From NCBI GenBank assembly GCA_021777135.1, contig JAJYDX010000001.1, positions 372,001-436,000 on the forward strand: 64,000 bases of DNA, in the 5' to 3' direction. Below, piece after piece: positions 1 through 64,000 of this stretch (position 1 is its first letter; the number at the start of each line of letters is the position of its first letter). The DNA is from a bacterium. GTDB taxonomy: Bacteria > SZUA-79 > Acidulodesulfobacterales > Acidulodesulfobacteraceae. The position numbers and the translations under genes were made by a program. The notes beneath the pieces were generated by a model. It saw nothing but the letters and a program-made list of their open reading frames with translations. It searched no databases and was not told the DNA's origin.

Positions 1-1159
1 AGCCTTTAATTACGCTAATTTGCGTTCCTTCGTTTTTTTCTACTACGGCTTCCGCCCTTTTTGTTTGAGGGTCAAAAGGAATAAATTTTATTACATGTCC
101 AATTTCAGGAATATTTATTTTATGTAATTTGACGTATGAAATTATAGAAAGGTCTATCGGATCCTGAGTCGATTCTTCTGAAGCCGCAGTTGCGTAAGCG
201 AAAAGTTCTTCTGTCCCGAAAGGTTTTAAGGGTTTAAAATCGGTAAGAGCAAGCAAGTTTTCAGTTAACGTACCGGTTTTATCAGAGCATAATTCTTCCA
301 TTGAAGCGATATCCTCTATTGCCGAAAGATGCGTAACAAGTATTCCCCTATTCGCAAGCCTCATAGAGGCTAATGCCGTTGCAAGTGTAAAAGTAACCGG
401 AAGCGCTACAGGTATAGAAGCAACAAGAAGTATTAACGCGAATGGGAGTATTCCGGCAAAATTCATTTTATAGACCAATGCATAAACGAGTATCAAAGCT
501 ACGAGAATACCGTCTATTATAATAAAATAGCGGACTATTTTAAGTATTAGTTCTTCCAGATGACCTTTAGTTTTAGCGGATTTTATTAATTCTGCAGTTT
601 TTCCGAAATAGCTTGCCGCTCCAGTTGCCGTAACCTTACATGTAGCTTCGCCTCTTTTTATTATAGAACCAGAATAAACCGCTTCGCCATCGCTTCTATC
701 GACCGGCTGGGATTCTCCGGTTAAAGCCGATTGGTCAACTAATGTATTTCCTGAAATAATTTTGATATCTGCCGGAACTAAATCGCCCATTCTTATATGA
801 ATAACATCTCCGGGGAGCAATTCTTCGGCAGGCAGCTTAATCCACTTGCCGTCCCTTAATACCCTTGCGATAATTTTAAGCTGTTTTTTTAATAAATCGA
901 GAGCTTTTTCAGCTTTATTTTCTTGCTTAAAAGAAATTGCCGCATTAAATAAAAGCAAGCCTATGATAATATATGCTTCTATGTGTTTCCCAAGTATTAA
1001 TTCTACAATAAAAGTAAACTCGAGCATCCAAGCAACAGGATTCCAGAATTTGGAAAGAAAAATAATAAACGGGTGCCTTTTTTGTTCCTTTATAGTGTTT
1101 AACCCGTATTGCACGGTTAATTTTTTGGCTTCTTCGGATGTCAGACCTTTAAAATCCAT
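1..1159 (-). CDS. P-type cation ATPase, proton-pump-like (3' part beyond window)
   Basis: The first 386 residues of a P-type ATPase read on the minus strand from ATG at 1159; the gene runs off the left edge. Visible parts are an N-terminal cation-ATPase domain, membrane helices at about 40-75 and 205-265, the actuator motif TGES at 147-150, the membrane motif PVALP at 250-254 and the phosphorylation motif DKTGTLT with Asp293. The sequence around PVALPVTF and LCSDKTGTLT resembles plasma-membrane H+-ATPases (P3A) more than metal pumps, and no CPC metal motif is present. By family knowledge such a pump exports protons using ATP, which would help pH control. The nucleotide-binding domain and the last helices are outside the window. 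An AGGAT ribosome site lies just upstream. It is divergent from mobB. Confidence 0.88.
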   Translation of the reverse strand, partial: MDFKGLTSEEAKKLTVQYGLNTIKEQKRHPFIIFLSKFWNPVAWMLEFTFIVELILGKHIEAYIIIGLLLFNAAISFKQENKAEKALDLLKKQLKIIARVLRDGKWIKLPAEELLPGDVIHIRMGDLVPADIKIISGNTLVDQSALTGESQPVDRSDGEAVYSGSIIKRGEATCKVTATGAASYFGKTAELIKSAKTKGHLEELILKIVRYFIIIDGILVALILVYALVYKMNFAGILPFALILLVASIPVALPVTFTLATALASMRLANRGILVTHLSAIEDIASMEELCSDKTGTLTENLLALTDFKPLKPFGTEELFAYATAASEESTQDPIDLSIISYVKLHKINIPEIGHVIKFIPFDPQTKRAEAVVEKNEGTQISVIKG

Positions 1160-1307
1160 AATTTTTTATCCTAGTCTTAATTTTACGATACAAAAAATAT
1201 AAACTTTGCAGCAAAATAACTCTTTATTTGCTGTTGGCTTTATTTTAAATTTTATTATAAAATTATATAAATATTATATATATTTTATAATAATCTTTAT
1301 AAAAAAT

Positions 1308-1838
1308 ATGCGAACAAACGACAAAATGCCTAAAGCCGTTTCTTTTATAGCGATGTCCGGTACCGGTAAAACTACTTTAATAGTGAAGATTATAAAAATA
1401 CTTTCGGACAGGGGCTATAAGGTTTCTTCAGTTAAGCATACAGACCACGATTTTGAATCGGATATTCCAGGTAAAGATTCATGGAGGCATAAAAATGCAG
1501 GAGCATTTTCTACTATGCTCCTTTCGGGGGACAAAGCGGCGTTATTTACAGATATAGATACGTCTTTCAATATGGGAATAGATGCTATAATATCTAAATA
1601 TTTTATCGGTTCAGATATTGTTATAATCGAAGGATTTAAAGACTTAAAAATAAAAAAAATAGAACTGCTGAGAAAGGATATAACGCCTGATTTAAAACTG
1701 AGATTTAAAAACCACCAAGGTCTTATTCTTGTTTGCGCCGATGAATTCATAAAAGATATCGAAGTTCCTCAAATTAGTATCAACGATGCTGATAAAATCG
1801 CCGATTTTATAGAAAACAATATTATTAACGCAATTTAA
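1308..1838 (+). CDS. mobB: Molybdopterin-guanine dinucleotide biosynthesis protein MobB
   Basis: A 176-residue P-loop protein. The nucleotide motif SGTGKTT lies at 17-23, followed by a KHTDHDFESDIPGKDSWRH segment and then VIIEGFKDLK, all typical of MobB. The family binds GTP and assists MobA in attaching GMP to molybdopterin, so molybdoenzymes are expected elsewhere in the genome. The open frame extends upstream to 1206, but that extension is low-complexity Ile/Tyr/Phe from AT-rich DNA and is not like the family; ATG 1308 (or 1326) gives the usual length of about 170. The stop overlaps the start of the next gene by one base (TAATG), which suggests translational coupling. Confidence 0.9.
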   Translation: MRTNDKMPKAVSFIAMSGTGKTTLIVKIIKILSDRGYKVSSVKHTDHDFESDIPGKDSWRHKNAGAFSTMLLSGDKAALFTDIDTSFNMGIDAIISKYFIGSDIVIIEGFKDLKIKKIELLRKDITPDLKLRFKNHQGLILVCADEFIKDIEVPQISINDADKIADFIENNIINAI

Positions 1839-2842
1839 TGGATAAAATTAATTTATGGCAGTGTATTCTTGCTCCCATGGCTGGAATAACCGGATTTCCT
1901 TTTAGAAAAACGGCCTTAAAATACGGCGCTGATTTTTGTTTTACAGAGATGATTAGCGCAGTAGGTTTTTTGCATAACGATAAAGGAACGCTGGAACTTT
2001 TGAAAACTGGAAACGATATAGCTAAAACAGGAATTCAGTTGTTTGGAAGCGACCCTGATATTTTGGCTCAGGCGGCTAAAAAAGCCGCAGATAAAGGATT
2101 TAAAGTTATAGACATTAATATGGGTTGTCCCGTTAAAAAGGTCGTGAAAACAGGCGCAGGCAGTGCGATATTAAAAGACTTAAAAAGATTTTCCTTAATA
2201 GTCGAATCTGTTAGAAGTGCATTAAAAGATTCTGCATTAACGATAAAAATCAGAAGCGGATTTGACGAAAATTCGGTTAATTTTATGGAAATAGGTAAAA
2301 TTGCCGAAAAGTCAGGCGTCGATGCGATTTTTTTTCATCCGAGAACGCGATCCCTTATGTTCGGCGGTGCGGCAGATCATGCCTTAATTAAAAAACTAAA
2401 AGAAGGAATTAATATACCGGTTTACGCAAGCGGCGATATTTTTTCTGTAAGCGATGCGTTAAGAATAAAAGATTACACAAGAGCCGACGGCGTGATGTTT
2501 GCCAGAGGAGCTATCGGCAGACCATGGATATTTACAGAATATATATGTGCCAGGTTATTAGATAAAAACAAAGTATGCGCGGAACCGGTCATAGACAGCA
2601 TAGAGCGTAATATAGACTATAAAATAGATATAATGCTTGAACTGACAGGTGAGACCTGCCTGTTTTACGGTAAAGAAAGAGGCTATAATATTATCAAGCC
2701 CCATCTCTATAATTTCCTTAAGGGGTTTAAGGGTTCTAAAAATTTAAGGATTATGGTAAATAATGCGAAAACAGAAAATGAAATAAAGGATATTTTAAAT
2801 ATTTTTAAAACCTCGCGATATGAATATACTGGGACTAATTGA
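1838..2842 (+). CDS. dusB: tRNA-dihydrouridine synthase (DusB/NifR3 family)
   Basis: A 334-residue FMN-dependent TIM-barrel enzyme that reduces uridines in the tRNA D-loop. It shows the family start APMAGITGFPFR (12-23), the catalytic segment INMGCPVKKV with Cys97, and the FHPRTR region before the phosphate-binding part SGDIFSV. Length and order are normal for DusB. It starts in a TAATG overlap with mobB and its 3' end overlaps the ferredoxin gene by 23 bases, so the three genes are probably one transcript. Which uridine it modifies cannot be read from sequence; the DusB assignment over DusA or DusC rests on overall similarity. Confidence 0.93.
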   Translation: MDKINLWQCILAPMAGITGFPFRKTALKYGADFCFTEMISAVGFLHNDKGTLELLKTGNDIAKTGIQLFGSDPDILAQAAKKAADKGFKVIDINMGCPVKKVVKTGAGSAILKDLKRFSLIVESVRSALKDSALTIKIRSGFDENSVNFMEIGKIAEKSGVDAIFFHPRTRSLMFGGAADHALIKKLKEGINIPVYASGDIFSVSDALRIKDYTRADGVMFARGAIGRPWIFTEYICARLLDKNKVCAEPVIDSIERNIDYKIDIMLELTGETCLFYGKERGYNIIKPHLYNFLKGFKGSKNLRIMVNNAKTENEIKDILNIFKTSRYEYTGTN

Positions 2843-3938
2843 AAAGCTTTTAAACAGAGACGACAATAAAGGAATTTCCATAAATTCAGATTTTTGCGTG
2901 AGGCTTAAAACGCCTATGGCGAGTTGCTATACATGTATTGACAGATGTCCTGACCTGTCAATTAAAATAACGGACAATGACATAAAAATTCTTGAAAATT
3001 GTTCCAAATGCAATGCCTGCATTCATATCTGTCCTAATTCAGTTTTTTACGTTAAAAATAATATTTTAGAAGAAGAGCTGAGCAGCAGCCAGGCATCCGA
3101 GGATAATATTTATTATTTTTGCGCAAAAACTGAAAATAAAAAAACCGTTAATAAAAATAAAGTAGAATGCCTTTTCGAAATTGAAGATGTAGATATTATA
3201 TCCTTTATAAAAAAAGGGAATAAAATATTTTTTATAACCGAAGACTGCAAATCCTGCAAACTAAATTATTTTCATAATAAAAAATTGAAAAGAGTTGACG
3301 AAATAAAGAAGTTTTTTAAAACGGAAAATGCTTTTACGGAAATCAATATTAAAGATTTAGGAAAAAAGGGTAATATTCCAAATCCGACCCTTTTTCCTCC
3401 AGAATCCATAAAAATTAACGAGAATAAAGACGACGAGCCTGATTACAGCGGGAAAGGCAATCAAGAATTAGAAACGCTGGACAGAAGAGATTTTTTTAAA
3501 AATTCGATTAAAAGTATTAAAAATAACGCAAAAAAAATAATTAAGGATATTTCCATAGATGATTTGCCTATGTCAGAGCTTTATTCAGGATATATAGATT
3601 ACAAAGAGGAATCCGGAAAAAAAATAAATAAATTACTTATAGAAAGGCAGAAAAAAATTTATCTTTTTTTAAGAGAAAATAAAGAATTTCTGCCTTTGTT
3701 AAACATTAGGCTGCCTAAATTAAACGAAAATTGCGTTTTTTGTTCTAACTGCTGGGAATTGTGTCCTACAGGGGCTTTAATATATAAAGAAAAAGAGGGA
3801 GAAATACTTATCGAGCCTTTTTTATGCACTGGATGTAATTTATGCAGAGATATATGTAATTTTGGCGCCGTAAGAATTTATAAAGCAAAAAAAATTCAAG
3901 ACGTTTCGGATAAAAAAATTTTAATTAAAAAGGTTTAA
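2820..3938 (+). CDS. Multi-cluster [4Fe-4S] ferredoxin-like protein, unknown role
   Basis: A 372-residue protein with two ferredoxin modules at its ends. The N-terminal module has Cys26, Cys36, Cys39, Cys43 and the classic set Cys61, 64, 67, 71. The C-terminal module has Cys305, 308, 311, 315 and Cys336, 339, 342, 346. The middle carries an isolated CxxC (143, 146) and a long lysine-rich linker. Residues 222-227 read RRDFFK, resembling a twin-arginine motif, but it is internal and not followed by a hydrophobic stretch, so I do not think it is a working export signal. No signal peptide is seen, so it is probably cytoplasmic. Its place behind mobB and dusB may point to electron supply for a molybdoenzyme or its maturation, but this is inference. 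I do not recognise a named family. Confidence 0.8.
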   Translation: MNILGLIEKLLNRDDNKGISINSDFCVRLKTPMASCYTCIDRCPDLSIKITDNDIKILENCSKCNACIHICPNSVFYVKNNILEEELSSSQASEDNIYYFCAKTENKKTVNKNKVECLFEIEDVDIISFIKKGNKIFFITEDCKSCKLNYFHNKKLKRVDEIKKFFKTENAFTEINIKDLGKKGNIPNPTLFPPESIKINENKDDEPDYSGKGNQELETLDRRDFFKNSIKSIKNNAKKIIKDISIDDLPMSELYSGYIDYKEESGKKINKLLIERQKKIYLFLRENKEFLPLLNIRLPKLNENCVFCSNCWELCPTGALIYKEKEGEILIEPFLCTGCNLCRDICNFGAVRIYKAKKIQDVSDKKILIKKV

Positions 3939-3980
3939 ATGCAGAATTGAATAAATGTGACAAAAATCATATTTTTTTAA

Positions 3981-4029
3981 TTGGGATATATATTATAATT
4001 TATTATAAAATTTTAATTAATTAAAATTT
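3981..4029 (+). promoter_or_regulatory. Promoter and AT palindrome before the CBS/HPP operon
   Basis: TTGGGA at 3981-3986 and TATAAA at 4004-4009 are separated by exactly 17 bases, a good sigma-70-type arrangement with a start near 4016. A perfect 22-base palindrome (4008-4029, arms AAATTTTAATT and AATTAAAATTT) overlaps the -10 and the start site. Being only A and T it may be chance, but the position is where an operator would sit. ATG of the CBS gene is at 4045 with AGAGGG as ribosome site. Confidence 0.5.
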
Positions 4030-4044
4030 AAAATAGAGGGTATT

Positions 4045-4647
4045 ATGGAGAATGTACAAAAGAATGTTAAAAACTGTGTTGAAATTAACGATGAGGATAT
4101 CAGGAAAGCTTTTGAAAAACATAAAACCTATATAGATATATCCATTGACGATTTTCATAAAATATACAACGATGCTTTCAACTTTGCGCTGGAAAGAGTT
4201 CATTCAGTTATGGTAGAAGAGGTGATGTCGAAGAGTTATATTTCAGTTAATGCTGATTATGATATAAATTCTGCGACGGATTTGCTTGCAAAAAACGGGT
4301 TAACCTGCGCTCCGGTAGTTAACGATACAAATTTAGTCGTAGGGTTTGTTTCTGATGCCGATATTTTAGCATATGCCGGAGTTGCAAAAAAGCACAACAT
4401 AAAAGATTTAGTAAGGCATATTATAGGCGAAACTATCCCTCATGCTAATACGAATAAAGAAGCAAAAAACATTAGAGACATAATGTCTTCTCCTGCCATA
4501 ACGGTTATGGTAGATACAAATATAAGAAAGGCTGCTGAAATACTTAATGAAAAGAGAATCAAGAGAATGCCAGTTGTAGATAAAAACGGCACGCTGGTCG
4601 GCATGATATCAATGACCGATATAGTGAAATATATAAGTAAAAGATAA
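4045..4647 (+). CDS. CBS-domain pair protein
   Basis: A 200-residue soluble protein. After a 55-residue helical N-terminal segment come two CBS domains, about 57-115 (MVEEVMSKSYISVNAD, then VVGFVSDADIL) and 145-200 (IRDIMSSPAITVMVD, then LVGMISMTDIV). CBS pairs bind adenosine nucleotides or SAM and regulate a partner. Here the partner is probably the HPP membrane protein encoded 23 bases downstream; many bacteria fuse HPP and CBS domains in one protein, so this pair looks like the split version. The N-terminal segment has no family I recognise. It has its own promoter upstream. Confidence 0.88.
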   Translation: MENVQKNVKNCVEINDEDIRKAFEKHKTYIDISIDDFHKIYNDAFNFALERVHSVMVEEVMSKSYISVNADYDINSATDLLAKNGLTCAPVVNDTNLVVGFVSDADILAYAGVAKKHNIKDLVRHIIGETIPHANTNKEAKNIRDIMSSPAITVMVDTNIRKAAEILNEKRIKRMPVVDKNGTLVGMISMTDIVKYISKR

Positions 4648-4670
4648 AAAATAAACGGAGGAATATAAAA

Positions 4671-5219
4671 ATGTGGTTCAAAGAATACGTTAATAGAATG
4701 AAAGGTGGCGGACAAAGTCCGACCGGCGTCAGTTTTCACGTAATTTTTTGGTCTGGACTTGCTTCCTTTATAGGAATAGCTCTAGTCGCATATTTATCAA
4801 AAAAATATTTTAATCCTTATGCGTTAACTTTGCTTATAGGTTCTTTCGGCGCTTCGGCAGTTCTCATTTACGGTGCAATAAAGACTCCTCTTGCGCAGCC
4901 TAGAAATCTTATTGGCGGACATATCCTTTCCGGCATTGTAGGAGTTGCAAGCTATAAACTTCTGGGCCATATTAATATGCCTTTGGCTTCCGCAGTTGCG
5001 GTTTCTTTTGCGATTATGCTTATGCATGCGACAAAAACTCTTCATCCCCCTGGAGGAGCTACAGCTCTCATTGCTGTTATAGGCGGGAAAGGAATATATA
5101 AACTAGGTTTTTTTTATGCTTTAATGCCGGTAGGTCTAGGAGCGTTTATACTTTTAATAGTTGCTCTTATAGTCAATAATCTTTCAAAAGAAAGAAAATA
5201 TCCAGAGTTTTGGTGGTAA
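4671..5219 (+). CDS. HPP family integral membrane protein
   Basis: A 182-residue membrane protein with about four hydrophobic helices (roughly 24-43, 50-70, 84-100, 105-120, and a last one at 145-172). The family signature HPPGG is at 125-129, preceded by the conserved PLAQPRNLIGGH segment at 73-84. HPP proteins have been linked to nitrite transport in chloroplasts and cyanobacteria, but the substrate in most bacteria is unknown. The gene follows the CBS protein by 23 bases with a GGAGG ribosome site, so the two are one operon and the CBS protein likely gates or senses for this one. Confidence 0.88.
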   Translation: MWFKEYVNRMKGGGQSPTGVSFHVIFWSGLASFIGIALVAYLSKKYFNPYALTLLIGSFGASAVLIYGAIKTPLAQPRNLIGGHILSGIVGVASYKLLGHINMPLASAVAVSFAIMLMHATKTLHPPGGATALIAVIGGKGIYKLGFFYALMPVGLGAFILLIVALIVNNLSKERKYPEFWW

Positions 5220-5239
5220 GCCCCTTAGTAAAAAAAATC

Positions 5240-5270
5240 TTGACAAAAGAATAAAATTATTTAATAATAT
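5240..5270 (+). promoter_or_regulatory. Candidate promoter of rplM-rpsI
   Basis: A perfect TTGACA (5240-5245) is followed by TAATAA at 16-base spacing (5262-5267) or TAATAT at 19-base spacing (5265-5270). The L13 start codon lies about 80 bases further on at 5351. Confidence 0.5.
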
Positions 5271-5271
5271 T

Positions 5272-5297
5272 AAGCTACGCTTTAGCTGTAGCTTTTT
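5272..5297 (+). terminator. Hairpin with T-run between HPP gene and rplM
   Basis: AAGCTAC (5272-5278) pairs perfectly with GTAGCTT (5288-5294) around a 9-base loop, followed by three further T. It can end transcription from the HPP gene. Because it begins almost at the start site of the promoter at 5240-5270, it could alternatively form at the extreme 5' end of the rplM mRNA as an attenuator or stabilising hairpin. Confidence 0.5.
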
Positions 5298-5350
5298 AAA
5301 TATAAATATATAGTATATACGGTATTAATAACTATACGAGGTAGGTATAA

Positions 5351-5758
5351 ATGACGGAAAGCAAGTGGATATTAGTAGATGCGAAGGGTATTAGTCTTGG
5401 GAGAGTTGCGAGTTTTGTCGCAAATAAATTAATGGGTAAAGATAAGGCAAACTGGACGCCTTATGCAGATAACGGGGATTTTGTCGTTATCGTCAACAGC
5501 GCCAAGGCAAAATTAACAGGAAAAAAAGCAGAAGATAAAGAATATCATTTTCATAGCGGTTATCCGGGAGGAATGAAGACTTTTAACTACAAGGATATGC
5601 TTAAGAAGGATGCGACATTTCCGGTGTATCAGGCTATAAAAGGCATGTTGCCAAAGAATAAGCTTTCAGATGCGGTTCTGAAAAAAGTTAAAATATACGA
5701 AGGCGAAGACCATCCGCATGCAGCTCAGCAACCGGTCAAGGTTGAAATAGTAAAATAG
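5351..5758 (+). CDS. rplM: 50S ribosomal protein L13
   Basis: A 135-residue protein that matches L13 throughout, with the early segment WILVDAKGISLGRVAS, the LTGKKAEDKEYHFHSGYPGG region and the MLPKNKL segment. L13 is an early assembly protein of the large subunit that binds 23S rRNA. The order rplM-rpsI is conserved in bacteria. The ribosome site is GAGG about 8 bases before ATG 5351. The upstream hairpin could allow leader control, but no family leader is recognisable. Confidence 0.98.
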   Translation: MTESKWILVDAKGISLGRVASFVANKLMGKDKANWTPYADNGDFVVIVNSAKAKLTGKKAEDKEYHFHSGYPGGMKTFNYKDMLKKDATFPVYQAIKGMLPKNKLSDAVLKKVKIYEGEDHPHAAQQPVKVEIVK

Positions 5759-5814
5759 TTTAGACTAATTAATTAAATAAGGTAAATTAAAATTAAATTA
5801 CGGGTAAAAGGCTT

Positions 5815-6210
5815 ATGGCAAAAAAGAATATTATACACGCGGTAGGAAAAAGAAAAACAGGCATAGCAAGGGCATATTTTAAAGAAGGAACCGGTAAAAT
5901 TATAGTTAACGGAAGAGATTTCGATAAATATTTTCCTCTCGAAAGCCATAGGGTAACCGCTGTTAAACCACTAGCATTTTATTCCGTGGAAAATAAATTT
6001 GATATATATGTAAATGTGGCTGGCGGAGGTTTAGCTGGTCAGGCTGGAGCAATAAAACTCGCACTTGCAAAAGCCATTCTTTTAATAAGCCCCGATCTTA
6101 AAGAAACCCTTGCAAAAGCTTCCATGCTTACGAGGGATCCTAGGGTCAAGGAAAGAAAGAAATACGGACAAAAAGGGGCAAGAGCAAGATTCCAGTTCTC
6201 GAAGAGATAA
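5815..6210 (+). CDS. rpsI: 30S ribosomal protein S9
   Basis: A 131-residue S9 protein with the family features AVGKRKTGIARAYF near the start, GGGLAGQAGAIKLALAKA in the middle, and the basic tail ending QFSKR, whose last residues reach the P-site tRNA in the ribosome. It follows rplM by 56 bases, the usual partner. The next gene, argC, begins only 16 bases after its stop, so argC may be transcribed with the ribosomal pair. Confidence 0.98.
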   Translation: MAKKNIIHAVGKRKTGIARAYFKEGTGKIIVNGRDFDKYFPLESHRVTAVKPLAFYSVENKFDIYVNVAGGGLAGQAGAIKLALAKAILLISPDLKETLAKASMLTRDPRVKERKKYGQKGARARFQFSKR

Positions 6211-6226
6211 TAATCATAATAATCAG

Positions 6227-7318
6227 ATGATTAAAGTTTCGATTATAGGAGCATCCGGTTACAGCGGAGTATGTTTGTTACATGCCCTGTCTTCAAGGCC
6301 GGATGTTGCTATATCGGCAATAACTTCCCAGACTTATTCGGGTAAAAAACTTTCAAGTATTTTTCCTCAATTTACAAAAACTTATCATATAAATAATCCT
6401 ATTTCTGAACTTGAGTTTAGAGTTTTTGACCCTGATGTAATATCTGAATCCTCTGTGGTGTTTTTTTGCCTGCCGCATAATGAAAGTTCGAAATTAATCC
6501 CCGATGTTTTAAAACGCAATAAAAAAATCAAGATAATTGATGTTGGCGCTGATTTCAGGTTTGACAACCTCGAAGTATATGAAGAATTTTATGGGAAGCA
6601 CAATGCGCGTTCGTTGAATTCAAAATTTATATACGGCCTATCAGATATATTTTACGATAAAATTAAAAACTCGCAATTTATATCTAACCCCGGATGTTAT
6701 CCTACCGGCGCTCTGCTGCCTATCCTGCCTCTTGTTTTTAAAGGTGTTGCAGATTTTAATGTTCCTATTATTATTAATTCTTTATCAGGAATTTCAGGAG
6801 CAGGAAGGGGACTAAAATTACAAAATCTTTTTTGCGAAGTAGAAAATTCCGTAAAGGCATATAATGTTTGGTCCCACAGACACCTGCCAGAAATTAAAGA
6901 AAAGATAGAGAACGCGTTTTTAAATTCAAGCAGTAAATCTGATAATAAACCTTATATTTTATTCACACCTCATGTCATTCCGGTAACGAGAGGGATATTG
7001 ACTACAATATATATGAATTTAAATAAAGGGGTAAAAGAAGAAAATATAAAGGAAATATATAACGAATTTTATGGAGATAGTAAATTTGTTTCAATAATTA
7101 ACAATATAGAAGACTGCAATATAAAAAACGTAATTTATTCTAATAACTGCCATATAGCTTTTGAACCGGACAAGAAACAAAATAAAGGAATGATAAAAAT
7201 TGTTAGCGCCATAGACAATCTTGGCAAAGGCGCTTCTTTGCAGGCAATTCAAAATATGAACCTTATGTTAGGTTTAGAGCCGGATTACATGGTCCCTGAA
7301 TATTCCCCTTTCCCCTAA
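6227..7318 (+). CDS. argC: N-acetyl-gamma-glutamyl-phosphate reductase
   Basis: A 363-residue NADPH-dependent enzyme of arginine synthesis that reduces N-acetylglutamyl phosphate to the semialdehyde. It has the nucleotide motif GASGYSG at 8-14, the catalytic motif NPGCYPTGALL with Cys157, and SGISGAGRG after it. The open frame can be extended back to 6110, but that part lies inside rpsI in another frame and has no family similarity, so I chose ATG 6227. No clear ribosome site precedes it. No other arginine gene is near, so it is a lone arg gene attached to a ribosomal operon. Confidence 0.95.
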   Translation: MIKVSIIGASGYSGVCLLHALSSRPDVAISAITSQTYSGKKLSSIFPQFTKTYHINNPISELEFRVFDPDVISESSVVFFCLPHNESSKLIPDVLKRNKKIKIIDVGADFRFDNLEVYEEFYGKHNARSLNSKFIYGLSDIFYDKIKNSQFISNPGCYPTGALLPILPLVFKGVADFNVPIIINSLSGISGAGRGLKLQNLFCEVENSVKAYNVWSHRHLPEIKEKIENAFLNSSSKSDNKPYILFTPHVIPVTRGILTTIYMNLNKGVKEENIKEIYNEFYGDSKFVSIINNIEDCNIKNVIYSNNCHIAFEPDKKQNKGMIKIVSAIDNLGKGASLQAIQNMNLMLGLEPDYMVPEYSPFP

Positions 7319-7350
7319 TTTGCCTTCAGAAGAGCAAAAAACCATTATAC

Positions 7351-7381
7351 TTGTGCATTATTAAAAGCACTGCAGTATAAT
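7351..7381 (+). promoter_or_regulatory. Candidate promoter of the binding-protein gene
   Basis: A consensus TATAAT (7376-7381) has TTGTGC 19 bases upstream (7351-7356). The predicted start is only about 12 bases from ATG 7400, and no Shine-Dalgarno sequence is visible in that short leader. Confidence 0.4.
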
Positions 7382-7399
7382 CTTAGATTATAACTAAAT

Positions 7400-9037
7400 A
7401 TGAAATTTAATAATAAAAAAAAACTTGCGGCATATTTATTTACAATTATATTATTTCTCATAATTTTGTCATCAGTTTTATTTTATTATGAATTTTCCGG
7501 AAGAAAGTATAAAGAAACATTCCATAGCAAACATAATTTAGGGAATATCTTAATTATTGGACTTCCGGCAGATGCTACAAATCTCATAGGAAATATGGCG
7601 GCAGACGCTCCTACTGCAGAGGTTGCTTCCCAGATTTATGACGGATTAGTAAGATATAACAGGAATTTTAAAATAGTTCCCGACCTTGCCAAATCATGGA
7701 AAATAAGCAACGGTGGAAAAACAATAACTTTCTATCTCAGGCGGCATGTCTATTGGCAGAATGGCCAAAAATTTACCGCGAAAGACGTTATGTTTACATA
7801 CCGTTTAATGGTAAACCCAAAAACTCCTACGCCATACGCAGCAGAATATCTTAAAGTATACAAAGCAAAAATTATAGGTAAATACATTTTTAGTGTTACT
7901 TATAAAAAACCTTATGCACCCGCTCTTTCATCTTGGGGGTTAAGCATTTTGCCAGAAAAACTTCTAACAGGAAAAAACCTGCTTACGACTAAATTAAGAA
8001 GCCGTCCGGTAGGCACCGGCCCATATTCTTTTTATAAATGGGTTCACGGATATGAAATAGTCCTAAAAGCCAATCCTCATTATTTTATGGGGGCACCTCG
8101 AATAAAAATGTTGGTTTATAAAATAGTTCCAGATCCTTCCTCAATGTTTTTAATGATGAAATCGGGCGGCATAAGCTATATGGGATTAAGCCCTATTCAG
8201 TTTAAATATGAATCTGGAAGTAAAAAATTTAATTCAAAATTTAGGAAATATATACACCCTTCGTTAAGTTTTACATTTTTGGGATATAATCTTTTGGACA
8301 GCCTTTTTAAAAATGTAGATGTTAGACAGGCTTTAAACTACGGAATAAATAAAAAAGAAATAATAAAAGGAGCATTGCTTGGTCTGGGAGTTCACTGTTA
8401 CGGACCTTTTATGCCCGGAACTTATTTTTATGATAAAAACGTAAAAAAATATGCTTATAATCCTATTAAAGCTTTGAAGCTTTTAAACGAAGCAGGCTGG
8501 CATATTAAAAATGGAGTTTTAGAAAAGAACGGAAAACCTTTTGAATTTACGATATTGACCCCGCAGGGAAATCAGGAAAGATTATCTGCCGCAGAAATTA
8601 TACAGCAAAATTTAAAAAAAATAGGAATAAAGGTAGATATAAGAGTTATGGAGTGGACGTCTTTGATATCTGAATTTATTATGAAGAAAAAATTTCAGAC
8701 TGTTTTGCTTGGATTTACTATTACTCCGGACCCATACGACAATGCCGCTATATTCATGGGATCCAATATTGTTCCAAAAGGTTTAAATTTTACGTCTTTT
8801 AATAACCCGGAAATAGACGTTTTATTTAGGAAGGCACGCTCCACTTTCAATTTAAAGAGACAAAGAAAATATTATTTCAAAATACAAAATATTATTTCAA
8901 AGGAAGCACCTTATACTTTTTTATACATTCCTTACGCTATGCCGGTAGTGAAAAGGAGTATAAATGGTATTAAGCCGGCTCCTGCCGGAATAGGATATAA
9001 TATAAGAAAATGGTATTATTCCGGATTCTCGCATTAA
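7400..9037 (+). CDS. ABC transporter substrate-binding protein, peptide/nickel (family 5)
   Basis: A 545-residue protein of the DppA/OppA family. Residues 8-28 form one strongly hydrophobic segment; there is no lipobox Cys, so it is either cleaved and periplasmic or stays membrane-anchored. Family features include PTAEVASQIYDGLVRYN near 65-80, FYLRRHVYWQNGQKFTAKDV near 110-128, the RPVGTGPY segment, and the repeat-like NPIKALKLLNEAGW. These proteins usually feed a DppBCDF permease, but no permease or ATPase gene is next to it, so it is an orphan receptor here. The substrate (peptide, nickel, heme) cannot be told from sequence. Neighbours argC and moaC are unrelated. Confidence 0.9.
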   Translation: MKFNNKKKLAAYLFTIILFLIILSSVLFYYEFSGRKYKETFHSKHNLGNILIIGLPADATNLIGNMAADAPTAEVASQIYDGLVRYNRNFKIVPDLAKSWKISNGGKTITFYLRRHVYWQNGQKFTAKDVMFTYRLMVNPKTPTPYAAEYLKVYKAKIIGKYIFSVTYKKPYAPALSSWGLSILPEKLLTGKNLLTTKLRSRPVGTGPYSFYKWVHGYEIVLKANPHYFMGAPRIKMLVYKIVPDPSSMFLMMKSGGISYMGLSPIQFKYESGSKKFNSKFRKYIHPSLSFTFLGYNLLDSLFKNVDVRQALNYGINKKEIIKGALLGLGVHCYGPFMPGTYFYDKNVKKYAYNPIKALKLLNEAGWHIKNGVLEKNGKPFEFTILTPQGNQERLSAAEIIQQNLKKIGIKVDIRVMEWTSLISEFIMKKKFQTVLLGFTITPDPYDNAAIFMGSNIVPKGLNFTSFNNPEIDVLFRKARSTFNLKRQRKYYFKIQNIISKEAPYTFLYIPYAMPVVKRSINGIKPAPAGIGYNIRKWYYSGFSH

Positions 9038-9095
9038 TTTAATATACAAATCGTTAAAGAACAAATAAATATGCGCAAGTAAGGGGAAAAATGTT

Positions 9096-9578
9096 ATGAA
9101 AAAAGAAATGAGACTAACTCATCTAGACGAAAAAGGAATGCCTAAAATGGTCGATGTTTCAGAAAAAAACGATACCGTAAGAATTGCTTCCGCTCACGCT
9201 AAAGTATCTATGTCTAAAGAAGCATTTCAACTTGCCGCCAGCAAAGGAGGGAAAAAAGGCGATGTATTTGGAACAGCAAAGATAGCGGGCATTATGGCGG
9301 CAAAAAAAACTTCCGGATTAATACCTTTATGTCATCCTTTAAATATAGAAGGGTGCGACATTTTTTTTGAGCCTGACGAGGAAGAAAATTCTATATCTAT
9401 AATTTCCACCGTTAAAATATCCGGCAAGACAGGGGTTGAAATGGAAAGTCTTGCATCTGTGACAGTTGCGGCATTAACTGTTTACGATATGCTGAAAGCC
9501 GTCGATAAGTCTATAGAGATATCTGAAGTTTATCTTTTAAGCAAGGAAGGCGGTAAAAGCGGGCGCTATAAAAGATAA
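9096..9578 (+). CDS. moaC: Cyclic pyranopterin monophosphate synthase MoaC
   Basis: A 160-residue MoaC, which with the radical-SAM enzyme MoaA converts GTP to cyclic pyranopterin phosphate, the first molybdenum-cofactor intermediate. It shows the opening LTHLDEKGMPKMVDVS, the KGDVFGTAKIAGIMAAKKT segment, the catalytic region LIPLCHPLNIEGCD, and the final KEGGKSG. Length is normal. An AAGGGG ribosome site precedes the ATG. moaA is not in the window; mobB at 1.3 kb is the only other cofactor gene seen. Confidence 0.96.
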   Translation: MKKEMRLTHLDEKGMPKMVDVSEKNDTVRIASAHAKVSMSKEAFQLAASKGGKKGDVFGTAKIAGIMAAKKTSGLIPLCHPLNIEGCDIFFEPDEEENSISIISTVKISGKTGVEMESLASVTVAALTVYDMLKAVDKSIEISEVYLLSKEGGKSGRYKR

Positions 9579-9609
9579 AAACATGAACAAATACCAATCT
9601 AAAATCTTA

Positions 9610-9638
9610 TTGCAAATTTTAAAGGTTTATCCTATAAT
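9610..9638 (+). promoter_or_regulatory. Promoter of the sdh operon
   Basis: TTGCAA (9610-9615) and consensus TATAAT (9633-9638) are exactly 17 bases apart, a strong sigma-70-type promoter. The leader of about 65 bases to ATG 9711 carries the first hairpin repeat at 9670-9691. Confidence 0.7.
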
Positions 9639-9669
9639 ATCAAAAACTGTGTTTTTAAAAATAGAAAAA

Positions 9670-9691
9670 GGGGTCGGCCTAGGTCCGTCCT
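9670..9691 (+). repeat. Short palindromic repeat, copy 1 (sdhA leader)
   Basis: GGTCGG (9672-9677) pairs with CCGTCC (9685-9690) with one mismatch around a 7-base loop. It starts with G-rich and ends with CCT like the other copies near 11.4, 13.4 and 18.3 kb, and is the most diverged member. It lies just before the ribosome site of sdhA. Confidence 0.35.
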
Positions 9692-9710
9692 TATAAAATA
9701 GAGGGTATAA

Positions 9711-11384
9711 ATGTTAAAACATGACGTTGTTATCGTTGGCGCTGGTCTTGCTGGATTAAGAGCCGCCGTAGAACTTAGAAAAAAAGGTATAGACGCTGTA
9801 ATAGTTAGCAAGGTTTATCCTACAAGGTCTCATTCCGGAGCAGCTCAAGGAGGAGTCAACGCTGCATTTGACGAAAACGATTCGTGGGAGTCTCATTTTT
9901 TCGACACTGTGAAAGGCAGCGACTACCTCGGCGATCAGGATGCCATAGAAATACTGACTAGTGAAGCCCCAGCCAATATACTTGATCTTCAAAGAATGGG
10001 CGTCGTATTTAATAGAAACGAGCTTGGAGGGATAGCTCAGAGACCTTTTGGAGGACAGAGTTTCCCCCGTTCTTGTTATTATGCAGATGCTGTTGGACAT
10101 ATGATGCTGCATGGACTTTTCGATAATGTCCTTAAATATAAAACAAAAATATTATACGAATACTTTGTAACAAGCTTAGTTACTGATAACGGAAAAGTTA
10201 GCGGCGTAGTGGCTTACGATATAAAAACTGGAAAGTTCGAAGGTATTGCCGCAAAAGCCGTATTGTTTGCCACCGGTGGCTACGGACAGGTATATTCTTC
10301 CAATACTAATGCTCTCATAAATACGGGAGATGGAATGGCGGTTTCTATTAAAGCCGGCGTTCCTTTAATGGATATGGAATTCGTTCAGTTTCATCCGACT
10401 ACCCTTAAAAGTACCGGAATATTAGTTACGGAGGGAGCAAGAGGCGAAGGAGCTTATCTCCTTAATTCTCTTGGTGTCCGGTTTATGTCGAAATATGCTC
10501 CAAAGGCTATGGAACTTGCTCCAAGAGACGTAGTAGCAAGAGCAGAGCAGACCGAGATAAACGAAGGAAGAGGTGTAGACGGTGCTATCCTTTTGGACGT
10601 TAGGCACTTGGGCAAAGAAAGAATAATGGAAAGGCTTCCGCAAATAATGCAGTTATCCATCGATTTTGAGGGAGTAAATCCTATTTACGAGCCAATTCCA
10701 ATAAGGCCCGGAGCACATTATTCAATGGGCGGCATTAAAACGGATTATAATGGCAGGACCGTTTTAGAAGGTTATTATTCTGCCGGAGAATCTGCATGTG
10801 TTAGCGTTCATGGGGCAAACAGGCTTGGAGGAAATTCATTGCTTGATACCGTAGTATTCGGAAGAAGAGCGGGTATAGATATAGCCGAATATTTAAAAAA
10901 TGCTACCGAATCAAAATTTGACGAACTTGCGGTTAGAAAAGACGAAGAGGCTTTTGAAAAACTTAAAAAATCGTCCGGTAAGGAAAGACACGGTTTATTG
11001 AAATCTGAACTTCAGGAAGAAATGAGGGCAGACGTAGGTGTTTTTAGGGAAGAATCAGCTATGCAAAGAGCATTAGACAAGATTACGGAACTTAAGGAAC
11101 GTGCAAAAAATATAGGCGTAGACGATAAATCTAAAACATTTAATACAGATATAGTTGAGGCATTCGAGTTTGACAATATATTGCTTATAGCCGAAATTAT
11201 AGCTAGGGGAGCAATACTTAGAAAAGAATCCAGGGGTGCGCATTACAGAACCGATTTCCCAGAAAGAAACGACGAAAACTGGCTCAAACATACATTGGCG
11301 ACGTTGGATGGCAAAGGAAACATTAAATTCGATTTTTCAGAAGTCGCAATAACAAAATTTAAACCTCAGCCTAGAACTTATTAG
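9711..11384 (+). CDS. sdhA: Succinate dehydrogenase/fumarate reductase flavoprotein subunit
   Basis: A 557-residue flavoprotein. It has the FAD motif GAGLAG at 10-15, the covalent-FAD segment RSHSGAAQGGVNAAF with His41, the QFHPTTL region, GARGEGAYLLN, and the substrate segment PGAHYSMGGI. It interconverts succinate and fumarate. No twin-arginine signal is present, so the active site faces the cytoplasm, unlike the periplasmic methylmenaquinol fumarate reductases. The next genes encode an SdhB and a cysteine-rich HdrB-like subunit rather than heme-b membrane anchors, so the complex is the type E kind, also related to thiol:fumarate reductases. The direction of the reaction cannot be told from sequence. 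Confidence 0.95.
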   Translation: MLKHDVVIVGAGLAGLRAAVELRKKGIDAVIVSKVYPTRSHSGAAQGGVNAAFDENDSWESHFFDTVKGSDYLGDQDAIEILTSEAPANILDLQRMGVVFNRNELGGIAQRPFGGQSFPRSCYYADAVGHMMLHGLFDNVLKYKTKILYEYFVTSLVTDNGKVSGVVAYDIKTGKFEGIAAKAVLFATGGYGQVYSSNTNALINTGDGMAVSIKAGVPLMDMEFVQFHPTTLKSTGILVTEGARGEGAYLLNSLGVRFMSKYAPKAMELAPRDVVARAEQTEINEGRGVDGAILLDVRHLGKERIMERLPQIMQLSIDFEGVNPIYEPIPIRPGAHYSMGGIKTDYNGRTVLEGYYSAGESACVSVHGANRLGGNSLLDTVVFGRRAGIDIAEYLKNATESKFDELAVRKDEEAFEKLKKSSGKERHGLLKSELQEEMRADVGVFREESAMQRALDKITELKERAKNIGVDDKSKTFNTDIVEAFEFDNILLIAEIIARGAILRKESRGAHYRTDFPERNDENWLKHTLATLDGKGNIKFDFSEVAITKFKPQPRTY

Positions 11385-11397
11385 ACTTATCAATAGA

Positions 11398-11422
11398 AGG
11401 ACGCAGAATAAAAGCTGCGCCT
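11398..11422 (+). repeat. Short palindromic repeat, copy 2
   Basis: AGG-A-CGCAG pairs with CTGCG-CCT with one bulged A and an 8-base loop. It is the first of two hairpins in the 89-base gap between sdhA and sdhB. Confidence 0.4.
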
Positions 11423-11434
11423 CTAAAATACAAT

Positions 11435-11458
11435 AGGGACAGATTAAAATATGTCCCT
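11435..11458 (+). repeat. Short palindromic repeat, copy 3
   Basis: AGGGACA (11435-11441) pairs perfectly with TGTCCCT (11452-11458), loop of 10 bases. It is the second hairpin between sdhA and sdhB and ends just before the AGGGG ribosome site of sdhB, so it may shape mRNA stability or SdhB translation. Confidence 0.5.
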
Positions 11459-11473
11459 GAAAGGGGAAACATA

Positions 11474-12469
11474 ATGGAATTTAAGGTCAGAGCATACAGA
11501 TTTAATCCTGAAACCGACGAAAAGCCATATTATAAAGAATATGCTATTGAAGATTATCCGGGTATGACCGTTTTGAATGCTTTAATAAAAGTCAAATCAG
11601 AGCTGGACGGAACACTGAGTTTCAGGAGGTCTTGCAGAAGCGCTATATGCGGTTCATGCGCAATGAAGATAAATGGCATATCAAAACTGGCATGCAAAAC
11701 GCAGGTAGGTCCGGAAATAGAAAAATTTGGCATGATTAATGTTGAACCTCTTGCTAATATGCCGGTTATACGCGATCTTATAGTCGACCAGGAAAGCTTT
11801 TTCGATAAAATCAAAGAAATAAAGCCTTATCTCTTAGGACAAAGAGAAGATGATGCGCATAACAGTTTTCATCCATTAAAAGATGGGGAAAAAATAAGTC
11901 AGCCTGTCTATTATAAATCTGAATTCCAAAATTTGACTGGAAATAACGATACGCCTAACTGTATTTTATGCGAATGCTGTTATTCGGAATGCGGCGGGGT
12001 TGTAGGAAATCCAAAATATCTTGGTCCTGCTGCTTTAGCTAAGCTTTATCGCTACAGTGAAGACCCCAGGGATAACGATAAAAACGGTTCTCGTTTAGTT
12101 AATGGTTCCAAACCGGATGGAATGTGGGATTGCGTTCATTGTCAATCATGCGAAGAGTTTTGTCCTAAAGGAATTTCTCCTGTAAAATCTATAGTTAAGC
12201 TGCATGAAAGAACAATTAAGAATTCTATAACTTTTTCTGCAGGCTCAAAACATGTCGTTTCCATAGCCAAGTCTATAGGCGAGACAGGAAGACTTGACGA
12301 GATAAAAGTTGCATTTGACTCAGGCGGCATATCAGGACTTATAAACGATTTACCTATGGCTTTCGGAGCCGGATTAAAAGGTAAAATTCCTCCGTTAAGA
12401 CTTAAATTAATTAAAGACATGGAAGACATAAGGCTTGCATATAAAGAATTAGATCTGGAGGAAAAATAA
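11474..12469 (+). CDS. sdhB: Succinate dehydrogenase/fumarate reductase iron-sulfur subunit
   Basis: A 331-residue iron-sulfur protein, longer than the usual 230-250. The N-terminal [2Fe-2S] domain has Cys54, 59, 62 and 74. The C-terminal domain has Cys163, 166, 168/169, 173 and Cys220, 223, 226, 230 for the remaining clusters; note the extra Cys in CILCECCYSEC. It carries electrons between the SdhA flavin and the HdrB-like subunit. The C-terminal tail after about 240 has no cluster motif. Its stop overlaps the next start in a TAATG, so the two subunits are made in a coupled way. Confidence 0.94.
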   Translation: MEFKVRAYRFNPETDEKPYYKEYAIEDYPGMTVLNALIKVKSELDGTLSFRRSCRSAICGSCAMKINGISKLACKTQVGPEIEKFGMINVEPLANMPVIRDLIVDQESFFDKIKEIKPYLLGQREDDAHNSFHPLKDGEKISQPVYYKSEFQNLTGNNDTPNCILCECCYSECGGVVGNPKYLGPAALAKLYRYSEDPRDNDKNGSRLVNGSKPDGMWDCVHCQSCEEFCPKGISPVKSIVKLHERTIKNSITFSAGSKHVVSIAKSIGETGRLDEIKVAFDSGGISGLINDLPMAFGAGLKGKIPPLRLKLIKDMEDIRLAYKELDLEEK

Positions 12470-13356
12470 TGATTACTTATGCTTATTATCCCGGTTGCGT
12501 AGCTCAGGAAAGCGGTAAGGAACTTGACAACGCTACTAAATTTATAGCGAAAAAGTTAGGCATAAATTTAATCCCTATGCCGGAAGCTTCTTGTTGCGGT
12601 GGAGGCGTTATAGACGGTTTCGATAAAAATTTGAAACTTTTTATAAACGGTAGAACTCTTGCATTAGCTGAAAAAGAGGGTCTTGATATAATGACTATAT
12701 GCAATACATGCACCTTGACCCTTAGCGAGGTAAACGAAGAACTGATTAATAATCCGGAATCTATGGAAAAAACCAATGAATATCTTGCTAAAATAGGACT
12801 TAAATATTCTGGAAAAGTTAAGGTTAAACATATTTTATATGCTCTAAGAGACGATATAGGTTTCGATAAACTTAAAGAAAAAGCCGTAAAGAGTCTGAAA
12901 GGAATAAATATTGCTCCTTTTTACGGATGCCATATATTAAGACCTTCGACCGCGGTTAAGTTTGATGATGTCGAAAACCCAAGGGGATTTGAAGAATTGA
13001 TAAAGTCTCTTGGAGGCGAGCCGGTATCTTATGCGCGCAGGACCAAATGCTGCGGATTCCAGACTATTCTCGTTAACGAGACTACTTCGACGTCTTTAGC
13101 AGGAAATGCCATTTATGAAGCACAGGAAAAAAATGCCGATGTAATGGTCACTCCATGCCCTTTGTGCCATTTAAGCATGGATACCTATCAAACCGTTGCG
13201 GCAAAAAGTATAAATAAAAAATTATCGTTACCCATACTACATCTTCCACAGCTTATTGGAATAGCTTTGGGAGGAGATTATGCGGAAATGGGTTTTTCCA
13301 GACACAACGTATCTCTGAGGGGTATAATGGCTAAAGTCAGGCAGAATGAAATTTAA
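12469..13356 (+). CDS. HdrB-like CCG-domain subunit of the succinate/fumarate complex (SdhE type)
   Basis: A 295-residue protein with two complete CCG domains: Cys10, Cys42-43, Cys78/81 and Cys154, Cys194-195, Cys230/233. Such domains bind noncubane [4Fe-4S] clusters in HdrB and are the membrane-linked or thiol-active subunit in type E succinate:quinone reductases and thiol:fumarate reductases. No transmembrane helix is seen, so membrane binding would be peripheral. The tight overlap with sdhB argues strongly that it belongs to this complex and not to the Hdr operon at 27 kb, which has its own HdrB. It should not be confused with the FAD-assembly factor also called SdhE in gammaproteobacteria. 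Confidence 0.9.
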   Translation: MITYAYYPGCVAQESGKELDNATKFIAKKLGINLIPMPEASCCGGGVIDGFDKNLKLFINGRTLALAEKEGLDIMTICNTCTLTLSEVNEELINNPESMEKTNEYLAKIGLKYSGKVKVKHILYALRDDIGFDKLKEKAVKSLKGINIAPFYGCHILRPSTAVKFDDVENPRGFEELIKSLGGEPVSYARRTKCCGFQTILVNETTSTSLAGNAIYEAQEKNADVMVTPCPLCHLSMDTYQTVAAKSINKKLSLPILHLPQLIGIALGGDYAEMGFSRHNVSLRGIMAKVRQNEI

Positions 13357-13378
13357 TTAAATTCTAAATAACTATAAA

Positions 13379-13403
13379 AGGTAGCAGACTTAAGTCTGTT
13401 CCT
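13379..13403 (+). repeat. Short palindromic repeat, copy 4
   Basis: Contains the perfect 14-base palindrome CAGACTTAAGTCTG (13385-13398) flanked by AGG on the left and CCT on the right. It lies between the HdrB-like gene and the small acidic protein gene, and shares its core with the copy at 18.28 kb. Confidence 0.55.
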
Positions 13404-13426
13404 AATAAAATAAGAGGAAGGTTAAA

Positions 13427-13723
13427 ATGTCGGACAATATAAATTTAGTTCTTAAAGCACTTAAAGGTCTTTCTATTCTTGCGCAGGAGAAATTAGACGA
13501 TTATGTCGATATATCCGATGAAGAAAGCAGGGAGGCAGCCGACCAGATTATCGAAACAGTAAAGTACGAATCCGGCGTTATATTTAAATCTATTAAAGAA
13601 AAAGTAGCAGATATTCTCTTGGATGAAATGAATTTTGCCTCGACTTACGACATAGAAGAATTAACAAAAAAAATTCAGAAATTGGAAGCTAAAATAGAGG
13701 AATTATCTAAAAATTCTAAATAA
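13427..13723 (+). CDS. Small acidic helical protein, unknown function
   Basis: A 98-residue protein rich in Glu, Asp and Lys and predicted mostly helical. Residues about 70-95 show a coiled-coil heptad pattern (IEELTKKIQKLEAKIEEL). There is no signal peptide, Cys or membrane helix. A GAGGAAGG ribosome site precedes the ATG, supporting a real gene. It follows the Sdh subunits by 70 bases and is the last gene of the run, the position of small SdhF subunits in some type E complexes, but I see no SdhF similarity. A phasin-like or oligomerising accessory role is also possible. It converges with der, only 7 bases away. Confidence 0.7.
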   Translation: MSDNINLVLKALKGLSILAQEKLDDYVDISDEESREAADQIIETVKYESGVIFKSIKEKVADILLDEMNFASTYDIEELTKKIQKLEAKIEELSKNSK

Positions 13724-13730
13724 ACCTTAA

Positions 13731-15071
13731 TTAAGCATTATATTTTTTATACTCTATTATAACTTCAACATTTGATTTTATACCGAATCTTTCCTTAATT
13801 TCGTTTCTTAAAAATTTTATGTCTATCATAGTAAATATTTTTCCTTTGTTGCCGGTAAATAATATAAAAGTTGGGATTTCCTCCACTTCTTTCTGTACGC
13901 CGTAAGTGATATATTTAAATAATCTTCCGGTCTTAGCGTTTAATTTAGCTTCTTCTATAAATTTGTTAAAATCTTTCTTTTTAATTCGTATTCCTTTTGA
14001 ATTATAAATTTCGATAGATAAATCTAATATTTTATATAAATTTTTATTTATTTTAGAGGATATATAGACGAAAGGGGTTTCATGAAATTCCTTTAGTTTA
14101 AATTTAATCTCTTTTTTCAAGTTAACTTCTGTATTCAAGATATCCCTTTCTTTTAAATCCCATTTTGTAAAAGCTATTATAAAAGGTTTTTTATCCAATG
14201 TAATTCTTTTTAGCAAAGAAAGGTCTTCGTGGGATATTTCAGAGTTTACATCTATAAAAACAATAACTACATCCGCTCTTTTTATCTGTTCGATGCTCTG
14301 TTTTTGGAAAGCCGTAGAGTTAAGGTCTAACCTGGATTTCTTTCTGATTCCCGCAGTATCTATAAGCGTTATATTGTGCCCTTTATATTTAATATATGTG
14401 TCTATAGAATCTCTTGTCGTCCCAGGTTTTTGGTCGGTAAAAAGCAAATCTTCCTTTAATATAGAATTTATGTAAGTGGATTTGCCGCTGTTAGGCCTTC
14501 CTATAATAGCAATTTTAAAACCAGATTCATCATTCTTCTTAAGCGGCTTATTCGGCTTTTTAAAATTTATCTCGTTTTTTATTTCTTCAATAATATCGTC
14601 TATACCAGTTCCTGATTCTGCACTTGTAACAATGGTTTTTTTTATTCCAAGGCTAGAAAATTCTGAAATTGCGTTTTGGAAATCTTTTGGTGAATCAACT
14701 TTATTTATTACTAGAACAACATTAGCTTCATTTCTAACTAATCTAAGAAAAATCTCCCTGTCCTCCGGAATAAATCCACTTTTGAAATCGACCGCAAATA
14801 AAACTATATCTGCTTTTTTTGAATATTCAAAAACTTTTTCCTTAATTTTTTTCTCGGTTTCATTTGCCGGAGAAACGTTAAATCCTCCGCTGTCTGAAAT
14901 TAAGAAATCTAATCCGTCGCATGTAACTTTTTTAATATTTAAGTCTAGGGTAGTTCCGGCAATTTTCGAAGACAATGCAGAAGTTTTACCTAATATTTTA
15001 TTAAATATGGTTGATTTGCCGACATTAGGCCTGCCAATAAGTATTACGAAAAATTCATTACTTTTTATCAT
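13731..15071 (-). CDS. der: Ribosome biogenesis GTPase Der (EngA)
   Basis: A 446-residue protein with two tandem GTPase domains and a C-terminal KH-like domain. The first P-loop is GRPNVGKS near residue 13, the second GRPNSGKS near 190; the G3 motifs read DSGG and DTAG, and NKVD/TKWD are the G4 motifs. Der acts in 50S subunit assembly. It is the last gene of the minus-strand run and overlaps rnc by 14 bases, so it is translated together with RNase III. Confidence 0.96.
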   Translation of the reverse strand: MIKSNEFFVILIGRPNVGKSTIFNKILGKTSALSSKIAGTTLDLNIKKVTCDGLDFLISDSGGFNVSPANETEKKIKEKVFEYSKKADIVLFAVDFKSGFIPEDREIFLRLVRNEANVVLVINKVDSPKDFQNAISEFSSLGIKKTIVTSAESGTGIDDIIEEIKNEINFKKPNKPLKKNDESGFKIAIIGRPNSGKSTYINSILKEDLLFTDQKPGTTRDSIDTYIKYKGHNITLIDTAGIRKKSRLDLNSTAFQKQSIEQIKRADVVIVFIDVNSEISHEDLSLLKRITLDKKPFIIAFTKWDLKERDILNTEVNLKKEIKFKLKEFHETPFVYISSKINKNLYKILDLSIEIYNSKGIRIKKKDFNKFIEEAKLNAKTGRLFKYITYGVQKEVEEIPTFILFTGNKGKIFTMIDIKFLRNEIKERFGIKSNVEVIIEYKKYNA

Positions 15072-15750
15072 TTATTTTCTCCAAAAATTTTTGAACCGTT
15101 TTTTTTGCCGCGCTCTGTTCAGCTGCTTTTTTTGAGGAGCCTTTTCCATAGCCGAAAATTTCTTCGTTTATCTTTACACAAATTGTAAAGACTGTATTGT
15201 GTGGAGGCCCGTCTTTTTTAACAATAATATACTCAGGTGTTTTGCCAATTTCCTTCTGAACAAGTTCCTGCAGGACAGTTTTAAAATCAGTGTTTTTTGA
15301 AATTTCATTATTAATATCTGAATTAAATTTATGTATATGTGACAGCAAGATTTTTCTTGATTCTTCATATGAGGAATCAAGAAATACTGCCCCTATTACC
15401 GCTTCGTAAACATTGCTTATTATTCTTTTGTTTATATTGCTTGTTTTTACTACGGTTTTATCCTGTTCCTTTAAAATAAATTCAGAAATTTTAAGTTTTT
15501 TAGCTATTTCATATAAACCGTCCTGACTTACAAGTACTGCCCTGTATCTAGAAAGTTCCCCTTCGTTTAAATCATTAAAGTTTAAATAGAGATATTCCGA
15601 AACTATTGCTCCTATTATGGCGTCGCCAAGAAATTCAAGCCTTTCATAGTTTGTTGCCGCATTAATAGATTTATGCGTAAAAGCAAGGTCTATTAACGTT
15701 TTATCATTAAATAAATATCCTATTCTTTTTTCTATAATATTATAATTCAT
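15058..15750 (-). CDS. rnc: Ribonuclease III
   Basis: A 230-residue double-strand-specific RNase. The signature ERLEFLGDAIIGA near 37-49 contains the acidic metal ligands, VYEAVIGAVFLD follows, and the C-terminal double-stranded RNA binding domain includes GKGSSKKAAEQSAA. It processes rRNA precursors and structured mRNAs. It lies 16 bases after mtaB and overlaps der, so RNA-maturation genes cluster here. Confidence 0.96.
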   Translation of the reverse strand: MNYNIIEKRIGYLFNDKTLIDLAFTHKSINAATNYERLEFLGDAIIGAIVSEYLYLNFNDLNEGELSRYRAVLVSQDGLYEIAKKLKISEFILKEQDKTVVKTSNINKRIISNVYEAVIGAVFLDSSYEESRKILLSHIHKFNSDINNEISKNTDFKTVLQELVQKEIGKTPEYIIVKKDGPPHNTVFTICVKINEEIFGYGKGSSKKAAEQSAAKKTVQKFLEKINDKK

Positions 15751-15766
15751 AATTTATTTATACAGA

Positions 15767-17158
15767 TTAAATATAGCTTTCAATAGCAACCGTTACTTCT
15801 TCCCCTTGATTAAATCCGTTTTCGGGTTCTATTATGATTCCTTTAAACATTTTTCCCTGAGGAAGCGTCATATTGCCTATGTCATTTTTACTGCCGTCAA
15901 AACTTATACGAGCTTTAATATAATTTGAGCTTATTGCCTTATTATTATTAAGGCTGATAAATTCTAAAGGTTTGTTTAAAAACTTTCTATGAAATTCAGT
16001 TTTCTTTTGTGAAGAGATTTCCCTTATTATACCCGTCCTGCGCTTAATTTCTGTTTCTTTGTTTTTTTGTTTTAAATAATAAGACTTTGTCCCTTTTCTG
16101 TCTGAATAGGAAAATGCGTGAATGTAATAAATCGGCAATTTTTTAATATTTTCTGCTGTTTCTATAAAATCGTCTTCGTTTTCGCCAGGAAAACCGCTTA
16201 TTATGTCTGTACCTATCGAAGCATCTTTAACTTTTTCTATTATTTTTGCTATAAGAGACGCGTAATCTTTAAAATAATAGTTTCTATTCATATTTTTAAG
16301 TATTTTATCAGAAGCGCTCTGTAAAGGAATATGAAAATGATTTTGAATCTTTTTAGATAGTTCAAATATTTTTATAATGTCATCGTCAATATAAACTGGA
16401 TCTATCGAACTCAGTCTTATTTTTACGCTATTTTTTAATTCTTCTATTGAAGTTAAAAGATTTTTAAGTTTTGCTCCAGATTTTTTATCTGAATAAGAAC
16501 CCATATTTACTCCTGTCAAAATGACTTCTTTATATCCGAGCCTGCCGAGTTCGATAATAGAATTTAAAACACTCTTTATTTCCATAGACCATTTCACCGG
16601 CCTTGCTTTTGGGATTATACAATAGGAGCAATCCAAATCACATCCCTCCTGTATCTTTAAATAAGGCCTGGTTCTTTTTTGATTTAGAAATGTATCTGGA
16701 AATCTTTGTGAAGAAATTTTTAGAACTTCTGCTTTTTGAACATTATCCATTAATTCTATGCCTGGCATTTCTAAAAATTTAATTTGGTTAATTTGCGCTG
16801 AACACCCAGTTAATATCATACGGCTGTCAGGATATTTTTTTCTTATTTTTCTGATTATCTTGTTTGTTTCAACATCGGCTTTTTCTGTAACCGAACAAGT
16901 ATTGATTAAAAAAATGTGGATATTATCGTTAGGGCAGTTATTTTTAGCCGATAAGCATGGTTCGACTATATTTACATCAAATCTTTTAAGTATTGCTTCA
17001 AATTGAGATGCTTCGAATTGATTGAGTTTGCATCCTGTGGATATCACCGCGCAGTTAATATGTTTATATTCTTGGTTACTTATCAGTGATGCCAAATCCT
17101 CATCTTTAAACCGCATTAGGTTAATTATATCGTCGCTAAGATGTTCAAAGTTTTTCAT
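15767..17158 (-). CDS. mtaB: tRNA (t6A37) methylthiotransferase MtaB
   Basis: A 463-residue radical-SAM methylthiotransferase. The N-terminal domain has the first cluster Cys in STGCKLNQFEASQFE and in LINTCSVT and LTGCSAQ; the radical-SAM motif reads CDLDCSYC, and a TRAM-like C-terminal part follows. GCKLNQ is typical of MtaB rather than MiaB or RimO. It converts t6A to ms2t6A at tRNA position 37. Its start overlaps the end of mnmA by 4 bases, so two sulfur-inserting tRNA enzymes are coupled. Confidence 0.9.
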   Translation of the reverse strand: MKNFEHLSDDIINLMRFKDEDLASLISNQEYKHINCAVISTGCKLNQFEASQFEAILKRFDVNIVEPCLSAKNNCPNDNIHIFLINTCSVTEKADVETNKIIRKIRKKYPDSRMILTGCSAQINQIKFLEMPGIELMDNVQKAEVLKISSQRFPDTFLNQKRTRPYLKIQEGCDLDCSYCIIPKARPVKWSMEIKSVLNSIIELGRLGYKEVILTGVNMGSYSDKKSGAKLKNLLTSIEELKNSVKIRLSSIDPVYIDDDIIKIFELSKKIQNHFHIPLQSASDKILKNMNRNYYFKDYASLIAKIIEKVKDASIGTDIISGFPGENEDDFIETAENIKKLPIYYIHAFSYSDRKGTKSYYLKQKNKETEIKRRTGIIREISSQKKTEFHRKFLNKPLEFISLNNNKAISSNYIKARISFDGSKNDIGNMTLPQGKMFKGIIIEPENGFNQGEEVTVAIESYI

Positions 17159-18258
17159 TTTATAATTCCTCCGCCTATTACTTTAACACCTGAATATAAC
17201 ACAGCCGATTGTCCCGGTGTAATAAACTTAACTTTTTCGTCGAATATAATTTTAATGGAACCGTCATTACAAATAGAAGCTCTACAATTATAATTTGGCG
17301 AAGAATACCTGATTTTTGCAGTTATCTTCATTTCTTGCAATCTTTTTTTATCTTCAGTATTTATAAAATTAAAATTTTTTAAAATTAAAATGTCGGAAAA
17401 ACAGTCTTCCAAATTTCCGACGATTATTTCGTTATTTTCTGCAGAAATCTTAACAACGTAAAGCGGGTTTTTAGATGAAATACCCAGTTTTTTTCTTTGT
17501 CCTACGGTATAATTAAATATGCCGTTATGCTCACCGATCGTTTCGCCTTCTAAATTTTTTATAAGTCCTTTATTTGAGAAATTATTTGAAGCATCTATGG
17601 ATTGTTTTTTTATAAAACCGGCATAATCTTTATCGGGAACGAAACATATTTCAACGCTGTCTTTTTTATCAGATATTTCATTAAAACCGGCATCTAATGC
17701 AATTTTTCTTGTCTGGTTCTTGTTCAAATTGCCGACTGGAAACATTATATTTTTAAGGTTTTTTTCAGATAAATTATAAAGAACGTAAGACTGGTCTTTT
17801 GCTAAATCTTTAGATTTCAGAAGGAAATATCGTCCTATTTTATTTTTAGTTATTCTTGCGTAATGTCCAGTGGCAAGATAATCTGCCCCTAATTCCTTTA
17901 TTCTTTTGAGAAGCAGGTCAAATTTCATTACGCAGTTGCATAAAATACAAGGGTTAGGAGTTTTTCCGTCAAGATATTCCGAAACAAAACGGTCTATTAC
18001 CTCAGTTTTAAATTCTTTTTCCATATTTATAACAAAATGAGGTATGCCGATTTTTACGCAAACCCTTTTTGCATCTATTATATCTTCAGTACTGCAGCAA
18101 GTTTTTAATCCAGAAGAAGAATTCAAGTCTTTAGAGATTAAATGCATAGAGACGCCAATTACAGAATAGCCTCTATTTTTAAGGATTACGGCGCTTGCCG
18201 AACTGTCAACGCCGCCGGACATTGCTACGGCAACTATTTTATTTGATTTTATAAGCAT
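17155..18258 (-). CDS. mnmA: tRNA-specific 2-thiouridylase MnmA
   Basis: A 367-residue enzyme that activates U34 with ATP and inserts sulfur to make s2U in Lys, Glu and Gln tRNAs. It shows the PP-loop AMSGGVDSSASAVIL at the N-terminus, NPCILCN with the first catalytic Cys, the HYARI segment, and ICFVPDKDYAGFI with the second Cys. It follows iscS, the expected sulfur donor, by 45 bases that contain a palindromic repeat. Confidence 0.97.
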   Translation of the reverse strand: MLIKSNKIVAVAMSGGVDSSASAVILKNRGYSVIGVSMHLISKDLNSSSGLKTCCSTEDIIDAKRVCVKIGIPHFVINMEKEFKTEVIDRFVSEYLDGKTPNPCILCNCVMKFDLLLKRIKELGADYLATGHYARITKNKIGRYFLLKSKDLAKDQSYVLYNLSEKNLKNIMFPVGNLNKNQTRKIALDAGFNEISDKKDSVEICFVPDKDYAGFIKKQSIDASNNFSNKGLIKNLEGETIGEHNGIFNYTVGQRKKLGISSKNPLYVVKISAENNEIIVGNLEDCFSDILILKNFNFINTEDKKRLQEMKITAKIRYSSPNYNCRASICNDGSIKIIFDEKVKFITPGQSAVLYSGVKVIGGGIIK

Positions 18259-18276
18259 ATTGAATCAGTTATAAAA

Positions 18277-18298
18277 AGGCAGGATTTAAGTCTGTCCT
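18277..18298 (-). repeat. Short palindromic repeat, copy 5 (iscS-mnmA gap)
   Basis: Read on the minus strand it begins AGGACAGACTTAAAT and ends CCTGCCT, nearly the same core as copy 4 at 13.38 kb. It lies in the 45-base gap just upstream of mnmA. Pairing is imperfect, so it looks like a decayed copy. Confidence 0.45.
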
Positions 18299-18303
18299 CA
18301 TTT

Positions 18304-19470
18304 TTAATTACCGGCTCTTAATTTAAGAACGCCTTTTTTTATTGCGCTTACGGCATAATCTATATCGCCTTCAGTTGTAAACCTGCCTATGCTGAATCTT
18401 ATAGCAGACTCTATTCTTTTGGCATCGTATCCGTGAGCTTTTAAAACGTGGGATAAAGAAACAGCTCCGGCATTACATGCAGAACCTGCAGAGGCACTGA
18501 CCCCGTAAAGGTCTAGGTTGAAAAGCAGAGTTTCCGATTTTACCCCGTCGAATGATATGTTTATTGTATTTTTAAGCCGGTTTACCGGATGACCGTTAAG
18601 TTTTATACCTTCTATGCCGTAAAAAAGCTTATCTAAGAAAATACTACCTAAATTATTTATCCTATCTAACTCTTCGTGCATGTTATTTTTGAGTACATTT
18701 AAACCTTTTGCTATAGAAACTATGCCGCCGATATTTTCGGTTCCAGCCCTTAATCCGCGTTCCTGATGGCCGCCGTGTATTATCGGGTCTATATCTACCC
18801 CCTTTTTTATATATAGCGCACCGCAACCTTTCAAAGCATAAAACTTATGACCTGAAAAACTACACAAGTCTAAGGGAACGTCTTTTAGACTAAAGTAGCT
18901 TTTTCCTATCACCTGAACTAAATCGCTATGAAAAATTATATCGCCTTTTATTTTTTTGACTTCTTCAAAAATTTGTTTCAAAGGGAATATAGTGCCGGTT
19001 TCGTTATTTGCACCCATAATAGATATAAGAATAGTGTTTTCTTTTATAGCAGACTTTAAGTCGTCCAGCAGTAGCCCCCCGAATTCGTTTACGCCAACAT
19101 ATGTAGTTTCGACTCCGGCTGATTCTAAAAATTTAAAAGTATTTAAAACAGCATGGTGTTCCACCCTGGAAGTAATAATATGAGGATTCTTCTTCTTATT
19201 GTTTTGCATATAGGCGTAAGTCGCACCTATGATTCCAAGATTAATAGATTCCGACCCGGATGAAGTAAAAATAATTTCACCTGAATTTCCAGCATCTAAA
19301 AATGATTTAACATACTCTCTCGAGTCTTCTATGAGAATTCTTGCAGCTCTGCCTTCTTCGTAAACCGAAGAAGGATTACCAGGGTAATTTTTCAGTATGT
19401 TTGTTACTTCTTCTAAAACAGAAGGGTCTAAAGGGGTAGTAGCATTATAGTCTAAATAAATTCTAGGCAT
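18304..19470 (-). CDS. iscS: Cysteine desulfurase (IscS/NifS type)
   Basis: A 388-residue PLP enzyme that removes sulfur from cysteine as a persulfide. The start YLDYNATTPLDPSVLEE, the PLP lysine in SFSGHKFYALKGCG, and the persulfide Cys in GSACNAGAVSLSHV are all visible. It follows the Rrf2 regulator by 6 bases and precedes the thiolase mnmA. No IscU scaffold gene is adjacent, so here it seems devoted at least partly to tRNA thiolation; a role in iron-sulfur assembly is still likely. Confidence 0.95.
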   Translation of the reverse strand: MPRIYLDYNATTPLDPSVLEEVTNILKNYPGNPSSVYEEGRAARILIEDSREYVKSFLDAGNSGEIIFTSSGSESINLGIIGATYAYMQNNKKKNPHIITSRVEHHAVLNTFKFLESAGVETTYVGVNEFGGLLLDDLKSAIKENTILISIMGANNETGTIFPLKQIFEEVKKIKGDIIFHSDLVQVIGKSYFSLKDVPLDLCSFSGHKFYALKGCGALYIKKGVDIDPIIHGGHQERGLRAGTENIGGIVSIAKGLNVLKNNMHEELDRINNLGSIFLDKLFYGIEGIKLNGHPVNRLKNTINISFDGVKSETLLFNLDLYGVSASAGSACNAGAVSLSHVLKAHGYDAKRIESAIRFSIGRFTTEGDIDYAVSAIKKGVLKLRAGN

Positions 19471-19476
19471 ATTTTT

Positions 19477-19989
19477 TTACCTGCAGTTTCTTCGTGGTGA
19501 TTTTGCGGAACCTTCAGAAGATTTGTATTTTGATTCTATAATGTTTTTTTGTCCCTGTTTTTGTTTGTATTCATTTATTACATCCTCTATCGTTATGGAA
19601 TTCAAAAATTCAGTTATTTTGTTGGAAATAGAATTCCACATATCAAAGGCAAGGCATACCGATTTTCTGCCGCACTCTTCTTTGTTTTTGGATTTACTTA
19701 TGCAGCTGATAATTTCTATGGGCTCTACCGAAGCGATAATATCCCCTATAAATATTTCGGAAGGCTTTTTATTAAGCATATATCCGCCTTTAGGTCCTCT
19801 CAGGCTTTTAACTATACCAGCTTTTTTTAAAATGAAAAATATCTGTTCTAGGTAATGCAGAGAAATAGATTCATTTTTGGCGATGTCATTTAAGCTTATT
19901 GGTATCTGCCCGCCGTTGAGATGATGGGAGTTATAAGTTAAATATATTAAAGCTCTTACCGCATACTGTCCTTTTGAAGAAAGTTTCAT
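19477..19989 (-). CDS. Rrf2-family transcriptional regulator (IscR-like)
   Basis: A 170-residue winged-helix protein. It begins MKLSSKGQYAVRALIYL, as Rrf2 proteins do, with the recognition helix around LHYLEQIF and the wing at SLRGPKGGYML. Three cysteines near 95-111 are spaced C-x9-C-x5-C, suited to an iron-sulfur cluster as in IscR. It probably senses cluster status and controls this operon. The C-terminal extension after 140 is basic and polar. IscR and CymR are both Rrf2 proteins; the cysE neighbour leaves a cysteine-linked role open. Confidence 0.9.
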   Translation of the reverse strand: MKLSSKGQYAVRALIYLTYNSHHLNGGQIPISLNDIAKNESISLHYLEQIFFILKKAGIVKSLRGPKGGYMLNKKPSEIFIGDIIASVEPIEIISCISKSKNKEECGRKSVCLAFDMWNSISNKITEFLNSITIEDVINEYKQKQGQKNIIESKYKSSEGSAKSPRRNCR

Positions 19990-20035
19990 TTGCGAAGTTT
20001 TACCGTTATTATTTATTTAATTTAAATTATTTTAG

Positions 20036-20689
20036 TTAATTTTTTCTTCCAGATTCAAACTCTTGTATCCTATTTTCCAGTTCCGATATTTTAGATTTTA
20101 AAATGGATATTTCGTAAAAAGCCGGATCGAAAAGCCTATTGTGCTCTAGGTCGATATTATCGTGGACTTCTGACTCGTCTCTTTTTGCCGATTTTGCAGG
20201 AATTCCTACTACTGTTGAGTGCGCCGGTACGGCGTTGACTACCACTGAATTAGCTCCGACTTTTGAATCATGTTCTATGGTTAAAGGACCTAATATTTTT
20301 GCTCCTGTGCCTATTATGACTCTGTCGCCTATAGTAGGATGTCTTTTTTCTTTTTTCCAGCTGGTTCCGCCAAGGGTTACACCGTGATAGATTGTAACGT
20401 CGTCACCAATCTCGGCGGTTTCGCCTATCACAACACCCATTCCGTGGTCTATGAAAAACCTTCTTCCAATTTTTGCTCCGGGATGTATTTCTATTCCTGT
20501 CAAAAACCTTCCTACCTGAGAAATAAGTCTTGCAAAAAGCCTGCACTTATGCGTCCATAAAAAATGAGAAATTTTATGTATGTAAACGGCATGTAAGCCG
20601 GGATAGCAAGTAATAACTTCCAGCGCGTTCCTTGCCGCCGGATCTCTTTCGTAAACCGATTTTATATCCTCTTTTAGAGTTTTGAACAT
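20036..20689 (-). CDS. cysE: Serine O-acetyltransferase
   Basis: A 217-residue enzyme that makes O-acetylserine for cysteine synthesis. A short helical N-terminal domain is followed by hexapeptide repeats, including [19 protein letters not shown] and [12 protein letters not shown], and a C-terminal helix (about 185-210) that looks coiled. It is the short form, lacking about 50 residues of the E. coli N-terminus, as is common in other bacteria. It is the first gene of the minus-strand sulfur operon. Confidence 0.94.
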
Positions 20690-20728
20690 TGCCAGGTTTT
20701 ATTAACAAAAGTTTGTATATTTTATATC

Positions 20729-20757
20729 TTTATAAGATAATAATAACAGAAATTCAA
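20729..20757 (-). promoter_or_regulatory. Promoter of the cysE-der operon
   Basis: On the minus strand TTGAAT (20757-20752) and TATAAA (20734-20729) are exactly 17 bases apart. The predicted start is near 20722, giving a leader of about 30 bases before cysE. Confidence 0.65.
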
Positions 20758-20782
20758 TAATTTTTAAAGATGGGTTATGGCG

Positions 20783-22027
20783 TCATTCATATCTTAGGGC
20801 TTCGACGGGGTTAAGGCGGGAAGCTTTATACGCAGGATAAAAGCCAAAGAAAATTCCTACGCACAAAGAAAAGACTAAAGATATAATTATCGGTTCAGTA
20901 GTTACAATTGTTTTAAGCGGTGAGAAAGCCGATATCGCGCTTGAAATTCCAAAACCAAAAGCTATTCCCAGCAAGCCCCCGAAGAGGCTCAAAACGGAAG
21001 ATTCTATTAAAAACTGCTTTAAAATATCAGATTTTTTAGCCCCTATTGCCATTCTAATCCCTATCTCTTTAGTTCTTTCCGTAACAGAAACAAGCATTAT
21101 ATTCATGATTCCGATTCCGCCGACCAAAAGCGAAACCGCCGCTATGCTTGCTAAAAGAATAGTAAAAGTTGAAGCGCTGGAATTTGCGGCCTGCGCTATC
21201 TCCGTAAGATTCCGCACGAAAAAATCGCTCGGTTTATGAAGCGGAATGTGATGTCTCTGCCTTAATAAAGCCGTGATTTGAGATTCGGCTAAAACCGTAT
21301 CTTTTTCAGTTTTGGCTGACACCATTATCGCATGGACCCATGTCGTTCCGGCAATCTTTTCCATCATTGTAGTTATAGGGATTACGACAGTATCATCCTG
21401 ATCCTGACCGAAAGCGTTAAAACCCTTAACCGATAATTCGCCTATTACCGTAAATGGGACGCTTTTTATGAGGACTATATGCCCTATCGGATCTATAAGG
21501 CCGAAAAGTTCAGTGGCTGCGGTATGACCTATTATGGCAACGTTTGCAGCCGAAACTATCTGCTGGTGACTAAAAAAAGTTCCTTTGGCAACAGGCCATT
21601 TTCTAATTTCCGTAAAAGTAGAATTTGATCCGTTTATCAAAGTAGTCCAGTTGTTTCCTCGCCATATAACTTGTTGAGCCATTCCAAGCATTCCAGAATC
21701 GGTTTTTACGGAAGTAAGCGTTCTTATGGAGTAAGCATCATTTAATGTTAGAGTAGGAAGAACGCCGAATCCGCTTCTTATGCCGCCAAGAGAAGAAGAA
21801 CCCGGAAGTATTATCAGCATATTAGAACCCATTGAATTAATCGAGTTTTGTATTGCCTTAGACGCGCCTTGTCCAATGCTAACCGTTGCAATTACAGAAC
21901 CTACTCCTATGATGATGCCTAGTATAGTCAAAAATGATCTTATTTTATTTCTTAAAAGAGTTTTGTAGGCAGATTCAAGATCTAACAAAAAAGCGATTTT
22001 AACTTTGTTTTGTTTTTTTGTTTCCAT
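20783..22027 (-). CDS. MacB-type ABC transporter permease
   Basis: A protein of about 414 residues from ATG 22027; a TTG at 22042 would extend it by five residues into the ATPase gene. It has one N-terminal helix (LLRNKIRSFLTILGIIIGVGSV), a large periplasmic domain, and three C-terminal helices including the conserved SVTERTKEIGIRMAIGA stretch, ending NPVEALRYE. This is the MacB/FtsX-like fold in which the permease moves substrate to an outer-membrane channel by a mechanical stroke. Here the ATPase is a separate protein. It is the last gene of the efflux operon. Confidence 0.92.
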   Translation of the reverse strand: METKKQNKVKIAFLLDLESAYKTLLRNKIRSFLTILGIIIGVGSVIATVSIGQGASKAIQNSINSMGSNMLIILPGSSSLGGIRSGFGVLPTLTLNDAYSIRTLTSVKTDSGMLGMAQQVIWRGNNWTTLINGSNSTFTEIRKWPVAKGTFFSHQQIVSAANVAIIGHTAATELFGLIDPIGHIVLIKSVPFTVIGELSVKGFNAFGQDQDDTVVIPITTMMEKIAGTTWVHAIMVSAKTEKDTVLAESQITALLRQRHHIPLHKPSDFFVRNLTEIAQAANSSASTFTILLASIAAVSLLVGGIGIMNIMLVSVTERTKEIGIRMAIGAKKSDILKQFLIESSVLSLFGGLLGIAFGFGISSAISAFSPLKTIVTTEPIIISLVFSLCVGIFFGFYPAYKASRLNPVEALRYE

Positions 22028-22031
22028 AAAA

Positions 22032-22733
22032 TTAAGATACAATTAACCCGTCTTTTACTGTGATAAGCCTTCTACCGTAATCCGCTACGTTTTTATCGTG
22101 TGTAACAAGGATTATGGTTGCCCCTTTTTCTTCGTTTATCTTTTTAAAAAATTTCATTACATCTGCTCCTCTAACGGAATCAAGGTTGCCGGTAGGTTCG
22201 TCAGCCATTATTATAGGAGCATTGTTTACTATAGCCCTTGCTATTGCCACTCTCTGTTGTTCTCCGCCAGATATCTGGTTGGGAAATTTATTGCCCTTAT
22301 CGTATAAATCAACTAACTTTAGAGATTCTAGAGCCATTTCTTCTGAATCTTTTGAATGAAGTCCGGCATAGTAAAGCGGTAGCATAACATTTTCTAAAAT
22401 AGATAATCTTTGTATTAAATTAAATCCCTGAAATACAAAACCTATTTTTTTGTTCCTGATTTCAGCCAGTTCGTTTGATGTTAATCCGGCAACGTCGCGT
22501 CCCTCCAAAAAATAATTACCAGATGTAGGTTTATCCAAACACCCAAGTATATTCATAAGCGTGGATTTGCCAGAGCCTGATGCTCCCATTATAGAAACGA
22601 ATTCGCCATTTTCAATAATAAGGTTTATTCCCTTTAGCACTTCGTAAGCAATATCCCCTATTTTATAGACCATTCCTATATTTTCAAGCCTTATAAGCGG
22701 CATACTTTTATCTTTAGAATAGAGGTTATTCAT
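22032..22733 (-). CDS. MacB/LolD-type ABC transporter ATPase
   Basis: A 233-residue ATPase with Walker A GASGSGKST, Q-loop FVFQGFNL, signature SGGEQQR, Walker B IIMADEP followed by TGNLD, and the switch His in LVTHD. It powers the MacB-type permease encoded directly after it. The gap to the permease ATG is 4 bases and to the adaptor gene also 4, so all are co-translated. Confidence 0.95.
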   Translation of the reverse strand: MNNLYSKDKSMPLIRLENIGMVYKIGDIAYEVLKGINLIIENGEFVSIMGASGSGKSTLMNILGCLDKPTSGNYFLEGRDVAGLTSNELAEIRNKKIGFVFQGFNLIQRLSILENVMLPLYYAGLHSKDSEEMALESLKLVDLYDKGNKFPNQISGGEQQRVAIARAIVNNAPIIMADEPTGNLDSVRGADVMKFFKKINEEKGATIILVTHDKNVADYGRRLITVKDGLIVS

Positions 22734-22737
22734 AATT

Positions 22738-23925
22738 TTAGAAGAACATTTTCTTTCCGGGTGATGCAGCCGGTTGATTCGTGGATTTCAAACCTGTTAT
22801 TATTTCAGTTCCGGTTTTAATATCTTTAGATATAACCTCCGTGTATTCATCATTGTTTATACCTAACTTTACTATTACTGGTTCCGGTTTTTTATTTTTT
22901 AATATCCATACTACTCCTTCACCGGCTTTTAATTTTTTAGAAAGGGAGCTTAGGACATCTTTGTTTTCATTTTGAGGAATAAATCTTAATGCAGAGTTAG
23001 GAGCGCCTATGACCCCTTTTTTTTCTGAAACGTAAATTTTAGCTATTGCCGTCATTCCGGGAAGTATTAATCCTTTCTCATTCTTAAAAAATATCGTAAC
23101 GTTGTAACTTACAACTCCTGAAACGGTTGTTGGATTTATTCTTACGTTATGAACGTATCCCCATATAGTCTTATCGGGATAAGCATAAACTGTGAAAGAT
23201 GTTTTATCCCCTTTTTTTATTCCTGCGAGGTCGGCTTCGTTTGTAGTAGTGTCTATTTCCATTTTCGTAATATCTTCCCCAACAGTGAAAAGGCTTGGGG
23301 TTTGGAATGTCGAGGCTACGGTTTGACCGACCACTACGCTTACGTTTATTATAATGCCGTTAACCGGCGAATATATTTTTGTATAAGACAGATTTGTTTC
23401 ATCCTGTGCGAGCGCTGCTTTACCGGCATTTACTATGCCGTTGAGATATTTTAACTGAGCTACGTCTTGAAGATAAACGCTGTAAGCATTTTGCTCAGTA
23501 GCATGAGCTATGAGGTTTTCCTTCCATAACTTCTCATCCCTTATATATGTGAGTTTATCGTAAGCTAAAAGAGCCTTTTGCTTCAAAACATTTGCTCTTT
23601 CAGACGCAAGATTTGCTTTATCCTGCTCAACTTTTTGGATGAAAGGCGCAGGATCTATTTCAGCAAGAAGCTGACCTTTCTTTACCCTGGAATTATACCA
23701 GACATAGAGTTTTGAAAAAATTCCGGATACCTGCGCGCCGACATTTATGGTATTAATAGGGTTTGCCGTTCCTGTAGTAGCAATATATTTCTGTATAGTC
23801 ATCGGTTTCACAATATAAAACTCGTAAGACGTTTTTTTTGCTTTTGATTTTATTATGAAATAAGAAGCAATAGATATGAAAATCAATATGACAGCCGATA
23901 TTATTATGATTTTATTTTTTTTCAT
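22738..23925 (-). CDS. MacA-type periplasmic adaptor (membrane-fusion protein)
   Basis: About 395 residues from ATG 23925. A GTG at 23952 also opens the frame, but the GGAGG ribosome site lies between them and favours the ATG. The protein has an N-terminal anchor helix, a barrel/lipoyl half (TANPINTINVGAQVSGIF), a long coiled-coil hairpin rich in Ala and Lys (about 100-175), the second lipoyl half (IYSPVNGIIINVSVVVGQTV) and a C-terminal membrane-proximal domain. MacA proteins connect the inner-membrane MacB pump to TolC. Confidence 0.93.
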   Translation of the reverse strand: MKKNKIIIISAVILIFISIASYFIIKSKAKKTSYEFYIVKPMTIQKYIATTGTANPINTINVGAQVSGIFSKLYVWYNSRVKKGQLLAEIDPAPFIQKVEQDKANLASERANVLKQKALLAYDKLTYIRDEKLWKENLIAHATEQNAYSVYLQDVAQLKYLNGIVNAGKAALAQDETNLSYTKIYSPVNGIIINVSVVVGQTVASTFQTPSLFTVGEDITKMEIDTTTNEADLAGIKKGDKTSFTVYAYPDKTIWGYVHNVRINPTTVSGVVSYNVTIFFKNEKGLILPGMTAIAKIYVSEKKGVIGAPNSALRFIPQNENKDVLSSLSKKLKAGEGVVWILKNKKPEPVIVKLGINNDEYTEVISKDIKTGTEIITGLKSTNQPAASPGKKMFF

Positions 23926-23965
23926 TATTGTTAACGTTTCCTCCTCAAACACTTCCGATAATTTT

Positions 23966-25468
23966 TTATTTTATATAATGTTCTAGCATTAAACCGATAT
24001 CGGAATATAGTTTGGCTTTGAGATAAAAATATGAATATTCTCCGTTTATATAGCTTGTTAATGCCGATATATACTGCGCATTTGCTGTTACAAGCTGAAC
24101 CATTGAGCCTACACCTACCTCATAACTTTTTAGGGCTAGAGTATTAGCAAGCTTTGACGAGATTTCCGACTGCTTAAGAGCTTTTACGGTAAGATACTGG
24201 TTTTTTATAGCGTAATAATCCTGTGAGACGGTATAAACAAGATTATTTTCTGCCAATTTTTTACTCCATACCGCACTGTATAGTGAAGCTTTTGAGTAAT
24301 CCACTTTATTTTTAGTTAAAAATCCGTTAAATATAGGGATATTTAAAGTTAAACCGACATTGTAATTTCTGTTTAGGGGAAATACTGAATTTTCTCCGGT
24401 ATAGTTGAAGTCGGCATTAAGGTTAGGATAATAAGCTGTAGCGGCTTCTTTTACTGAAGCCTTTCCCGATTTTACGGTAAACCAGCTTTCTTTTAATGCG
24501 GGGTTGTATTTTAACCCCTGTTTTATCAGGGTTTCTAAATTTTTTTTAAATATTTTCATTTTCATAGTATTAATGAAATTGTAATTTTTGTTTAGCGGCA
24601 GCCCTATAGAATTTATTAGCGCTAATTTTGCGATTTTTGAATTAAACTTAGAATTTATATATACGGCTTTGGCGTTCTCCATGTTTGCCTTGGCGGATTC
24701 CGCGTCAAGAAGATTTCCCGTTCCTACTCTGTAAAAAGCCTCAGCTGCCTTGTACGCCGTTTCATTATTTTTTAGATTTTCATTATCTGCCTTTTCAATC
24801 TCCTTATCTTGAAAGTACTGGGCAAAATTGAGTATGACGCTATATAAATCGTTGTTTATTTCTTGTCCGTATGCATATTTAGAAACTTTCATGCCGTAAA
24901 AAGACTGCATGAAACTATAATGTCTTGAGCCGAACGAATATAAAAGCCAAGTTGCGTTTAAATTAGCGCTGTAAGTATTCAAGGAATAATTAATGCCGCC
25001 GTTATTCATAAATGAAGGGGACGGGGTGTAAGAGCTAAGCGAAGATACGCTCATGACCGAATTCTTCGAATATGAGGCATTTACAGAAATTTGCGGATAA
25101 TAATTATAAAGGGATTCGTTTTTGTTGTAAACGGAAGCCACATAAGAGTATTTGGAAGATTGTATGCCCGGATAATATTTAAAGGCAAGCTTTAATGCCG
25201 TCCTTAAATCTATAGAGTCTATATTGAAATCATTTTCTTTAATAAGATTTTTATACCGATCAATGTTCTTAAATTTTTCATTAGGAGAATTATTTTTTTT
25301 TGATAATTTTAATTTTTTGGATTTAACGGGTTTAAGTTTTCCGGCATAAGCTGGGCCGGGGAAAACCGCAAATAATAAAGTTAAAGAGCAAATTACGATT
25401 ACCGCATAAGCTGTCGCTATTCTGAGTATACAATTATAACGGTTTTTTAAATAAACGTTTTTTCTCAT
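23966..25468 (-). CDS. TolC-family outer-membrane efflux protein
   Basis: A 500-residue protein with a signal peptide ending near AYA-G (about residue 42). Two related halves of helices and strands follow, the repeat usual in the outer-membrane efflux family, with segments such as AYKAAEAFYRVGTGNLLDAESA and a later SYEVGVGSMVQLV. It should form the trimeric exit channel. Being first in the operon is uncommon but makes a complete TolC-MacA-ATPase-MacB set in one transcript. Confidence 0.92.
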   Translation of the reverse strand: MRKNVYLKNRYNCILRIATAYAVIVICSLTLLFAVFPGPAYAGKLKPVKSKKLKLSKKNNSPNEKFKNIDRYKNLIKENDFNIDSIDLRTALKLAFKYYPGIQSSKYSYVASVYNKNESLYNYYPQISVNASYSKNSVMSVSSLSSYTPSPSFMNNGGINYSLNTYSANLNATWLLYSFGSRHYSFMQSFYGMKVSKYAYGQEINNDLYSVILNFAQYFQDKEIEKADNENLKNNETAYKAAEAFYRVGTGNLLDAESAKANMENAKAVYINSKFNSKIAKLALINSIGLPLNKNYNFINTMKMKIFKKNLETLIKQGLKYNPALKESWFTVKSGKASVKEAATAYYPNLNADFNYTGENSVFPLNRNYNVGLTLNIPIFNGFLTKNKVDYSKASLYSAVWSKKLAENNLVYTVSQDYYAIKNQYLTVKALKQSEISSKLANTLALKSYEVGVGSMVQLVTANAQYISALTSYINGEYSYFYLKAKLYSDIGLMLEHYIK

Positions 25469-25563
25469 TTTTTTCTGGCATTAAAAGTCTTTTTATATTA
25501 TTATAAACGATTATAAAGCCTTATTGTAAATAAAAAATAAACAACAAAATAAATTTTAATTTA

Positions 25564-25592
25564 ATAATAATGACTTTAAAGTCATTTGTCAA
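25564..25592 (-). promoter_or_regulatory. Efflux-operon promoter with palindromic operator in its spacer
   Basis: On the minus strand a perfect TTGACA (25592-25587) and TATTAT (25569-25564) are separated by exactly 17 bases. The spacer is filled by the perfect 18-base palindrome AATGACTTTAAAGTCATT (25569-25586). A protein bound there would cover the polymerase site, so this is a strong candidate for repression of the tolC-macA-macB operon. No regulator gene is adjacent. Confidence 0.7.
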
Positions 25593-25613
25593 TATAAATT
25601 TAAATTACAAAAA

Positions 25614-26948
25614 ATGCCCTTAAGTTTTAATCTTGTAAGTTTAGGATGCCCGAAAAATCAGGTTGATTCGGAAGTAATATTTACGCGTCTTCAGAAATCC
25701 AATATAAAATTCACTCCAGACATAGATAATTGCGATGTTTGCGTTATAAATACCTGCGGTTTTATAGAGACTGCAAGAAAAGAATCTATAGGCGTAATTA
25801 TGGAAGCAATAAGAAAAAAACAGGAGGGAAAGATAAGGTATATAGCTGTTGTCGGATGTATGATAAATAACAATATCGCGACACTTAAAGAAGAGCTACC
25901 CGAAGTAGATATATTCCTTACTACTTTCGATGAGGAAAAGATAATTGAAGCGCTTGAGCAGGTAACACAAAGAAAAATAACAACTAAAGATTTTAATGTT
26001 CATAAAAAATTTGAAAGAGAACATTTTAATTTAAGAAAAACTGCCTATATAAAAATTTCCGAGGGATGCGGAAGGGCTTGTTCATTTTGTACAATTCCTA
26101 TAATTAGAGGGGCATATAGGTCTAAGTCTATAGAAGAAATAAAAAATGAAGCATCGTATTTAGCTGCAAACGGAGTAAAAGAGATCATAATAGTTTCTCA
26201 GGATACTTCTTGTTACGGCGCAGATTTAAACATAAAGAACGGGTTATACAGGCTCTTAAAGGAACTTGTAAAAATAAAAGGTATAAAATGGATAAGACTT
26301 ATGTATCTTTATCCTTTAAAAAATTTATTTAATGACGATTTAATAAAACTTATAAAAGACGAAGAAAAAATCCTTAAATATATAGATATGCCGGTTCAGC
26401 ACATAAGCGGTCGAATATTAAAAATGATGAAGCGCGGCGATACTAAAAAAGATGTTGTATATCTAATAGAAAAAATTAAAAAAGAAATTCCCGAAGCTGC
26501 TTTAAGAACTTCCCTTATTGCGGGTTTTCCCGGTGAAACCGACGAAGACTTCGAAGAACTTATAAATTTTATTAATGAATTTCAGTTTGATAATCTTGGG
26601 GTCTTTAAATACTCGGACGAAAAAGATGCCGCTTCTCATAAGTATGGACCTAAAGTAAATGCTAAAATTAAATCCGCAAGGTTTAAAGCTTTAATGGAAA
26701 CACAAAAAAACCTTCTGCCCTCAATATTATCTAGACATATAGGACGTACTTACGATGCTATAATTGACGAAACAAACAATAAAACTATAAAGTTGAGAAC
26801 TTATTTTCAGGCTCCGGATATTGACAGTAACGTTTACATATATGAAGGAGATTCAAAATATAATTCTAAAAATAAACTTGCCGAAGACTTTATGCAAGTT
26901 AAAATATTAAAAATAAGTGGATATGATTTATTGGGTGTTCCGCAGTAA
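25614..26948 (+). CDS. rimO: Ribosomal protein S12 methylthiotransferase RimO
   Basis: A 444-residue radical-SAM enzyme that adds a methylthio group to an Asp of S12. It has the N-terminal cluster Cys in SLGCPKNQVDSE, INTCGF and VGCM, the radical-SAM motif CGRACSFC, the MPVQHIS segment that is typical of RimO, and a C-terminal TRAM domain. It is the third sulfur-inserting modification enzyme in the window. No ribosome site is visible before the ATG. Confidence 0.93.
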   Translation: MPLSFNLVSLGCPKNQVDSEVIFTRLQKSNIKFTPDIDNCDVCVINTCGFIETARKESIGVIMEAIRKKQEGKIRYIAVVGCMINNNIATLKEELPEVDIFLTTFDEEKIIEALEQVTQRKITTKDFNVHKKFEREHFNLRKTAYIKISEGCGRACSFCTIPIIRGAYRSKSIEEIKNEASYLAANGVKEIIIVSQDTSCYGADLNIKNGLYRLLKELVKIKGIKWIRLMYLYPLKNLFNDDLIKLIKDEEKILKYIDMPVQHISGRILKMMKRGDTKKDVVYLIEKIKKEIPEAALRTSLIAGFPGETDEDFEELINFINEFQFDNLGVFKYSDEKDAASHKYGPKVNAKIKSARFKALMETQKNLLPSILSRHIGRTYDAIIDETNNKTIKLRTYFQAPDIDSNVYIYEGDSKYNSKNKLAEDFMQVKILKISGYDLLGVPQ

Positions 26949-26978
26949 TTTTATATATCAGATATCTGATATATAAAA
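26949..26978. terminator. Perfect 30-base palindrome after rimO
   Basis: The 15-base arms TTTTATATATCAGAT and its exact complement meet with no loop, starting directly after the rimO stop codon. The core ATCAGAT/ATCTGAT is partly shared with the terminator palindrome at 54011-54044. A real hairpin would need a small loop opened at the centre. No T-run follows on the plus strand, so termination is plausible but not certain; an operator is the alternative. Confidence 0.45.
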
Positions 26979-27011
26979 CATTTAATATTGTTCGCAGGAA
27001 CTTAAAATTTC

Positions 27012-27040
27012 TTGACTAAAAACTCAGGATAAATTATAAT
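27012..27040 (+). promoter_or_regulatory. Promoter of the hdr-flx operon
   Basis: TTGACT (27012-27017) and consensus TATAAT (27035-27040) are exactly 17 bases apart, one of the best promoters in the window. The leader is about 90 bases long. Confidence 0.75.
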
Positions 27041-27115
27041 AAAAAGACGTTTTTTAAAAATTTATAAAAATATTAAAATATATATATAAAATAATTTAAA
27101 ATAATCTTTAGTATG

Positions 27116-27134
27116 TTAATATAGGGCATATTAA
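27116..27134 (+). promoter_or_regulatory. Hairpin presenting the hdrC ribosome site in its loop
   Basis: TTAATAT (27116-27122) pairs perfectly with ATATTAA (27128-27134) around the loop AGGGC, which is the only Shine-Dalgarno-like sequence before ATG 27136. Access of the ribosome would depend on this structure. Confidence 0.4.
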
Positions 27135-27135
27135 T

Positions 27136-27684
27136 ATGAAAACTGTTATAAACGAACAAAATAGAAGAAACTTTGCATCTCAGGTAGAATCTATGCTACA
27201 TGATAAGCTGTCTAAGTGCTATCAATGCGGTAAATGTTCTGCCGGATGTCCCGTCAACTTCGAAATGGATTATACTCCTAACCAGATTATAAAAATGACT
27301 GAACTAGGGATGGAAGATAAAGTTCTTCATTCAAAAACGATATGGCTTTGCGTTTCATGCAATACCTGTTCTACCCGCTGCCCTAAAGGGTTTGAAGTTA
27401 CCGGCATTATGGACGTTTTGAGGGAAATAGCTGAAAAGAAAGGTATAACGTCGAAAGTGGAAAAAGAAGTCCAAATGTTTCACGAAGTATTTCTCGATAA
27501 CGTTAAATCTAACGGCAGAATATTTGAGCTCGAGCTTGTTGGCAAGTACAAATTAAAAACGCGTCATCTGTTTAGGGATATGTTTCTCGCTCCCAAAATG
27601 CTTGAGAAGGGAAAACTAAAAATGCATGGAGAAAAAATAGCCAACTTAAATCAAATTGCTAAAATTTTTAAGGATTTCGAATAA
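27136..27684 (+). CDS. hdrC: Heterodisulfide reductase subunit C-like iron-sulfur protein
   Basis: A 182-residue soluble protein with two ferredoxin motifs, Cys28, 31, 34, 38 and Cys72, 75, 78, 82, the second followed by PKGFEVTGIMDVLREIAEKKG as in HdrC. It carries electrons between HdrA and HdrB. It is the first gene of a seven-gene Hdr-Flx operon; the gap to hdrB is 19 bases. Confidence 0.94.
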   Translation: MKTVINEQNRRNFASQVESMLHDKLSKCYQCGKCSAGCPVNFEMDYTPNQIIKMTELGMEDKVLHSKTIWLCVSCNTCSTRCPKGFEVTGIMDVLREIAEKKGITSKVEKEVQMFHEVFLDNVKSNGRIFELELVGKYKLKTRHLFRDMFLAPKMLEKGKLKMHGEKIANLNQIAKIFKDFE

Positions 27685-27703
27685 ATAAGGGAGAATTTTA
27701 TAT

Positions 27704-28648
27704 ATGAAAGTTTCTGAGAAACTTCACGAGGCTAAAAGCGGAGATAATTCGGAAAACTTGTCTGCCGCCGGTAAATTGGCATATTACCCGGGATGCTCAC
27801 TTAAAGGAACCTCTTTTGAATATGAGGTGTCTTTGTTGAGGATACTTGAGGCGCTAAACATAGAGGTTAAAGAGATTCCAGACTGGAACTGTTGCGGAGC
27901 TTCCGCGGCGCACAGTATAAATCATAATTTAGCAGTTGCTCTTCCGGCAAGAAATCTTGCAATAGCGGAAAACGGCGGATACGAATCGGTTCTTGCGCCT
28001 TGCGCGGCTTGTTCAAACAGGCTTAAAAGCGCCGATTATGAATTAAAAACCGATGAAATCCTTAAAAAGAAAATAACCGATTCCATAGAAATGCCTTATA
28101 ATTCAGAAATGAGCATTAACAATATGCTTGAATTTCTTATTGGCGTCGTGGGAAAAGACAAAATAAAAACTTTGGTAAAAAAACCTTTATCTGGACTTAA
28201 GGTTGCCTCTTATTATGGGTGTCTCCTGGTAAGACCGCCTAAGATTATGCAGTTCGACGATCCTGAAAATCCTGTTACGATGGACGAGTTAGTTGCTATT
28301 ACCGGGGCAGAACCCGTGGATTATTCTTTTAAGACCGAATGTTGCGGAGCTATTAACTCGCTATCCAAGCCCGATGTTGTCATGGCTCTTACCGGAAATG
28401 TGCTTTACGATATCAAAAAACACGGGGCAGACCTTGTTGTGGTTGCGTGCCCGCTTTGCCATTCAAATTTAGACGTCAGGCAGAGAGAAATAGAAAGAAA
28501 ATATGACGAAAAGTTAGGTTTACCCGTTCTTTTTATAACAGAGTTGCTAGGGCTGTCTTTCGGCATAGATCCTAAAGACCTTGCAATAGACGGGCATATG
28601 GTCGCTGCTGACAGAGTATTGAAAAAGATTGAAGAGTTATCAAAATAA
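27704..28648 (+). CDS. hdrB: Heterodisulfide reductase subunit B (CCG-domain)
   Basis: A 314-residue protein with two full CCG domains, Cys31, 63-64, 100/103 and Cys173, 213-214, 249/252, the ligands of two noncubane [4Fe-4S] clusters that cleave a disulfide. The N-terminal 25 residues before AYYPGCSL are an extra polar extension. The natural disulfide in a non-methanogen is unknown; in sulfate reducers a DsrC-type protein trisulfide/disulfide is proposed. It differs clearly from the CCG protein of the sdh operon. Confidence 0.95.
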   Translation: MKVSEKLHEAKSGDNSENLSAAGKLAYYPGCSLKGTSFEYEVSLLRILEALNIEVKEIPDWNCCGASAAHSINHNLAVALPARNLAIAENGGYESVLAPCAACSNRLKSADYELKTDEILKKKITDSIEMPYNSEMSINNMLEFLIGVVGKDKIKTLVKKPLSGLKVASYYGCLLVRPPKIMQFDDPENPVTMDELVAITGAEPVDYSFKTECCGAINSLSKPDVVMALTGNVLYDIKKHGADLVVVACPLCHSNLDVRQREIERKYDEKLGLPVLFITELLGLSFGIDPKDLAIDGHMVAADRVLKKIEELSK

Positions 28649-28749
28649 ATAAGAAATCAAATTGATTTTGCATTAGATTTCTGAGTAATAAGATTTTTCA
28701 ACTGTAATATAAGTGTTATTAAGCTATTATATATAAGAGGGTAAATATT

Positions 28750-30732
28750 ATGGCAAGAATAGGCGTATTTGTTTGCTGGTGCGGTTCTAATATCGCCGGA
28801 ACAGTCGATGTAGAAAAGGTTAGGGAAGAAGCCGCTAAAATTCCGGGAGTAGTAAGCGCCTTAGACTATAAATATATGTGTTCTGATCCGGGTCAGAATA
28901 GTTTAAGAAATATAATAAAAGAAAAAAATTTAACAGGTATAGTTCTAGCGGCATGTTCGCCGCATATGCATGAAAATACATTTAGAAAAGCTGCCGCAAA
29001 AGAAGGTTTAAATCCCTATTTTGTCGAGATAGCAAACATAAGGGAGCAGGTTTCATGGGTTCACGAAAATAAAGAGAGAGCAACAGCAAAAGCGGTTGAC
29101 CTTATGAAAATGATGGTCGAAAAAGTAAAAAGAGACAAACCTATTGAAGACGTAAGAGTTCCCTTGAATAAAAAAGCTTTAGTTATAGGAGGAGGAATAG
29201 CCGGAATACAGGCAGCTCTTGATATTGCAAACGGCGGGGTAGAAGTTATACTCGTTGAAAAAGAGCCTTCTATAGGCGGCAAGATGATACAGCTTGACGA
29301 AACCTTCCCTACGCTTGACTGTTCAAGCTGTATAATGACTCCTAAAATGGTTGAGGCAAACCAACATCCTAATATAAAATTATACACATATTCCGAGGTT
29401 GAGGATATTTCGGGATATATAGGCAATTTTAAGATTAGAATCAAGAAAAAAGCAAGAAGCGTCATAGAAAAAGACTGTACCGGTTGCGGTGAATGTTGGA
29501 ATGCTTGTCCGATGCATAAAAATATTAAAAGCGAATTTAACGTGAATCTTTCCGAAAGGACTGCCATATATGTTCCTTTTCCGCAAGCAGTTCCGCTTGT
29601 TCCTGTATTAGACAGGTCGGTATGTCTTCATTTTAAAAAAGGCGGTAAATGTCAGAAATGTTACGATGCCTGCGGTCCTAAGTGCATAAATTTTGACTTG
29701 CAGGATGAAATTATAGAAGAAACGGTAGGAGCAATAGTAGCATCTACCGGATACGATTTGATGGATACTTCTATGTACGGTGAATATGGCTATGGAAAAT
29801 ATAAAGACGTTGTATCCGGCTTGCAGTTCGAAAGGCTTTTGTCTGCTTCCGGTCCAACTGAAGGCGTTATTAAAAGACCCTCCGACGGGAAAACTCCTCA
29901 GACCATAGTTTTCGTTCAGTGCGTGGGCTCTAGAGATCCGGAAAAAGGCGTTCCTTATTGTTCTAAGGTATGTTGTATGTATACAGCGAAACACGCAAAA
30001 TTGTTTGCCCATAAAGTACACGGTTCGCAGAGCTATGTTTTTTACATTGACATAAGATCTACTAGCAAAGGTTACGAGGAGTTTGTCAGAAGCACTATGG
30101 AGCAGGACGGTGCAATTTACTTAAGAGGCAGGGTATCTAAAATATATGAAGACGATGGTAAACTTATAGTTAAAGGCGCCGATACTCTTTCTGGAAATCA
30201 GGTAGAAATTGCTGCAGATATGGTTGTCCTTGCTACAGGCGTAATACCGAAACAAGGCTCCGATAAACTTGCACAGATGCTCGGTATATCATATGATAAA
30301 TACGGATTTTTTACTGAATCACATCCAAAGCTTCGTCCTGCAGAGTCTTCTACGGCAGGGATTTTTCTTGCCGGTATGGCTCAGGGACCCAGAGATATTC
30401 CTGAATCTGTAGTTTCAGGTTCAGCTGCGGCCTCTAAAATATTAGGTCTTTTTTCAAAGAACGAATATGAAGTTGAAGGCACTATTGCCAATGTTAACGA
30501 GTCTACATGTGTTGCTTGTTTTTACTGTCAAAGAGTATGCGCTTACAATGCAATAAGCAAAAAAGAAATTAAAGACAGGAGCGGAAAACTTATAAAAGTC
30601 GTAGCTAACGTTAATCCAGGGCTATGCACCGGCTGCGGAGCATGTGTCAATGCTTGTTTTTCTAAATCTATCGATGTCAAAGGCTTCATGGATGACCAAA
30701 TATATGCGGAAATTAAAGCATTAGCGATTTAA
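28750..30732 (+). CDS. hdrA: Heterodisulfide reductase subunit A (FAD, bifurcating)
   Basis: A 660-residue flavoprotein. The N-terminal domain has Cys9, 11, 44 and 70; the FAD motif GGGIAG is at 147-152; a CSSCIMTPKM segment has Cys191/194; one ferredoxin motif has Cys243, 246, 249, 253; and two more lie near the C-terminus (CVACFYCQRVC and CTGCGACVNAC). HdrA holds the flavin that splits electron pairs between ferredoxin and the disulfide. The length is the standard short HdrA. The upstream gap of 101 bases contains a hairpin with AGAAATC/GATTTCT arms. Confidence 0.96.
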   Translation: MARIGVFVCWCGSNIAGTVDVEKVREEAAKIPGVVSALDYKYMCSDPGQNSLRNIIKEKNLTGIVLAACSPHMHENTFRKAAAKEGLNPYFVEIANIREQVSWVHENKERATAKAVDLMKMMVEKVKRDKPIEDVRVPLNKKALVIGGGIAGIQAALDIANGGVEVILVEKEPSIGGKMIQLDETFPTLDCSSCIMTPKMVEANQHPNIKLYTYSEVEDISGYIGNFKIRIKKKARSVIEKDCTGCGECWNACPMHKNIKSEFNVNLSERTAIYVPFPQAVPLVPVLDRSVCLHFKKGGKCQKCYDACGPKCINFDLQDEIIEETVGAIVASTGYDLMDTSMYGEYGYGKYKDVVSGLQFERLLSASGPTEGVIKRPSDGKTPQTIVFVQCVGSRDPEKGVPYCSKVCCMYTAKHAKLFAHKVHGSQSYVFYIDIRSTSKGYEEFVRSTMEQDGAIYLRGRVSKIYEDDGKLIVKGADTLSGNQVEIAADMVVLATGVIPKQGSDKLAQMLGISYDKYGFFTESHPKLRPAESSTAGIFLAGMAQGPRDIPESVVSGSAAASKILGLFSKNEYEVEGTIANVNESTCVACFYCQRVCAYNAISKKEIKDRSGKLIKVVANVNPGLCTGCGACVNACFSKSIDVKGFMDDQIYAEIKALAI

Positions 30733-30792
30733 TAACTCTGTAAAAAAATGCTGAATAAATATTAATATTTAATATAAAGGAGTCTTTCGGAA

Positions 30793-31269
30793 ATGGAAGA
30801 TAAAGACTTAAAAAAGGAAAACCATGTTGATGTAAAAGTTGCGGAGGCTGGTTCATACGATCCAAGAATAATTGCGTTTGTCTGCAACTGGTGCACATAC
30901 AGCGGGGCTGACCTTGCTGGAACAAGCAGGATGAAATATTCCGACAATGTCAGGGTTATCAAACTTCCATGCACAGGAAGAATAGATCCTCTTTTTATAG
31001 TCGAGGCGTTTAAAAAAGGGGCGAAAGGCGTTCTGGTTTCGGGATGCCATCCGGGAGACTGCCATTATACAAGTGGAAATTATCATTCTAGGCGCAAGTA
31101 TGCTACGTTCAGGGATTTACTTGGATATTTTGGAGTCGATTTAGACAGAGTTGAATTTTCATGGGTTAGCGCTTCCGAAGGTAACAAATGGGTTTCGGTA
31201 ATAAACGAATTTACTGATAAAATTAAATCTATGCCCGGTAAGTCAACCGATATATTTACAAAAAAATAA
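30793..31269 (+). CDS. flxD: FlxD/MvhD-like [2Fe-2S] electron-transfer subunit
   Basis: A 158-residue protein of the MvhD family, with Cys31, 34, 60, 85 and 90, and the signature GCHPGDCHYTSGN. It links a reductase module to HdrA. In methanogens the partner is the MvhAG hydrogenase; here no hydrogenase gene follows, and an NADH-oxidising Flx module does, so the FlxD name fits better. A GGAG ribosome site lies before ATG 30793. Confidence 0.93.
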   Translation: MEDKDLKKENHVDVKVAEAGSYDPRIIAFVCNWCTYSGADLAGTSRMKYSDNVRVIKLPCTGRIDPLFIVEAFKKGAKGVLVSGCHPGDCHYTSGNYHSRRKYATFRDLLGYFGVDLDRVEFSWVSASEGNKWVSVINEFTDKIKSMPGKSTDIFTKK

Positions 31270-31282
31270 TAAGGATATATTT

Positions 31283-32188
31283 ATGGCAAATACGAAGACC
31301 GACGAAAAACTACAAAAAATTGCAAAAGACCTTTTGGAAAGCGGAGAAGTTAGCCTTATAATAGGCTATACCAAGGGTTCTAATTCTCAAAGAATGAGAC
31401 CTCTTTTTGTTACAAGGACAGAAGACGCGGATAAACTTTCATTTAGTCCTAATGCCGTCCAAGACCTTGCGGTATTCCTAAAAAAGGCGGAAGTCAAGAA
31501 GTTTGGGAAAATAGGCATAGTCGTTAAAGGCTGCGATGAGAAAGCCGTTAATGCTTTAATACAGGAATATCAGATTTCCAGGGACAATATAAAAATTATT
31601 GGCGTTGAATGCAACGGCGTGATAAGGCAAAACATTGCAGACAAAGGTGAGACTAATGTTTCAGAATCTACCGTTTACGATAAATGCCTTATATGTGAAG
31701 AACATATTCCCGTATTATATGATTTTCTTGTAGAATCAGAAGAACCCAAGCTTGTTTTGTCCGGAAAAGTTAAGCCTTATTCAGAGATAGCAAGGCTGGA
31801 ATCTATGAGTTCCGAAGAGAAAAATGCTTTCTGGGCTAATGAATTCGACAAATGCATAAAATGCTATGCCTGCAGGCAGGCATGTCCGCTTTGTTACTGT
31901 TCAAGATGTATCGTTGAAAAGAATACGCCGCAATGGATAGACACAAATTCGGAAGAAACAGGTAATGCCCAGTGGAATCTTATAAGAGCCTACCACCTTT
32001 CTGGAAGATGTATAGGTTGCGGCGAATGTGAAAGAGCATGTCCGGTTAATATTCCGCTGATGCTGATTAACGAAAAGATGGCAATAGACGTGTACAATAT
32101 GTTTGGCTATAAATCAGGATTGGATATTAACGCCAAACCGGTTTTCGGAGTTTTCAGCGAAAACGATTTCAACGATTTTATTAAATAA
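31283..32188 (+). CDS. flxC: FlxC-like iron-sulfur subunit (FrhB-type N-terminus)
   Basis: A 301-residue protein. The first 150 residues, with Cys84, 110, 135 and 138, resemble the beta-subunit part of F420-reducing enzymes. The second half has two ferredoxin motifs, Cys191, 194, 197, 201 and Cys243, 246, 249, 253, with two or three additional Cys at 204-209. It is expected to transfer electrons inside the Flx module. It follows flxD by 13 bases. Confidence 0.85.
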   Translation: MANTKTDEKLQKIAKDLLESGEVSLIIGYTKGSNSQRMRPLFVTRTEDADKLSFSPNAVQDLAVFLKKAEVKKFGKIGIVVKGCDEKAVNALIQEYQISRDNIKIIGVECNGVIRQNIADKGETNVSESTVYDKCLICEEHIPVLYDFLVESEEPKLVLSGKVKPYSEIARLESMSSEEKNAFWANEFDKCIKCYACRQACPLCYCSRCIVEKNTPQWIDTNSEETGNAQWNLIRAYHLSGRCIGCGECERACPVNIPLMLINEKMAIDVYNMFGYKSGLDINAKPVFGVFSENDFNDFIK

Positions 32189-32215
32189 GAAATAAGATAT
32201 TGGAGACGGTTCATA

Positions 32216-33238
32216 ATGGAAGAAAAATATTTTGAAATTTCGGGAGAAAACCTTAAAAGTTTTATTGAGAGGATTATAGCCGACGACTTTGAAGTTATTG
32301 CCCCCATCGATAAAGACGGCGACACGTTTTACGGAAAAATAAACAGATTTGAGGAAGCAAATTTAGATATCCTTCTGCCAAAGATGTCTTATAAAGAATA
32401 TCTTCTTCCTAAAACGGAGACGCTCTTTGAATATTCTTTTTCAGGCGTTAATACCGATATTAAAGACGGACTTGAATCCGTTGCCGGAGCAAACCAAAAA
32501 AGAGTTATTTTTGGCGGAAGGCCGTGCGACGCAGGTGCTGGACCTATAATGGAAAAGGTTTTTAACTGGGACTTTAAAGATGAATTTTTTAACGAAAGAT
32601 TTAAAAATTTGACTATAGTTTCTATAGCTTGCGAAAAGCCGGACAATTATTGTTTTTGCACCGAAATGCAACTTTCCCCTGAAAGCTCTTACGGATCCGA
32701 TGTGCTTCTTAAAAAAGCCGGAGACAAATACTTTGCCATAGTAACCGGTGAAAAAGGTTTGAATCTTATTAAGCCTTATATCAATTTATTTAAAGAAATT
32801 ACAAAAGATAAGGTTCCGGCAGAAAATGACTGGAAAAAATTATTTGAAATAGAAAAGACCAAGAGTTTTTTAGATAAAAACTTTGAACACAACTATTTTC
32901 AGCAGAGGTTTTTATCCTGCATAGGATGTGGCGTCTGTACATATACCTGTCCGACCTGTCACTGTTTTGATATTCAGGATGAAGGAAATCTGAAAGAAGG
33001 CAGAAGGATTAGAAATTGGGACTCCTGCCAGTTCGGCATATTTACTCTTCATACATCAGGGCATAACCCCAGAGTTACACAAGGAGACAGATACAGACAG
33101 AGGCTTATGCATAAATTTAAAATATACAGCGAAAAGTTTGATAAATATCTGTGCGTTGGATGCGGAAGATGTTCCAGAAACTGTCCCGAAGACATAGATA
33201 TAAAAGAAGTAGCGAAAGACTTAGCCGATATGGCTTAA
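32216..33238 (+). CDS. flxB: FlxB-like ferredoxin subunit (HydB/AsrA type)
   Basis: A 340-residue protein related to the beta subunit of sulfhydrogenases and to anaerobic sulfite reductase subunit A. The N-terminal half carries no cluster motif apart from CFC near 145; the C-terminal half has CIGCGVCTYTC (near 240) and CVGCGRCSRNC (near 318). It takes electrons from the flavin subunit encoded next. The gap before it is 27 bases. Confidence 0.87.
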   Translation: MEEKYFEISGENLKSFIERIIADDFEVIAPIDKDGDTFYGKINRFEEANLDILLPKMSYKEYLLPKTETLFEYSFSGVNTDIKDGLESVAGANQKRVIFGGRPCDAGAGPIMEKVFNWDFKDEFFNERFKNLTIVSIACEKPDNYCFCTEMQLSPESSYGSDVLLKKAGDKYFAIVTGEKGLNLIKPYINLFKEITKDKVPAENDWKKLFEIEKTKSFLDKNFEHNYFQQRFLSCIGCGVCTYTCPTCHCFDIQDEGNLKEGRRIRNWDSCQFGIFTLHTSGHNPRVTQGDRYRQRLMHKFKIYSEKFDKYLCVGCGRCSRNCPEDIDIKEVAKDLADMA

Positions 33239-33260
33239 AAAAATAAGGAGCAAATCGTTA

Positions 33261-34085
33261 ATGGAAAATATTTATTTGCCTAAATTGGCTGAAATTAAGG
33301 AAATTATTCAGGAAACAGCTGATACAAAAACTATACGCCTTACTATAGACGGCGGAGGTATAGATTTTCTGCCCGGTCAGTTTGGAGAATTTTCGTTTAT
33401 GGGAGAGGGTGAATCGACATTTGGACTTTCTTCGTCACCGTTAAGAAAAGAATTTTTTGAGTTCAGCTTTAGGTATTCTGGAAGAGCAACCAGCGGTATA
33501 AATAGTCTAAACCAGGGTGATAAAATAGCATTTAGGGGTCCTTACGGAAATTATTTTGATACGTCAAAGATGAAAGGAAAAAATCTCGTTTTTGTTGGGG
33601 GCGGCATAGGTATGGCACCTGTCAAATCCATTATGGAATACTGTTTAGACCAACGAGACGATTATGGCAAAATAACCATATTATATGGTGCCAGGTCCGT
33701 AAACGATCTTTTATATAAAAACATATTTGACGAATGGAAAAAATATAAAGATACCGAATTAATAGTAACAGTAGATCCCGGCGGGGAAACTTCCGACTGG
33801 ACAGGAAAAGTAGGTTTCGTTCCTACTATTCTCGAACAACTGCCGTTAAAAGGGGAAAACAGCATCGCAATAGTATGCGGACCTCCTATTATGATTAAAT
33901 TTGCTTTGAAATCACTTGAGGAAAAAATGGGATTTGACAAAGCAGATATTATTACAACTCTTGAAAACAGAATGAAATGCGGGCTTGGTAAATGCGGAAG
34001 GTGCAATGTCGGAAGCGTTTACGTATGTAAGGATGGTCCGGTGTTTACCGCAAAGGAGCTTGAAAGTCTTCCAAACGACTTTTAA
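33261..34085 (+). CDS. flxA: FlxA-like NAD(P)H:flavin oxidoreductase subunit
   Basis: A 274-residue ferredoxin-NADP-reductase-like protein. The FAD part has FGLSSSPLR and RGPYGNYF, the pyridine nucleotide motif is VGGGIGMAP, and the C-terminus holds a [2Fe-2S] motif with Cys240, 245, 248 and 256. It is the likely entry point for NADH electrons to Flx-Hdr. The gene order hdrCBA-flxDCBA is the reverse of the flxABCD-hdrABC order known from Desulfovibrio. Confidence 0.9.
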   Translation: MENIYLPKLAEIKEIIQETADTKTIRLTIDGGGIDFLPGQFGEFSFMGEGESTFGLSSSPLRKEFFEFSFRYSGRATSGINSLNQGDKIAFRGPYGNYFDTSKMKGKNLVFVGGGIGMAPVKSIMEYCLDQRDDYGKITILYGARSVNDLLYKNIFDEWKKYKDTELIVTVDPGGETSDWTGKVGFVPTILEQLPLKGENSIAIVCGPPIMIKFALKSLEEKMGFDKADIITTLENRMKCGLGKCGRCNVGSVYVCKDGPVFTAKELESLPNDF

Positions 34086-34097
34086 TATTATACGCAT

Positions 34098-36005
34098 ATG
34101 CAGTTATTATTAATACACGCCGATGATTTTAATTATTCTTTAACAGGAAAGACTCCGGTTGCAGAGGAAATAGACCCTAATATTACTAAGGAAACAGGAA
34201 ACTTTTTTGAAGAACCTTTAGTAGTTTTCTGCACTGTAGAAGAAAGTGACGCAAAAAATACTGCCGGTATTGTTAAACAGGCTTTCAGAGAAATTAAAGA
34301 AATTTCCGATAAACTAAAGCCCAATTTAATAATTTTATATCCTTATGCTCATCTTTCCAATAGTCTTGCCGATCCATCACTTGCTATTTCGGCTCTTAAT
34401 GCTTTAAAAGCCGAATTGGAATCTTTTTATACCGTTTATAGGGCTCCTTTCGGATGGTATAAGAGTTTCAACATTTCGTGCAAGGGTCATCCGCTAAGCG
34501 AATCTTCGAGGCATATAACGGATTCAGCCGCGACCGTTTTAAAAAAAACAAGGGAAGACGTAGTAAAGGAAGTAGAAAGCGAGTTTTATATCTTAAATTA
34601 CGACGGTGCCGAAACAAAAATAGACTTAAAAAATCAAAGCGTATTAGAAGACAGGGTACTTAAAAATTTTCCATCTCTTAGAAAAGTTGTTGCTTATGAA
34701 GAATTTAAAATAAAAGAAGGAGAAACCCCTCCGTCCGTTTCTGCTATGAGAAGACTTGAGATAGCAGATCATGAAGAGAATTCAGACTCCGGTCATCTTA
34801 GGTTTTATCCAAAAGGAACACTTCTATTTAAACTTTTATCTGATTGGGCGGAAGATATTGCCTTAAACCACCTTAATTGCATGGAAATAGAAACTCCACT
34901 GATATATAACTGGAATAAACCTGAAATCAAAGGGCAAGGAGAATCTTTTCATGAAAGGCACTATTCAGTTTTTGTGCCTGATGAAAAATCAGATACCGGC
35001 GGGTTTGCTCCGTCAAAAGAATTTGTCTTAAGATTTGCGGGAGATTTTGGACTTTTTTCTATGCTTAAAGACGCCAAAATGAGCTATAAACAGCTTCCTC
35101 TCAGATTTTACGAAATTTCGAAAAGCTTCAGGTATGAAAAAAGTGGAGAATTATCCGGCTTGAGGAGACTAAGGGGTTTTACTATGCCAGATATTCACAG
35201 TTTCTGTTTAAATTTAGAAGAAGGTTTTAATGAATATCAGGTGCTTTACAGGACTTACGCAGATCTTGCAGAAGGCACCGGAATAGAATATGCTGTGGTA
35301 TTCAGAATTGTAAAAGAGTATTATGACAAATATAAAGACAAAATTGTAGAACTATTAAAATATTCCAAAAAACCGGCGCTTATCGAAGTCTTATCTAAAA
35401 TGAAACACTACTGGGCGCTTAAACATGAATTTCAGGGCGTCGATTCAGTAAATGGTTCGTGTCAACTTTCTACTGTTCAGCTTGATGTAGAAGACGCTAA
35501 AAGGTATGGCCTTAATTTTACGACCGAAACTGGAGAAAAAGCAGGATGCATAATATGTCACTCATCTGTAGGCGCTATTGAAAGATGGATGTATCTCATA
35601 ATAGAAGAGGCGCTTAAAAAGAATATTCCGGTTTTTCCGTTATGGCTCAGTCCTACTCAGGTCAGAATAATTCCCGTGTCAGATAAGTTCATGAATTTTG
35701 CCATAAAACTTAAGGAAGATATATTCAAATCCGATATAAGGGTAGATATAGACGACAGGGATTTCAGTTTAGGCAAAAAAATTATGTTTGCCGAGGAAGA
35801 GTGGGTTCCGTATATAATAGTAGTCGGGCAAAAAGAATCTGAGAGCGGCGTTCTTTCCGTAAGGGACAGATACAATGAAAGAAAGAATTTTAATTTTACC
35901 ACGGCGGATTTCATAAAAGAAGTCAAAACAGGTACTGAAGGTATGCCTGTCAGAAAACTAATTTTACCGGATATGCTTTCAAAAAGACCTATATTCGTCG
36001 GATAA
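34098..36005 (+). CDS. thrS: Threonyl-tRNA synthetase, archaeal type with archaeal editing domain
   Basis: A 635-residue ThrRS. Residues 1-140 match the D-aminoacyl-deacylase-like editing domain found in archaeal ThrRS (LLIHADDF, YPYAHLSNSLADPS, APFGWYKSFNISCKGHPL); bacterial enzymes use unrelated TGS and SAD domains here. The class II core follows (motif 2 region RFYEISKSFRYE, then LRRLRGFTMPDIHSFC), and the anticodon-binding domain runs from about 515. Two zinc ligands are in place (His367 and His488), but the position where I expect the Cys ligand reads Asp316 in AGDFG. The gene begins 12 bases after flxA, so it may share that transcript. Horizontal transfer from archaea or a lineage with this type is likely. 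Confidence 0.92.
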   Translation: MQLLLIHADDFNYSLTGKTPVAEEIDPNITKETGNFFEEPLVVFCTVEESDAKNTAGIVKQAFREIKEISDKLKPNLIILYPYAHLSNSLADPSLAISALNALKAELESFYTVYRAPFGWYKSFNISCKGHPLSESSRHITDSAATVLKKTREDVVKEVESEFYILNYDGAETKIDLKNQSVLEDRVLKNFPSLRKVVAYEEFKIKEGETPPSVSAMRRLEIADHEENSDSGHLRFYPKGTLLFKLLSDWAEDIALNHLNCMEIETPLIYNWNKPEIKGQGESFHERHYSVFVPDEKSDTGGFAPSKEFVLRFAGDFGLFSMLKDAKMSYKQLPLRFYEISKSFRYEKSGELSGLRRLRGFTMPDIHSFCLNLEEGFNEYQVLYRTYADLAEGTGIEYAVVFRIVKEYYDKYKDKIVELLKYSKKPALIEVLSKMKHYWALKHEFQGVDSVNGSCQLSTVQLDVEDAKRYGLNFTTETGEKAGCIICHSSVGAIERWMYLIIEEALKKNIPVFPLWLSPTQVRIIPVSDKFMNFAIKLKEDIFKSDIRVDIDDRDFSLGKKIMFAEEEWVPYIIVVGQKESESGVLSVRDRYNERKNFNFTTADFIKEVKTGTEGMPVRKLILPDMLSKRPIFVG

Positions 36006-36052
36006 ACGAGAGACATATAAATTAAATTTTAAAACAGGAGCCCAGCCAGGTT

Positions 36053-37297
36053 ATGGATAGTGCGTTAAACGAAATTGAGATAAAAGATGAAACTTCAGTT
36101 AGAAAAAGTGTTACTTTAAAATTAGACGAAACAAGGGCGCAGGAACTCTTTCAAAAGAAGCTAGAATCCGCTGCAAAAAAAGCAAATATAAAAGGTTTCA
36201 GACCTGGCAAAGCGCCAATTTCTATAATAAAAAAATATTATGAGCAGGAACTAATAGAAGAGGCCGCAGCAGAAATTTTAAACGAAGATTTTAGAAAAAT
36301 TATTTTGGAAAAAGGTATATATGTGATAGGAACTCCTTCATTAGAGAAAAAAACAGAAAGCGAATATTCGATATCTTTCGATGTTATGCCTGAAGTCAAA
36401 GATTTAAATCTCGATATAAAAGTTAAAAAAGTTAAAAAACGGGATATAAATGACGAAGTTATTAAAGAGGAAATGGATTTTCTTTTAGAAAGGCTAGCTG
36501 ATCAGGAAAAATTAGACGATTCAGCTATAATAAACAGAGAAGATAAATATTTCGTTAAAATAGACTATGTAACAATAGATGAAACAGGAAAAGAAGTTGA
36601 CAGCGCGAAGGATTATTCCATAAGCCTTAATTCCAGCATTATAGACAAAACATTTGAGGCTTCATTCGTAGGAAAGAAAAAAGGTGATAGTTTCGAATTT
36701 GACGATAAAGAAAGAAAAGTAATTGTTAAAGGGTTTATTAAAGAAATAGTTAAAAAAATAATGCCTGAATTAAATGCGGAAACTATTAAAAACTTTGGCG
36801 ATTTTAAAGATGTTGCAGAGTTTAAACAATACGTAGAAAAAAGTCTTAACGAATATGAGGAAAAAAGATACAAGGATGCTTTGAGGGCATCAATAGCTGA
36901 AGAAATAATAAAACTTAACCCAATCGAGCTCCCGGATAGTGTGGTAGAAGAAGATGCAAAGTCAAGATTAGAAGAAATGAAGAAACAGGGTAAATATAAA
37001 GACATAAATGAAAAACAGGCAGGAGAGTTTATGGGTATCTTAAGAATTATGGCGAAAAGGGATATCGCACTTTATCTTTTGCTGTCAGAAATAGAAAAAG
37101 CAGAAAATATAACAGTAACAGAGCCAGATTTTGAAGACTTTTACAAGCGTACGGCCTCTATATCCAATATGAAAGAAGAAGAAGTTAAAGGTTTTTATTC
37201 TGCGAAAGAAGCTCAGGAAAACTTAAAAAATGCTCTACTTGAAGACAAGACGTTTGATTTTCTTATCCAGAACAAGGTATCATATATTGAAGAATAA
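36053..37297 (+). CDS. tig: Trigger factor (ribosome-bound chaperone)
   Basis: A 414-residue peptidyl-prolyl isomerase-type chaperone. The ribosome-docking signature GFRPGKAP is at 48-55, followed by the PPIase-like middle region and a long helical C-terminal arm. It binds near L23 at the peptide exit. It leads the classic tig-clpP-clpX set and has an AGGAG site before the ATG. Confidence 0.94.
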   Translation: MDSALNEIEIKDETSVRKSVTLKLDETRAQELFQKKLESAAKKANIKGFRPGKAPISIIKKYYEQELIEEAAAEILNEDFRKIILEKGIYVIGTPSLEKKTESEYSISFDVMPEVKDLNLDIKVKKVKKRDINDEVIKEEMDFLLERLADQEKLDDSAIINREDKYFVKIDYVTIDETGKEVDSAKDYSISLNSSIIDKTFEASFVGKKKGDSFEFDDKERKVIVKGFIKEIVKKIMPELNAETIKNFGDFKDVAEFKQYVEKSLNEYEEKRYKDALRASIAEEIIKLNPIELPDSVVEEDAKSRLEEMKKQGKYKDINEKQAGEFMGILRIMAKRDIALYLLLSEIEKAENITVTEPDFEDFYKRTASISNMKEEEVKGFYSAKEAQENLKNALLEDKTFDFLIQNKVSYIEE

Positions 37298-37329
37298 TTA
37301 ACATATAATAAATACGGAGATTAATAAAA

Positions 37330-37929
37330 ATGTCGCTGGTACCTATAGTAGTAGAACAAACGCACAGAGGAGAAAGGTCTTACGATATATATTCCCGACT
37401 TTTAAAAGACAGAATTATATTTATAGGGGAGGCTATAGACGATACGTTTGCTAATCTTATTATAGCACAGCTTTTGTTTCTAGAGTCGGAAGATCCCGAG
37501 AAAGACATAAATATATATATAAATTCACCTGGAGGAGTTATAACAGCCGGACTTGCAATTTACGATACTATTCAATATATAAAGCCTGATGTTTCTACGC
37601 TTTGCATGGGTCAGGCCGCAAGTATGGGAGCAGTGCTTCTTGCAGCCGGAGCGAAAGGTAAGAGATTTGCATTACCTCATGCCAGGATTATGATACACCA
37701 ACCTCTTGGAGGATTTCAAGGACAAGCTACAGATATAGATATTCAGGCTAGAGAAATTTTAAGAATGAGGGAAGAATTAAATCAAATTTTAGCTTCCCAT
37801 ACCGGACAGTCTATAGATAAAATAAGGGAAGATACCGAAAGAGATTTCTTTATGAGCGGGATTCAATCCGTTGATTATGGGATTATTGATAAAGTTGTTG
37901 AAAAAAAAGAAATAAAAAATGTAAAATAA
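37330..37929 (+). CDS. clpP: ATP-dependent Clp protease proteolytic subunit
   Basis: A 199-residue serine protease with the catalytic triad Ser98 (GQAASMG), His123 (MIHQPLGG) and Asp172. It forms the double seven-ring chamber served by ClpX. Length and motifs are standard. It lies 32 bases after tig. Confidence 0.98.
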
Positions 37930-37968
37930 TTTTTTAAAATTTATTAAGATATATAATTATAATCGGTT

Positions 37969-37991
37969 TATATTGGGCTACTGCCAATATA
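37969..37991 (+). promoter_or_regulatory. Hairpin before clpX
   Basis: TATATTGG (37969-37976) pairs perfectly with CCAATATA (37984-37991) around a 7-base loop GCTACTG. There is no T-run, and it ends 17 bases before the clpX start, so it may be an mRNA processing or stability element rather than a terminator. Confidence 0.4.
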
Positions 37992-38008
37992 CATAGAGGT
38001 ATTCAATA

Positions 38009-39367
38009 ATGGCAAGAAAAAGCAATAACAATAATAATGATGATAATTACGGAAGAGAGCTTTACTGTTCTTTTTGCGGAAAATCTCAGGACGAGGTAAG
38101 AAAGCTTATTGCCGGCCCCTCGGTTTATATATGTGATGAATGCATAAGTCTTTGCAACGATATTATATCAGAAGAAAGCAAACCGGTTCCGGCAGAAATA
38201 AAAGTCGAAAATTATTTATATAAGCCTATAGAAATTAAAGCTTTTTTAGACCAGTATGTAGTAGGTCAGGAAAGGGCCAAAAAAATTCTTTCCGTAGCAG
38301 TTTATAACCATTACAAAAGAATAGAGCATAATCTTTCGTTCAAAAACTCTGAAAAATCACGCAATAATAAATCTGGCAAATTAAATTCCGATTTTAGTAA
38401 TATACATGATAAGGGTAATTTAGATGTGGAGATGCAGAAGAGTAATATCTTAATCATCGGTCCAACCGGAAGCGGCAAAACACTGCTTGCCCAGACGCTT
38501 GCCAGAATGCTTGACTTGCCCTTTGCTATCGCCGATGCCACGACGCTTACTGAAGCCGGCTATGTTGGCGAGGATGTAGAAAGCATTTTACTTTCGTTAT
38601 TACAAAATGCTGATTACGATGTTGAAAGAGCGCAAAAAGGTATTATATATATTGATGAAATTGACAAGATTGCGAAAAAAACTGATAACGTTTCCATAAC
38701 AAGGGATGTTTCAGGCGAAGGCGTACAGCAGGCCCTTCTAAAAATTATTGAAGGAACCGTTGCAAACGTGCCCCCAAAAGGCGGCAGAAAACATCCGCAT
38801 CAGGAATTTCTTAGGATAGACACTAACAATATACTTTTTATTTGCGGAGGCGCATTTAACGGTTTAGATAAAATTATAGAAAAAAGAATACACCAACAAC
38901 CTATAGGTTTTAATGCAGAAGTTAATTCAGGCAAATCAGTCAGTCCCTACGAAATAATGAAACAGGTTGAAACCAAAGACTTGTTAAAGTATGGATTAAT
39001 TCCAGAATTTATCGGTAGGCTTCCAGTTACCGCAACTTTGGAAGAATTGGATGAAAAAGCCTTGGTAGAAATTTTAACTAAGCCTAAAAATGCATTGATT
39101 AAACAGTATCAGAAATTATTTGAGCTGGAGGACGTAAATTTAAGATTTACCGATTCCGCCATAAAAGAAATTACTAAAAAGGCTGTAAGGCACGGATCTG
39201 GTGCAAGAGGTTTAAGGACTATTTTAGAATCTATAATGTTAGACGTTATGTATGAAATTCCTACAGACCCGACTATTAAAGAATGCGTTATAAACGACGA
39301 TGTTATAATTAATGGCGGTCAGCCTATTCTTCTTTACGAAAAGGATGCCGGAGCAAAATCGATTTAA
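38009..39367 (+). CDS. clpX: Clp protease ATP-binding subunit ClpX
   Basis: A 452-residue AAA+ unfoldase. An Asn-rich start precedes the zinc-binding domain (Cys20, 23, 42, 45). Walker A GPTGSGKT is at 151-158 and Walker B is IIYIDEIDK. The polar stretch at about 107-142, between the linker and Walker A, is longer than in E. coli ClpX. ClpX delivers unfolded proteins to ClpP, encoded upstream. The usual lon neighbour is missing here and found instead at 57-60 kb. Confidence 0.97.
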
Positions 39368-39404
39368 GTATATAAAAAAATGTTATAAAATATGATTTTT
39401 TTTG

Positions 39405-39433
39405 TTGACATATTCATTAAAAACATATATATA
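39405..39433 (+). promoter_or_regulatory. Promoter of the HU gene
   Basis: Consensus TTGACA (39405-39410) and TATATA (39428-39433) are exactly 17 bases apart. The leader of about 95 bases includes a small AGCAT/ATGCT hairpin. Confidence 0.65.
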
Positions 39434-39532
39434 TTATATATACTTAATTAAAGCACCTGCAAATGTAGCATTACAGAGATGCTTGAATAAAATTAAACCA
39501 TTAAAACCTTAAAATGTAAGGAGGAATTTGGT

Positions 39533-39814
39533 ATGACAAAAGCAGAATTAGTTGATGCAATTGCAAAATCGTCCAAGCTCACGAAAGCAGACAGCGAAAA
39601 AGCTCTCAGTGCAGCAATTAATGCAGTAATCGGCGCTTTAAAAAAGGGAGACGCAGTGAGACTTGTTGGTTTCGGCACTTTCGAAGTAACTAAAAGAGCG
39701 GCAAGAAAAGGCAGAAATCCTCAAACTGGAAAAGAAATTCAGATTAAGGCTTCAAAGTCGCCTAAGTTTAAAGCCGGTAAATCTTTCAAAGAAGCTGTCA
39801 ATACCGGAAAGTAA
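39533..39814 (+). CDS. hup: DNA-binding protein HU
   Basis: A 93-residue HU/IHF-family protein with MTKAELVDAIAKSS at the start and the DNA-arm signature RKGRNPQTGKEI near residues 60-72. It bends and packs DNA non-specifically. An AAGGAGG ribosome site lies before the ATG. It has its own promoter and terminator. Confidence 0.96.
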   Translation: MTKAELVDAIAKSSKLTKADSEKALSAAINAVIGALKKGDAVRLVGFGTFEVTKRAARKGRNPQTGKEIQIKASKSPKFKAGKSFKEAVNTGK

Positions 39815-39835
39815 TTTATTGTGCTATTTTAAAAG

Positions 39836-39899
39836 CCCTCATTTTATTCAATTGCAGTCGTGTCTTTCATAAAATTTTAAAAATGAGGGTTATTTTTTT
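39836..39899 (+). terminator. Rho-independent terminator of the HU gene
   Basis: CCCTCATTTT (39836-39845) pairs with AAAATGAGGG (39880-39889) around a long 34-base loop, followed by a run of eight bases that are nearly all T. The T-run ends at the base directly before tRNA-Val. Confidence 0.65.
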
Positions 39900-39976
39900 G
39901 GGCGGATAGCTCAGCTGGTTAGAGCATCGGCTTTACAAGCCGGGGGTCACAGGTTCGAACCCTGTTCCGCCTACCA
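39900..39976 (+). tRNA. tRNA-Val (anticodon TAC)
   Basis: Full cloverleaf: acceptor GGGCGGA/TCCGCCT (G-T at the end pair), D-arm GCTC/GAGC, anticodon loop TTTACAA giving anticodon TAC, T-arm ACAGG-TTCGAAC-CCTGT, and an encoded CCA. It reads GUA and related Val codons. Confidence 0.95.
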
Positions 39977-40032
39977 CATGGTATAAAAGTAAAAAAGCAA
40001 ATCGAGGAAATGAGGGTTTTACTAGAATTTTC

Positions 40033-40061
40033 TTGACTTTTTATCTCCGATAGATTAATAT
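40033..40061 (+). promoter_or_regulatory. Candidate promoter upstream of tRNA-Asp
   Basis: TTGACT (40033-40038) and TAATAT (40056-40061) are exactly 17 bases apart. The predicted start is about 150 bases before tRNA-Asp. I see no gene in the intervening stretch 40070-40219, which is AT-rich; it would be a long leader or a small RNA. Confidence 0.5.
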
Positions 40062-40219
40062 TTATTATGCTATTAAAGCAGTTGTTTTATAAATCCGCAT
40101 AATAAATTTATTTGTAGGTTTGTTTGTGGACAAATAGCTGTTAAGGTTTATACAATACTGACATATTAGTTTTCATTTATACATTAATTATAAAACTTAT
40201 CCTTTCTTAATCACCATAC

Positions 40220-40296
40220 GGGGCTGTAGTTCAGACGGTTAGAACGCCGGCCTGTCACGCCGGAGGTCGCGGGTTCGATCCCCGTCGGCCCCGCCA
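40220..40296 (+). tRNA. tRNA-Asp (anticodon GTC)
   Basis: Acceptor GGGGCTG pairs with CGGCCCC (one T-G pair), D-arm GTTC/GAAC, anticodon loop CTGTCAC with anticodon GTC, T-arm GCGGG-TTCGATC-CCCGT, discriminator G and encoded CCA. Confidence 0.95.
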
Positions 40297-40378
40297 CTTT
40301 TTAAAGACAACTCCTGATTTATAATTAAAGTTTTCATTTTTATTTTATATTTTGTTATAATTATATAAAAATATTTTT

Positions 40379-40463
40379 GCGAGAGTGGCGGAATTGGTAT
40401 ACGCACTGGACTTAGAATCCAGCGGGGCAACCCATGGGGGTTCAACTCCCCCCTTTCGCACCA
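40379..40463 (+). tRNA. tRNA-Leu (anticodon TAG)
   Basis: Acceptor GCGAGAG pairs with CTTTCGC, anticodon loop CTTAGAA with anticodon TAG, a long variable arm (class II tRNA), T-arm GGGGG-TTCAACT-CCCCC and encoded CCA. Confidence 0.94.
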
Positions 40464-40539
40464 TTTCTAAAAATAAAACTTTCCAGTATTTTTATAATAC
40501 TACAATGATTTTTAAGTTATTTTATTTTTTTATAAACTT

Positions 40540-40548
40540 TGATATAAT
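40540..40548 (+). promoter_or_regulatory. Extended -10 promoter of yebC-ruvCAB
   Basis: TGA followed directly by consensus TATAAT (40543-40548) forms an extended -10; no good -35 is present, as is usual for that class. The start would be near 40555, about 40 bases before ATG 40594. Confidence 0.5.
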
Positions 40549-40593
40549 TTTAAATTAAAATTAGATACATATATATACAACCGGAGGAGTTTT

Positions 40594-41328
40594 ATGTCTG
40601 GACACAGCAAGTGGAGCACAATTAAAAGAAAAAAGGGTGCATTAGACGCGAAAAGAGGAAGGATTTTTACAAATATTATACGTGAAATTATTACCAGTAC
40701 AAGGATTGGCGGAAAAGACGCTACTTCAAACCCCAGGCTTAGGCTTGCTATAGATGAAGCTAAAGCTAATAATATGCCCAAAGAAAATATAGAAAGAGCA
40801 ATAAAAAAAGGTGCTGGCGAACTCGAAGGTGAAACATACGAAGAGCTTATATATGAAGGCTATGGTCCGGCAGGAGTGGCACTTCTTATAGAAACACTCA
40901 CAGATAATAAAAACAGGACTGTTTCGGAAGTAAGGCACGCTCTTTCTAGGCATGGAGGAAGTCTGGGCGAATCAGGATGTGTCATGTGGATGTTTAATAA
41001 AAAAGGCGTAGTTGGTTTTGATGCGACTGAAAATACTGAAGATGCCATTATGGAAATAGCATTGGAAGCTGGAGCCGAAGATGTTAAGACTGAAGATGGA
41101 GAAATACTAGTATACTCTGACGTAAAAGATTTTGAGAAGGTAAAGTCTGGATTCGAGTCCAAAGGGATGAAAGAAAAATTCTCGGAAATTTCTTATATAC
41201 CGCAGACTAATATAGAACTTAAAGGCAAAGAAGCTGATCAGATGCTCAGGCTTATGGATACCCTTGAAGAAATTGAAGGAATTCAAAATGTTTACGCTAA
41301 TTTTGACATACAGGAAACGACTGAATGA
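40594..41328 (+). CDS. yebC: YebC/PmpR-family protein
   Basis: A 244-residue protein matching the YebC family from its MSGHSKWSTIKRKKGALDAKRG start through LRLAIDEAKANNMPKENIERAIKKG and SLGESGCVMWMF. Family members are known as transcription regulators and more recently as helpers of ribosomes stalled at prolines. The position before ruvC is conserved widely. An unusually good GGAGGAG site precedes the ATG. Confidence 0.95.
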   Translation: MSGHSKWSTIKRKKGALDAKRGRIFTNIIREIITSTRIGGKDATSNPRLRLAIDEAKANNMPKENIERAIKKGAGELEGETYEELIYEGYGPAGVALLIETLTDNKNRTVSEVRHALSRHGGSLGESGCVMWMFNKKGVVGFDATENTEDAIMEIALEAGAEDVKTEDGEILVYSDVKDFEKVKSGFESKGMKEKFSEISYIPQTNIELKGKEADQMLRLMDTLEEIEGIQNVYANFDIQETTE

Positions 41329-41369
41329 TGAGAATTATTAAAAAAAAATAAAAATACAGGCTTTAATTT

Positions 41370-41888
41370 ATGAGTTACAGGATTTTAGGCGTCGATCCGG
41401 GTTCGCGATTAACTGGTTGGGCCGTTTTAGACCTTCCTTCTTTCGGCAAGCCGTTCGACTTGATATCCTGCGGGTTAATAGACGCAAGAAGAGATAAATT
41501 TCCCTCCAATCTTAATAAAATTTATGAAGAATTAAAAGAGATAGCCTCGAGTTATTCTCCAGACATTATGTCGTTAGAGGCGGTGTTTTCAGGTATAAAC
41601 CCCTCGTCTTTAATTAAGCTTTCACAAGCAAGAGGCGTAATATGCTTAATTTCTTCAGCTTTAAACATTAGGCTTAAAGAATATCCTCCTAAATTCGTAA
41701 AAAAAAGTATATCCGGATATGGAAATGCCGATAAAAACATGATGAAAGATGCTCTTATTTTGATGTGTTCTTCAAAAAGCGGCAATGTTAAAGACTTTTT
41801 GAAAGAAAATATAATCGACGATATATCGGACGCTATTGCTATTGCCGTATGTTGCGCTACTGATATGGCAAATTTTGTGTATTTCTAA
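41370..41888 (+). CDS. ruvC: Holliday junction resolvase RuvC
   Basis: A 172-residue endonuclease with the start RILGVDPGSRLTGWAV. The catalytic acids are Asp9, Glu70 (SLEAVF) and Asp151/Asp154 near the C-terminus. It cuts the junction moved by RuvAB, encoded directly after it. The gap to ruvA is 15 bases. Confidence 0.94.
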   Translation: MSYRILGVDPGSRLTGWAVLDLPSFGKPFDLISCGLIDARRDKFPSNLNKIYEELKEIASSYSPDIMSLEAVFSGINPSSLIKLSQARGVICLISSALNIRLKEYPPKFVKKSISGYGNADKNMMKDALILMCSSKSGNVKDFLKENIIDDISDAIAIAVCCATDMANFVYF

Positions 41889-41903
41889 TATAATATTAAT
41901 AAT

Positions 41904-42725
41904 ATGATTGCTTATCTTCACGGAAAGGTGATATTAAGAGATATAGGAAAATCCCTCATAATACTTGAAGCATACGGCGTAGGATACGAAGTATATATGC
42001 CTATGCCAAATTTTGAAAAAAATTCCGACTATGTAAGCGAAGGTACAGGTATAAATCTTTTTATTTACACTTATGTCAGAGAAGATAGAATAACTCTTTA
42101 TGGTTTTAATACAAAACTTCAAAGAGAAATTTTCTCTCTTCTCCTAGACGTAAAAGACGTAGGTCCTAAACTTGCAGTTACCATACTTTCAAGTATCGAT
42201 GCGTCTAATCTTATAAATATTTTGACTTCTCAAGATATATCCGCGCTATGCGGCATTAAGGGTATAGGGCAGTCCAAGGCGGAGCGTATAGTAATGGAAT
42301 TGAAAAATAAAATAATTAAAAAAGCCGCCTCTTTTAATGATGTAAAAGCCGATGATATCTGGATAGAAAAAGATAAAAAAACTGAAAGTGAAGCATTTTC
42401 TTTAGGCCGGTTCCCGGATTTCAAGCAATCTCCCTTAGAAGATGCGAGATATGCTGAAAACAATTTTAAAGGCAGTATAGATTCGCCGGACGGAAATAAA
42501 AGCGTTGCCGGTAAAATTAATGCGGCATCTAATTTTCAACAACCTTCGGATATGATTATAGAATCGGCTCTTGCACTAGAGACCCTAGGCTATTCAAAAT
42601 TAGACTCTTTTAATATTGCAAGCAAGGTTTTCGGCATACTCAAGACAGCAGAAAATACTCCTTCTGGGACCGAGGATTTAACAAAAGAATGTTTAAGACA
42701 TATTTATTCTAATAAAAATAATTAA
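41904..42725 (+). CDS. ruvA: Holliday junction helicase subunit RuvA
   Basis: A 273-residue junction-binding protein, about 70 longer than the usual 200. The N-terminal OB fold starts MIAYLHGKVILRD, and helix-hairpin-helix motifs lie at about 75-140 (LLDVKDVGPKLA and LCGIKGIGQSKAERI). The extra length is a polar linker at about 150-215 before the C-terminal domain that contacts RuvB (ALETLGYSKLDSF). No clear ribosome site is seen. Confidence 0.94.
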   Translation: MIAYLHGKVILRDIGKSLIILEAYGVGYEVYMPMPNFEKNSDYVSEGTGINLFIYTYVREDRITLYGFNTKLQREIFSLLLDVKDVGPKLAVTILSSIDASNLINILTSQDISALCGIKGIGQSKAERIVMELKNKIIKKAASFNDVKADDIWIEKDKKTESEAFSLGRFPDFKQSPLEDARYAENNFKGSIDSPDGNKSVAGKINAASNFQQPSDMIIESALALETLGYSKLDSFNIASKVFGILKTAENTPSGTEDLTKECLRHIYSNKNN

Positions 42726-42753
42726 TAAAAATATTAATTTATTGAATCTAACT

Positions 42754-43881
42754 ATGACTTCGTTTAAAAAAGAGTTTAAAAATGGGTCGAAAAACAAAAA
42801 AAGTTCTAAAAATTTGCAAGATGCCGATGTAAAATTAGATATTGCCAGAGATATGGATTCCGGCGATTATTCGCCAGTTTCTATTGAAACAGATGAAGCG
42901 GAAAGTTTTGATAATCCTGTAAGACCGTTGTCATTTGACGAATATATAGGACAAGCTAAACTTAAAGATAATCTTCTAATATTTATAAATGCTTCAAAAA
43001 AAAGAGCAGTGCGTATTGGACATCATGATCTCGACCATATGTTATTTTTTGGACCTCCGGGTTTAGGCAAAACTACTCTTGCCGGAATTATAGCAAAAGA
43101 ACTCGGCGTTAATATTAAAATAACTTCTGGTCCTTCCATAGAAAAAGCAGGCGATATAGCAGCTCTTTTATCATCCGTTTCTAATGGCGATGTAGTATTT
43201 ATTGATGAGATACATAGGCTTCCTAAGCCTGCCGCAGAAATGCTTTATCCCGCAATGGAAGATTTTAAATTAGACATAGTAATCGGCGAAGGCGCAACCG
43301 CAAAATCTATAAGAATAAGCCTGCCGCGTTTTACGCTCATTGGCGCCACAACCAGAGCAGGGCTTATTCCATCCCCGCTCCGCGACAGGTTTGGTTTTAC
43401 CGCACGATTGGAATATTACGATGCTGAAGAGCTTTCTAAAATAGTCTCAAGAAGCGCAAAGCTATATGGCATAGATATTGAAGGAGAAGCCGCCTTAGAA
43501 ATTGCCCGACGTTCTAGGGGAACGCCAAGAATAGCAAACAGGCTTTTGAGAAGGCTGAGAGATTATATGACGCATCTTAAAAAAGATGTTATAACCATTG
43601 AAGTCGCAAAATTTGGGATAGAAAGCCTTGGTATAGACGAAATTGGATTAGATGCCAACGATGTGTTTTTTTTAAAAACAGTTATTAAAAAATTCGCCGG
43701 TGGACCAGTTGGAATAGAAACAATAGCGCAGGCTATGAATGACGAAAAAGATACTCTTGAAGACGTTTTGGAGCCATATTTGATTTCCTGCGGTTTTATC
43801 CAGCGGTCTAAAAAAGGCAGAATTGCCACAGAACTTGCTTATAAGCACTTCGGTTTAATAAAGGAAAATTCTTTGTTTTAA
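42754..43881 (+). CDS. ruvB: Holliday junction helicase ATPase RuvB
   Basis: About 375 residues from ATG 42754; a TTG at 42742 could extend it by four. A 50-residue polar N-terminal extension precedes RPLSFDEYIGQAKLKDNL, where most RuvB proteins begin. Walker A is GPPGLGKTT, Walker B is VFIDEIHRL, sensor 1 is IGATTRAG, and the C-terminal winged helix includes PYLISCGFIQRS. It drives branch migration with RuvA. Confidence 0.96.
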   Translation: MTSFKKEFKNGSKNKKSSKNLQDADVKLDIARDMDSGDYSPVSIETDEAESFDNPVRPLSFDEYIGQAKLKDNLLIFINASKKRAVRIGHHDLDHMLFFGPPGLGKTTLAGIIAKELGVNIKITSGPSIEKAGDIAALLSSVSNGDVVFIDEIHRLPKPAAEMLYPAMEDFKLDIVIGEGATAKSIRISLPRFTLIGATTRAGLIPSPLRDRFGFTARLEYYDAEELSKIVSRSAKLYGIDIEGEAALEIARRSRGTPRIANRLLRRLRDYMTHLKKDVITIEVAKFGIESLGIDEIGLDANDVFFLKTVIKKFAGGPVGIETIAQAMNDEKDTLEDVLEPYLISCGFIQRSKKGRIATELAYKHFGLIKENSLF

Positions 43882-43924
43882 GCCTGCCATTCAGAATATA
43901 TGCGAATCATTATTCACGCTATGA

Positions 43925-43958
43925 TATATATATGCGAACTATAATTCGCATATATATA
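43925..43958. promoter_or_regulatory. Long inverted repeat upstream of lpxC (possible activator site)
   Basis: TATATATATGCGAA (43925-43938) pairs perfectly with TTCGCATATATATA (43945-43958) over a 6-base spacer. The arm end ATATATGCGAA also occurs as a direct copy at 43896-43906. The centre is about 130 bases before the start predicted from the sigma-54-type promoter, a usual distance for an enhancer-binding activator. A RuvB terminator is less likely because no T-run follows on either strand. Confidence 0.5.
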
Positions 43959-44043
43959 AAACCTTATTTTTAATTATCAATTTTACGCTGCATAAGTTAT
44001 CTAATTTGTTGTCATTATCAAATATACATTAGAAAATTAGCTA

Positions 44044-44060
44044 TGGCATATTTTTTGCTA
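44044..44060 (+). promoter_or_regulatory. Candidate sigma-54 promoter of lpxC
   Basis: TGGCAT then, after five bases, TTGCTA; the GG (44045-44046) and GC (44057-44058) are 12 bases apart, as required for -24/-12 elements. The start is predicted near 44070, giving a 56-base leader to ATG 44126. Confidence 0.55.
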
Positions 44061-44125
44061 CTCTTAAATATAAATTTATCTTATATTTAATAATATTATA
44101 TTTTGAGGTTAAGCAAATATTAATT

Positions 44126-45112
44126 ATGGAAACTTACGCAATATTAACTGAAGAGCAAAGAGAATTTCAATGTACGGTTTCAAATGTGCTTTATTTTAAA
44201 GGAGTCGGTTTGCATACGGGAAGAGAGTCGTCCATAATAATCAAACCGGCAAAAGAGGGTTCCGGAATTACGTTTATAAGGAAAGATTTAAACCCGTGCG
44301 TAATCATAAAAGCAAAAGCCGATAACGTATGTTCTACTATGTTAAGGACCAGCATAGGGCTTAAAAATGCCGGAAAAGTTGAAAATAAGGCAGTTAGTCC
44401 GTTGGGATGCATTTCAACTGTCGAGCACCTTATGTCTGCATTGTGGGGCGCTGGAATAGACAACGCTTTGATAGAAGTTTACGGAGAAGAAATTCCTGCT
44501 ATGGACGGAAGCGCCAGAGTATTTTATGAATCTTTTTACGAAAGCGGAATTAAGGAGCTTAACGCTAAAAGAAAATATATAGAAATACTTAAACCTATTG
44601 TTGTTGAAAGCGAAACTGGAAACGGAGTTTCAATTGCGGTTTATCCTTCAGAAGATTTTGAAATTGCTTATGATATGGACTTTAATCATCCATTAGTTAA
44701 GACCGGCTCCATGGATATTAAAGTAGATAAATTTAATTTTTATGAAGAAATTTCCAAGGCAAGAACATTTGGTTTCTTAAAAGACGTTGAATATTTAAAG
44801 AAAAACGGTCTTGCGTTAGGAGGAAGTTTGGATAACGCTCTAGTTTTAGATGAAACCTCAGTTCTTAACAAGGAAGGTTTAAGATATAAAGATGAGTTTA
44901 TAAGGCATAAAGTGTTAGATCTAATAGGCGACTTATATTTGTCAGGCTATAGAATTAAAGGCAGGGTACTTGCAAAAAAAACTGGTCACGATATGAATTC
45001 AAAAATAGTTAAAAAAATAGAAGAGTATTTAAATTTTAAGTTTATTGCGAAAGATAAAAAAGAAGAAAATGATTTTATAACTGCCGGAAAAGTTGCTACT
45101 GTTTTTGCTTAA
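44126..45112 (+). CDS. lpxC: UDP-3-O-acyl-N-acetylglucosamine deacetylase
   Basis: A 328-residue zinc enzyme for the committed step of lipid A synthesis. Zinc ligands His101 (STVEHLMSAL), His261 and Asp265 (RHKVLDLIGDL), and the general acid His288 (KKTGHD) are all present. It shows that the cell makes lipopolysaccharide. It has a 24-residue N-terminal lead before the GVGLHTG segment, a little longer than usual. Other lpx genes are not nearby. Confidence 0.96.
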   Translation: METYAILTEEQREFQCTVSNVLYFKGVGLHTGRESSIIIKPAKEGSGITFIRKDLNPCVIIKAKADNVCSTMLRTSIGLKNAGKVENKAVSPLGCISTVEHLMSALWGAGIDNALIEVYGEEIPAMDGSARVFYESFYESGIKELNAKRKYIEILKPIVVESETGNGVSIAVYPSEDFEIAYDMDFNHPLVKTGSMDIKVDKFNFYEEISKARTFGFLKDVEYLKKNGLALGGSLDNALVLDETSVLNKEGLRYKDEFIRHKVLDLIGDLYLSGYRIKGRVLAKKTGHDMNSKIVKKIEEYLNFKFIAKDKKEENDFITAGKVATVFA

Positions 45113-45191
45113 AATGAAATATTATGGCTATATTAGAATATTTGAATAGTTTAATATATAATTTAATTTTTCAAATAATTATTAATTTTTC

Positions 45192-45221
45192 TTGACAATC
45201 TTACTATATATATGGTAACTT
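45192..45221 (+). promoter_or_regulatory. Promoter of the porin gene
   Basis: Consensus TTGACA (45192-45197), then an extended -10 TGG-TAACTT (hexamer 45216-45221) at 18-base spacing. The leader is about 95 bases and ends in a strong GGGAGG ribosome site. Confidence 0.55.
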
Positions 45222-45321
45222 TTAATTTATCGTTTAATTTTGTGGTATTATAGTTCGAAAGGAGGACTTAGGGCTATTAAATATTTCAAAATTTAAAATC
45301 AAATTACTAAGGGAGGTAAAG

Positions 45322-47055
45322 ATGAAAAAAAGATTTTCATTGCCGGCATTGGCAGTCGCATTTGTAATCGCCGGTTTTTTAACATTAATTACGGTTCCTA
45401 AAACATTTGCCGCTTCACAGGCAAACAAGGCGGGCGTCAGCTTTTCATTAAGCGGTCAATATCTTGGAATCGGAGAATGGTCGCAAAATCAGGCTCAGGC
45501 GTTTATGAATAACGGTTCAACCCCTAGCCAAAACTCTTATCAGGCTTTTATACAAAGGTTAAGGCTAAATACGTCAATAAATTATGACAAATTAGCCCAT
45601 GGCATGCCCCTTGCAGCTTTGTTTATTCAGGCAGATTTAACCAACGCATATAACGGTATCACAGATGGTTACGGTACTAACGGATATTATATGCTTGGCG
45701 GAAACCCAGCACCAACAGGTTTTAACAACGACTTTAATACGTTTGGTTTAAGACAGGCTTATATAAGAGTAATTACTCCTATAGGCGCTATAATGTTTGG
45801 ACGTATGCCCGTTAAATTCGGCCTTGGCGTTGCCGTAAATACAAATGCTGACGGTGTTGGCGATTTTATGCCTCTTGGCAATATCGGAATATTTGTTGGA
45901 AGCTTATTCGGTTCGGAAGTAACCGCATATGACAATGTAGGAGCTTGTGATACAACAACCCAGGGTCTTACGATTCCAAGCGCTAATTGCGCTCTTCCTG
46001 GCACGACAGAAGGTTATTATCCTCCTGCAAATACCGGATACACACATATTCAGATGGGTACCATACCTACTATAGAAATTATGACAATGAAACCCGTGAA
46101 TAATGTATCATACAGCGGATGGCTTACAGAAGCGCATTTAAACCAGTTTGAAGCAGGCATAACGTCCGCAGGTACCGCGTATAACGGGTCAACTACGACA
46201 TATACTACATTGTCTTCTATAGGTTCAATTCAACCTACGGCTAATATAACGTTTGGCGGTTTATCTGCAAAATATTCCAATGCTGGCTCAAAGCTGGCTG
46301 GCGAATTTGATTATTTCAGGGGCGACCTAGTAGATTCCAGTCAGGCGATAAGCTATGGATTTACTCTACCTCCGCTTCTATTTGGAGCTATGAATACAAA
46401 TGGAGCAACAGAACAGAATGTTGCGATTAATTCATATGACCTTTATTTAACAGGTTCTCAATTAATTCAGACCTCTACTCCTATCTCTGTAGGTTTTAAA
46501 TTCGGAACCGGCGCACCTATAGCTTCCGACCATTTTAATTTCACATATTATTCGACAGTTCAAAATACCAGAACTTTATTTGGCGATGTTATAGGCTCTT
46601 CATGGCAGCCGATTCAGTTCAATGCGGCAGGATTATCTTACATATATGGCGGCGCTGCCGGTGAGGCAGTCGGTCCAAATCTTGCCAATAAATGGGTTTT
46701 AATGGTAGATGCAAAAGAGTATTTATCTTCAAATAATACATTAAGAGAATCTCTTATACATGCCGCATGGCTCCAAGATTCCATAAATAATACTCAAGTA
46801 TTAGGCGGTACAGATATAGGAACGGAATTTGACCTTAATTTTACTCATCACTTCACAAAAACATTGGCTTGGCAGGCATGGGGTTCTTATGTATGGACAG
46901 GTTCAGGCGTGGAGTCAGAGAATAACACCCCCAATACGACTGTTATGACTATACCCGGTATGGGGACACTAGAAGCCACTCAATGGAACGGTTTTTCCGG
47001 TCAGCAGACCAAGGATATAGCTGCTCTTGGAACTGATATTTCCTGGAATTTTTAA
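45322..47055 (+). CDS. Outer-membrane porin-like beta-barrel protein
   Basis: A 577-residue exported protein with a clear signal peptide (basic start, hydrophobic 9-27, cleavage near TFAA-S). The rest is rich in Gly, Asn, Thr and aromatic residues in alternating strands and ends in Phe after DISWN, as outer-membrane barrels do. An AYIRVITPIGAIMFGRMPVKFGLG segment resembles porin strands with an inner constriction. It contains long loops with Thr/Asn/Tyr. Substrate unknown. Strong promoter, ribosome site and terminator suggest high expression. Confidence 0.82.
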   Translation: MKKRFSLPALAVAFVIAGFLTLITVPKTFAASQANKAGVSFSLSGQYLGIGEWSQNQAQAFMNNGSTPSQNSYQAFIQRLRLNTSINYDKLAHGMPLAALFIQADLTNAYNGITDGYGTNGYYMLGGNPAPTGFNNDFNTFGLRQAYIRVITPIGAIMFGRMPVKFGLGVAVNTNADGVGDFMPLGNIGIFVGSLFGSEVTAYDNVGACDTTTQGLTIPSANCALPGTTEGYYPPANTGYTHIQMGTIPTIEIMTMKPVNNVSYSGWLTEAHLNQFEAGITSAGTAYNGSTTTYTTLSSIGSIQPTANITFGGLSAKYSNAGSKLAGEFDYFRGDLVDSSQAISYGFTLPPLLFGAMNTNGATEQNVAINSYDLYLTGSQLIQTSTPISVGFKFGTGAPIASDHFNFTYYSTVQNTRTLFGDVIGSSWQPIQFNAAGLSYIYGGAAGEAVGPNLANKWVLMVDAKEYLSSNNTLRESLIHAAWLQDSINNTQVLGGTDIGTEFDLNFTHHFTKTLAWQAWGSYVWTGSGVESENNTPNTTVMTIPGMGTLEATQWNGFSGQQTKDIAALGTDISWNF

Positions 47056-47094
47056 TATCTTAAAAAACAAGAGTAAAATATATTTCTTTTCATT

Positions 47095-47131
47095 ATCCCG
47101 ATTGCGTTTAACGATGCAGTCGGGATTTTTT
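47095..47131 (+). terminator. Rho-independent terminator of the porin gene
   Basis: ATCCCGA-TTGC pairs with GCAG-TCGGGAT (47095-47105 with 47116-47126) around a 10-base loop, followed by T6. Confidence 0.9.
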
Positions 47132-47160
47132 ATTCATGTAATATTAACAGTTTTTTTTAT

Positions 47161-47189
47161 TTGTTTATCTAATGCAGATTTTGTATAAT
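47161..47189 (+). promoter_or_regulatory. Promoter of queH giving an almost leaderless mRNA
   Basis: TTGTTT (47161-47166) and TATAAT (47184-47189) are exactly 17 bases apart. The ATG of queH is at 47198, only 8 bases after the -10, so the transcript would begin at or within two bases of the start codon. Confidence 0.55.
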
Positions 47190-47197
47190 TATATTAT

Positions 47198-47764
47198 ATG
47201 AAATATGAAAAAAAACTGCTGCTTCATATATGCTGTTCACCATGTTTGGCGTATCCATACAAAGTTGTCGCATTTTCTCCCGAAAATAAGTTTGATAAAG
47301 TTATAGGATATTTTTATAATCCAAATATTCATCCTTATAGCGAGTATTTAAAACGCGAATCATCATTGAAAAAATTTAGCGATGAAGTCAATTTAAAAGT
47401 GATTTATGAAAAAAAATATGACATTGAAGAGTTTATTAGAAACATAGTTTTTCGTGAAGAAAACCGTTGTTATTACTGCTTGGGAAGCAGACTAGAAAAA
47501 ACCGCCGCCTTGGCAAAATCTTCCAAATTTACCCATTTTTCCACAACGCTTTTATACAGCAAACATCAGAAGCATGATTATATTAAAGAAATGGGGTTTA
47601 ATTTGCAAAAAAAATACGGAATTAATTTTCATTATGAAGATTTCAGGGAAGGTTATTTAGAAGGCATAAGGCTTTCCCACGATTATGGTCTCTATAGACA
47701 GAATTATTGCGGATGCATCTATAGTGAAAAGGAAAGATTTTATAACAAAGCAAAGAATGATTAA
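47198..47764 (+). CDS. queH: Epoxyqueuosine reductase QueH
   Basis: A 188-residue protein of the QueH (formerly DUF208) family. It has the LLLHICCSPC start with the Cys pair, NRCYYCLGSRLEKTA, and YCGCIYSE near the end, which bind an iron-sulfur cluster and a metal. It does the last step of queuosine synthesis in tRNA, replacing the unrelated cobalamin-dependent QueG. No other queuosine gene is nearby. Confidence 0.92.
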   Translation: MKYEKKLLLHICCSPCLAYPYKVVAFSPENKFDKVIGYFYNPNIHPYSEYLKRESSLKKFSDEVNLKVIYEKKYDIEEFIRNIVFREENRCYYCLGSRLEKTAALAKSSKFTHFSTTLLYSKHQKHDYIKEMGFNLQKKYGINFHYEDFREGYLEGIRLSHDYGLYRQNYCGCIYSEKERFYNKAKND

Positions 47765-47810
47765 AGCATAGTAAAATATAAATCTTATAACTGAAAGGAA
47801 ACTATTAAGT

Positions 47811-48533
47811 ATGGTAGATGAGCTCAAAAATATAGCTGAAGAATCGATAATAAAAAAAGTAGTAGAATATTCAAAATTAAATAAACACCACATACAGGCT
47901 TTATGGTTTGGCGAAGAAAGCCGATCTTGCGGCGGAATATTGTCAGATATAAATATTGAAGATTCAATATGTTCGCTGAAATTTAAAGATAAAATACTTA
48001 ATACGCCAAGTGCCGGAGATTTTTTAATATTACGCGTTTTTTTTCTTTTTGCTCCCATTTCAGCAAAAATTAAAAATATTAATGACGATAGATCTATGAA
48101 TATAGAAGAGCTTAGTTTTATAACATTAAAGAATAATAAAAGGCGCTACCCCAGGTTTATATTAAATAATAATATAGAGACTCAGATGATGATAGGCAAT
48201 CACGTATATACGGTTGAAATAAATGATATTTCCAAAGACGGAATAGGCTTCATATTTTCTTCAGAAAAGAGTATGTCTGGTTTAGCAGGAAAATCAGGAT
48301 TTATTCAATTGAACTATAACAATGTTCTTTTGAGAATTAGCGGCGATATAGTATGGATAAACAGATTCTCAAGAAATGAATACATTGGAGGAATGCTTCT
48401 TTATACCAATAATCAAGATAAAGATATAATAACCGATATAATATTTGATAATATTTTTAAAATTGAAAATGAGCTTTTTAAGTTTATTTCTTTCGCTACT
48501 TGCGGAGAAAAAGGTAATGGCGTCAAGGATTAA
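47811..48533 (+). CDS. PilZ-domain protein
   Basis: A 240-residue protein. The C-terminal half is a PilZ domain with the cyclic-di-GMP motifs RRYPR (111-115) and DISKDG (139-144). The N-terminal 100 residues may be a degenerate YcgR-like flagellar-brake domain, but this is weak. It should bind cyclic-di-GMP and act on motility or surface traits. No flagellar or pilus genes are near. Confidence 0.85.
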   Translation: MVDELKNIAEESIIKKVVEYSKLNKHHIQALWFGEESRSCGGILSDINIEDSICSLKFKDKILNTPSAGDFLILRVFFLFAPISAKIKNINDDRSMNIEELSFITLKNNKRRYPRFILNNNIETQMMIGNHVYTVEINDISKDGIGFIFSSEKSMSGLAGKSGFIQLNYNNVLLRISGDIVWINRFSRNEYIGGMLLYTNNQDKDIITDIIFDNIFKIENELFKFISFATCGEKGNGVKD

Positions 48534-48610
48534 GTTCTAGACCCCTTATAACTAAAGTTTAAACTTAAATTATTATAAATAAAAAAAAGTAAAAATGGAG
48601 GATTTGATTT

Positions 48611-49312
48611 ATGAAAATAAAGAAAAAATTTACTCTAGTTTTAATTCTGTTCATTTCTATTTTTATAGTCTCATATTCACTCAGCGGATGTGCTACTTCC
48701 AGGACGACCGCCGCTAGCGGGACTACTGGCGCGCTTTTTGGAGCTGGAACAGGTTTTGTTATTGGAGCGTTGACCGGCGGACCTATAGGCGCCATAATTG
48801 GTACTGCTGCAGGATTGTCTATAGGTTACGGAGTAGGATATGTAACAGGAAAATACGTTGTAACACGCGAAGGCAGAATAAGAGGGATATCTAGCTTAAG
48901 TTCACCTTATAGCCTTGCAAGCAACGAGTTTATATACGATCCGGCAAGCAGTATTAAAATAGATTTTCACAAGGTAAAGGGCGTATTAATATCCAATTTA
49001 AGAATATTTACTGCACCTAAATCCGTTAATGCTGGAGGCAGAATAAATTTAAATATGGAATACAACGTGCTTGGGTCGCCAACCAATATAAAAAATTCTT
49101 CTATTATTGAAACAAGAATCCTTGAAGGGCTTAACGGAAAGATTTTTTATACACATACATCTACTACAAATATTTCAAGGGAAGGATTTTATAAAACAGT
49201 TCTTTCCGTGACTATTCCTAAAAAAACGCCAAAGGTTTATATTTACGAAGCAATAGTTAAAGTGAATAATGTTATAACCGCTTTAAGCTCAAAATTAATA
49301 ACGGTAAAATAA
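48611..49312 (+). CDS. Lipoprotein with glycine-zipper segment
   Basis: A 233-residue protein with a lipoprotein signal ending LSGC (Cys27). Residues about 40-85 are a Gly/Ala-rich hydrophobic zipper (GALFGAGTGFVIGALTGG), and the C-terminal half (105-233) is a beta-rich domain with no clear family. Such proteins sit in the periplasm or outer membrane. A GGAGG ribosome site precedes the ATG. Function unknown. Confidence 0.82.
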   Translation: MKIKKKFTLVLILFISIFIVSYSLSGCATSRTTAASGTTGALFGAGTGFVIGALTGGPIGAIIGTAAGLSIGYGVGYVTGKYVVTREGRIRGISSLSSPYSLASNEFIYDPASSIKIDFHKVKGVLISNLRIFTAPKSVNAGGRINLNMEYNVLGSPTNIKNSSIIETRILEGLNGKIFYTHTSTTNISREGFYKTVLSVTIPKKTPKVYIYEAIVKVNNVITALSSKLITVK

Positions 49313-49320
49313 CAAATAAA

Positions 49321-49947
49321 TTAATTTTTCATACTATGCTCAGTTCCGTTTAAAAGCCTTCTTATATTTGATGAATGTTTATATATAATTAGTCCTGATA
49401 TTATCATTGACGCACCAAATATGTATATATTTTTTAACGTATAGAAAACTAAAAACGGCATAAAAAAAGCACTTATTATCGACGCAAGAGAAACATATTT
49501 TGAGGAAAATAATATTATAATAAATATTAAGAGGGCTATTAGGACTGCTTCTGGAGAAACAGCAAGGAAAACGCCCAATCCGGTAGCGACACCCTTGCCG
49601 CCTTTAAATCTTATTAATATAGAAAAACAGTGTCCTGCAACCGGCGCTATGATTACTAAAGACAGAAAAATTAAATATGCGGCCGATTGTCTAGTTTCTG
49701 CAGGTAACGCATGAAATGTTTTCATAGCGAAAAAAACAGGTAGAAATCCTTTGGCGGAATCAACAACAAGCGTGATTAGTCCAAATTTTTTACCTATAAC
49801 CCTTGAAACATTAGTGGCTCCAAGATTTCCGCTGCCTTGTTTTGTGAGGTCTGAGATACCCTTTAGTTTAGCAATAATTGCTGAGGTCGGAAAACTTCCT
49901 ATTAAATATGCAGCTAATATATAAGATATATTTCTTAAAATTACCAT
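49321..49947 (-). CDS. plsY: Acyl-phosphate:glycerol-3-phosphate acyltransferase PlsY
   Basis: A 208-residue membrane protein with the three PlsY motifs: GSFPTSAIIAK near the start, GSGNLGATNVSR, and GHCFSILIRFKGGKGVATGLG. It makes lysophosphatidate from acyl-phosphate, the first phospholipid step in bacteria without PlsB. Five hydrophobic helices are visible. It starts directly after the stop of the regulator gene on the same strand, so the two are probably co-transcribed. Confidence 0.96.
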   Translation of the reverse strand: MVILRNISYILAAYLIGSFPTSAIIAKLKGISDLTKQGSGNLGATNVSRVIGKKFGLITLVVDSAKGFLPVFFAMKTFHALPAETRQSAAYLIFLSLVIIAPVAGHCFSILIRFKGGKGVATGLGVFLAVSPEAVLIALLIFIIILFSSKYVSLASIISAFFMPFLVFYTLKNIYIFGASMIISGLIIYKHSSNIRRLLNGTEHSMKN

Positions 49948-49950
49948 ATA

Positions 49951-51012
49951 TTAAGCTACTTTTTGTCCGCAATAAGGGCAAAATTTAAACCCTGGCATTA
50001 GCGGTATTTCCATTCCGCATTTTTTATTAGAGCATACTTTATTTGTTTCCAAGATGCTTAATTTATTGGTTACAGAATTACTAAGCTTGTCAATGAATTT
50101 TTCTAATTTCTTATCTTCACCTTTTTTAAACTTTTTAGTAATTTCGTCTATTATAACAGTATCGTTTTCAAGTCTTTTTTCAAGACTTTTTCTATTTATA
50201 TAAAAATAAACTTTAAATTTATTTATTTCTTTTCTAGTTATTATGTCCTCATCTATAAATTTTTTAAAACTCTGACTTATTATAGACGGGGCCAGACCGG
50301 TTTCTTCCTTTACCTTTTTTGTAGTTATAGGTTTTTTTTCACCGTTAATATAAAATTTTATAATCATCGCATAAACCATGAACTCTGAAGGACCCATCAA
50401 TTTTATTTGAAAATTTGTAATAAGGTATCTGCTTGTCCATAATGCAAGCGCGATATAATAAAATTTATCGTAATTGTTAGATTTAGATAGAAATTCAAGA
50501 AGATTTTTTTCCTGGACGTCCGTTATAATCTTATTGCTTTTCAAAAGATTAATTGTCCCATCTATTAAATTTTTTATAATTTGTGTATCAGAATCATTAA
50601 AGCCACAAAATTGCAAAGCGGCGATATTAATTTCGTTAAACTTTTTAAGCTCGGCATAAGGAAGAATATAATTGGTTTTTCTTTTGTCTTCGGTCAATGT
50701 TGATTTCTTAATAAGTTTCTCATCCTGTAATTTTTTAAGAACAGTGGCGAGGTGTGGAGTGGAAACATATAAGCGGTTTAATTCTTTATATGAAACTGTA
50801 ATTCCGTTTTTTTCAAATTCTTTTTTTTCTTTCAAAGAAGAATGAGTGTATTTGTAAGCAAAGTAGGAAAAAATAGTGAATTCGATGTCAGATAGATATG
50901 CTACGTTTTTGTAATTGTTGGGAATATTTGTTATTGTATCTTTTATTAATTTTTCCCTGCTTAAGAAAAAAAGAGAAAAAAGAATGTAAAGCTTTGCTTG
51001 AAGTGTCTTCAT
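49951..51012 (-). CDS. Tandem winged-helix regulator with C-terminal zinc ribbon
   Basis: A 353-residue protein of unusual build. Residues 40-115 look like a MarR-type winged helix with the wing EDKRKTNYILP, and 205-275 form a second one with recognition helix PSIISQSFKKF. The last 30 residues are a zinc ribbon (Cys327, 332, 345, 348). The start MKTLQAKLYILFSLFFLSREKLI is helical and partly hydrophobic. It is divergent from the radical-SAM gene and 3 bases from plsY, so it may control either. I do not know a described regulator with this arrangement. Confidence 0.72.
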   Translation of the reverse strand: MKTLQAKLYILFSLFFLSREKLIKDTITNIPNNYKNVAYLSDIEFTIFSYFAYKYTHSSLKEKKEFEKNGITVSYKELNRLYVSTPHLATVLKKLQDEKLIKKSTLTEDKRKTNYILPYAELKKFNEINIAALQFCGFNDSDTQIIKNLIDGTINLLKSNKIITDVQEKNLLEFLSKSNNYDKFYYIALALWTSRYLITNFQIKLMGPSEFMVYAMIIKFYINGEKKPITTKKVKEETGLAPSIISQSFKKFIDEDIITRKEINKFKVYFYINRKSLEKRLENDTVIIDEITKKFKKGEDKKLEKFIDKLSNSVTNKLSILETNKVCSNKKCGMEIPLMPGFKFCPYCGQKVA

Positions 51013-51189
51013 TTTTTCATACCTTAATTGTTATTAATTACATTAATGTTATAAAAATCAAAAATAAATAAAGTAATATTTAATAATTTAGAACTTCATA
51101 TATTTTTTTATTTTTATAATTATAATATTCTATTTTATTGATGTAAAGAAAAAATTGAATTTTTTTCAAGGATATAATAAAATAAACTT

Positions 51190-52497
51190 ATGAATATAAA
51201 TAGCGAGCATAATGCCGAACTTGATTATTTCATAGAAAAATTCGGTGCCTCTTTGAACCATGAAGCTATAATAAAAGAAGATATTTTAAGGCTGGGGGTT
51301 TCATTCGGTGAAGTTTCACCTGAAAAAAACTTTTCCGGAAAATCGTATTTTATTTTTTCATTTAATGTGGATAATGACGGAGACGTGATTAATAAAAAAT
51401 ATCCCGAAGAAATATCTATTGAAAATGGACCATACAACTTAAAAAGAACTATAATTTCTGTCCGTATTAATAAAACCTCGCCTTATATCATAAGAAGCGA
51501 TGGAAATTCTGAAGAATATAAACTTTATCTGAACGACATTTTCATGGGAGACGTTTATTTTTCACCTGAAAAATCTTATATGCTTAAAAAAACAAGCTCG
51601 GGGAAATCGGTCAGAGATGTAGCTCCTACTATAGAATGGGGTTATTTAATATATCTTGCCGTATTCAGAATGTGCCAATATTTTGAAAATCAAACGGAAT
51701 GTGCTTTCTGTGATATGAACTCAAATTACCTAAATCAAAAAAAGGCCAATAAAAACTATTCCGCTGTTAAATTAGTAGAAGACGTTTTAGACTCGTTATC
51801 CATAATAGAATCTTCCGATGATTCTGAAGCCGGAGCATATACTTTAACCGGCGGCAGCATAATAGACGAAATTAAATTTAAAGGCGATACGGAAATAGAT
51901 TTTTACGTTAGGTTTCTTGAAGCAATAGAAGAAAAATTCCGAGGAAAATGGATAAGTAAAGTCGTAGTGCAGGCGCATACGCAAAAAAATTTGAAAAGAC
52001 TTAAAACTGCCGGAGCCTATATTTATCACACTAATTTTGAAGTTTGGGACAAAAATCTTTTTGAAAATATTTGCCCCGGCAAATCAAAATTCATTGGCAG
52101 AGACGAATGGGTTAAGCGAATAGTTGACGCCGTTTCCGTATTCGGAGAATATAAGGTTATTCCAAACTTTGTTGCTGGAATTGAGCTTTCAAAGCCCTTT
52201 GGTTTCAACAACATAGACGATGCCGTAAATTCGACCGCCGAAGGACTTGAATTCTTTATGTCTAATAATGTTATCCCAAGATATACAACATGGTGTCCTG
52301 AAAAAACAAGCAAATTAGGAAAATTAGGCAATTCATCCGCTCCTTTAGAATATTACGTAAAACTATTGCTTAAATGGCATGAACTTCATTATAAGCATAA
52401 CCTTCCTATACCGGAAGGTTACGGTGCTGCAGGAGCAGGTAAAGCAGAGTTTTCAGTTAGCGCTTTTATGGACGCTTTTAAGGTTGAAACTACTTAA
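51190..52497 (+). CDS. Radical-SAM-like protein with C-x8-C-x2-C cluster
   Basis: A 435-residue protein. The first 150 residues have no known fold; then Cys162, Cys171 and Cys174 form a loose radical-SAM motif (MCQYFENQTECAFC), followed by a TIM-barrel-like part with TLTGGSIID and FVAGIELSKPFGF. The spacing differs from the usual C-x3-C-x2-C but resembles a set of unassigned radical-SAM proteins with a CxYW-type motif. It should bind [4Fe-4S] and SAM. Substrate unknown. A TATAAT at 51173-51178 lies 12 bases before ATG 51190, so the mRNA may have almost no leader. Confidence 0.75.
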   Translation: MNINSEHNAELDYFIEKFGASLNHEAIIKEDILRLGVSFGEVSPEKNFSGKSYFIFSFNVDNDGDVINKKYPEEISIENGPYNLKRTIISVRINKTSPYIIRSDGNSEEYKLYLNDIFMGDVYFSPEKSYMLKKTSSGKSVRDVAPTIEWGYLIYLAVFRMCQYFENQTECAFCDMNSNYLNQKKANKNYSAVKLVEDVLDSLSIIESSDDSEAGAYTLTGGSIIDEIKFKGDTEIDFYVRFLEAIEEKFRGKWISKVVVQAHTQKNLKRLKTAGAYIYHTNFEVWDKNLFENICPGKSKFIGRDEWVKRIVDAVSVFGEYKVIPNFVAGIELSKPFGFNNIDDAVNSTAEGLEFFMSNNVIPRYTTWCPEKTSKLGKLGNSSAPLEYYVKLLLKWHELHYKHNLPIPEGYGAAGAGKAEFSVSAFMDAFKVETT

Positions 52498-52602
52498 AAA
52501 TTATGTTATCATATAAAATATATAAATATTTATATATCTATATAAAATAAAACAAATAATATAAAAAAACAATTAATAAAATCAATATAAAGAGAGGTTG
52601 TT

Positions 52603-53571
52603 ATGACATACGGAAATGAAATGGATGGGAATAAGGATTACTATGAAGAAGGAGCAGATTCCTGCGGTTGCGGCAGTGGAGACGAGGATGGTTCCTCCTG
52701 CGGTTGCGGCAGTGGAGACGAGGATGGTTCCTCCTGCGGTTGCGGAGGCGGAGAAGGGCATGAACATGGAAGCAGGAATCCATTTGACGAGCAAACGCCA
52801 ATTAGCGGAGTTAAAAACATCATTGCCGTTGCCAGTGGAAAAGGCGGCGTAGGAAAATCTACTTTTAGCGTGAACCTGGCTATTACTTTAGCAAACCAAG
52901 GCAAAAAAGTCGGATTATTGGATGCCGACCTTTACGGACCCAGCGTTCCAACTATGATGGGAATAAACAAAAGACCGGATCTTACATCTAATAATAAAAT
53001 AGTTCCACTTGAAAAATTTGGCATAAAGCTTATGTCGCTGGGTTTTTTGATTCCGGAAGATGCTCCTGCCATATGGAGAGGACCGGTTGTTATGCAGGTT
53101 ATAACGCAGTTTTTAAAAGACGTTGAATGGGGTGAAATAGATTTTTTAGTAGTCGATCTTCCCCCGGGAACCGGCGATATACAGCTTACTTTGGTCCAGA
53201 CGGTTCCAATAAATTTTGCAATAGTTGTTTCGACACCGCAGGATATTTCTCTTATTGATGCAAAAAAGGCTCTTGCAATGTTCGACAAGGTTAACGTCCC
53301 AGTTTTCGGAATAGTAGAAAACATGAGCTACTTTATATGTCCGCATTGCAATAAACGTTCTGATATATTCAAGCATGGTGGAGCTAAAGCGGCAGCAGAA
53401 AAATTAGGCGTGAATTTTCTAGGAGACATACCAATAGTTGAAGATATTTGCGAACTATCCGATAAAGGAGAGCCTATAATGACTAAAGACATACATCCGG
53501 AGGTAAAATCGGTGTTTAATAAAATATCCGATTCTTTGATTTTGAGGTCTGAGCAGAGGGCAGCAATATAA
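52603..53571 (+). CDS. Mrp/NBP35-family iron-sulfur carrier ATPase
   Basis: A 322-residue P-loop ATPase. Residues 19-50 form a repeated Cys-rich tail (CGC at 21, 33 and 45 within copies of a 12-residue unit), then GHEHG. The deviant Walker A SGKGGVGKST is at about 78-87, with LDADLYGPS after it, and a CPHC pair near 245 is the usual cluster site. Mrp proteins move [4Fe-4S] clusters to target proteins. The repeated tail replaces the standard domain ahead of the ATPase and may bind metal or another cluster. Confidence 0.92.
   Translation: MTYGNEMDGNKDYYEEGADSCGCGSGDEDGSSCGCGSGDEDGSSCGCGGGEGHEHGSRNPFDEQTPISGVKNIIAVASGKGGVGKSTFSVNLAITLANQGKKVGLLDADLYGPSVPTMMGINKRPDLTSNNKIVPLEKFGIKLMSLGFLIPEDAPAIWRGPVVMQVITQFLKDVEWGEIDFLVVDLPPGTGDIQLTLVQTVPINFAIVVSTPQDISLIDAKKALAMFDKVNVPVFGIVENMSYFICPHCNKRSDIFKHGGAKAAAEKLGVNFLGDIPIVEDICELSDKGEPIMTKDIHPEVKSVFNKISDSLILRSEQRAAI
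52660..52745 (+). repeat. 36-base in-frame tandem repeat in the Mrp gene
   Basis: Two identical 36-base units (52660-52695 and 52696-52731) plus the first 14 bases of a third, coding for SCGCGSGDEDGS-type units. Identity at DNA level points to recent slippage, so copy number may vary among strains. Confidence 0.9.
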
Positions 53572-53631
53572 ATAAGAAATAAAGCTTAAGTAGAAAAAAA
53601 ATTATTAAATCTATTAAGGAGGATTTACTAA

Positions 53632-53967
53632 ATGGCTTCAGAAAAAGTTTTAGCTATTACGGATTCAAATTTTGATGCTGAGGTTTTAAAATCGGATAAG
53701 CCGGTTCTTGTAGATTTTTGGGCGGTATGGTGTGCTCCATGCAGGGCTGTTGCTCCAGTTATTGATGAGATTGCATCGGATTATGACGGAAAGATTAAAG
53801 TTGGCAAAGTTAATGTGGATGAAAATCAAGTTGTTCCGGGAAAATACGGAATAAGAGGAATACCAACCGTCATTCTCTTCAATAAAGGACAAGTCGCAGA
53901 CCAAATAGTAGGAGCGGCACCTAAAGCTTCTTTTAAACAGATGATAGACAAAGTTATTGGTAATTAA
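53632..53967 (+). CDS. trxA: Thioredoxin (WCAPC active site)
   Basis: A 111-residue thioredoxin with the active site WCAPC (Cys34, Cys37), where most have WCGPC, and the cis-Pro segment [11 protein letters not shown]. It reduces protein disulfides in the cytoplasm. A strong AAGGAGG ribosome site lies upstream. It follows the Mrp gene by 60 bases. Confidence 0.94.
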
Positions 53968-54010
53968 GCCGAGAAATAAAAAAATATTTTACAAATTTCA
54001 TAAATATAAG

Positions 54011-54044
54011 AATAGAGGTATCTGATTAATCAGATACCTCTATT
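54011..54044. terminator. Bidirectional terminator, perfect 34-base palindrome
   Basis: The arms AATAGAGGTATCTGATT and their exact complement meet at 54027/54028. Followed by T/A-rich bases on both strands, it separates trxA from the convergent CNNM gene and can stop both. Confidence 0.8.
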
Positions 54045-54069
54045 TATTTAACATAAAATATTTTCTGAT

Positions 54070-55320
54070 TTAGAAACTCATTATTACTTCTTTTATAGAT
54101 TTACTTGTAGATTTGGATACAGTAAAGTTTATATCGTCTATTGTGAATTTTTCGCCTGAAACAGGTATTCTACCAAGTCTATCCATAATTAATCCGGATA
54201 CGGTTTCATAATCTCCTTCAGGGTTATTTACGATGTCTATATTAAAAAGTTCGGATAGTTCATCTAAAGTAAGCCTAGTGTTTATTAAATAAGTATTTTT
54301 GCCTATTTTTTTATACATTGCTTCTTCCTCGTCTGTTTCGTCCCTAATTTCACCAACGATTTCTTCAAGAATATCTTCGAAAGTTATTATTCCGGAAGCG
54401 CCGCCATATTCGTCTACTACCACGACCATCTGCTGACGGCTTTTTTGCATTTTTAGCATAATATTAGAAATTTTTAAAGTTTCTGGTATAAATAAAACCG
54501 GTTTTGCAATTTCTCCAGCCATTTTATCAGCATTTTCCTGATTGTATATATCAAAAGCGAAGACTAAGCCAGATATATTGTCAATACGTTCCTTATAAAC
54601 CGGTATCCTAGAATAGTTAGTATCATCGAATATCAGTCTTGCCTTGGCTACAGTATCATTTTCGCTTAAAGCTATAACGCTTATTAGAGGAATCATAATA
54701 TCTTTTGAGGTTTTATTTCCAAATTCAAATATCCTTTTTATTATTTTTTTATCATACTCTTTAAATTCTTCAATATTTCCGCTAATTGTAAGCACCTTGA
54801 TAAGTTCATCTTTTGTTAAAAAGACGTTTTTGGATTTACTCTTAAAAACTAGATTTAATAATTTTGAAAGTGTTATAAAAATTATATTTATAGGAAAAAA
54901 TATTATAGAAAAAATACTTATAAAAGGAATACTCTTTAGCATAAGGCTATTAGCGTAGCGCCTGTATATCATTTTTGGAATAATTTCTCCAAAAATTACC
55001 ATTACAGGCGTAAGAATGACTGCTGTTACAAAAGGCGTATAAGATTTTGCAAATTCATATATAAGAGTGGTTGCGAGAATCGTTGCAGAAGTATAAGCAA
55101 TGTTATTACCTATTAGTGATGTGGCAAAGGTGCTTTCTGGCTTTTTAGTCATTGAGAGCAAAAATTTAGCAAGTTTACTCCCCCCGGTTTCTTTATGTTT
55201 AATTTTTATTTTGTCATAACTTATAATGCCAATTTCGGAACCGGCAAAAAATCCTTCAAAAAATATTGCGGCAATTATTATTAATATATAAATATATACA
55301 TTATTGTACATCATATTCAT
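54070..55320 (-). CDS. CNNM/CorC-HlyC family membrane protein
   Basis: A 416-residue protein with an N-terminal DUF21 domain of about four helices (to 190), a pair of CBS domains (about 205-325) containing FEDILEEIVGEI, and a C-terminal CorC_HlyC domain (about 340-416). The family is linked to magnesium or cobalt transport and divalent ion resistance, often annotated as hemolysin. It overlaps the next upstream CNNM gene by 20 bases; alternative starts at Met3 or Met4 would reduce that. Confidence 0.92.
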   Translation of the reverse strand: MNMMYNNVYIYILIIIAAIFFEGFFAGSEIGIISYDKIKIKHKETGGSKLAKFLLSMTKKPESTFATSLIGNNIAYTSATILATTLIYEFAKSYTPFVTAVILTPVMVIFGEIIPKMIYRRYANSLMLKSIPFISIFSIIFFPINIIFITLSKLLNLVFKSKSKNVFLTKDELIKVLTISGNIEEFKEYDKKIIKRIFEFGNKTSKDIMIPLISVIALSENDTVAKARLIFDDTNYSRIPVYKERIDNISGLVFAFDIYNQENADKMAGEIAKPVLFIPETLKISNIMLKMQKSRQQMVVVVDEYGGASGIITFEDILEEIVGEIRDETDEEEAMYKKIGKNTYLINTRLTLDELSELFNIDIVNNPEGDYETVSGLIMDRLGRIPVSGEKFTIDDINFTVSKSTSKSIKEVIMSF

Positions 55321-56272
55321 CCTCTATTTCACCGAATATTTCTTCTAAAAGGTCTTCCATAGTTATAATGCCTGACATTTTACCATATTCGTTTACTACT
55401 ACTGCAATATGTATTTTCTTTTTTTGAAGTTCCCTAAAGAGTTCGAGCGCGTTTTTTGAGCCTGGAATGAAGTAAGGTTTAATCAAAAAAGAATTAAGCG
55501 TTCTTTTTTCTTCGCTTTTGTTGTAAACCTTTGACAATATGTTTTTCGCAAGAATTATCCCTATTATGTTATCCTTCTCCCTAAAATATATTGGAACCCG
55601 CGAAAAATGGTTGGATTCTATAAATTCGACAGCGGAGGAGACAGGGGTGTTGACATCTAACTCAAAAACATTATCTTTTTTAGTCATAATATTGGAAGCT
55701 TTTAAATAGGAAAGCTTTAAAAAATTTTTTAAAAATTCATATTCTTTCTCTTTTATCTCCCCTTCATTCCTTCCTATTTCAATTATAGTTCTCAATTCTT
55801 CATTGGATATAGACTCCTCCTTTTTTAATTGAAGGCGTTTTCCGGCAAACCCGGTTTTTTCTAATAGCAGTCCAGCAAAATAAACTACGTGGAAAAACAT
55901 ATTAGAAACTAATAAAGAAAGTTCTACGGGTTTTTTAAGAGCGATTATCTTGGGAACTATTTCCGCTAGGATTATAAGAATAAGCGAAATAAATATAATA
56001 GAATAAATAACTGGCAAATGTTGAAAATACATTTTTAAAATTATGGAGCCGATGCTTGCCGTTATAATGTTAGCCGCCATATTTCCAATTAAAATAATGA
56101 TAAGGAATACGGAAGAGTTTCTTATTAAAAAAATCACCTTGTTTTTTTTTCTCATATTCAATTCGTCAATATCAGCTTGAGTAAGAGAAAATATTGAAGA
56201 TTCAGATATGGAAAAAACTGATGAAATTATAAGGAATAAGATAAACAGGAAAAATGAAAGAAAAATATACAT
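55301..56272 (-). CDS. Second CNNM-family membrane protein, without CorC domain
   Basis: A 323-residue relative of the downstream protein with DUF21 helices (1-150) and a CBS pair (about 195-320) ending in MEDLLEEIFGEIEDEYD, but lacking the C-terminal CorC_HlyC domain. Two overlapping genes of this family side by side suggest a heteromeric membrane complex. It follows thiL by 8 bases. Confidence 0.9.
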   Translation of the reverse strand: MYIFLSFFLFILFLIISSVFSISESSIFSLTQADIDELNMRKKNKVIFLIRNSSVFLIIILIGNMAANIITASIGSIILKMYFQHLPVIYSIIFISLILIILAEIVPKIIALKKPVELSLLVSNMFFHVVYFAGLLLEKTGFAGKRLQLKKEESISNEELRTIIEIGRNEGEIKEKEYEFLKNFLKLSYLKASNIMTKKDNVFELDVNTPVSSAVEFIESNHFSRVPIYFREKDNIIGIILAKNILSKVYNKSEEKRTLNSFLIKPYFIPGSKNALELFRELQKKKIHIAVVVNEYGKMSGIITMEDLLEEIFGEIEDEYDVQ

Positions 56273-56280
56273 AATTTATA

Positions 56281-57315
56281 TTATAAATGTTTAAAGGTAA
56301 AGTCTTTAGGTAAGTAAACAGCACCGTCTTTTAAAAATTTTACACATGACGGTTTATTTGTGATACGTCCTATTTTTTTTATTTTTACAGATTTTACCCT
56401 TGAAAGCCTTAACAATTCTTTTTCATTATTTTTTTCAGATGTCCATAAGAGTTCATAATCTTCACCGAACGAAATTGCTTTATCGATGTAATCTTTAATA
56501 TTTAATATATCGCATATATATTTTAAATCTTGATTTATAGGTATTTCATCAATATTTATTTCGCATCCGCACTCCTTGCCAACAATATTATAAACATCCT
56601 TAATGAGTCCGTCGCTAATGTCGGTTAGCGAATTCGCTAATTTTTTTTCCGATAATCTTTTGCCTAAATTTATCCTAGGTTCAGGAAGTTTGTGTCTTTG
56701 TATGAATTTTTCTATAAGTTTTTTATCTTCAACCTTGAGATTTGGATAATTTTTAAAAATATAATTTTTATTGTGGTTAAGAAAAAACGACAACCATGAA
56801 TTTCCTAATTCTCCGGAAACATAAACCTGGTTATCTTTTGAAGAATTAAATCGCCTAATTGCGTTATTATTTTTATAGTCGCCTATTATTGTAATTGATA
56901 TCGAAAATTCAGAAGACTTTGATATATTTCCGCCTATAAGGGAAACCCTGTATTTTTTTGCGGCAGCAACAATTCCTAATAAAACGCTTCTTATATCTCC
57001 TTCATTAATATATGGCGGTACAAAGAAAGATAATATGAACACCCTAGGAATGCCACCCATAGCGGCGATATCGCTTAAATTAACAAGTAGGGATTTTTTT
57101 CCTATTTCATAAAAATCATATGAATCAAAATTAAAATGGACATTTTCGGTAATACTGTCCGAACTTACGAGTAAGCAATTTTTATCTTTGATAATAGCGC
57201 AATCATCGCCAATTGATTTAATAACCAATGATTTATTAAACTTTTGGGTTTCAAGGCTTAATCTTTCTATTTCTTTTATTAAAACTGCTTCATTAAGCTT
57301 TTCTTTTTTTATCAA
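56281..57315 (-). CDS. thiL: Thiamine-monophosphate kinase
   Basis: A 344-residue kinase that makes thiamine diphosphate. It has IGDDCAII near 36-43, [26 protein letters not shown] and the later [13 protein letters not shown] and GEDYELLW motifs. Its frame opens with TTG at 57315 inside the lon 3' end (23-base overlap), with no ATG nearby, so the exact start is uncertain. Its place between lon and the CNNM genes has no functional link. Confidence 0.92.
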
Positions 57316-59779
57316 CCTTATTTTTATTATTTTTTTTAGTTTTATTGGAACCCTCGTTTATATCCGATATGCCTACTATCGCATGTTTTATTACTTCATC
57401 CATATGTCTGACCGGTATAAATTTAAGGTTTTTCTTGACTAATGGAGAAATATCTTCAAGGTCCTTTTTGTTTCTTTCGGGTATTAGAATAGTTTTAATT
57501 CCTGTTCTTAAAGCAGCTAACGATTTTTCTTTTAAACCGCCTATAGGGAGTACGTTACCTCTTAAAGTTATTTCGCCTGTCATTGCTATATCTTTTCTAA
57601 CAGGTTTTTTCAACAGTGCAGATATTAAGGATGTTGCCATAGTAATTCCGGCAGAAGGTCCGTCTTTTGGTATAGCTCCTTCTGGTATATGTATATGGAT
57701 ATCGTTTTTTTCAAACGTATCAGTTTTAATTCCAAGTTCATCGGATTTGGATCTTGCATAGCTGACCGCGGCATGAGCTGATTCTTTCATAACCTCGCCA
57801 AGCTGACCGGTAAGAGACACACCACCTTTTCCTTTGACGAGAATGGTTTCTATATATAATACTTCTCCGCCTATTGGTGTCCATGCGAGACCGGTAGCCA
57901 CTCCTATTTCGTCTTTCTGCCTCTCTTCCTCTGGAAGTATTTTTATAGTTCCAAGATATTTATGTATATTTTTATCGGTTACAATATATTTCTTAATTTT
58001 GTTTTCAGCTATAAGTCTTGCTACTTTTCTGCATACCGTTCCGATTTCGCGCTCTAAATTTCTTAATCCGGCCTCCCTGGTATAGCCACTAATAATAGTT
58101 TTTACGGCGCTGGGCTTAAATTCTATATAGTCTTTTTTTAACCCATTTTCTTTAATTTGTCTTGGTATAAGATATTTTTCGGTTATTTTTTCTTTTTCTT
58201 CGAGAGTATATCCTGATAAATTTATAATTTCCATCCTGTCCCTTAACGGAGAAGGTATGGTATCGGCAACGTTAGCTGTGGCAACGAACATTACATTAGA
58301 CAGGTCGAAGGGAACATTTAAATAGTGGTCTGAAAAGGAAAAATTCTGCTCCGGATCCAGTACTTCTAATAGGGCGGAAGAAGGGTCGCCTCTAAAATCA
58401 GTGCCGACCTTATCTATTTCGTCTATCATAAAAACAGGATTATTTGTTCCAGCCTGTTTTATCCCTTGTATAACTCTCCCCGGAAGCGCCCCGACATACG
58501 TTCTTCTGTGTCCTCTTATTTCTGCTTCGTCATGCACGCCTCCCAGAGAAACTCTTATGAATTTTCTATTCATAGCTTTTGCGATAGACTTGCCGAGAGA
58601 AGTTTTCCCGACGCCGGGAGGTCCTATGAAACAAAGTATGGGACCTTTCATCTTTTTATTTAGTTTTCGGACGCTTAAGTATTCTAGTATCCTATCTTTA
58701 ATTTTTTCAAGGTCGTAGTGGTCCTCGTCCAAAATCTTTTTTGCGATTTCTATATCTAGATTATCCTTCGTTTTTTTTGACCACGGTATATCGGAAAGCC
58801 ATTCCAAATAGGTTCTAATTGTAGAAGCCTCCGCGGCATCCTGATGCATAGATTCTAGCCTGGATAATTGCTTTTCTGCTTCCTTCAAAACATCTGGCGG
58901 CATTTTTGCAGCGTTAATCTTCTCCCTCAACTCGTCAATTTCCTGAGATTTTTCATCAGTTTCCCCAAGCTCCTGTTTTATTTGTCTAAGCTGTTCCCGC
59001 AAAAAATAATCCCTCTGAGTTTTAGTCATTTCTTCTTTTGCCTGAGACTGAATTTTTGCCTGCATGGAAAGAATTTCAATCTCCCTTGCGAGAATATCGT
59101 TAACTTTTTTGAGCCTTTCCACCTGATCGGTTTCTTCAAGAATTTTTTGAGATTCGTCTATTTTTAAACCTAGATTAGATGCTACTATATCTGCCAGCCT
59201 TCCCGGATTAGTAATATTTTCAAGTATAATCAATATATCCTGAGATGGGAGCCTGCCGAGAGACACATATTTTTCAAGCTGTTCTTTTACGTTTCTCATA
59301 AGGGCGTCAACCGCAGGAGTAATTTCCGCAACGTTTTCATCTTTAATTTTGGAAGCTTTTACAAGATAAAAAGGTTTTATCTGAACAAACGTTTCTATTT
59401 TGGCTTTTAGCAAACCCTGTACAAGTATTTTGACCCTTCCGTCGGGCAGTTTAAGCATTTTCATAATCATTGCGACTACGCCTACATCGTAAATATCGTT
59501 TTGCGAAGGTTCTTCGACGACTATGTCTTTTTGGGCGGATAAAAGGATAAGCCTGTCTTTAGACAAGGCTTCATCGACGGCTTTAATAGAAGCCTCTCTT
59601 CCAACGAAAAGCGGGATTATCATAAAAGGAAACAGCACGAGATCTCTTATTGGCAGAAGCGGGATTACTTCCGGAAGCTGAATTTCTTCAGGTAAATCCT
59701 GCTGTTCGGTATTTTCTCCTTTTCCTATTATAATTTCGTTAATATTGCTGCCGTTCATATTTGCATCGATTTTATTCAT
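57293..59779 (-). CDS. lon: ATP-dependent protease Lon
   Basis: An 828-residue LonA. The substrate-binding N-domain starts after a 38-residue acidic lead ([14 protein letters not shown]), Walker A GPPGVGKT is at 386-393, and the catalytic dyad is Ser709 (PKDGPSAG) and Lys752. The last 25 residues are a Lys/Asn-rich tail beyond the usual end. It degrades misfolded and regulatory proteins. Elsewhere it often follows clpX; here it is 18 kb away behind hsp20. Confidence 0.97.
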
Positions 59780-59907
59780 ATTTAATTCCTCTGTTATTCT
59801 GTGATGTATTATATTATTATACTATATTTATATATATAATTCCTCGGTTAATTTTAATCCTTAATTTAGTGTTATAATTTTTTATTATACAGTATGATAT
59901 TCAATAT

Positions 59908-60360
59908 TTAAGAAATAGGTATCAATGTTCCGGAATTTATAAATATATCCCCTATCTCAAAATATATACTTAAAACGCCGCCCTCTAAAGCCGCCCTCAT
60001 ATTTTGTTTAGAAGGGGTAACCGGAAGCAGAACGAATCTTTCGAATCTGCCGAACCTTCTTTCTATACAGAAAAAATTAACGGTAGATTTTATTTTTGGT
60101 TCCGATTTCCATCTTATCGCAAGAATATTATTGTGAACCGCAATTAAAATATTATCTTTTGAAATTCCCGGCAATTCAATTTCTATAGTAAGTTTGCTTT
60201 TATCAGAGTATATATCTATTGGAGCCGAGTTTGTCTTAAAGGAATAAGGCAAATCCTCCATAGGAAAAAATCCGAAATGAAAATGAAAAAGTTTTTCTAT
60301 TTCATTTTTGAATTTTATCATTCTTTTGTTAAAATTTTCGTTATCGTCAAAAAATTTCAT
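59908..60360 (-). CDS. Hsp20/alpha-crystallin small heat-shock protein
   Basis: A 150-residue protein with the alpha-crystallin beta-sandwich (about 46-140), including PIDIYSDKSKLTIEIELPGISKDNILI and RRFGRFERFVLLP. The N-terminal tail is charged. It holds unfolded proteins for refolding. The following lon gene is 128 bases away and galU 4 bases upstream, so its stress control is not obvious from the sequence. Confidence 0.9.
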   Translation of the reverse strand: MKFFDDNENFNKRMIKFKNEIEKLFHFHFGFFPMEDLPYSFKTNSAPIDIYSDKSKLTIEIELPGISKDNILIAVHNNILAIRWKSEPKIKSTVNFFCIERRFGRFERFVLLPVTPSKQNMRAALEGGVLSIYFEIGDIFINSGTLIPIS

Positions 60361-60364
60361 AATT

Positions 60365-61237
60365 TTAATTCCCGCACAGTCTTGATTTTTTAATGAATTC
60401 CATTAAGCCTATTTTTACCTCATCATTTTTTAAACCGTAAATTATCTGTGCCCTAAGCAGATCAAGTTTATTGCCGCCGTCATACCTGCTGCCTTCAAAT
60501 TCTAATGCGTATACCGGCTGAATTTGCAGAAGCGATTTTATTGCATCGGTGAGTTGAATCTCTCCGCCCTTTCCCGGTTTTGTATCTTTAAGAAAGTTAA
60601 AAATATCAGGCGTTAAAATATACCTTCCTATTATAGCGAGATTTGAAGGGGCATCTTTAAGCTCCGGTTTTTCTACTAAATCTTCAACGGAGTAAAGACC
60701 TTTTTGAATTTCTTTTGCCTTTATTATGCCGTATTTTGGAATATCTTCATCTTTTACTCTCTGGACTGCTAAAACAGAATATCTAAAATTTTTATATACA
60801 TCGATCATCTGTTTCATAACTGGCTTCTCCGAATCTATAATATCGTCGCTTAAGACAACTGCGAAAGGTTCTTCGCCTACCATGTTCTGAGAGCATAAAA
60901 TTGCGTGTCCCAAGCCAAGCGCTTCTTTTTGTCTTGTGTATGTAAGACTGATACGGCTCGATATTTCATCTACGGATTTAAGCAGGTGATGTTTCCCTTT
61001 TTCTTTAAGTAAAACTTCATGTTCTATAGATCTGTCGAAATAATCTTCAATAGCGGTTTTGCCCCTTCCCGTAATAATGATTATATCTGTTATATCGGCG
61101 CTCATGCATTCTTCTACCCCATATTGTATAAGCGGCTTATCCACAAGTACCAGCATTTCTTTAGGAATTGATTTTGTAATAGGCAGAAGCCTTGTTCCTA
61201 GACCGGCGGCTGGAAAAACAGCTTTATTAACCTTCAT
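60365..61237 (-). CDS. galU: UTP-glucose-1-phosphate uridylyltransferase
   Basis: A 290-residue nucleotidyltransferase. The start KAVFPAAGLGTRLLPITKSIPKEM holds the nucleotide motif, and VEKPELKDAPSNLAIIGRYIL and GGEIQLTDAI are typical. It makes UDP-glucose for surface polysaccharides. It leads the galU-hsp20 pair and is divergent from the TlpA-type gene. Confidence 0.95.
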   Translation of the reverse strand: MKVNKAVFPAAGLGTRLLPITKSIPKEMLVLVDKPLIQYGVEECMSADITDIIIITGRGKTAIEDYFDRSIEHEVLLKEKGKHHLLKSVDEISSRISLTYTRQKEALGLGHAILCSQNMVGEEPFAVVLSDDIIDSEKPVMKQMIDVYKNFRYSVLAVQRVKDEDIPKYGIIKAKEIQKGLYSVEDLVEKPELKDAPSNLAIIGRYILTPDIFNFLKDTKPGKGGEIQLTDAIKSLLQIQPVYALEFEGSRYDGGNKLDLLRAQIIYGLKNDEVKIGLMEFIKKSRLCGN

Positions 61238-61286
61238 AAAATAAATAGCCTCCGTAAGTATATTTTAATGAATGATTACTTGAATT

Positions 61287-61314
61287 AATATATCATAAAA
61301 AAAATTTTTATCAA
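61287..61314 (-). promoter_or_regulatory. Promoter of galU
   Basis: On the minus strand TTGATA (61314-61309) and TATATT (61292-61287) are 16 bases apart. Confidence 0.5.
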
Positions 61315-61328
61315 TATTATTTTGATAA
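61308..61328. promoter_or_regulatory. Inverted repeat shared by two divergent promoters
   Basis: TTATCAA, seven bases, TTGATAA. Each arm contains the -35 of one divergent promoter, so a single bound protein could act on both galU and the tlpA-type gene. Confidence 0.45.
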
Positions 61329-61350
61329 TAGTTCGACTTTATGGTAGAAT
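61322..61350 (+). promoter_or_regulatory. Promoter of the TlpA-type gene
   Basis: TTGATA (61322-61327) and TAGAAT (61345-61350) are exactly 17 bases apart, about 53 bases before ATG 61410. Confidence 0.55.
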
Positions 61351-61409
61351 TAAACGAATGCATTAAGCGGTTATAAAATCTGTTATTAATTTTTTAGATA
61401 ATATAAAAA

Positions 61410-61982
61410 ATGAATAGAAGAAATATACAAATTATTAAAGCTTTGGTTTTTATTTTAGTTATTATTTTAATTGCTGTTTTAATAATAAAAACGCCTTATC
61501 TGCTTAAGAAAAAAGGTTATGCTGTTAAGAAGTCCGGCAGCAAGGTTTTAGCCCCCCTTTTTTCGGTTCATAGCATTAATTATAATGGACAAATTATATC
61601 TCTTAAGGATTATAAGGGGAAAATAGTTTTATTGAATTTTTGGGCTACATGGTGTCCTCCCTGTAGAGACGAAATTCCAAGATTAGAAAAATTTTACAAA
61701 TTGCATAAAAAAGACGGCTTCGTGATAATAGGCCTTTCTGTTAATAATCAAGGAAAAGACTATGTTTTTAATTTCATAAAAACTTTTAAAGGCGGCATAT
61801 TAACTTATCCTGTAGGAATGGCTAATTATTCAATAGAAAAAGCATATGGGAATATATACGAAATTCCGCAGTCTTTTTTAATAGACCAAAACGGTTATGT
61901 CGTCAAGCATATAACAGGAGAAATTCCGCGCGGCTATTTGACTTATCAATTCAATAAGCTTAAGGAAGCCGGTCATAAATAA
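61410..61982 (+). CDS. Membrane-anchored thioredoxin-like protein (TlpA/ResA type)
   Basis: A 190-residue protein with one N-terminal helix (10-27) and a periplasmic thioredoxin fold. The active site is WCPPC (Cys82, Cys85), and the IPQSFLIDQNGYVV segment has the cis-Pro. Such proteins reduce cysteines in apocytochrome c or other exported proteins. No cytochrome maturation gene is adjacent, so the partner is unknown. Confidence 0.92.
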   Translation: MNRRNIQIIKALVFILVIILIAVLIIKTPYLLKKKGYAVKKSGSKVLAPLFSVHSINYNGQIISLKDYKGKIVLLNFWATWCPPCRDEIPRLEKFYKLHKKDGFVIIGLSVNNQGKDYVFNFIKTFKGGILTYPVGMANYSIEKAYGNIYEIPQSFLIDQNGYVVKHITGEIPRGYLTYQFNKLKEAGHK

Positions 61983-62003
61983 TATAATTTAGTATATTTA
62001 TAC

Positions 62004-62095
62004 GGAGAGATGGCCGAGTCCGGTTGAAGGCGATTGACTCGAAATCAATTGTAGGCGTAAGCTTACCGGGGGTTCGAATCCCTCTCTCTCCGCCA
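62004..62095 (+). tRNA. tRNA-Ser (anticodon CGA)
   Basis: Acceptor GGAGAGA/TCTCTCC, anticodon loop CTCGAAA with anticodon CGA, a long variable arm, T-arm GGGGG-TTCGAAT-CCCTC, discriminator G and encoded CCA. Confidence 0.95.
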
Positions 62096-62122
62096 GTTTA
62101 TTTGTAAGAGTCTAGCTTAACT

Positions 62123-62464
62123 ATGAAATTTAAATACGACTTAGATTATATTACAAAAATAACTAAGCTAAGCAAGGAGTTTATTTTAGAACTGCTTAAA
62201 TATTTTGACACTCTTCCTTTGCAGGCAAAGATTGAGGCGTTTTATATAAGCAAGATAATAGAAGAAGACGATGAATTTGCGTTTCATCAGCATCATTTCA
62301 ATAAAGATAAATCTGCTGAATATGAATTTTCTTTATTTATTTTGGGGATTGAGAGAATATATTCAATAGAACACAGGGAGAGCGAAGTAAAAGACAAAAA
62401 ACTTTCTTCCTATAAACTTAATTTAATTTCAAAAATCAAAGAACTTAGGAATTTAGATGAATGA
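62123..62464 (+). CDS. Small protein coupled to cobyrinate amidase, unknown function
   Basis: A 113-residue charged, mainly helical protein without Cys, signal peptide or membrane helix. It has a His-rich patch FHQHHF near residues 53-58 and several Asp/Glu. Its last codons overlap the start of the cbiA-type gene (ATGA), so the two are translationally coupled and may act together. I do not recognise a family. Confidence 0.7.
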   Translation: MKFKYDLDYITKITKLSKEFILELLKYFDTLPLQAKIEAFYISKIIEEDDEFAFHQHHFNKDKSAEYEFSLFILGIERIYSIEHRESEVKDKKLSSYKLNLISKIKELRNLDE

Positions 62465-63924
62465 CGCAGCTTGAAGGGATACTAAAAAATACAAAAAAAT
62501 CCAGCCAAATTAACGGAATTTATATATCCGCCGCGAAAAGAAACTCAGGCAAGACCACAATTTCTATAGCTTTATCAAGACTTTTAAAAAATAAAGGCTT
62601 GTCTGTCCAGCCCTTTAAAAAAGGTCCTGACTTTATAGACCCTATGTGGTTAAATATTGCATCAGGCAGAAGGACTTATAATTTAGATTTTTATTTTATG
62701 TCAAAAAATAAAATACGCAATCACTTTATAAGCCATTCTTTAGGCTCGAAAATAAGCATAGTGGAAGGGAACCACGGCTTACATGATTCTTTCGATATTT
62801 ACGGAAAATCATCAAATGCGGAGATGGCAAAACTGTTAGGTCTGCCGGTTATCCTAATTATAGACGTTGGAGAGCTCAATAGAGGCGTAGTTCCGTTGAT
62901 TTTAGGATTTCAGGAATTTGATAAAAAAGTTGATATAAAAGGAGTAATTCTTAATAAGGTTCACAGTAAAAGGCACGAAAAGAATTTACTTAGGGCTATT
63001 AAATATTATACTGATTTAAAGGTTGTTGGGAATATTCCTAATAATCCCGAGTTTTCAGTAAAACAGAGGCATCTTGGTCTTTTATCAACTCTTTCCGCCG
63101 AAGAAGTCGAGCAACTTGTAAACGAAATGTCTTCTAAAATTTCAGAGTATATAGATTTGGAAAATATTATAAAAATTTCAAAGAAAGCTAACAAGTTTTG
63201 CCCCGATATTAAAGATATTAAAAAAAAGCTTAACCGTGTCCGGCATAAATTCAATGTTGGAAATCTTCTTAAAATTGGCGTTGCTTATGACAATGCATTT
63301 AATTTCTATTATAACGAAAATTTAGAAGCCCTTGAAGATTTAGGATGTGAAATAATTAAATTCTCTCCATTAAGCGACGCACATATTCCTGATGTTGATG
63401 CTTTATATATAGGCGGAGGTTTTCCTGAAATATTTTCTAGAGAACTTCAGGCAAATGTAAACATTAGAAAAGAAATAAAGCAAAAAATAGAGCAGGGCCT
63501 TCCGGTTTATGCAGAATGCGGCGGATTGATGTATCTTTGCAAAAGCATTTTTTATGATAACAATAGTAATGATATGGTGGGGGTAATAGATGCCGATGTC
63601 AAACTTACGAAAAAGCCGAAAGGTCACGGTTATACCAAGCTTTCACCTTATATTTACGAAAACCATAACGAAGGATTATGGTTTAATAAGATTAAATTGA
63701 TAAAAGGACATGAATTTCATCATTCTTTCTTAGAGATGCCCCCCGGCAGGTATAAATTTATGTTTGAAATGAAAAAGGGTTATGGAGTTGACGGCATATC
63801 CGACGGCATAGCATACAAAAATGTTTTAGCAGGATATACCCATATGTATTCCCCTTCCTCTCCAGGCTGGTTTAAAAACTGGGTTGCTTTCATAAAACAA
63901 ACGAAAGCAAAAGCCGTTTTATAA
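62461..63924 (+). CDS. cbiA: Cobyrinate a,c-diamide synthase family amidase (CbiA/DsrN)
   Basis: A 487-residue ATP- and glutamine-dependent amidase. The P-loop region SAAKRNSGKTT and FKKGPDFIDPMWL start the ligase half; YIGGGFPEIF and YAECGGLMYL with Cys353 form the glutaminase-like half, and a GYTH segment near the end is typical. It amidates cobyrinate during cobalamin synthesis. In sulfate reducers the same family (DsrN) amidates siroheme for dissimilatory sulfite reductase. With no cob or dsr genes in view I cannot choose between them. Confidence 0.92.
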   Translation: MTQLEGILKNTKKSSQINGIYISAAKRNSGKTTISIALSRLLKNKGLSVQPFKKGPDFIDPMWLNIASGRRTYNLDFYFMSKNKIRNHFISHSLGSKISIVEGNHGLHDSFDIYGKSSNAEMAKLLGLPVILIIDVGELNRGVVPLILGFQEFDKKVDIKGVILNKVHSKRHEKNLLRAIKYYTDLKVVGNIPNNPEFSVKQRHLGLLSTLSAEEVEQLVNEMSSKISEYIDLENIIKISKKANKFCPDIKDIKKKLNRVRHKFNVGNLLKIGVAYDNAFNFYYNENLEALEDLGCEIIKFSPLSDAHIPDVDALYIGGGFPEIFSRELQANVNIRKEIKQKIEQGLPVYAECGGLMYLCKSIFYDNNSNDMVGVIDADVKLTKKPKGHGYTKLSPYIYENHNEGLWFNKIKLIKGHEFHHSFLEMPPGRYKFMFEMKKGYGVDGISDGIAYKNVLAGYTHMYSPSSPGWFKNWVAFIKQTKAKAVL

Positions 63925-64000
63925 TAAATAATAAATTAATTTATTAAATTTTATTTCTAAAAAAATAATATTTTGTTGTATTTGGATATTGTATTTTTTC

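Follow-up and report, generated by a model that had tools for sequence, protein, structure and literature searches.

The window analysed here, a stretch of 64,000 nucleotides, lies on the 589-kb contig C54 of a metagenome-assembled genome (2.12 Mb in 92 contigs, scored 100% complete, with an estimated contamination of 2.11%) from Ca. Acidulodesulfobacterales, an order of acid mine drainage linked to sulfate reduction and possibly to sulfide oxidation (PMC6776010); this placement follows from its relatives in named records, among them Ca. Acididesulfobacter diazotrophicus and SZUA-79. The window carries a gene encoding an archaeal-type threonyl-tRNA synthetase (ThrRS), which is preceded by an flxA-like gene and followed by tig, clpP and clpX (Table 1). 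The thrS ORF starts with ATG, and 12 nt separate it from the flxA-like stop; its position and this gap had been given in a preliminary description of the DNA and were confirmed from the ORF coordinates.

Table 1. Features of the thrS locus, with positions in the window
Feature	Position	Strand	Evidence
flxA-like FAD/NAD-binding subunit (sulfhydrogenase gamma / AsrB-like), conserved upstream neighbour	33261..34085	+	Pfam, NCBIfam, synteny
thrS, archaeal-type (ThrRS-R, Asp subtype) threonyl-tRNA synthetase, 635 aa	34098..36005	+	domains, family model, sole-copy search, trees
DTD-like editing domain PF08915, residues 1-140	34098..34517	+	Pfam; alignment with PDB 4rrf, 2hl1
His85 (P. abyssi His83), editing site	34350..34352	+	alignment, column counts; PMC4491819
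Lys122 (P. abyssi Lys121), positions attacking water	34461..34463	+	alignment, column counts; PMC4491819
Glu135 (P. abyssi Glu134)	34500..34502	+	alignment, column counts
Class II catalytic core PF00587, residues 307-504	35016..35609	+	Pfam
Asp316, column of the zinc-ligand Cys (E. coli Cys334), clade-defining change	35043..35045	+	gap-free alignments, column counts
His367 (E. coli zinc ligand His385), conserved	35196..35198	+	alignment, column counts
His488 (E. coli zinc ligand His511), conserved	35559..35561	+	alignment, column counts
Anticodon-binding domain PF03129, residues 521-610	35658..35927	+	Pfam
tig (trigger factor), conserved downstream neighbour	36053..37297	+	Pfam, NCBIfam, synteny
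clpP and clpX, conserved downstream	37330..39367	+	named from sequence and gene order

The first 140 residues had been described as an archaeal editing domain standing in place of the bacterial TGS and SAD domains, and this is what was found. The archaeal ThrRS editing domain PF08915 matched residues 1-140 with 152 bits (E 1.2e-44), well over its cut-off of 30, and could be aligned end to end with the solved archaeal editing domains 4rrf and 2hl1, and a Pfam profile search of the 635-aa protein detected neither TGS nor tRNA_SAD (N2), the marks of bacterial ThrRS-C. The full-length NCBIfam model of archaeal ThrRS (NF003068) scored 662 bits, with a curated cut-off of 484. PF08915 without TGS or N2, the NF003068 score, the editing residues and the tree position described below all place the protein in ThrRS-R. 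The domain order, which had been called unusual, is the normal one for archaeal ThrRS. The window enzyme shares with the ThrRS-R of Pyrococcus abyssi and Methanocaldococcus jannaschii this order, a PF08915 domain with the equivalents of His83, Lys121 and Glu134, the class II core and NF003068, but differs in its bacterial host, in an Asp at the zinc-ligand Cys and in the bacterial tRNAs that it meets, including a U73 tRNA-Gly. With the E. coli type of ThrRS-C it has in common the class II core, the anticodon domain, the equivalents of His385 and His511 and, presumably, threonine charging, whereas a DTD-like domain takes the place of TGS and of the N2 editing domain with its Cys182. That editing cysteine is oxidisable in E. 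coli ThrRS (PMC7337905), and one might speculate that a DTD-like domain without it is an advantage in oxidative, iron-rich acid water.

By analogy with the mechanism and residue roles established for archaeal ThrRS (PMC4491819), the N-terminal domain would hydrolyse mischarged Ser-tRNA-Thr, with the 2'-OH of A76 as the catalyst and Lys122 placing the water. The class II core would activate threonine and charge bacterial tRNA-Thr through G1-C72, C2-G71 and the NGU anticodon. Editing by the Methanosarcina mazei enzyme reportedly acts on archaeal tRNA-Thr only, as cited in PMC11295145, so that editing in the window's bacterium is not guaranteed.

The preliminary description had called for a search for a second, bacterial thrS elsewhere in the genome, and none was found. 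The TIGR00418 profile, which gave matches in all 14 control genomes, detected one ThrRS in the source genome, and a search with the 635-aa protein matched only itself and one ProRS-like ORF. The single TGS-bearing ORF of the genome (754 aa) is RelA/SpoT-like and the single SAD-bearing ORF is AlaRS-like, both named by eye from the sequence. The same profile found no ThrRS besides the Asp-type enzyme in 14 genomes tested, bacterial and archaeal (G000, which is the source genome, G016, G019, G020, G148, G285, G386, G387, G389, G397, G399, G456, G477 and G550), which argues that it must be functional. A second ThrRS is present beside the Asp-type one in G388 (archaeon SI047_bin24). In this archaeon, L093 (591 aa) joins an editing domain to a ThrRS core of the common type, and L052 (496 aa) is an Asp-type ThrRS-R core that lacks an editing domain; the two may be a split synthesis/editing pair.

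The gene order flxA-like, thrS, tig, clpP, clpX was found in 23/23 loci of the family with DNA on both sides; one additional family locus begins inside thrS and has the same downstream genes. A 92-contig assembly with some estimated contamination could raise the suspicion that an archaeal gene was mis-binned. The chance of this is practically nil, as thrS lies within a long contig, flanked by bacterial genes, has a GC content like that of its neighbours and is the sole ThrRS, and the identical neighbours in all the two-flank loci, which come from many assemblies, refute a binning artefact. The GC content of thrS (0.365, with 0.32-0.42 in the neighbours) fits an old acquisition. The co-location with electron-bifurcation genes, noted earlier as unusual, proved to be stable, but it is positional only: the flxA-thrS gap is short in the genus to which the window belongs and measures roughly 280-640 nt in others of the same family, so that the tight coupling is a local state and no bioenergetic link follows from it. 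The constant order and the 12-nt spacing in the window would fit a co-regulation of translation with flavin-based electron bifurcation. This is nevertheless quite unlikely given the wider spacing elsewhere, the absence of flx genes at three archaeal kin loci and the downstream tig-clpP-clpX genes that run in the same direction, so that the gene may simply have been inserted upstream of tig. At those three archaeal loci none of the flxA-like, tig, clpP or clpX neighbours was found. Upstream of thrS no riboswitch or T-box was detected, the Rfam matches in the window being four tRNAs only, and a promoter/terminator scan was uninformative, with 35 promoter-like sites where shuffled sequence gave 25 on average.

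PF08915 was present in 27/30 genomes in a larger sample of the Ca. Acidulodesulfobacterales/SZUA-79 family, and none of the three genomes that lacked it exceeds 78% completeness. Two trees were built, a first one of 93 rows and a more careful one of 56. In the latter the family formed one clade (100/100) inside an 18-row group, together with ten archaeal rows (100/99) from Thermoplasmata PFL9, Sigynarchaeota SQRJ_79, archaeon SI047_bin24 and seven more. The ribosomal protein marker L32e was detected in 9/10 of the archaeal source genomes and in 0/8 bacterial genomes tested; none was found in the tenth archaeal one, G411. The copies of two other bacteria, G148 and G285, form a long branch sister to the 18-row group (93/92), and the bacterial ThrRS of families f66 and f69 group with other archaea. 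A tree of the core only retained the 18-row group (support 98), and one of the editing domain only had too few columns to resolve. A single clade of all bacterial rows (p-AU 2e-62) and a single clade of the family with G148/G285 alone (p-AU 1.7e-4) were both rejected, p-values that are indicative because the groups were chosen after the first tree had been seen. The protein thus lies among archaeal sequences with editing domains, neither inside the TGS-bearing bacterial ThrRS nor beside relatives that all lack the archaeal editing domain, the two outcomes that the preliminary description had named as refuting. The nearest tree kin, the ThrRS of PFL9 (L049/L094) and SQRJ_79 (L051/L095), carry the same Asp at the metal column with about 50-53% full-length identity, but belong to archaeal genomes and have no flx or tig neighbours in the DNA examined. 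Identity to archaeal ThrRS goes no higher than about 50-57%, so that the donor must be remote or missing from the sampled genomes.

Very probably, then, the sole ThrRS of this bacterium is a complete archaeal-type ThrRS-R that was acquired by the ancestor of the family, displaced the bacterial thrS and was vertically inherited from then on. The gene would have reached that ancestor horizontally, the likeliest donor being an archaeon with affinity to the Thermoplasmata/Asgard lineages, and would have settled between the flxA-like gene and tig. One could instead suppose that ThrRS-R predates the archaeal/bacterial split and was kept vertically in a few bacteria, since it is scattered over bacterial lineages and has been proposed as a pre-LUCA form (PMC4427996, PMC3191353). 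We consider this very unlikely, as the single deep bacterial clade that it predicts is the first of the two rejected above and the bacterial copies occupy at least three separate positions in the tree, of which two adjoin different archaea. ThrRS-R is otherwise mostly archaeal, which requires a transfer into bacteria at some point. Inside the Asp-type subclade the family and its archaeal kin form an open fork, so that the last transfer may have run in either direction, a later step from bacterium to archaeon included. This open fork, and the sister position of the bacterial G148/G285 copies to the rest of the Asp clade, would fit an Asp type that originated in bacteria following an earlier transfer and was then returned to Thermoplasmata/Asgard archaea. 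Such a return is rather unlikely, as the archaeal kin comprise several separate lineages (10 rows), against one clade for the bacterial family, and ThrRS-R outside the Asp clade is mostly archaeal.

The Asp subclade is defined by its metal site. In the 93-row alignment the column of E. coli Cys334 holds Asp in 25/25 rows of this subclade (13 from the family, 10 archaeal and 2 from other bacteria) and Cys in 68/68 others, with no third letter, and the columns of His367, His488 and Asp365 are invariant in all 93 rows. The alignment is gap-free at Asp316, both within ThrRS-R and against solved bacterial ThrRS (GDFG versus NCPG or NCPH). Both His of the canonical Cys/His/His site are therefore present and the Cys is replaced, so the window enzyme was filed as a variant. 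Cys334 has been called absolutely conserved in ThrRS and C334S is lethal in E. coli (PMC7337905), a lethality that advises caution against assuming that Asp works in the same way; in the open-access literature we found nothing on an Asp at this position. The change could be taken to mean that the enzyme lost its zinc Cys because it charges another amino acid and is not a ThrRS at all, a reading to which the reported conservation and lethality lend some weight. It is scarcely credible for a protein that is the only ThrRS of complete bacterial genomes and of archaea, retains His367, His488 and Asp365 and scores above the family-model cut-off. Taking the enzyme as a ThrRS, the simplest reading of the column is a 2-His-1-Asp metal site, in which the metal that senses the threonine hydroxyl would be held by Asp316, His367 and His488 in place of Cys/His/His. 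An AlphaFold model from 15 sequences had a mean pLDDT of 68, with values below 50 in the catalytic region near residue 316, and thus permits no inference on metal geometry.

All three tRNA-Thr genes (isoacceptors) of the genome have U73, G1-C72 and C2-G71. U73 seems to be needed for editing by the archaeal domains (PMC11295145, PMC8762117), and the swap was feasible because the tRNA-Thr of this bacterium carries the base that these domains apparently select. A pattern scan detected U73 tRNA-Thr with an encoded CCA in 220/386 bacterial genomes and A73 in 21, of which about 13 look like real tRNA-Thr by eye. Since U73 is the commoner state, most bacteria pose no discriminator (identity) barrier. 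The idea that U73 is a co-adapted marker of archaeal-ThrRS hosts was rejected on the same counts, U73 being the usual bacterial state. The A73 of E. coli tRNA-Thr is a minority state in this 386-genome sample.

In vitro, Gly-tRNA-Gly is a better substrate than Ser-tRNA-Thr for the editing domains of archaeal ThrRS (PMC4491819). In archaea, A73 is the identity base of tRNA-Gly (PMC9976931). A co-adapted tRNA-Gly with A73, escaping misediting, was considered for the source genome and rejected, as all four tRNA-Gly genes read have U73; tRNA-Cys has U73 as well. Misediting of Gly-tRNA-Gly is therefore a potential hazard here, and the same concern has been raised for SepRS fusions (PMC8762117). The bacterium would face a sharp fidelity problem, with an archaeal editing domain that seems to read U73 working beside a U73 tRNA-Gly where archaea have A73, and Gly-tRNA-Gly may be spared through EF-Tu, through tethering of the domain or through an altered specificity. 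We tentatively suggest, as a possibility somewhat short of probable, that these enzymes form a second ThrRS metal-site class, with a 2-His-1-Asp site possibly binding a metal other than zinc, for example Fe(II), which would serve as the only ThrRS of a whole bacterial order and of several archaeal lineages and whose U73-reading editing beside a U73 tRNA-Gly would demand some safeguard that protects Gly-tRNA-Gly from hydrolysis.

ThrRS-R has been reported as archaea-only (PMC3191353), and our search of the open-access literature returned nothing on an archaeal ThrRS in this bacterial order. Outside the family, PF08915 was detected in 21/356 sampled bacterial genomes (~6%; 2 of the 21 below the curated cut-off), so that archaeal-type editing domains and ThrRS are not unique to the window. 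Full-length archaeal-type ThrRS were found among these matches in families f66 and f69 and in G148 and G285, and in 4/4 independent bacterial carriers tested (G238, G094, G148, G285) the archaeal-type enzyme is, as in the window, the sole ThrRS. The copies of f66 and f69 (L053, L055, L056, L101-L103) differ from the window's in keeping the normal zinc Cys and in clustering with other archaea, and represent separate acquisitions. The horizontal replacement proposed in the preliminary description thus stands as far as an archaeal-type ThrRS displaced the bacterial enzyme, but the event is older and wider than had been thought, covering the whole family, and has counterparts in other bacteria. 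Throughout an order, an essential bacterial enzyme appears to have given way completely to an archaeal ThrRS-R, and its separate replacement in other bacterial families indicates that the exchange is repeatable.

The remaining non-family bacterial matches are short ORFs, mostly free-standing domains, and three fusions to a SepRS core. The free-standing PF08915 domains (129-190 aa) occur in several bacterial families (L105, L106, L107, L108, L109, L110, L113 and L099), and since G036 and G372 own a normal bacterial ThrRS besides, these domains may serve in trans-editing or act on another substrate. The fusions, of a type already published (PMC5424206, PMC8762117), span 638-695 aa and carry a Thr-editing domain at the N-terminus, ahead of a SepRS core (L097 in G148, L100 in G285 and L104 in G312); L100 scored 440 bits with TIGR00470, and the SepRS core of the G148 and G312 copies was read by eye. 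G148 and G285 have their archaeal-type ThrRS in addition to the fusion. Four archaeal ThrRS (L121, L125, L130 and L175) combine the PF08915 editing domain with a core of apparently common (bacterial) type and are natural chimeras. Elsewhere in the source genome, three contigs (C19, C47 and C86; L082-L084) carry a tRNA-His within about 270 nt of their ends, with equal scores, hinting at a repeated element or an integration site at tRNA-His.
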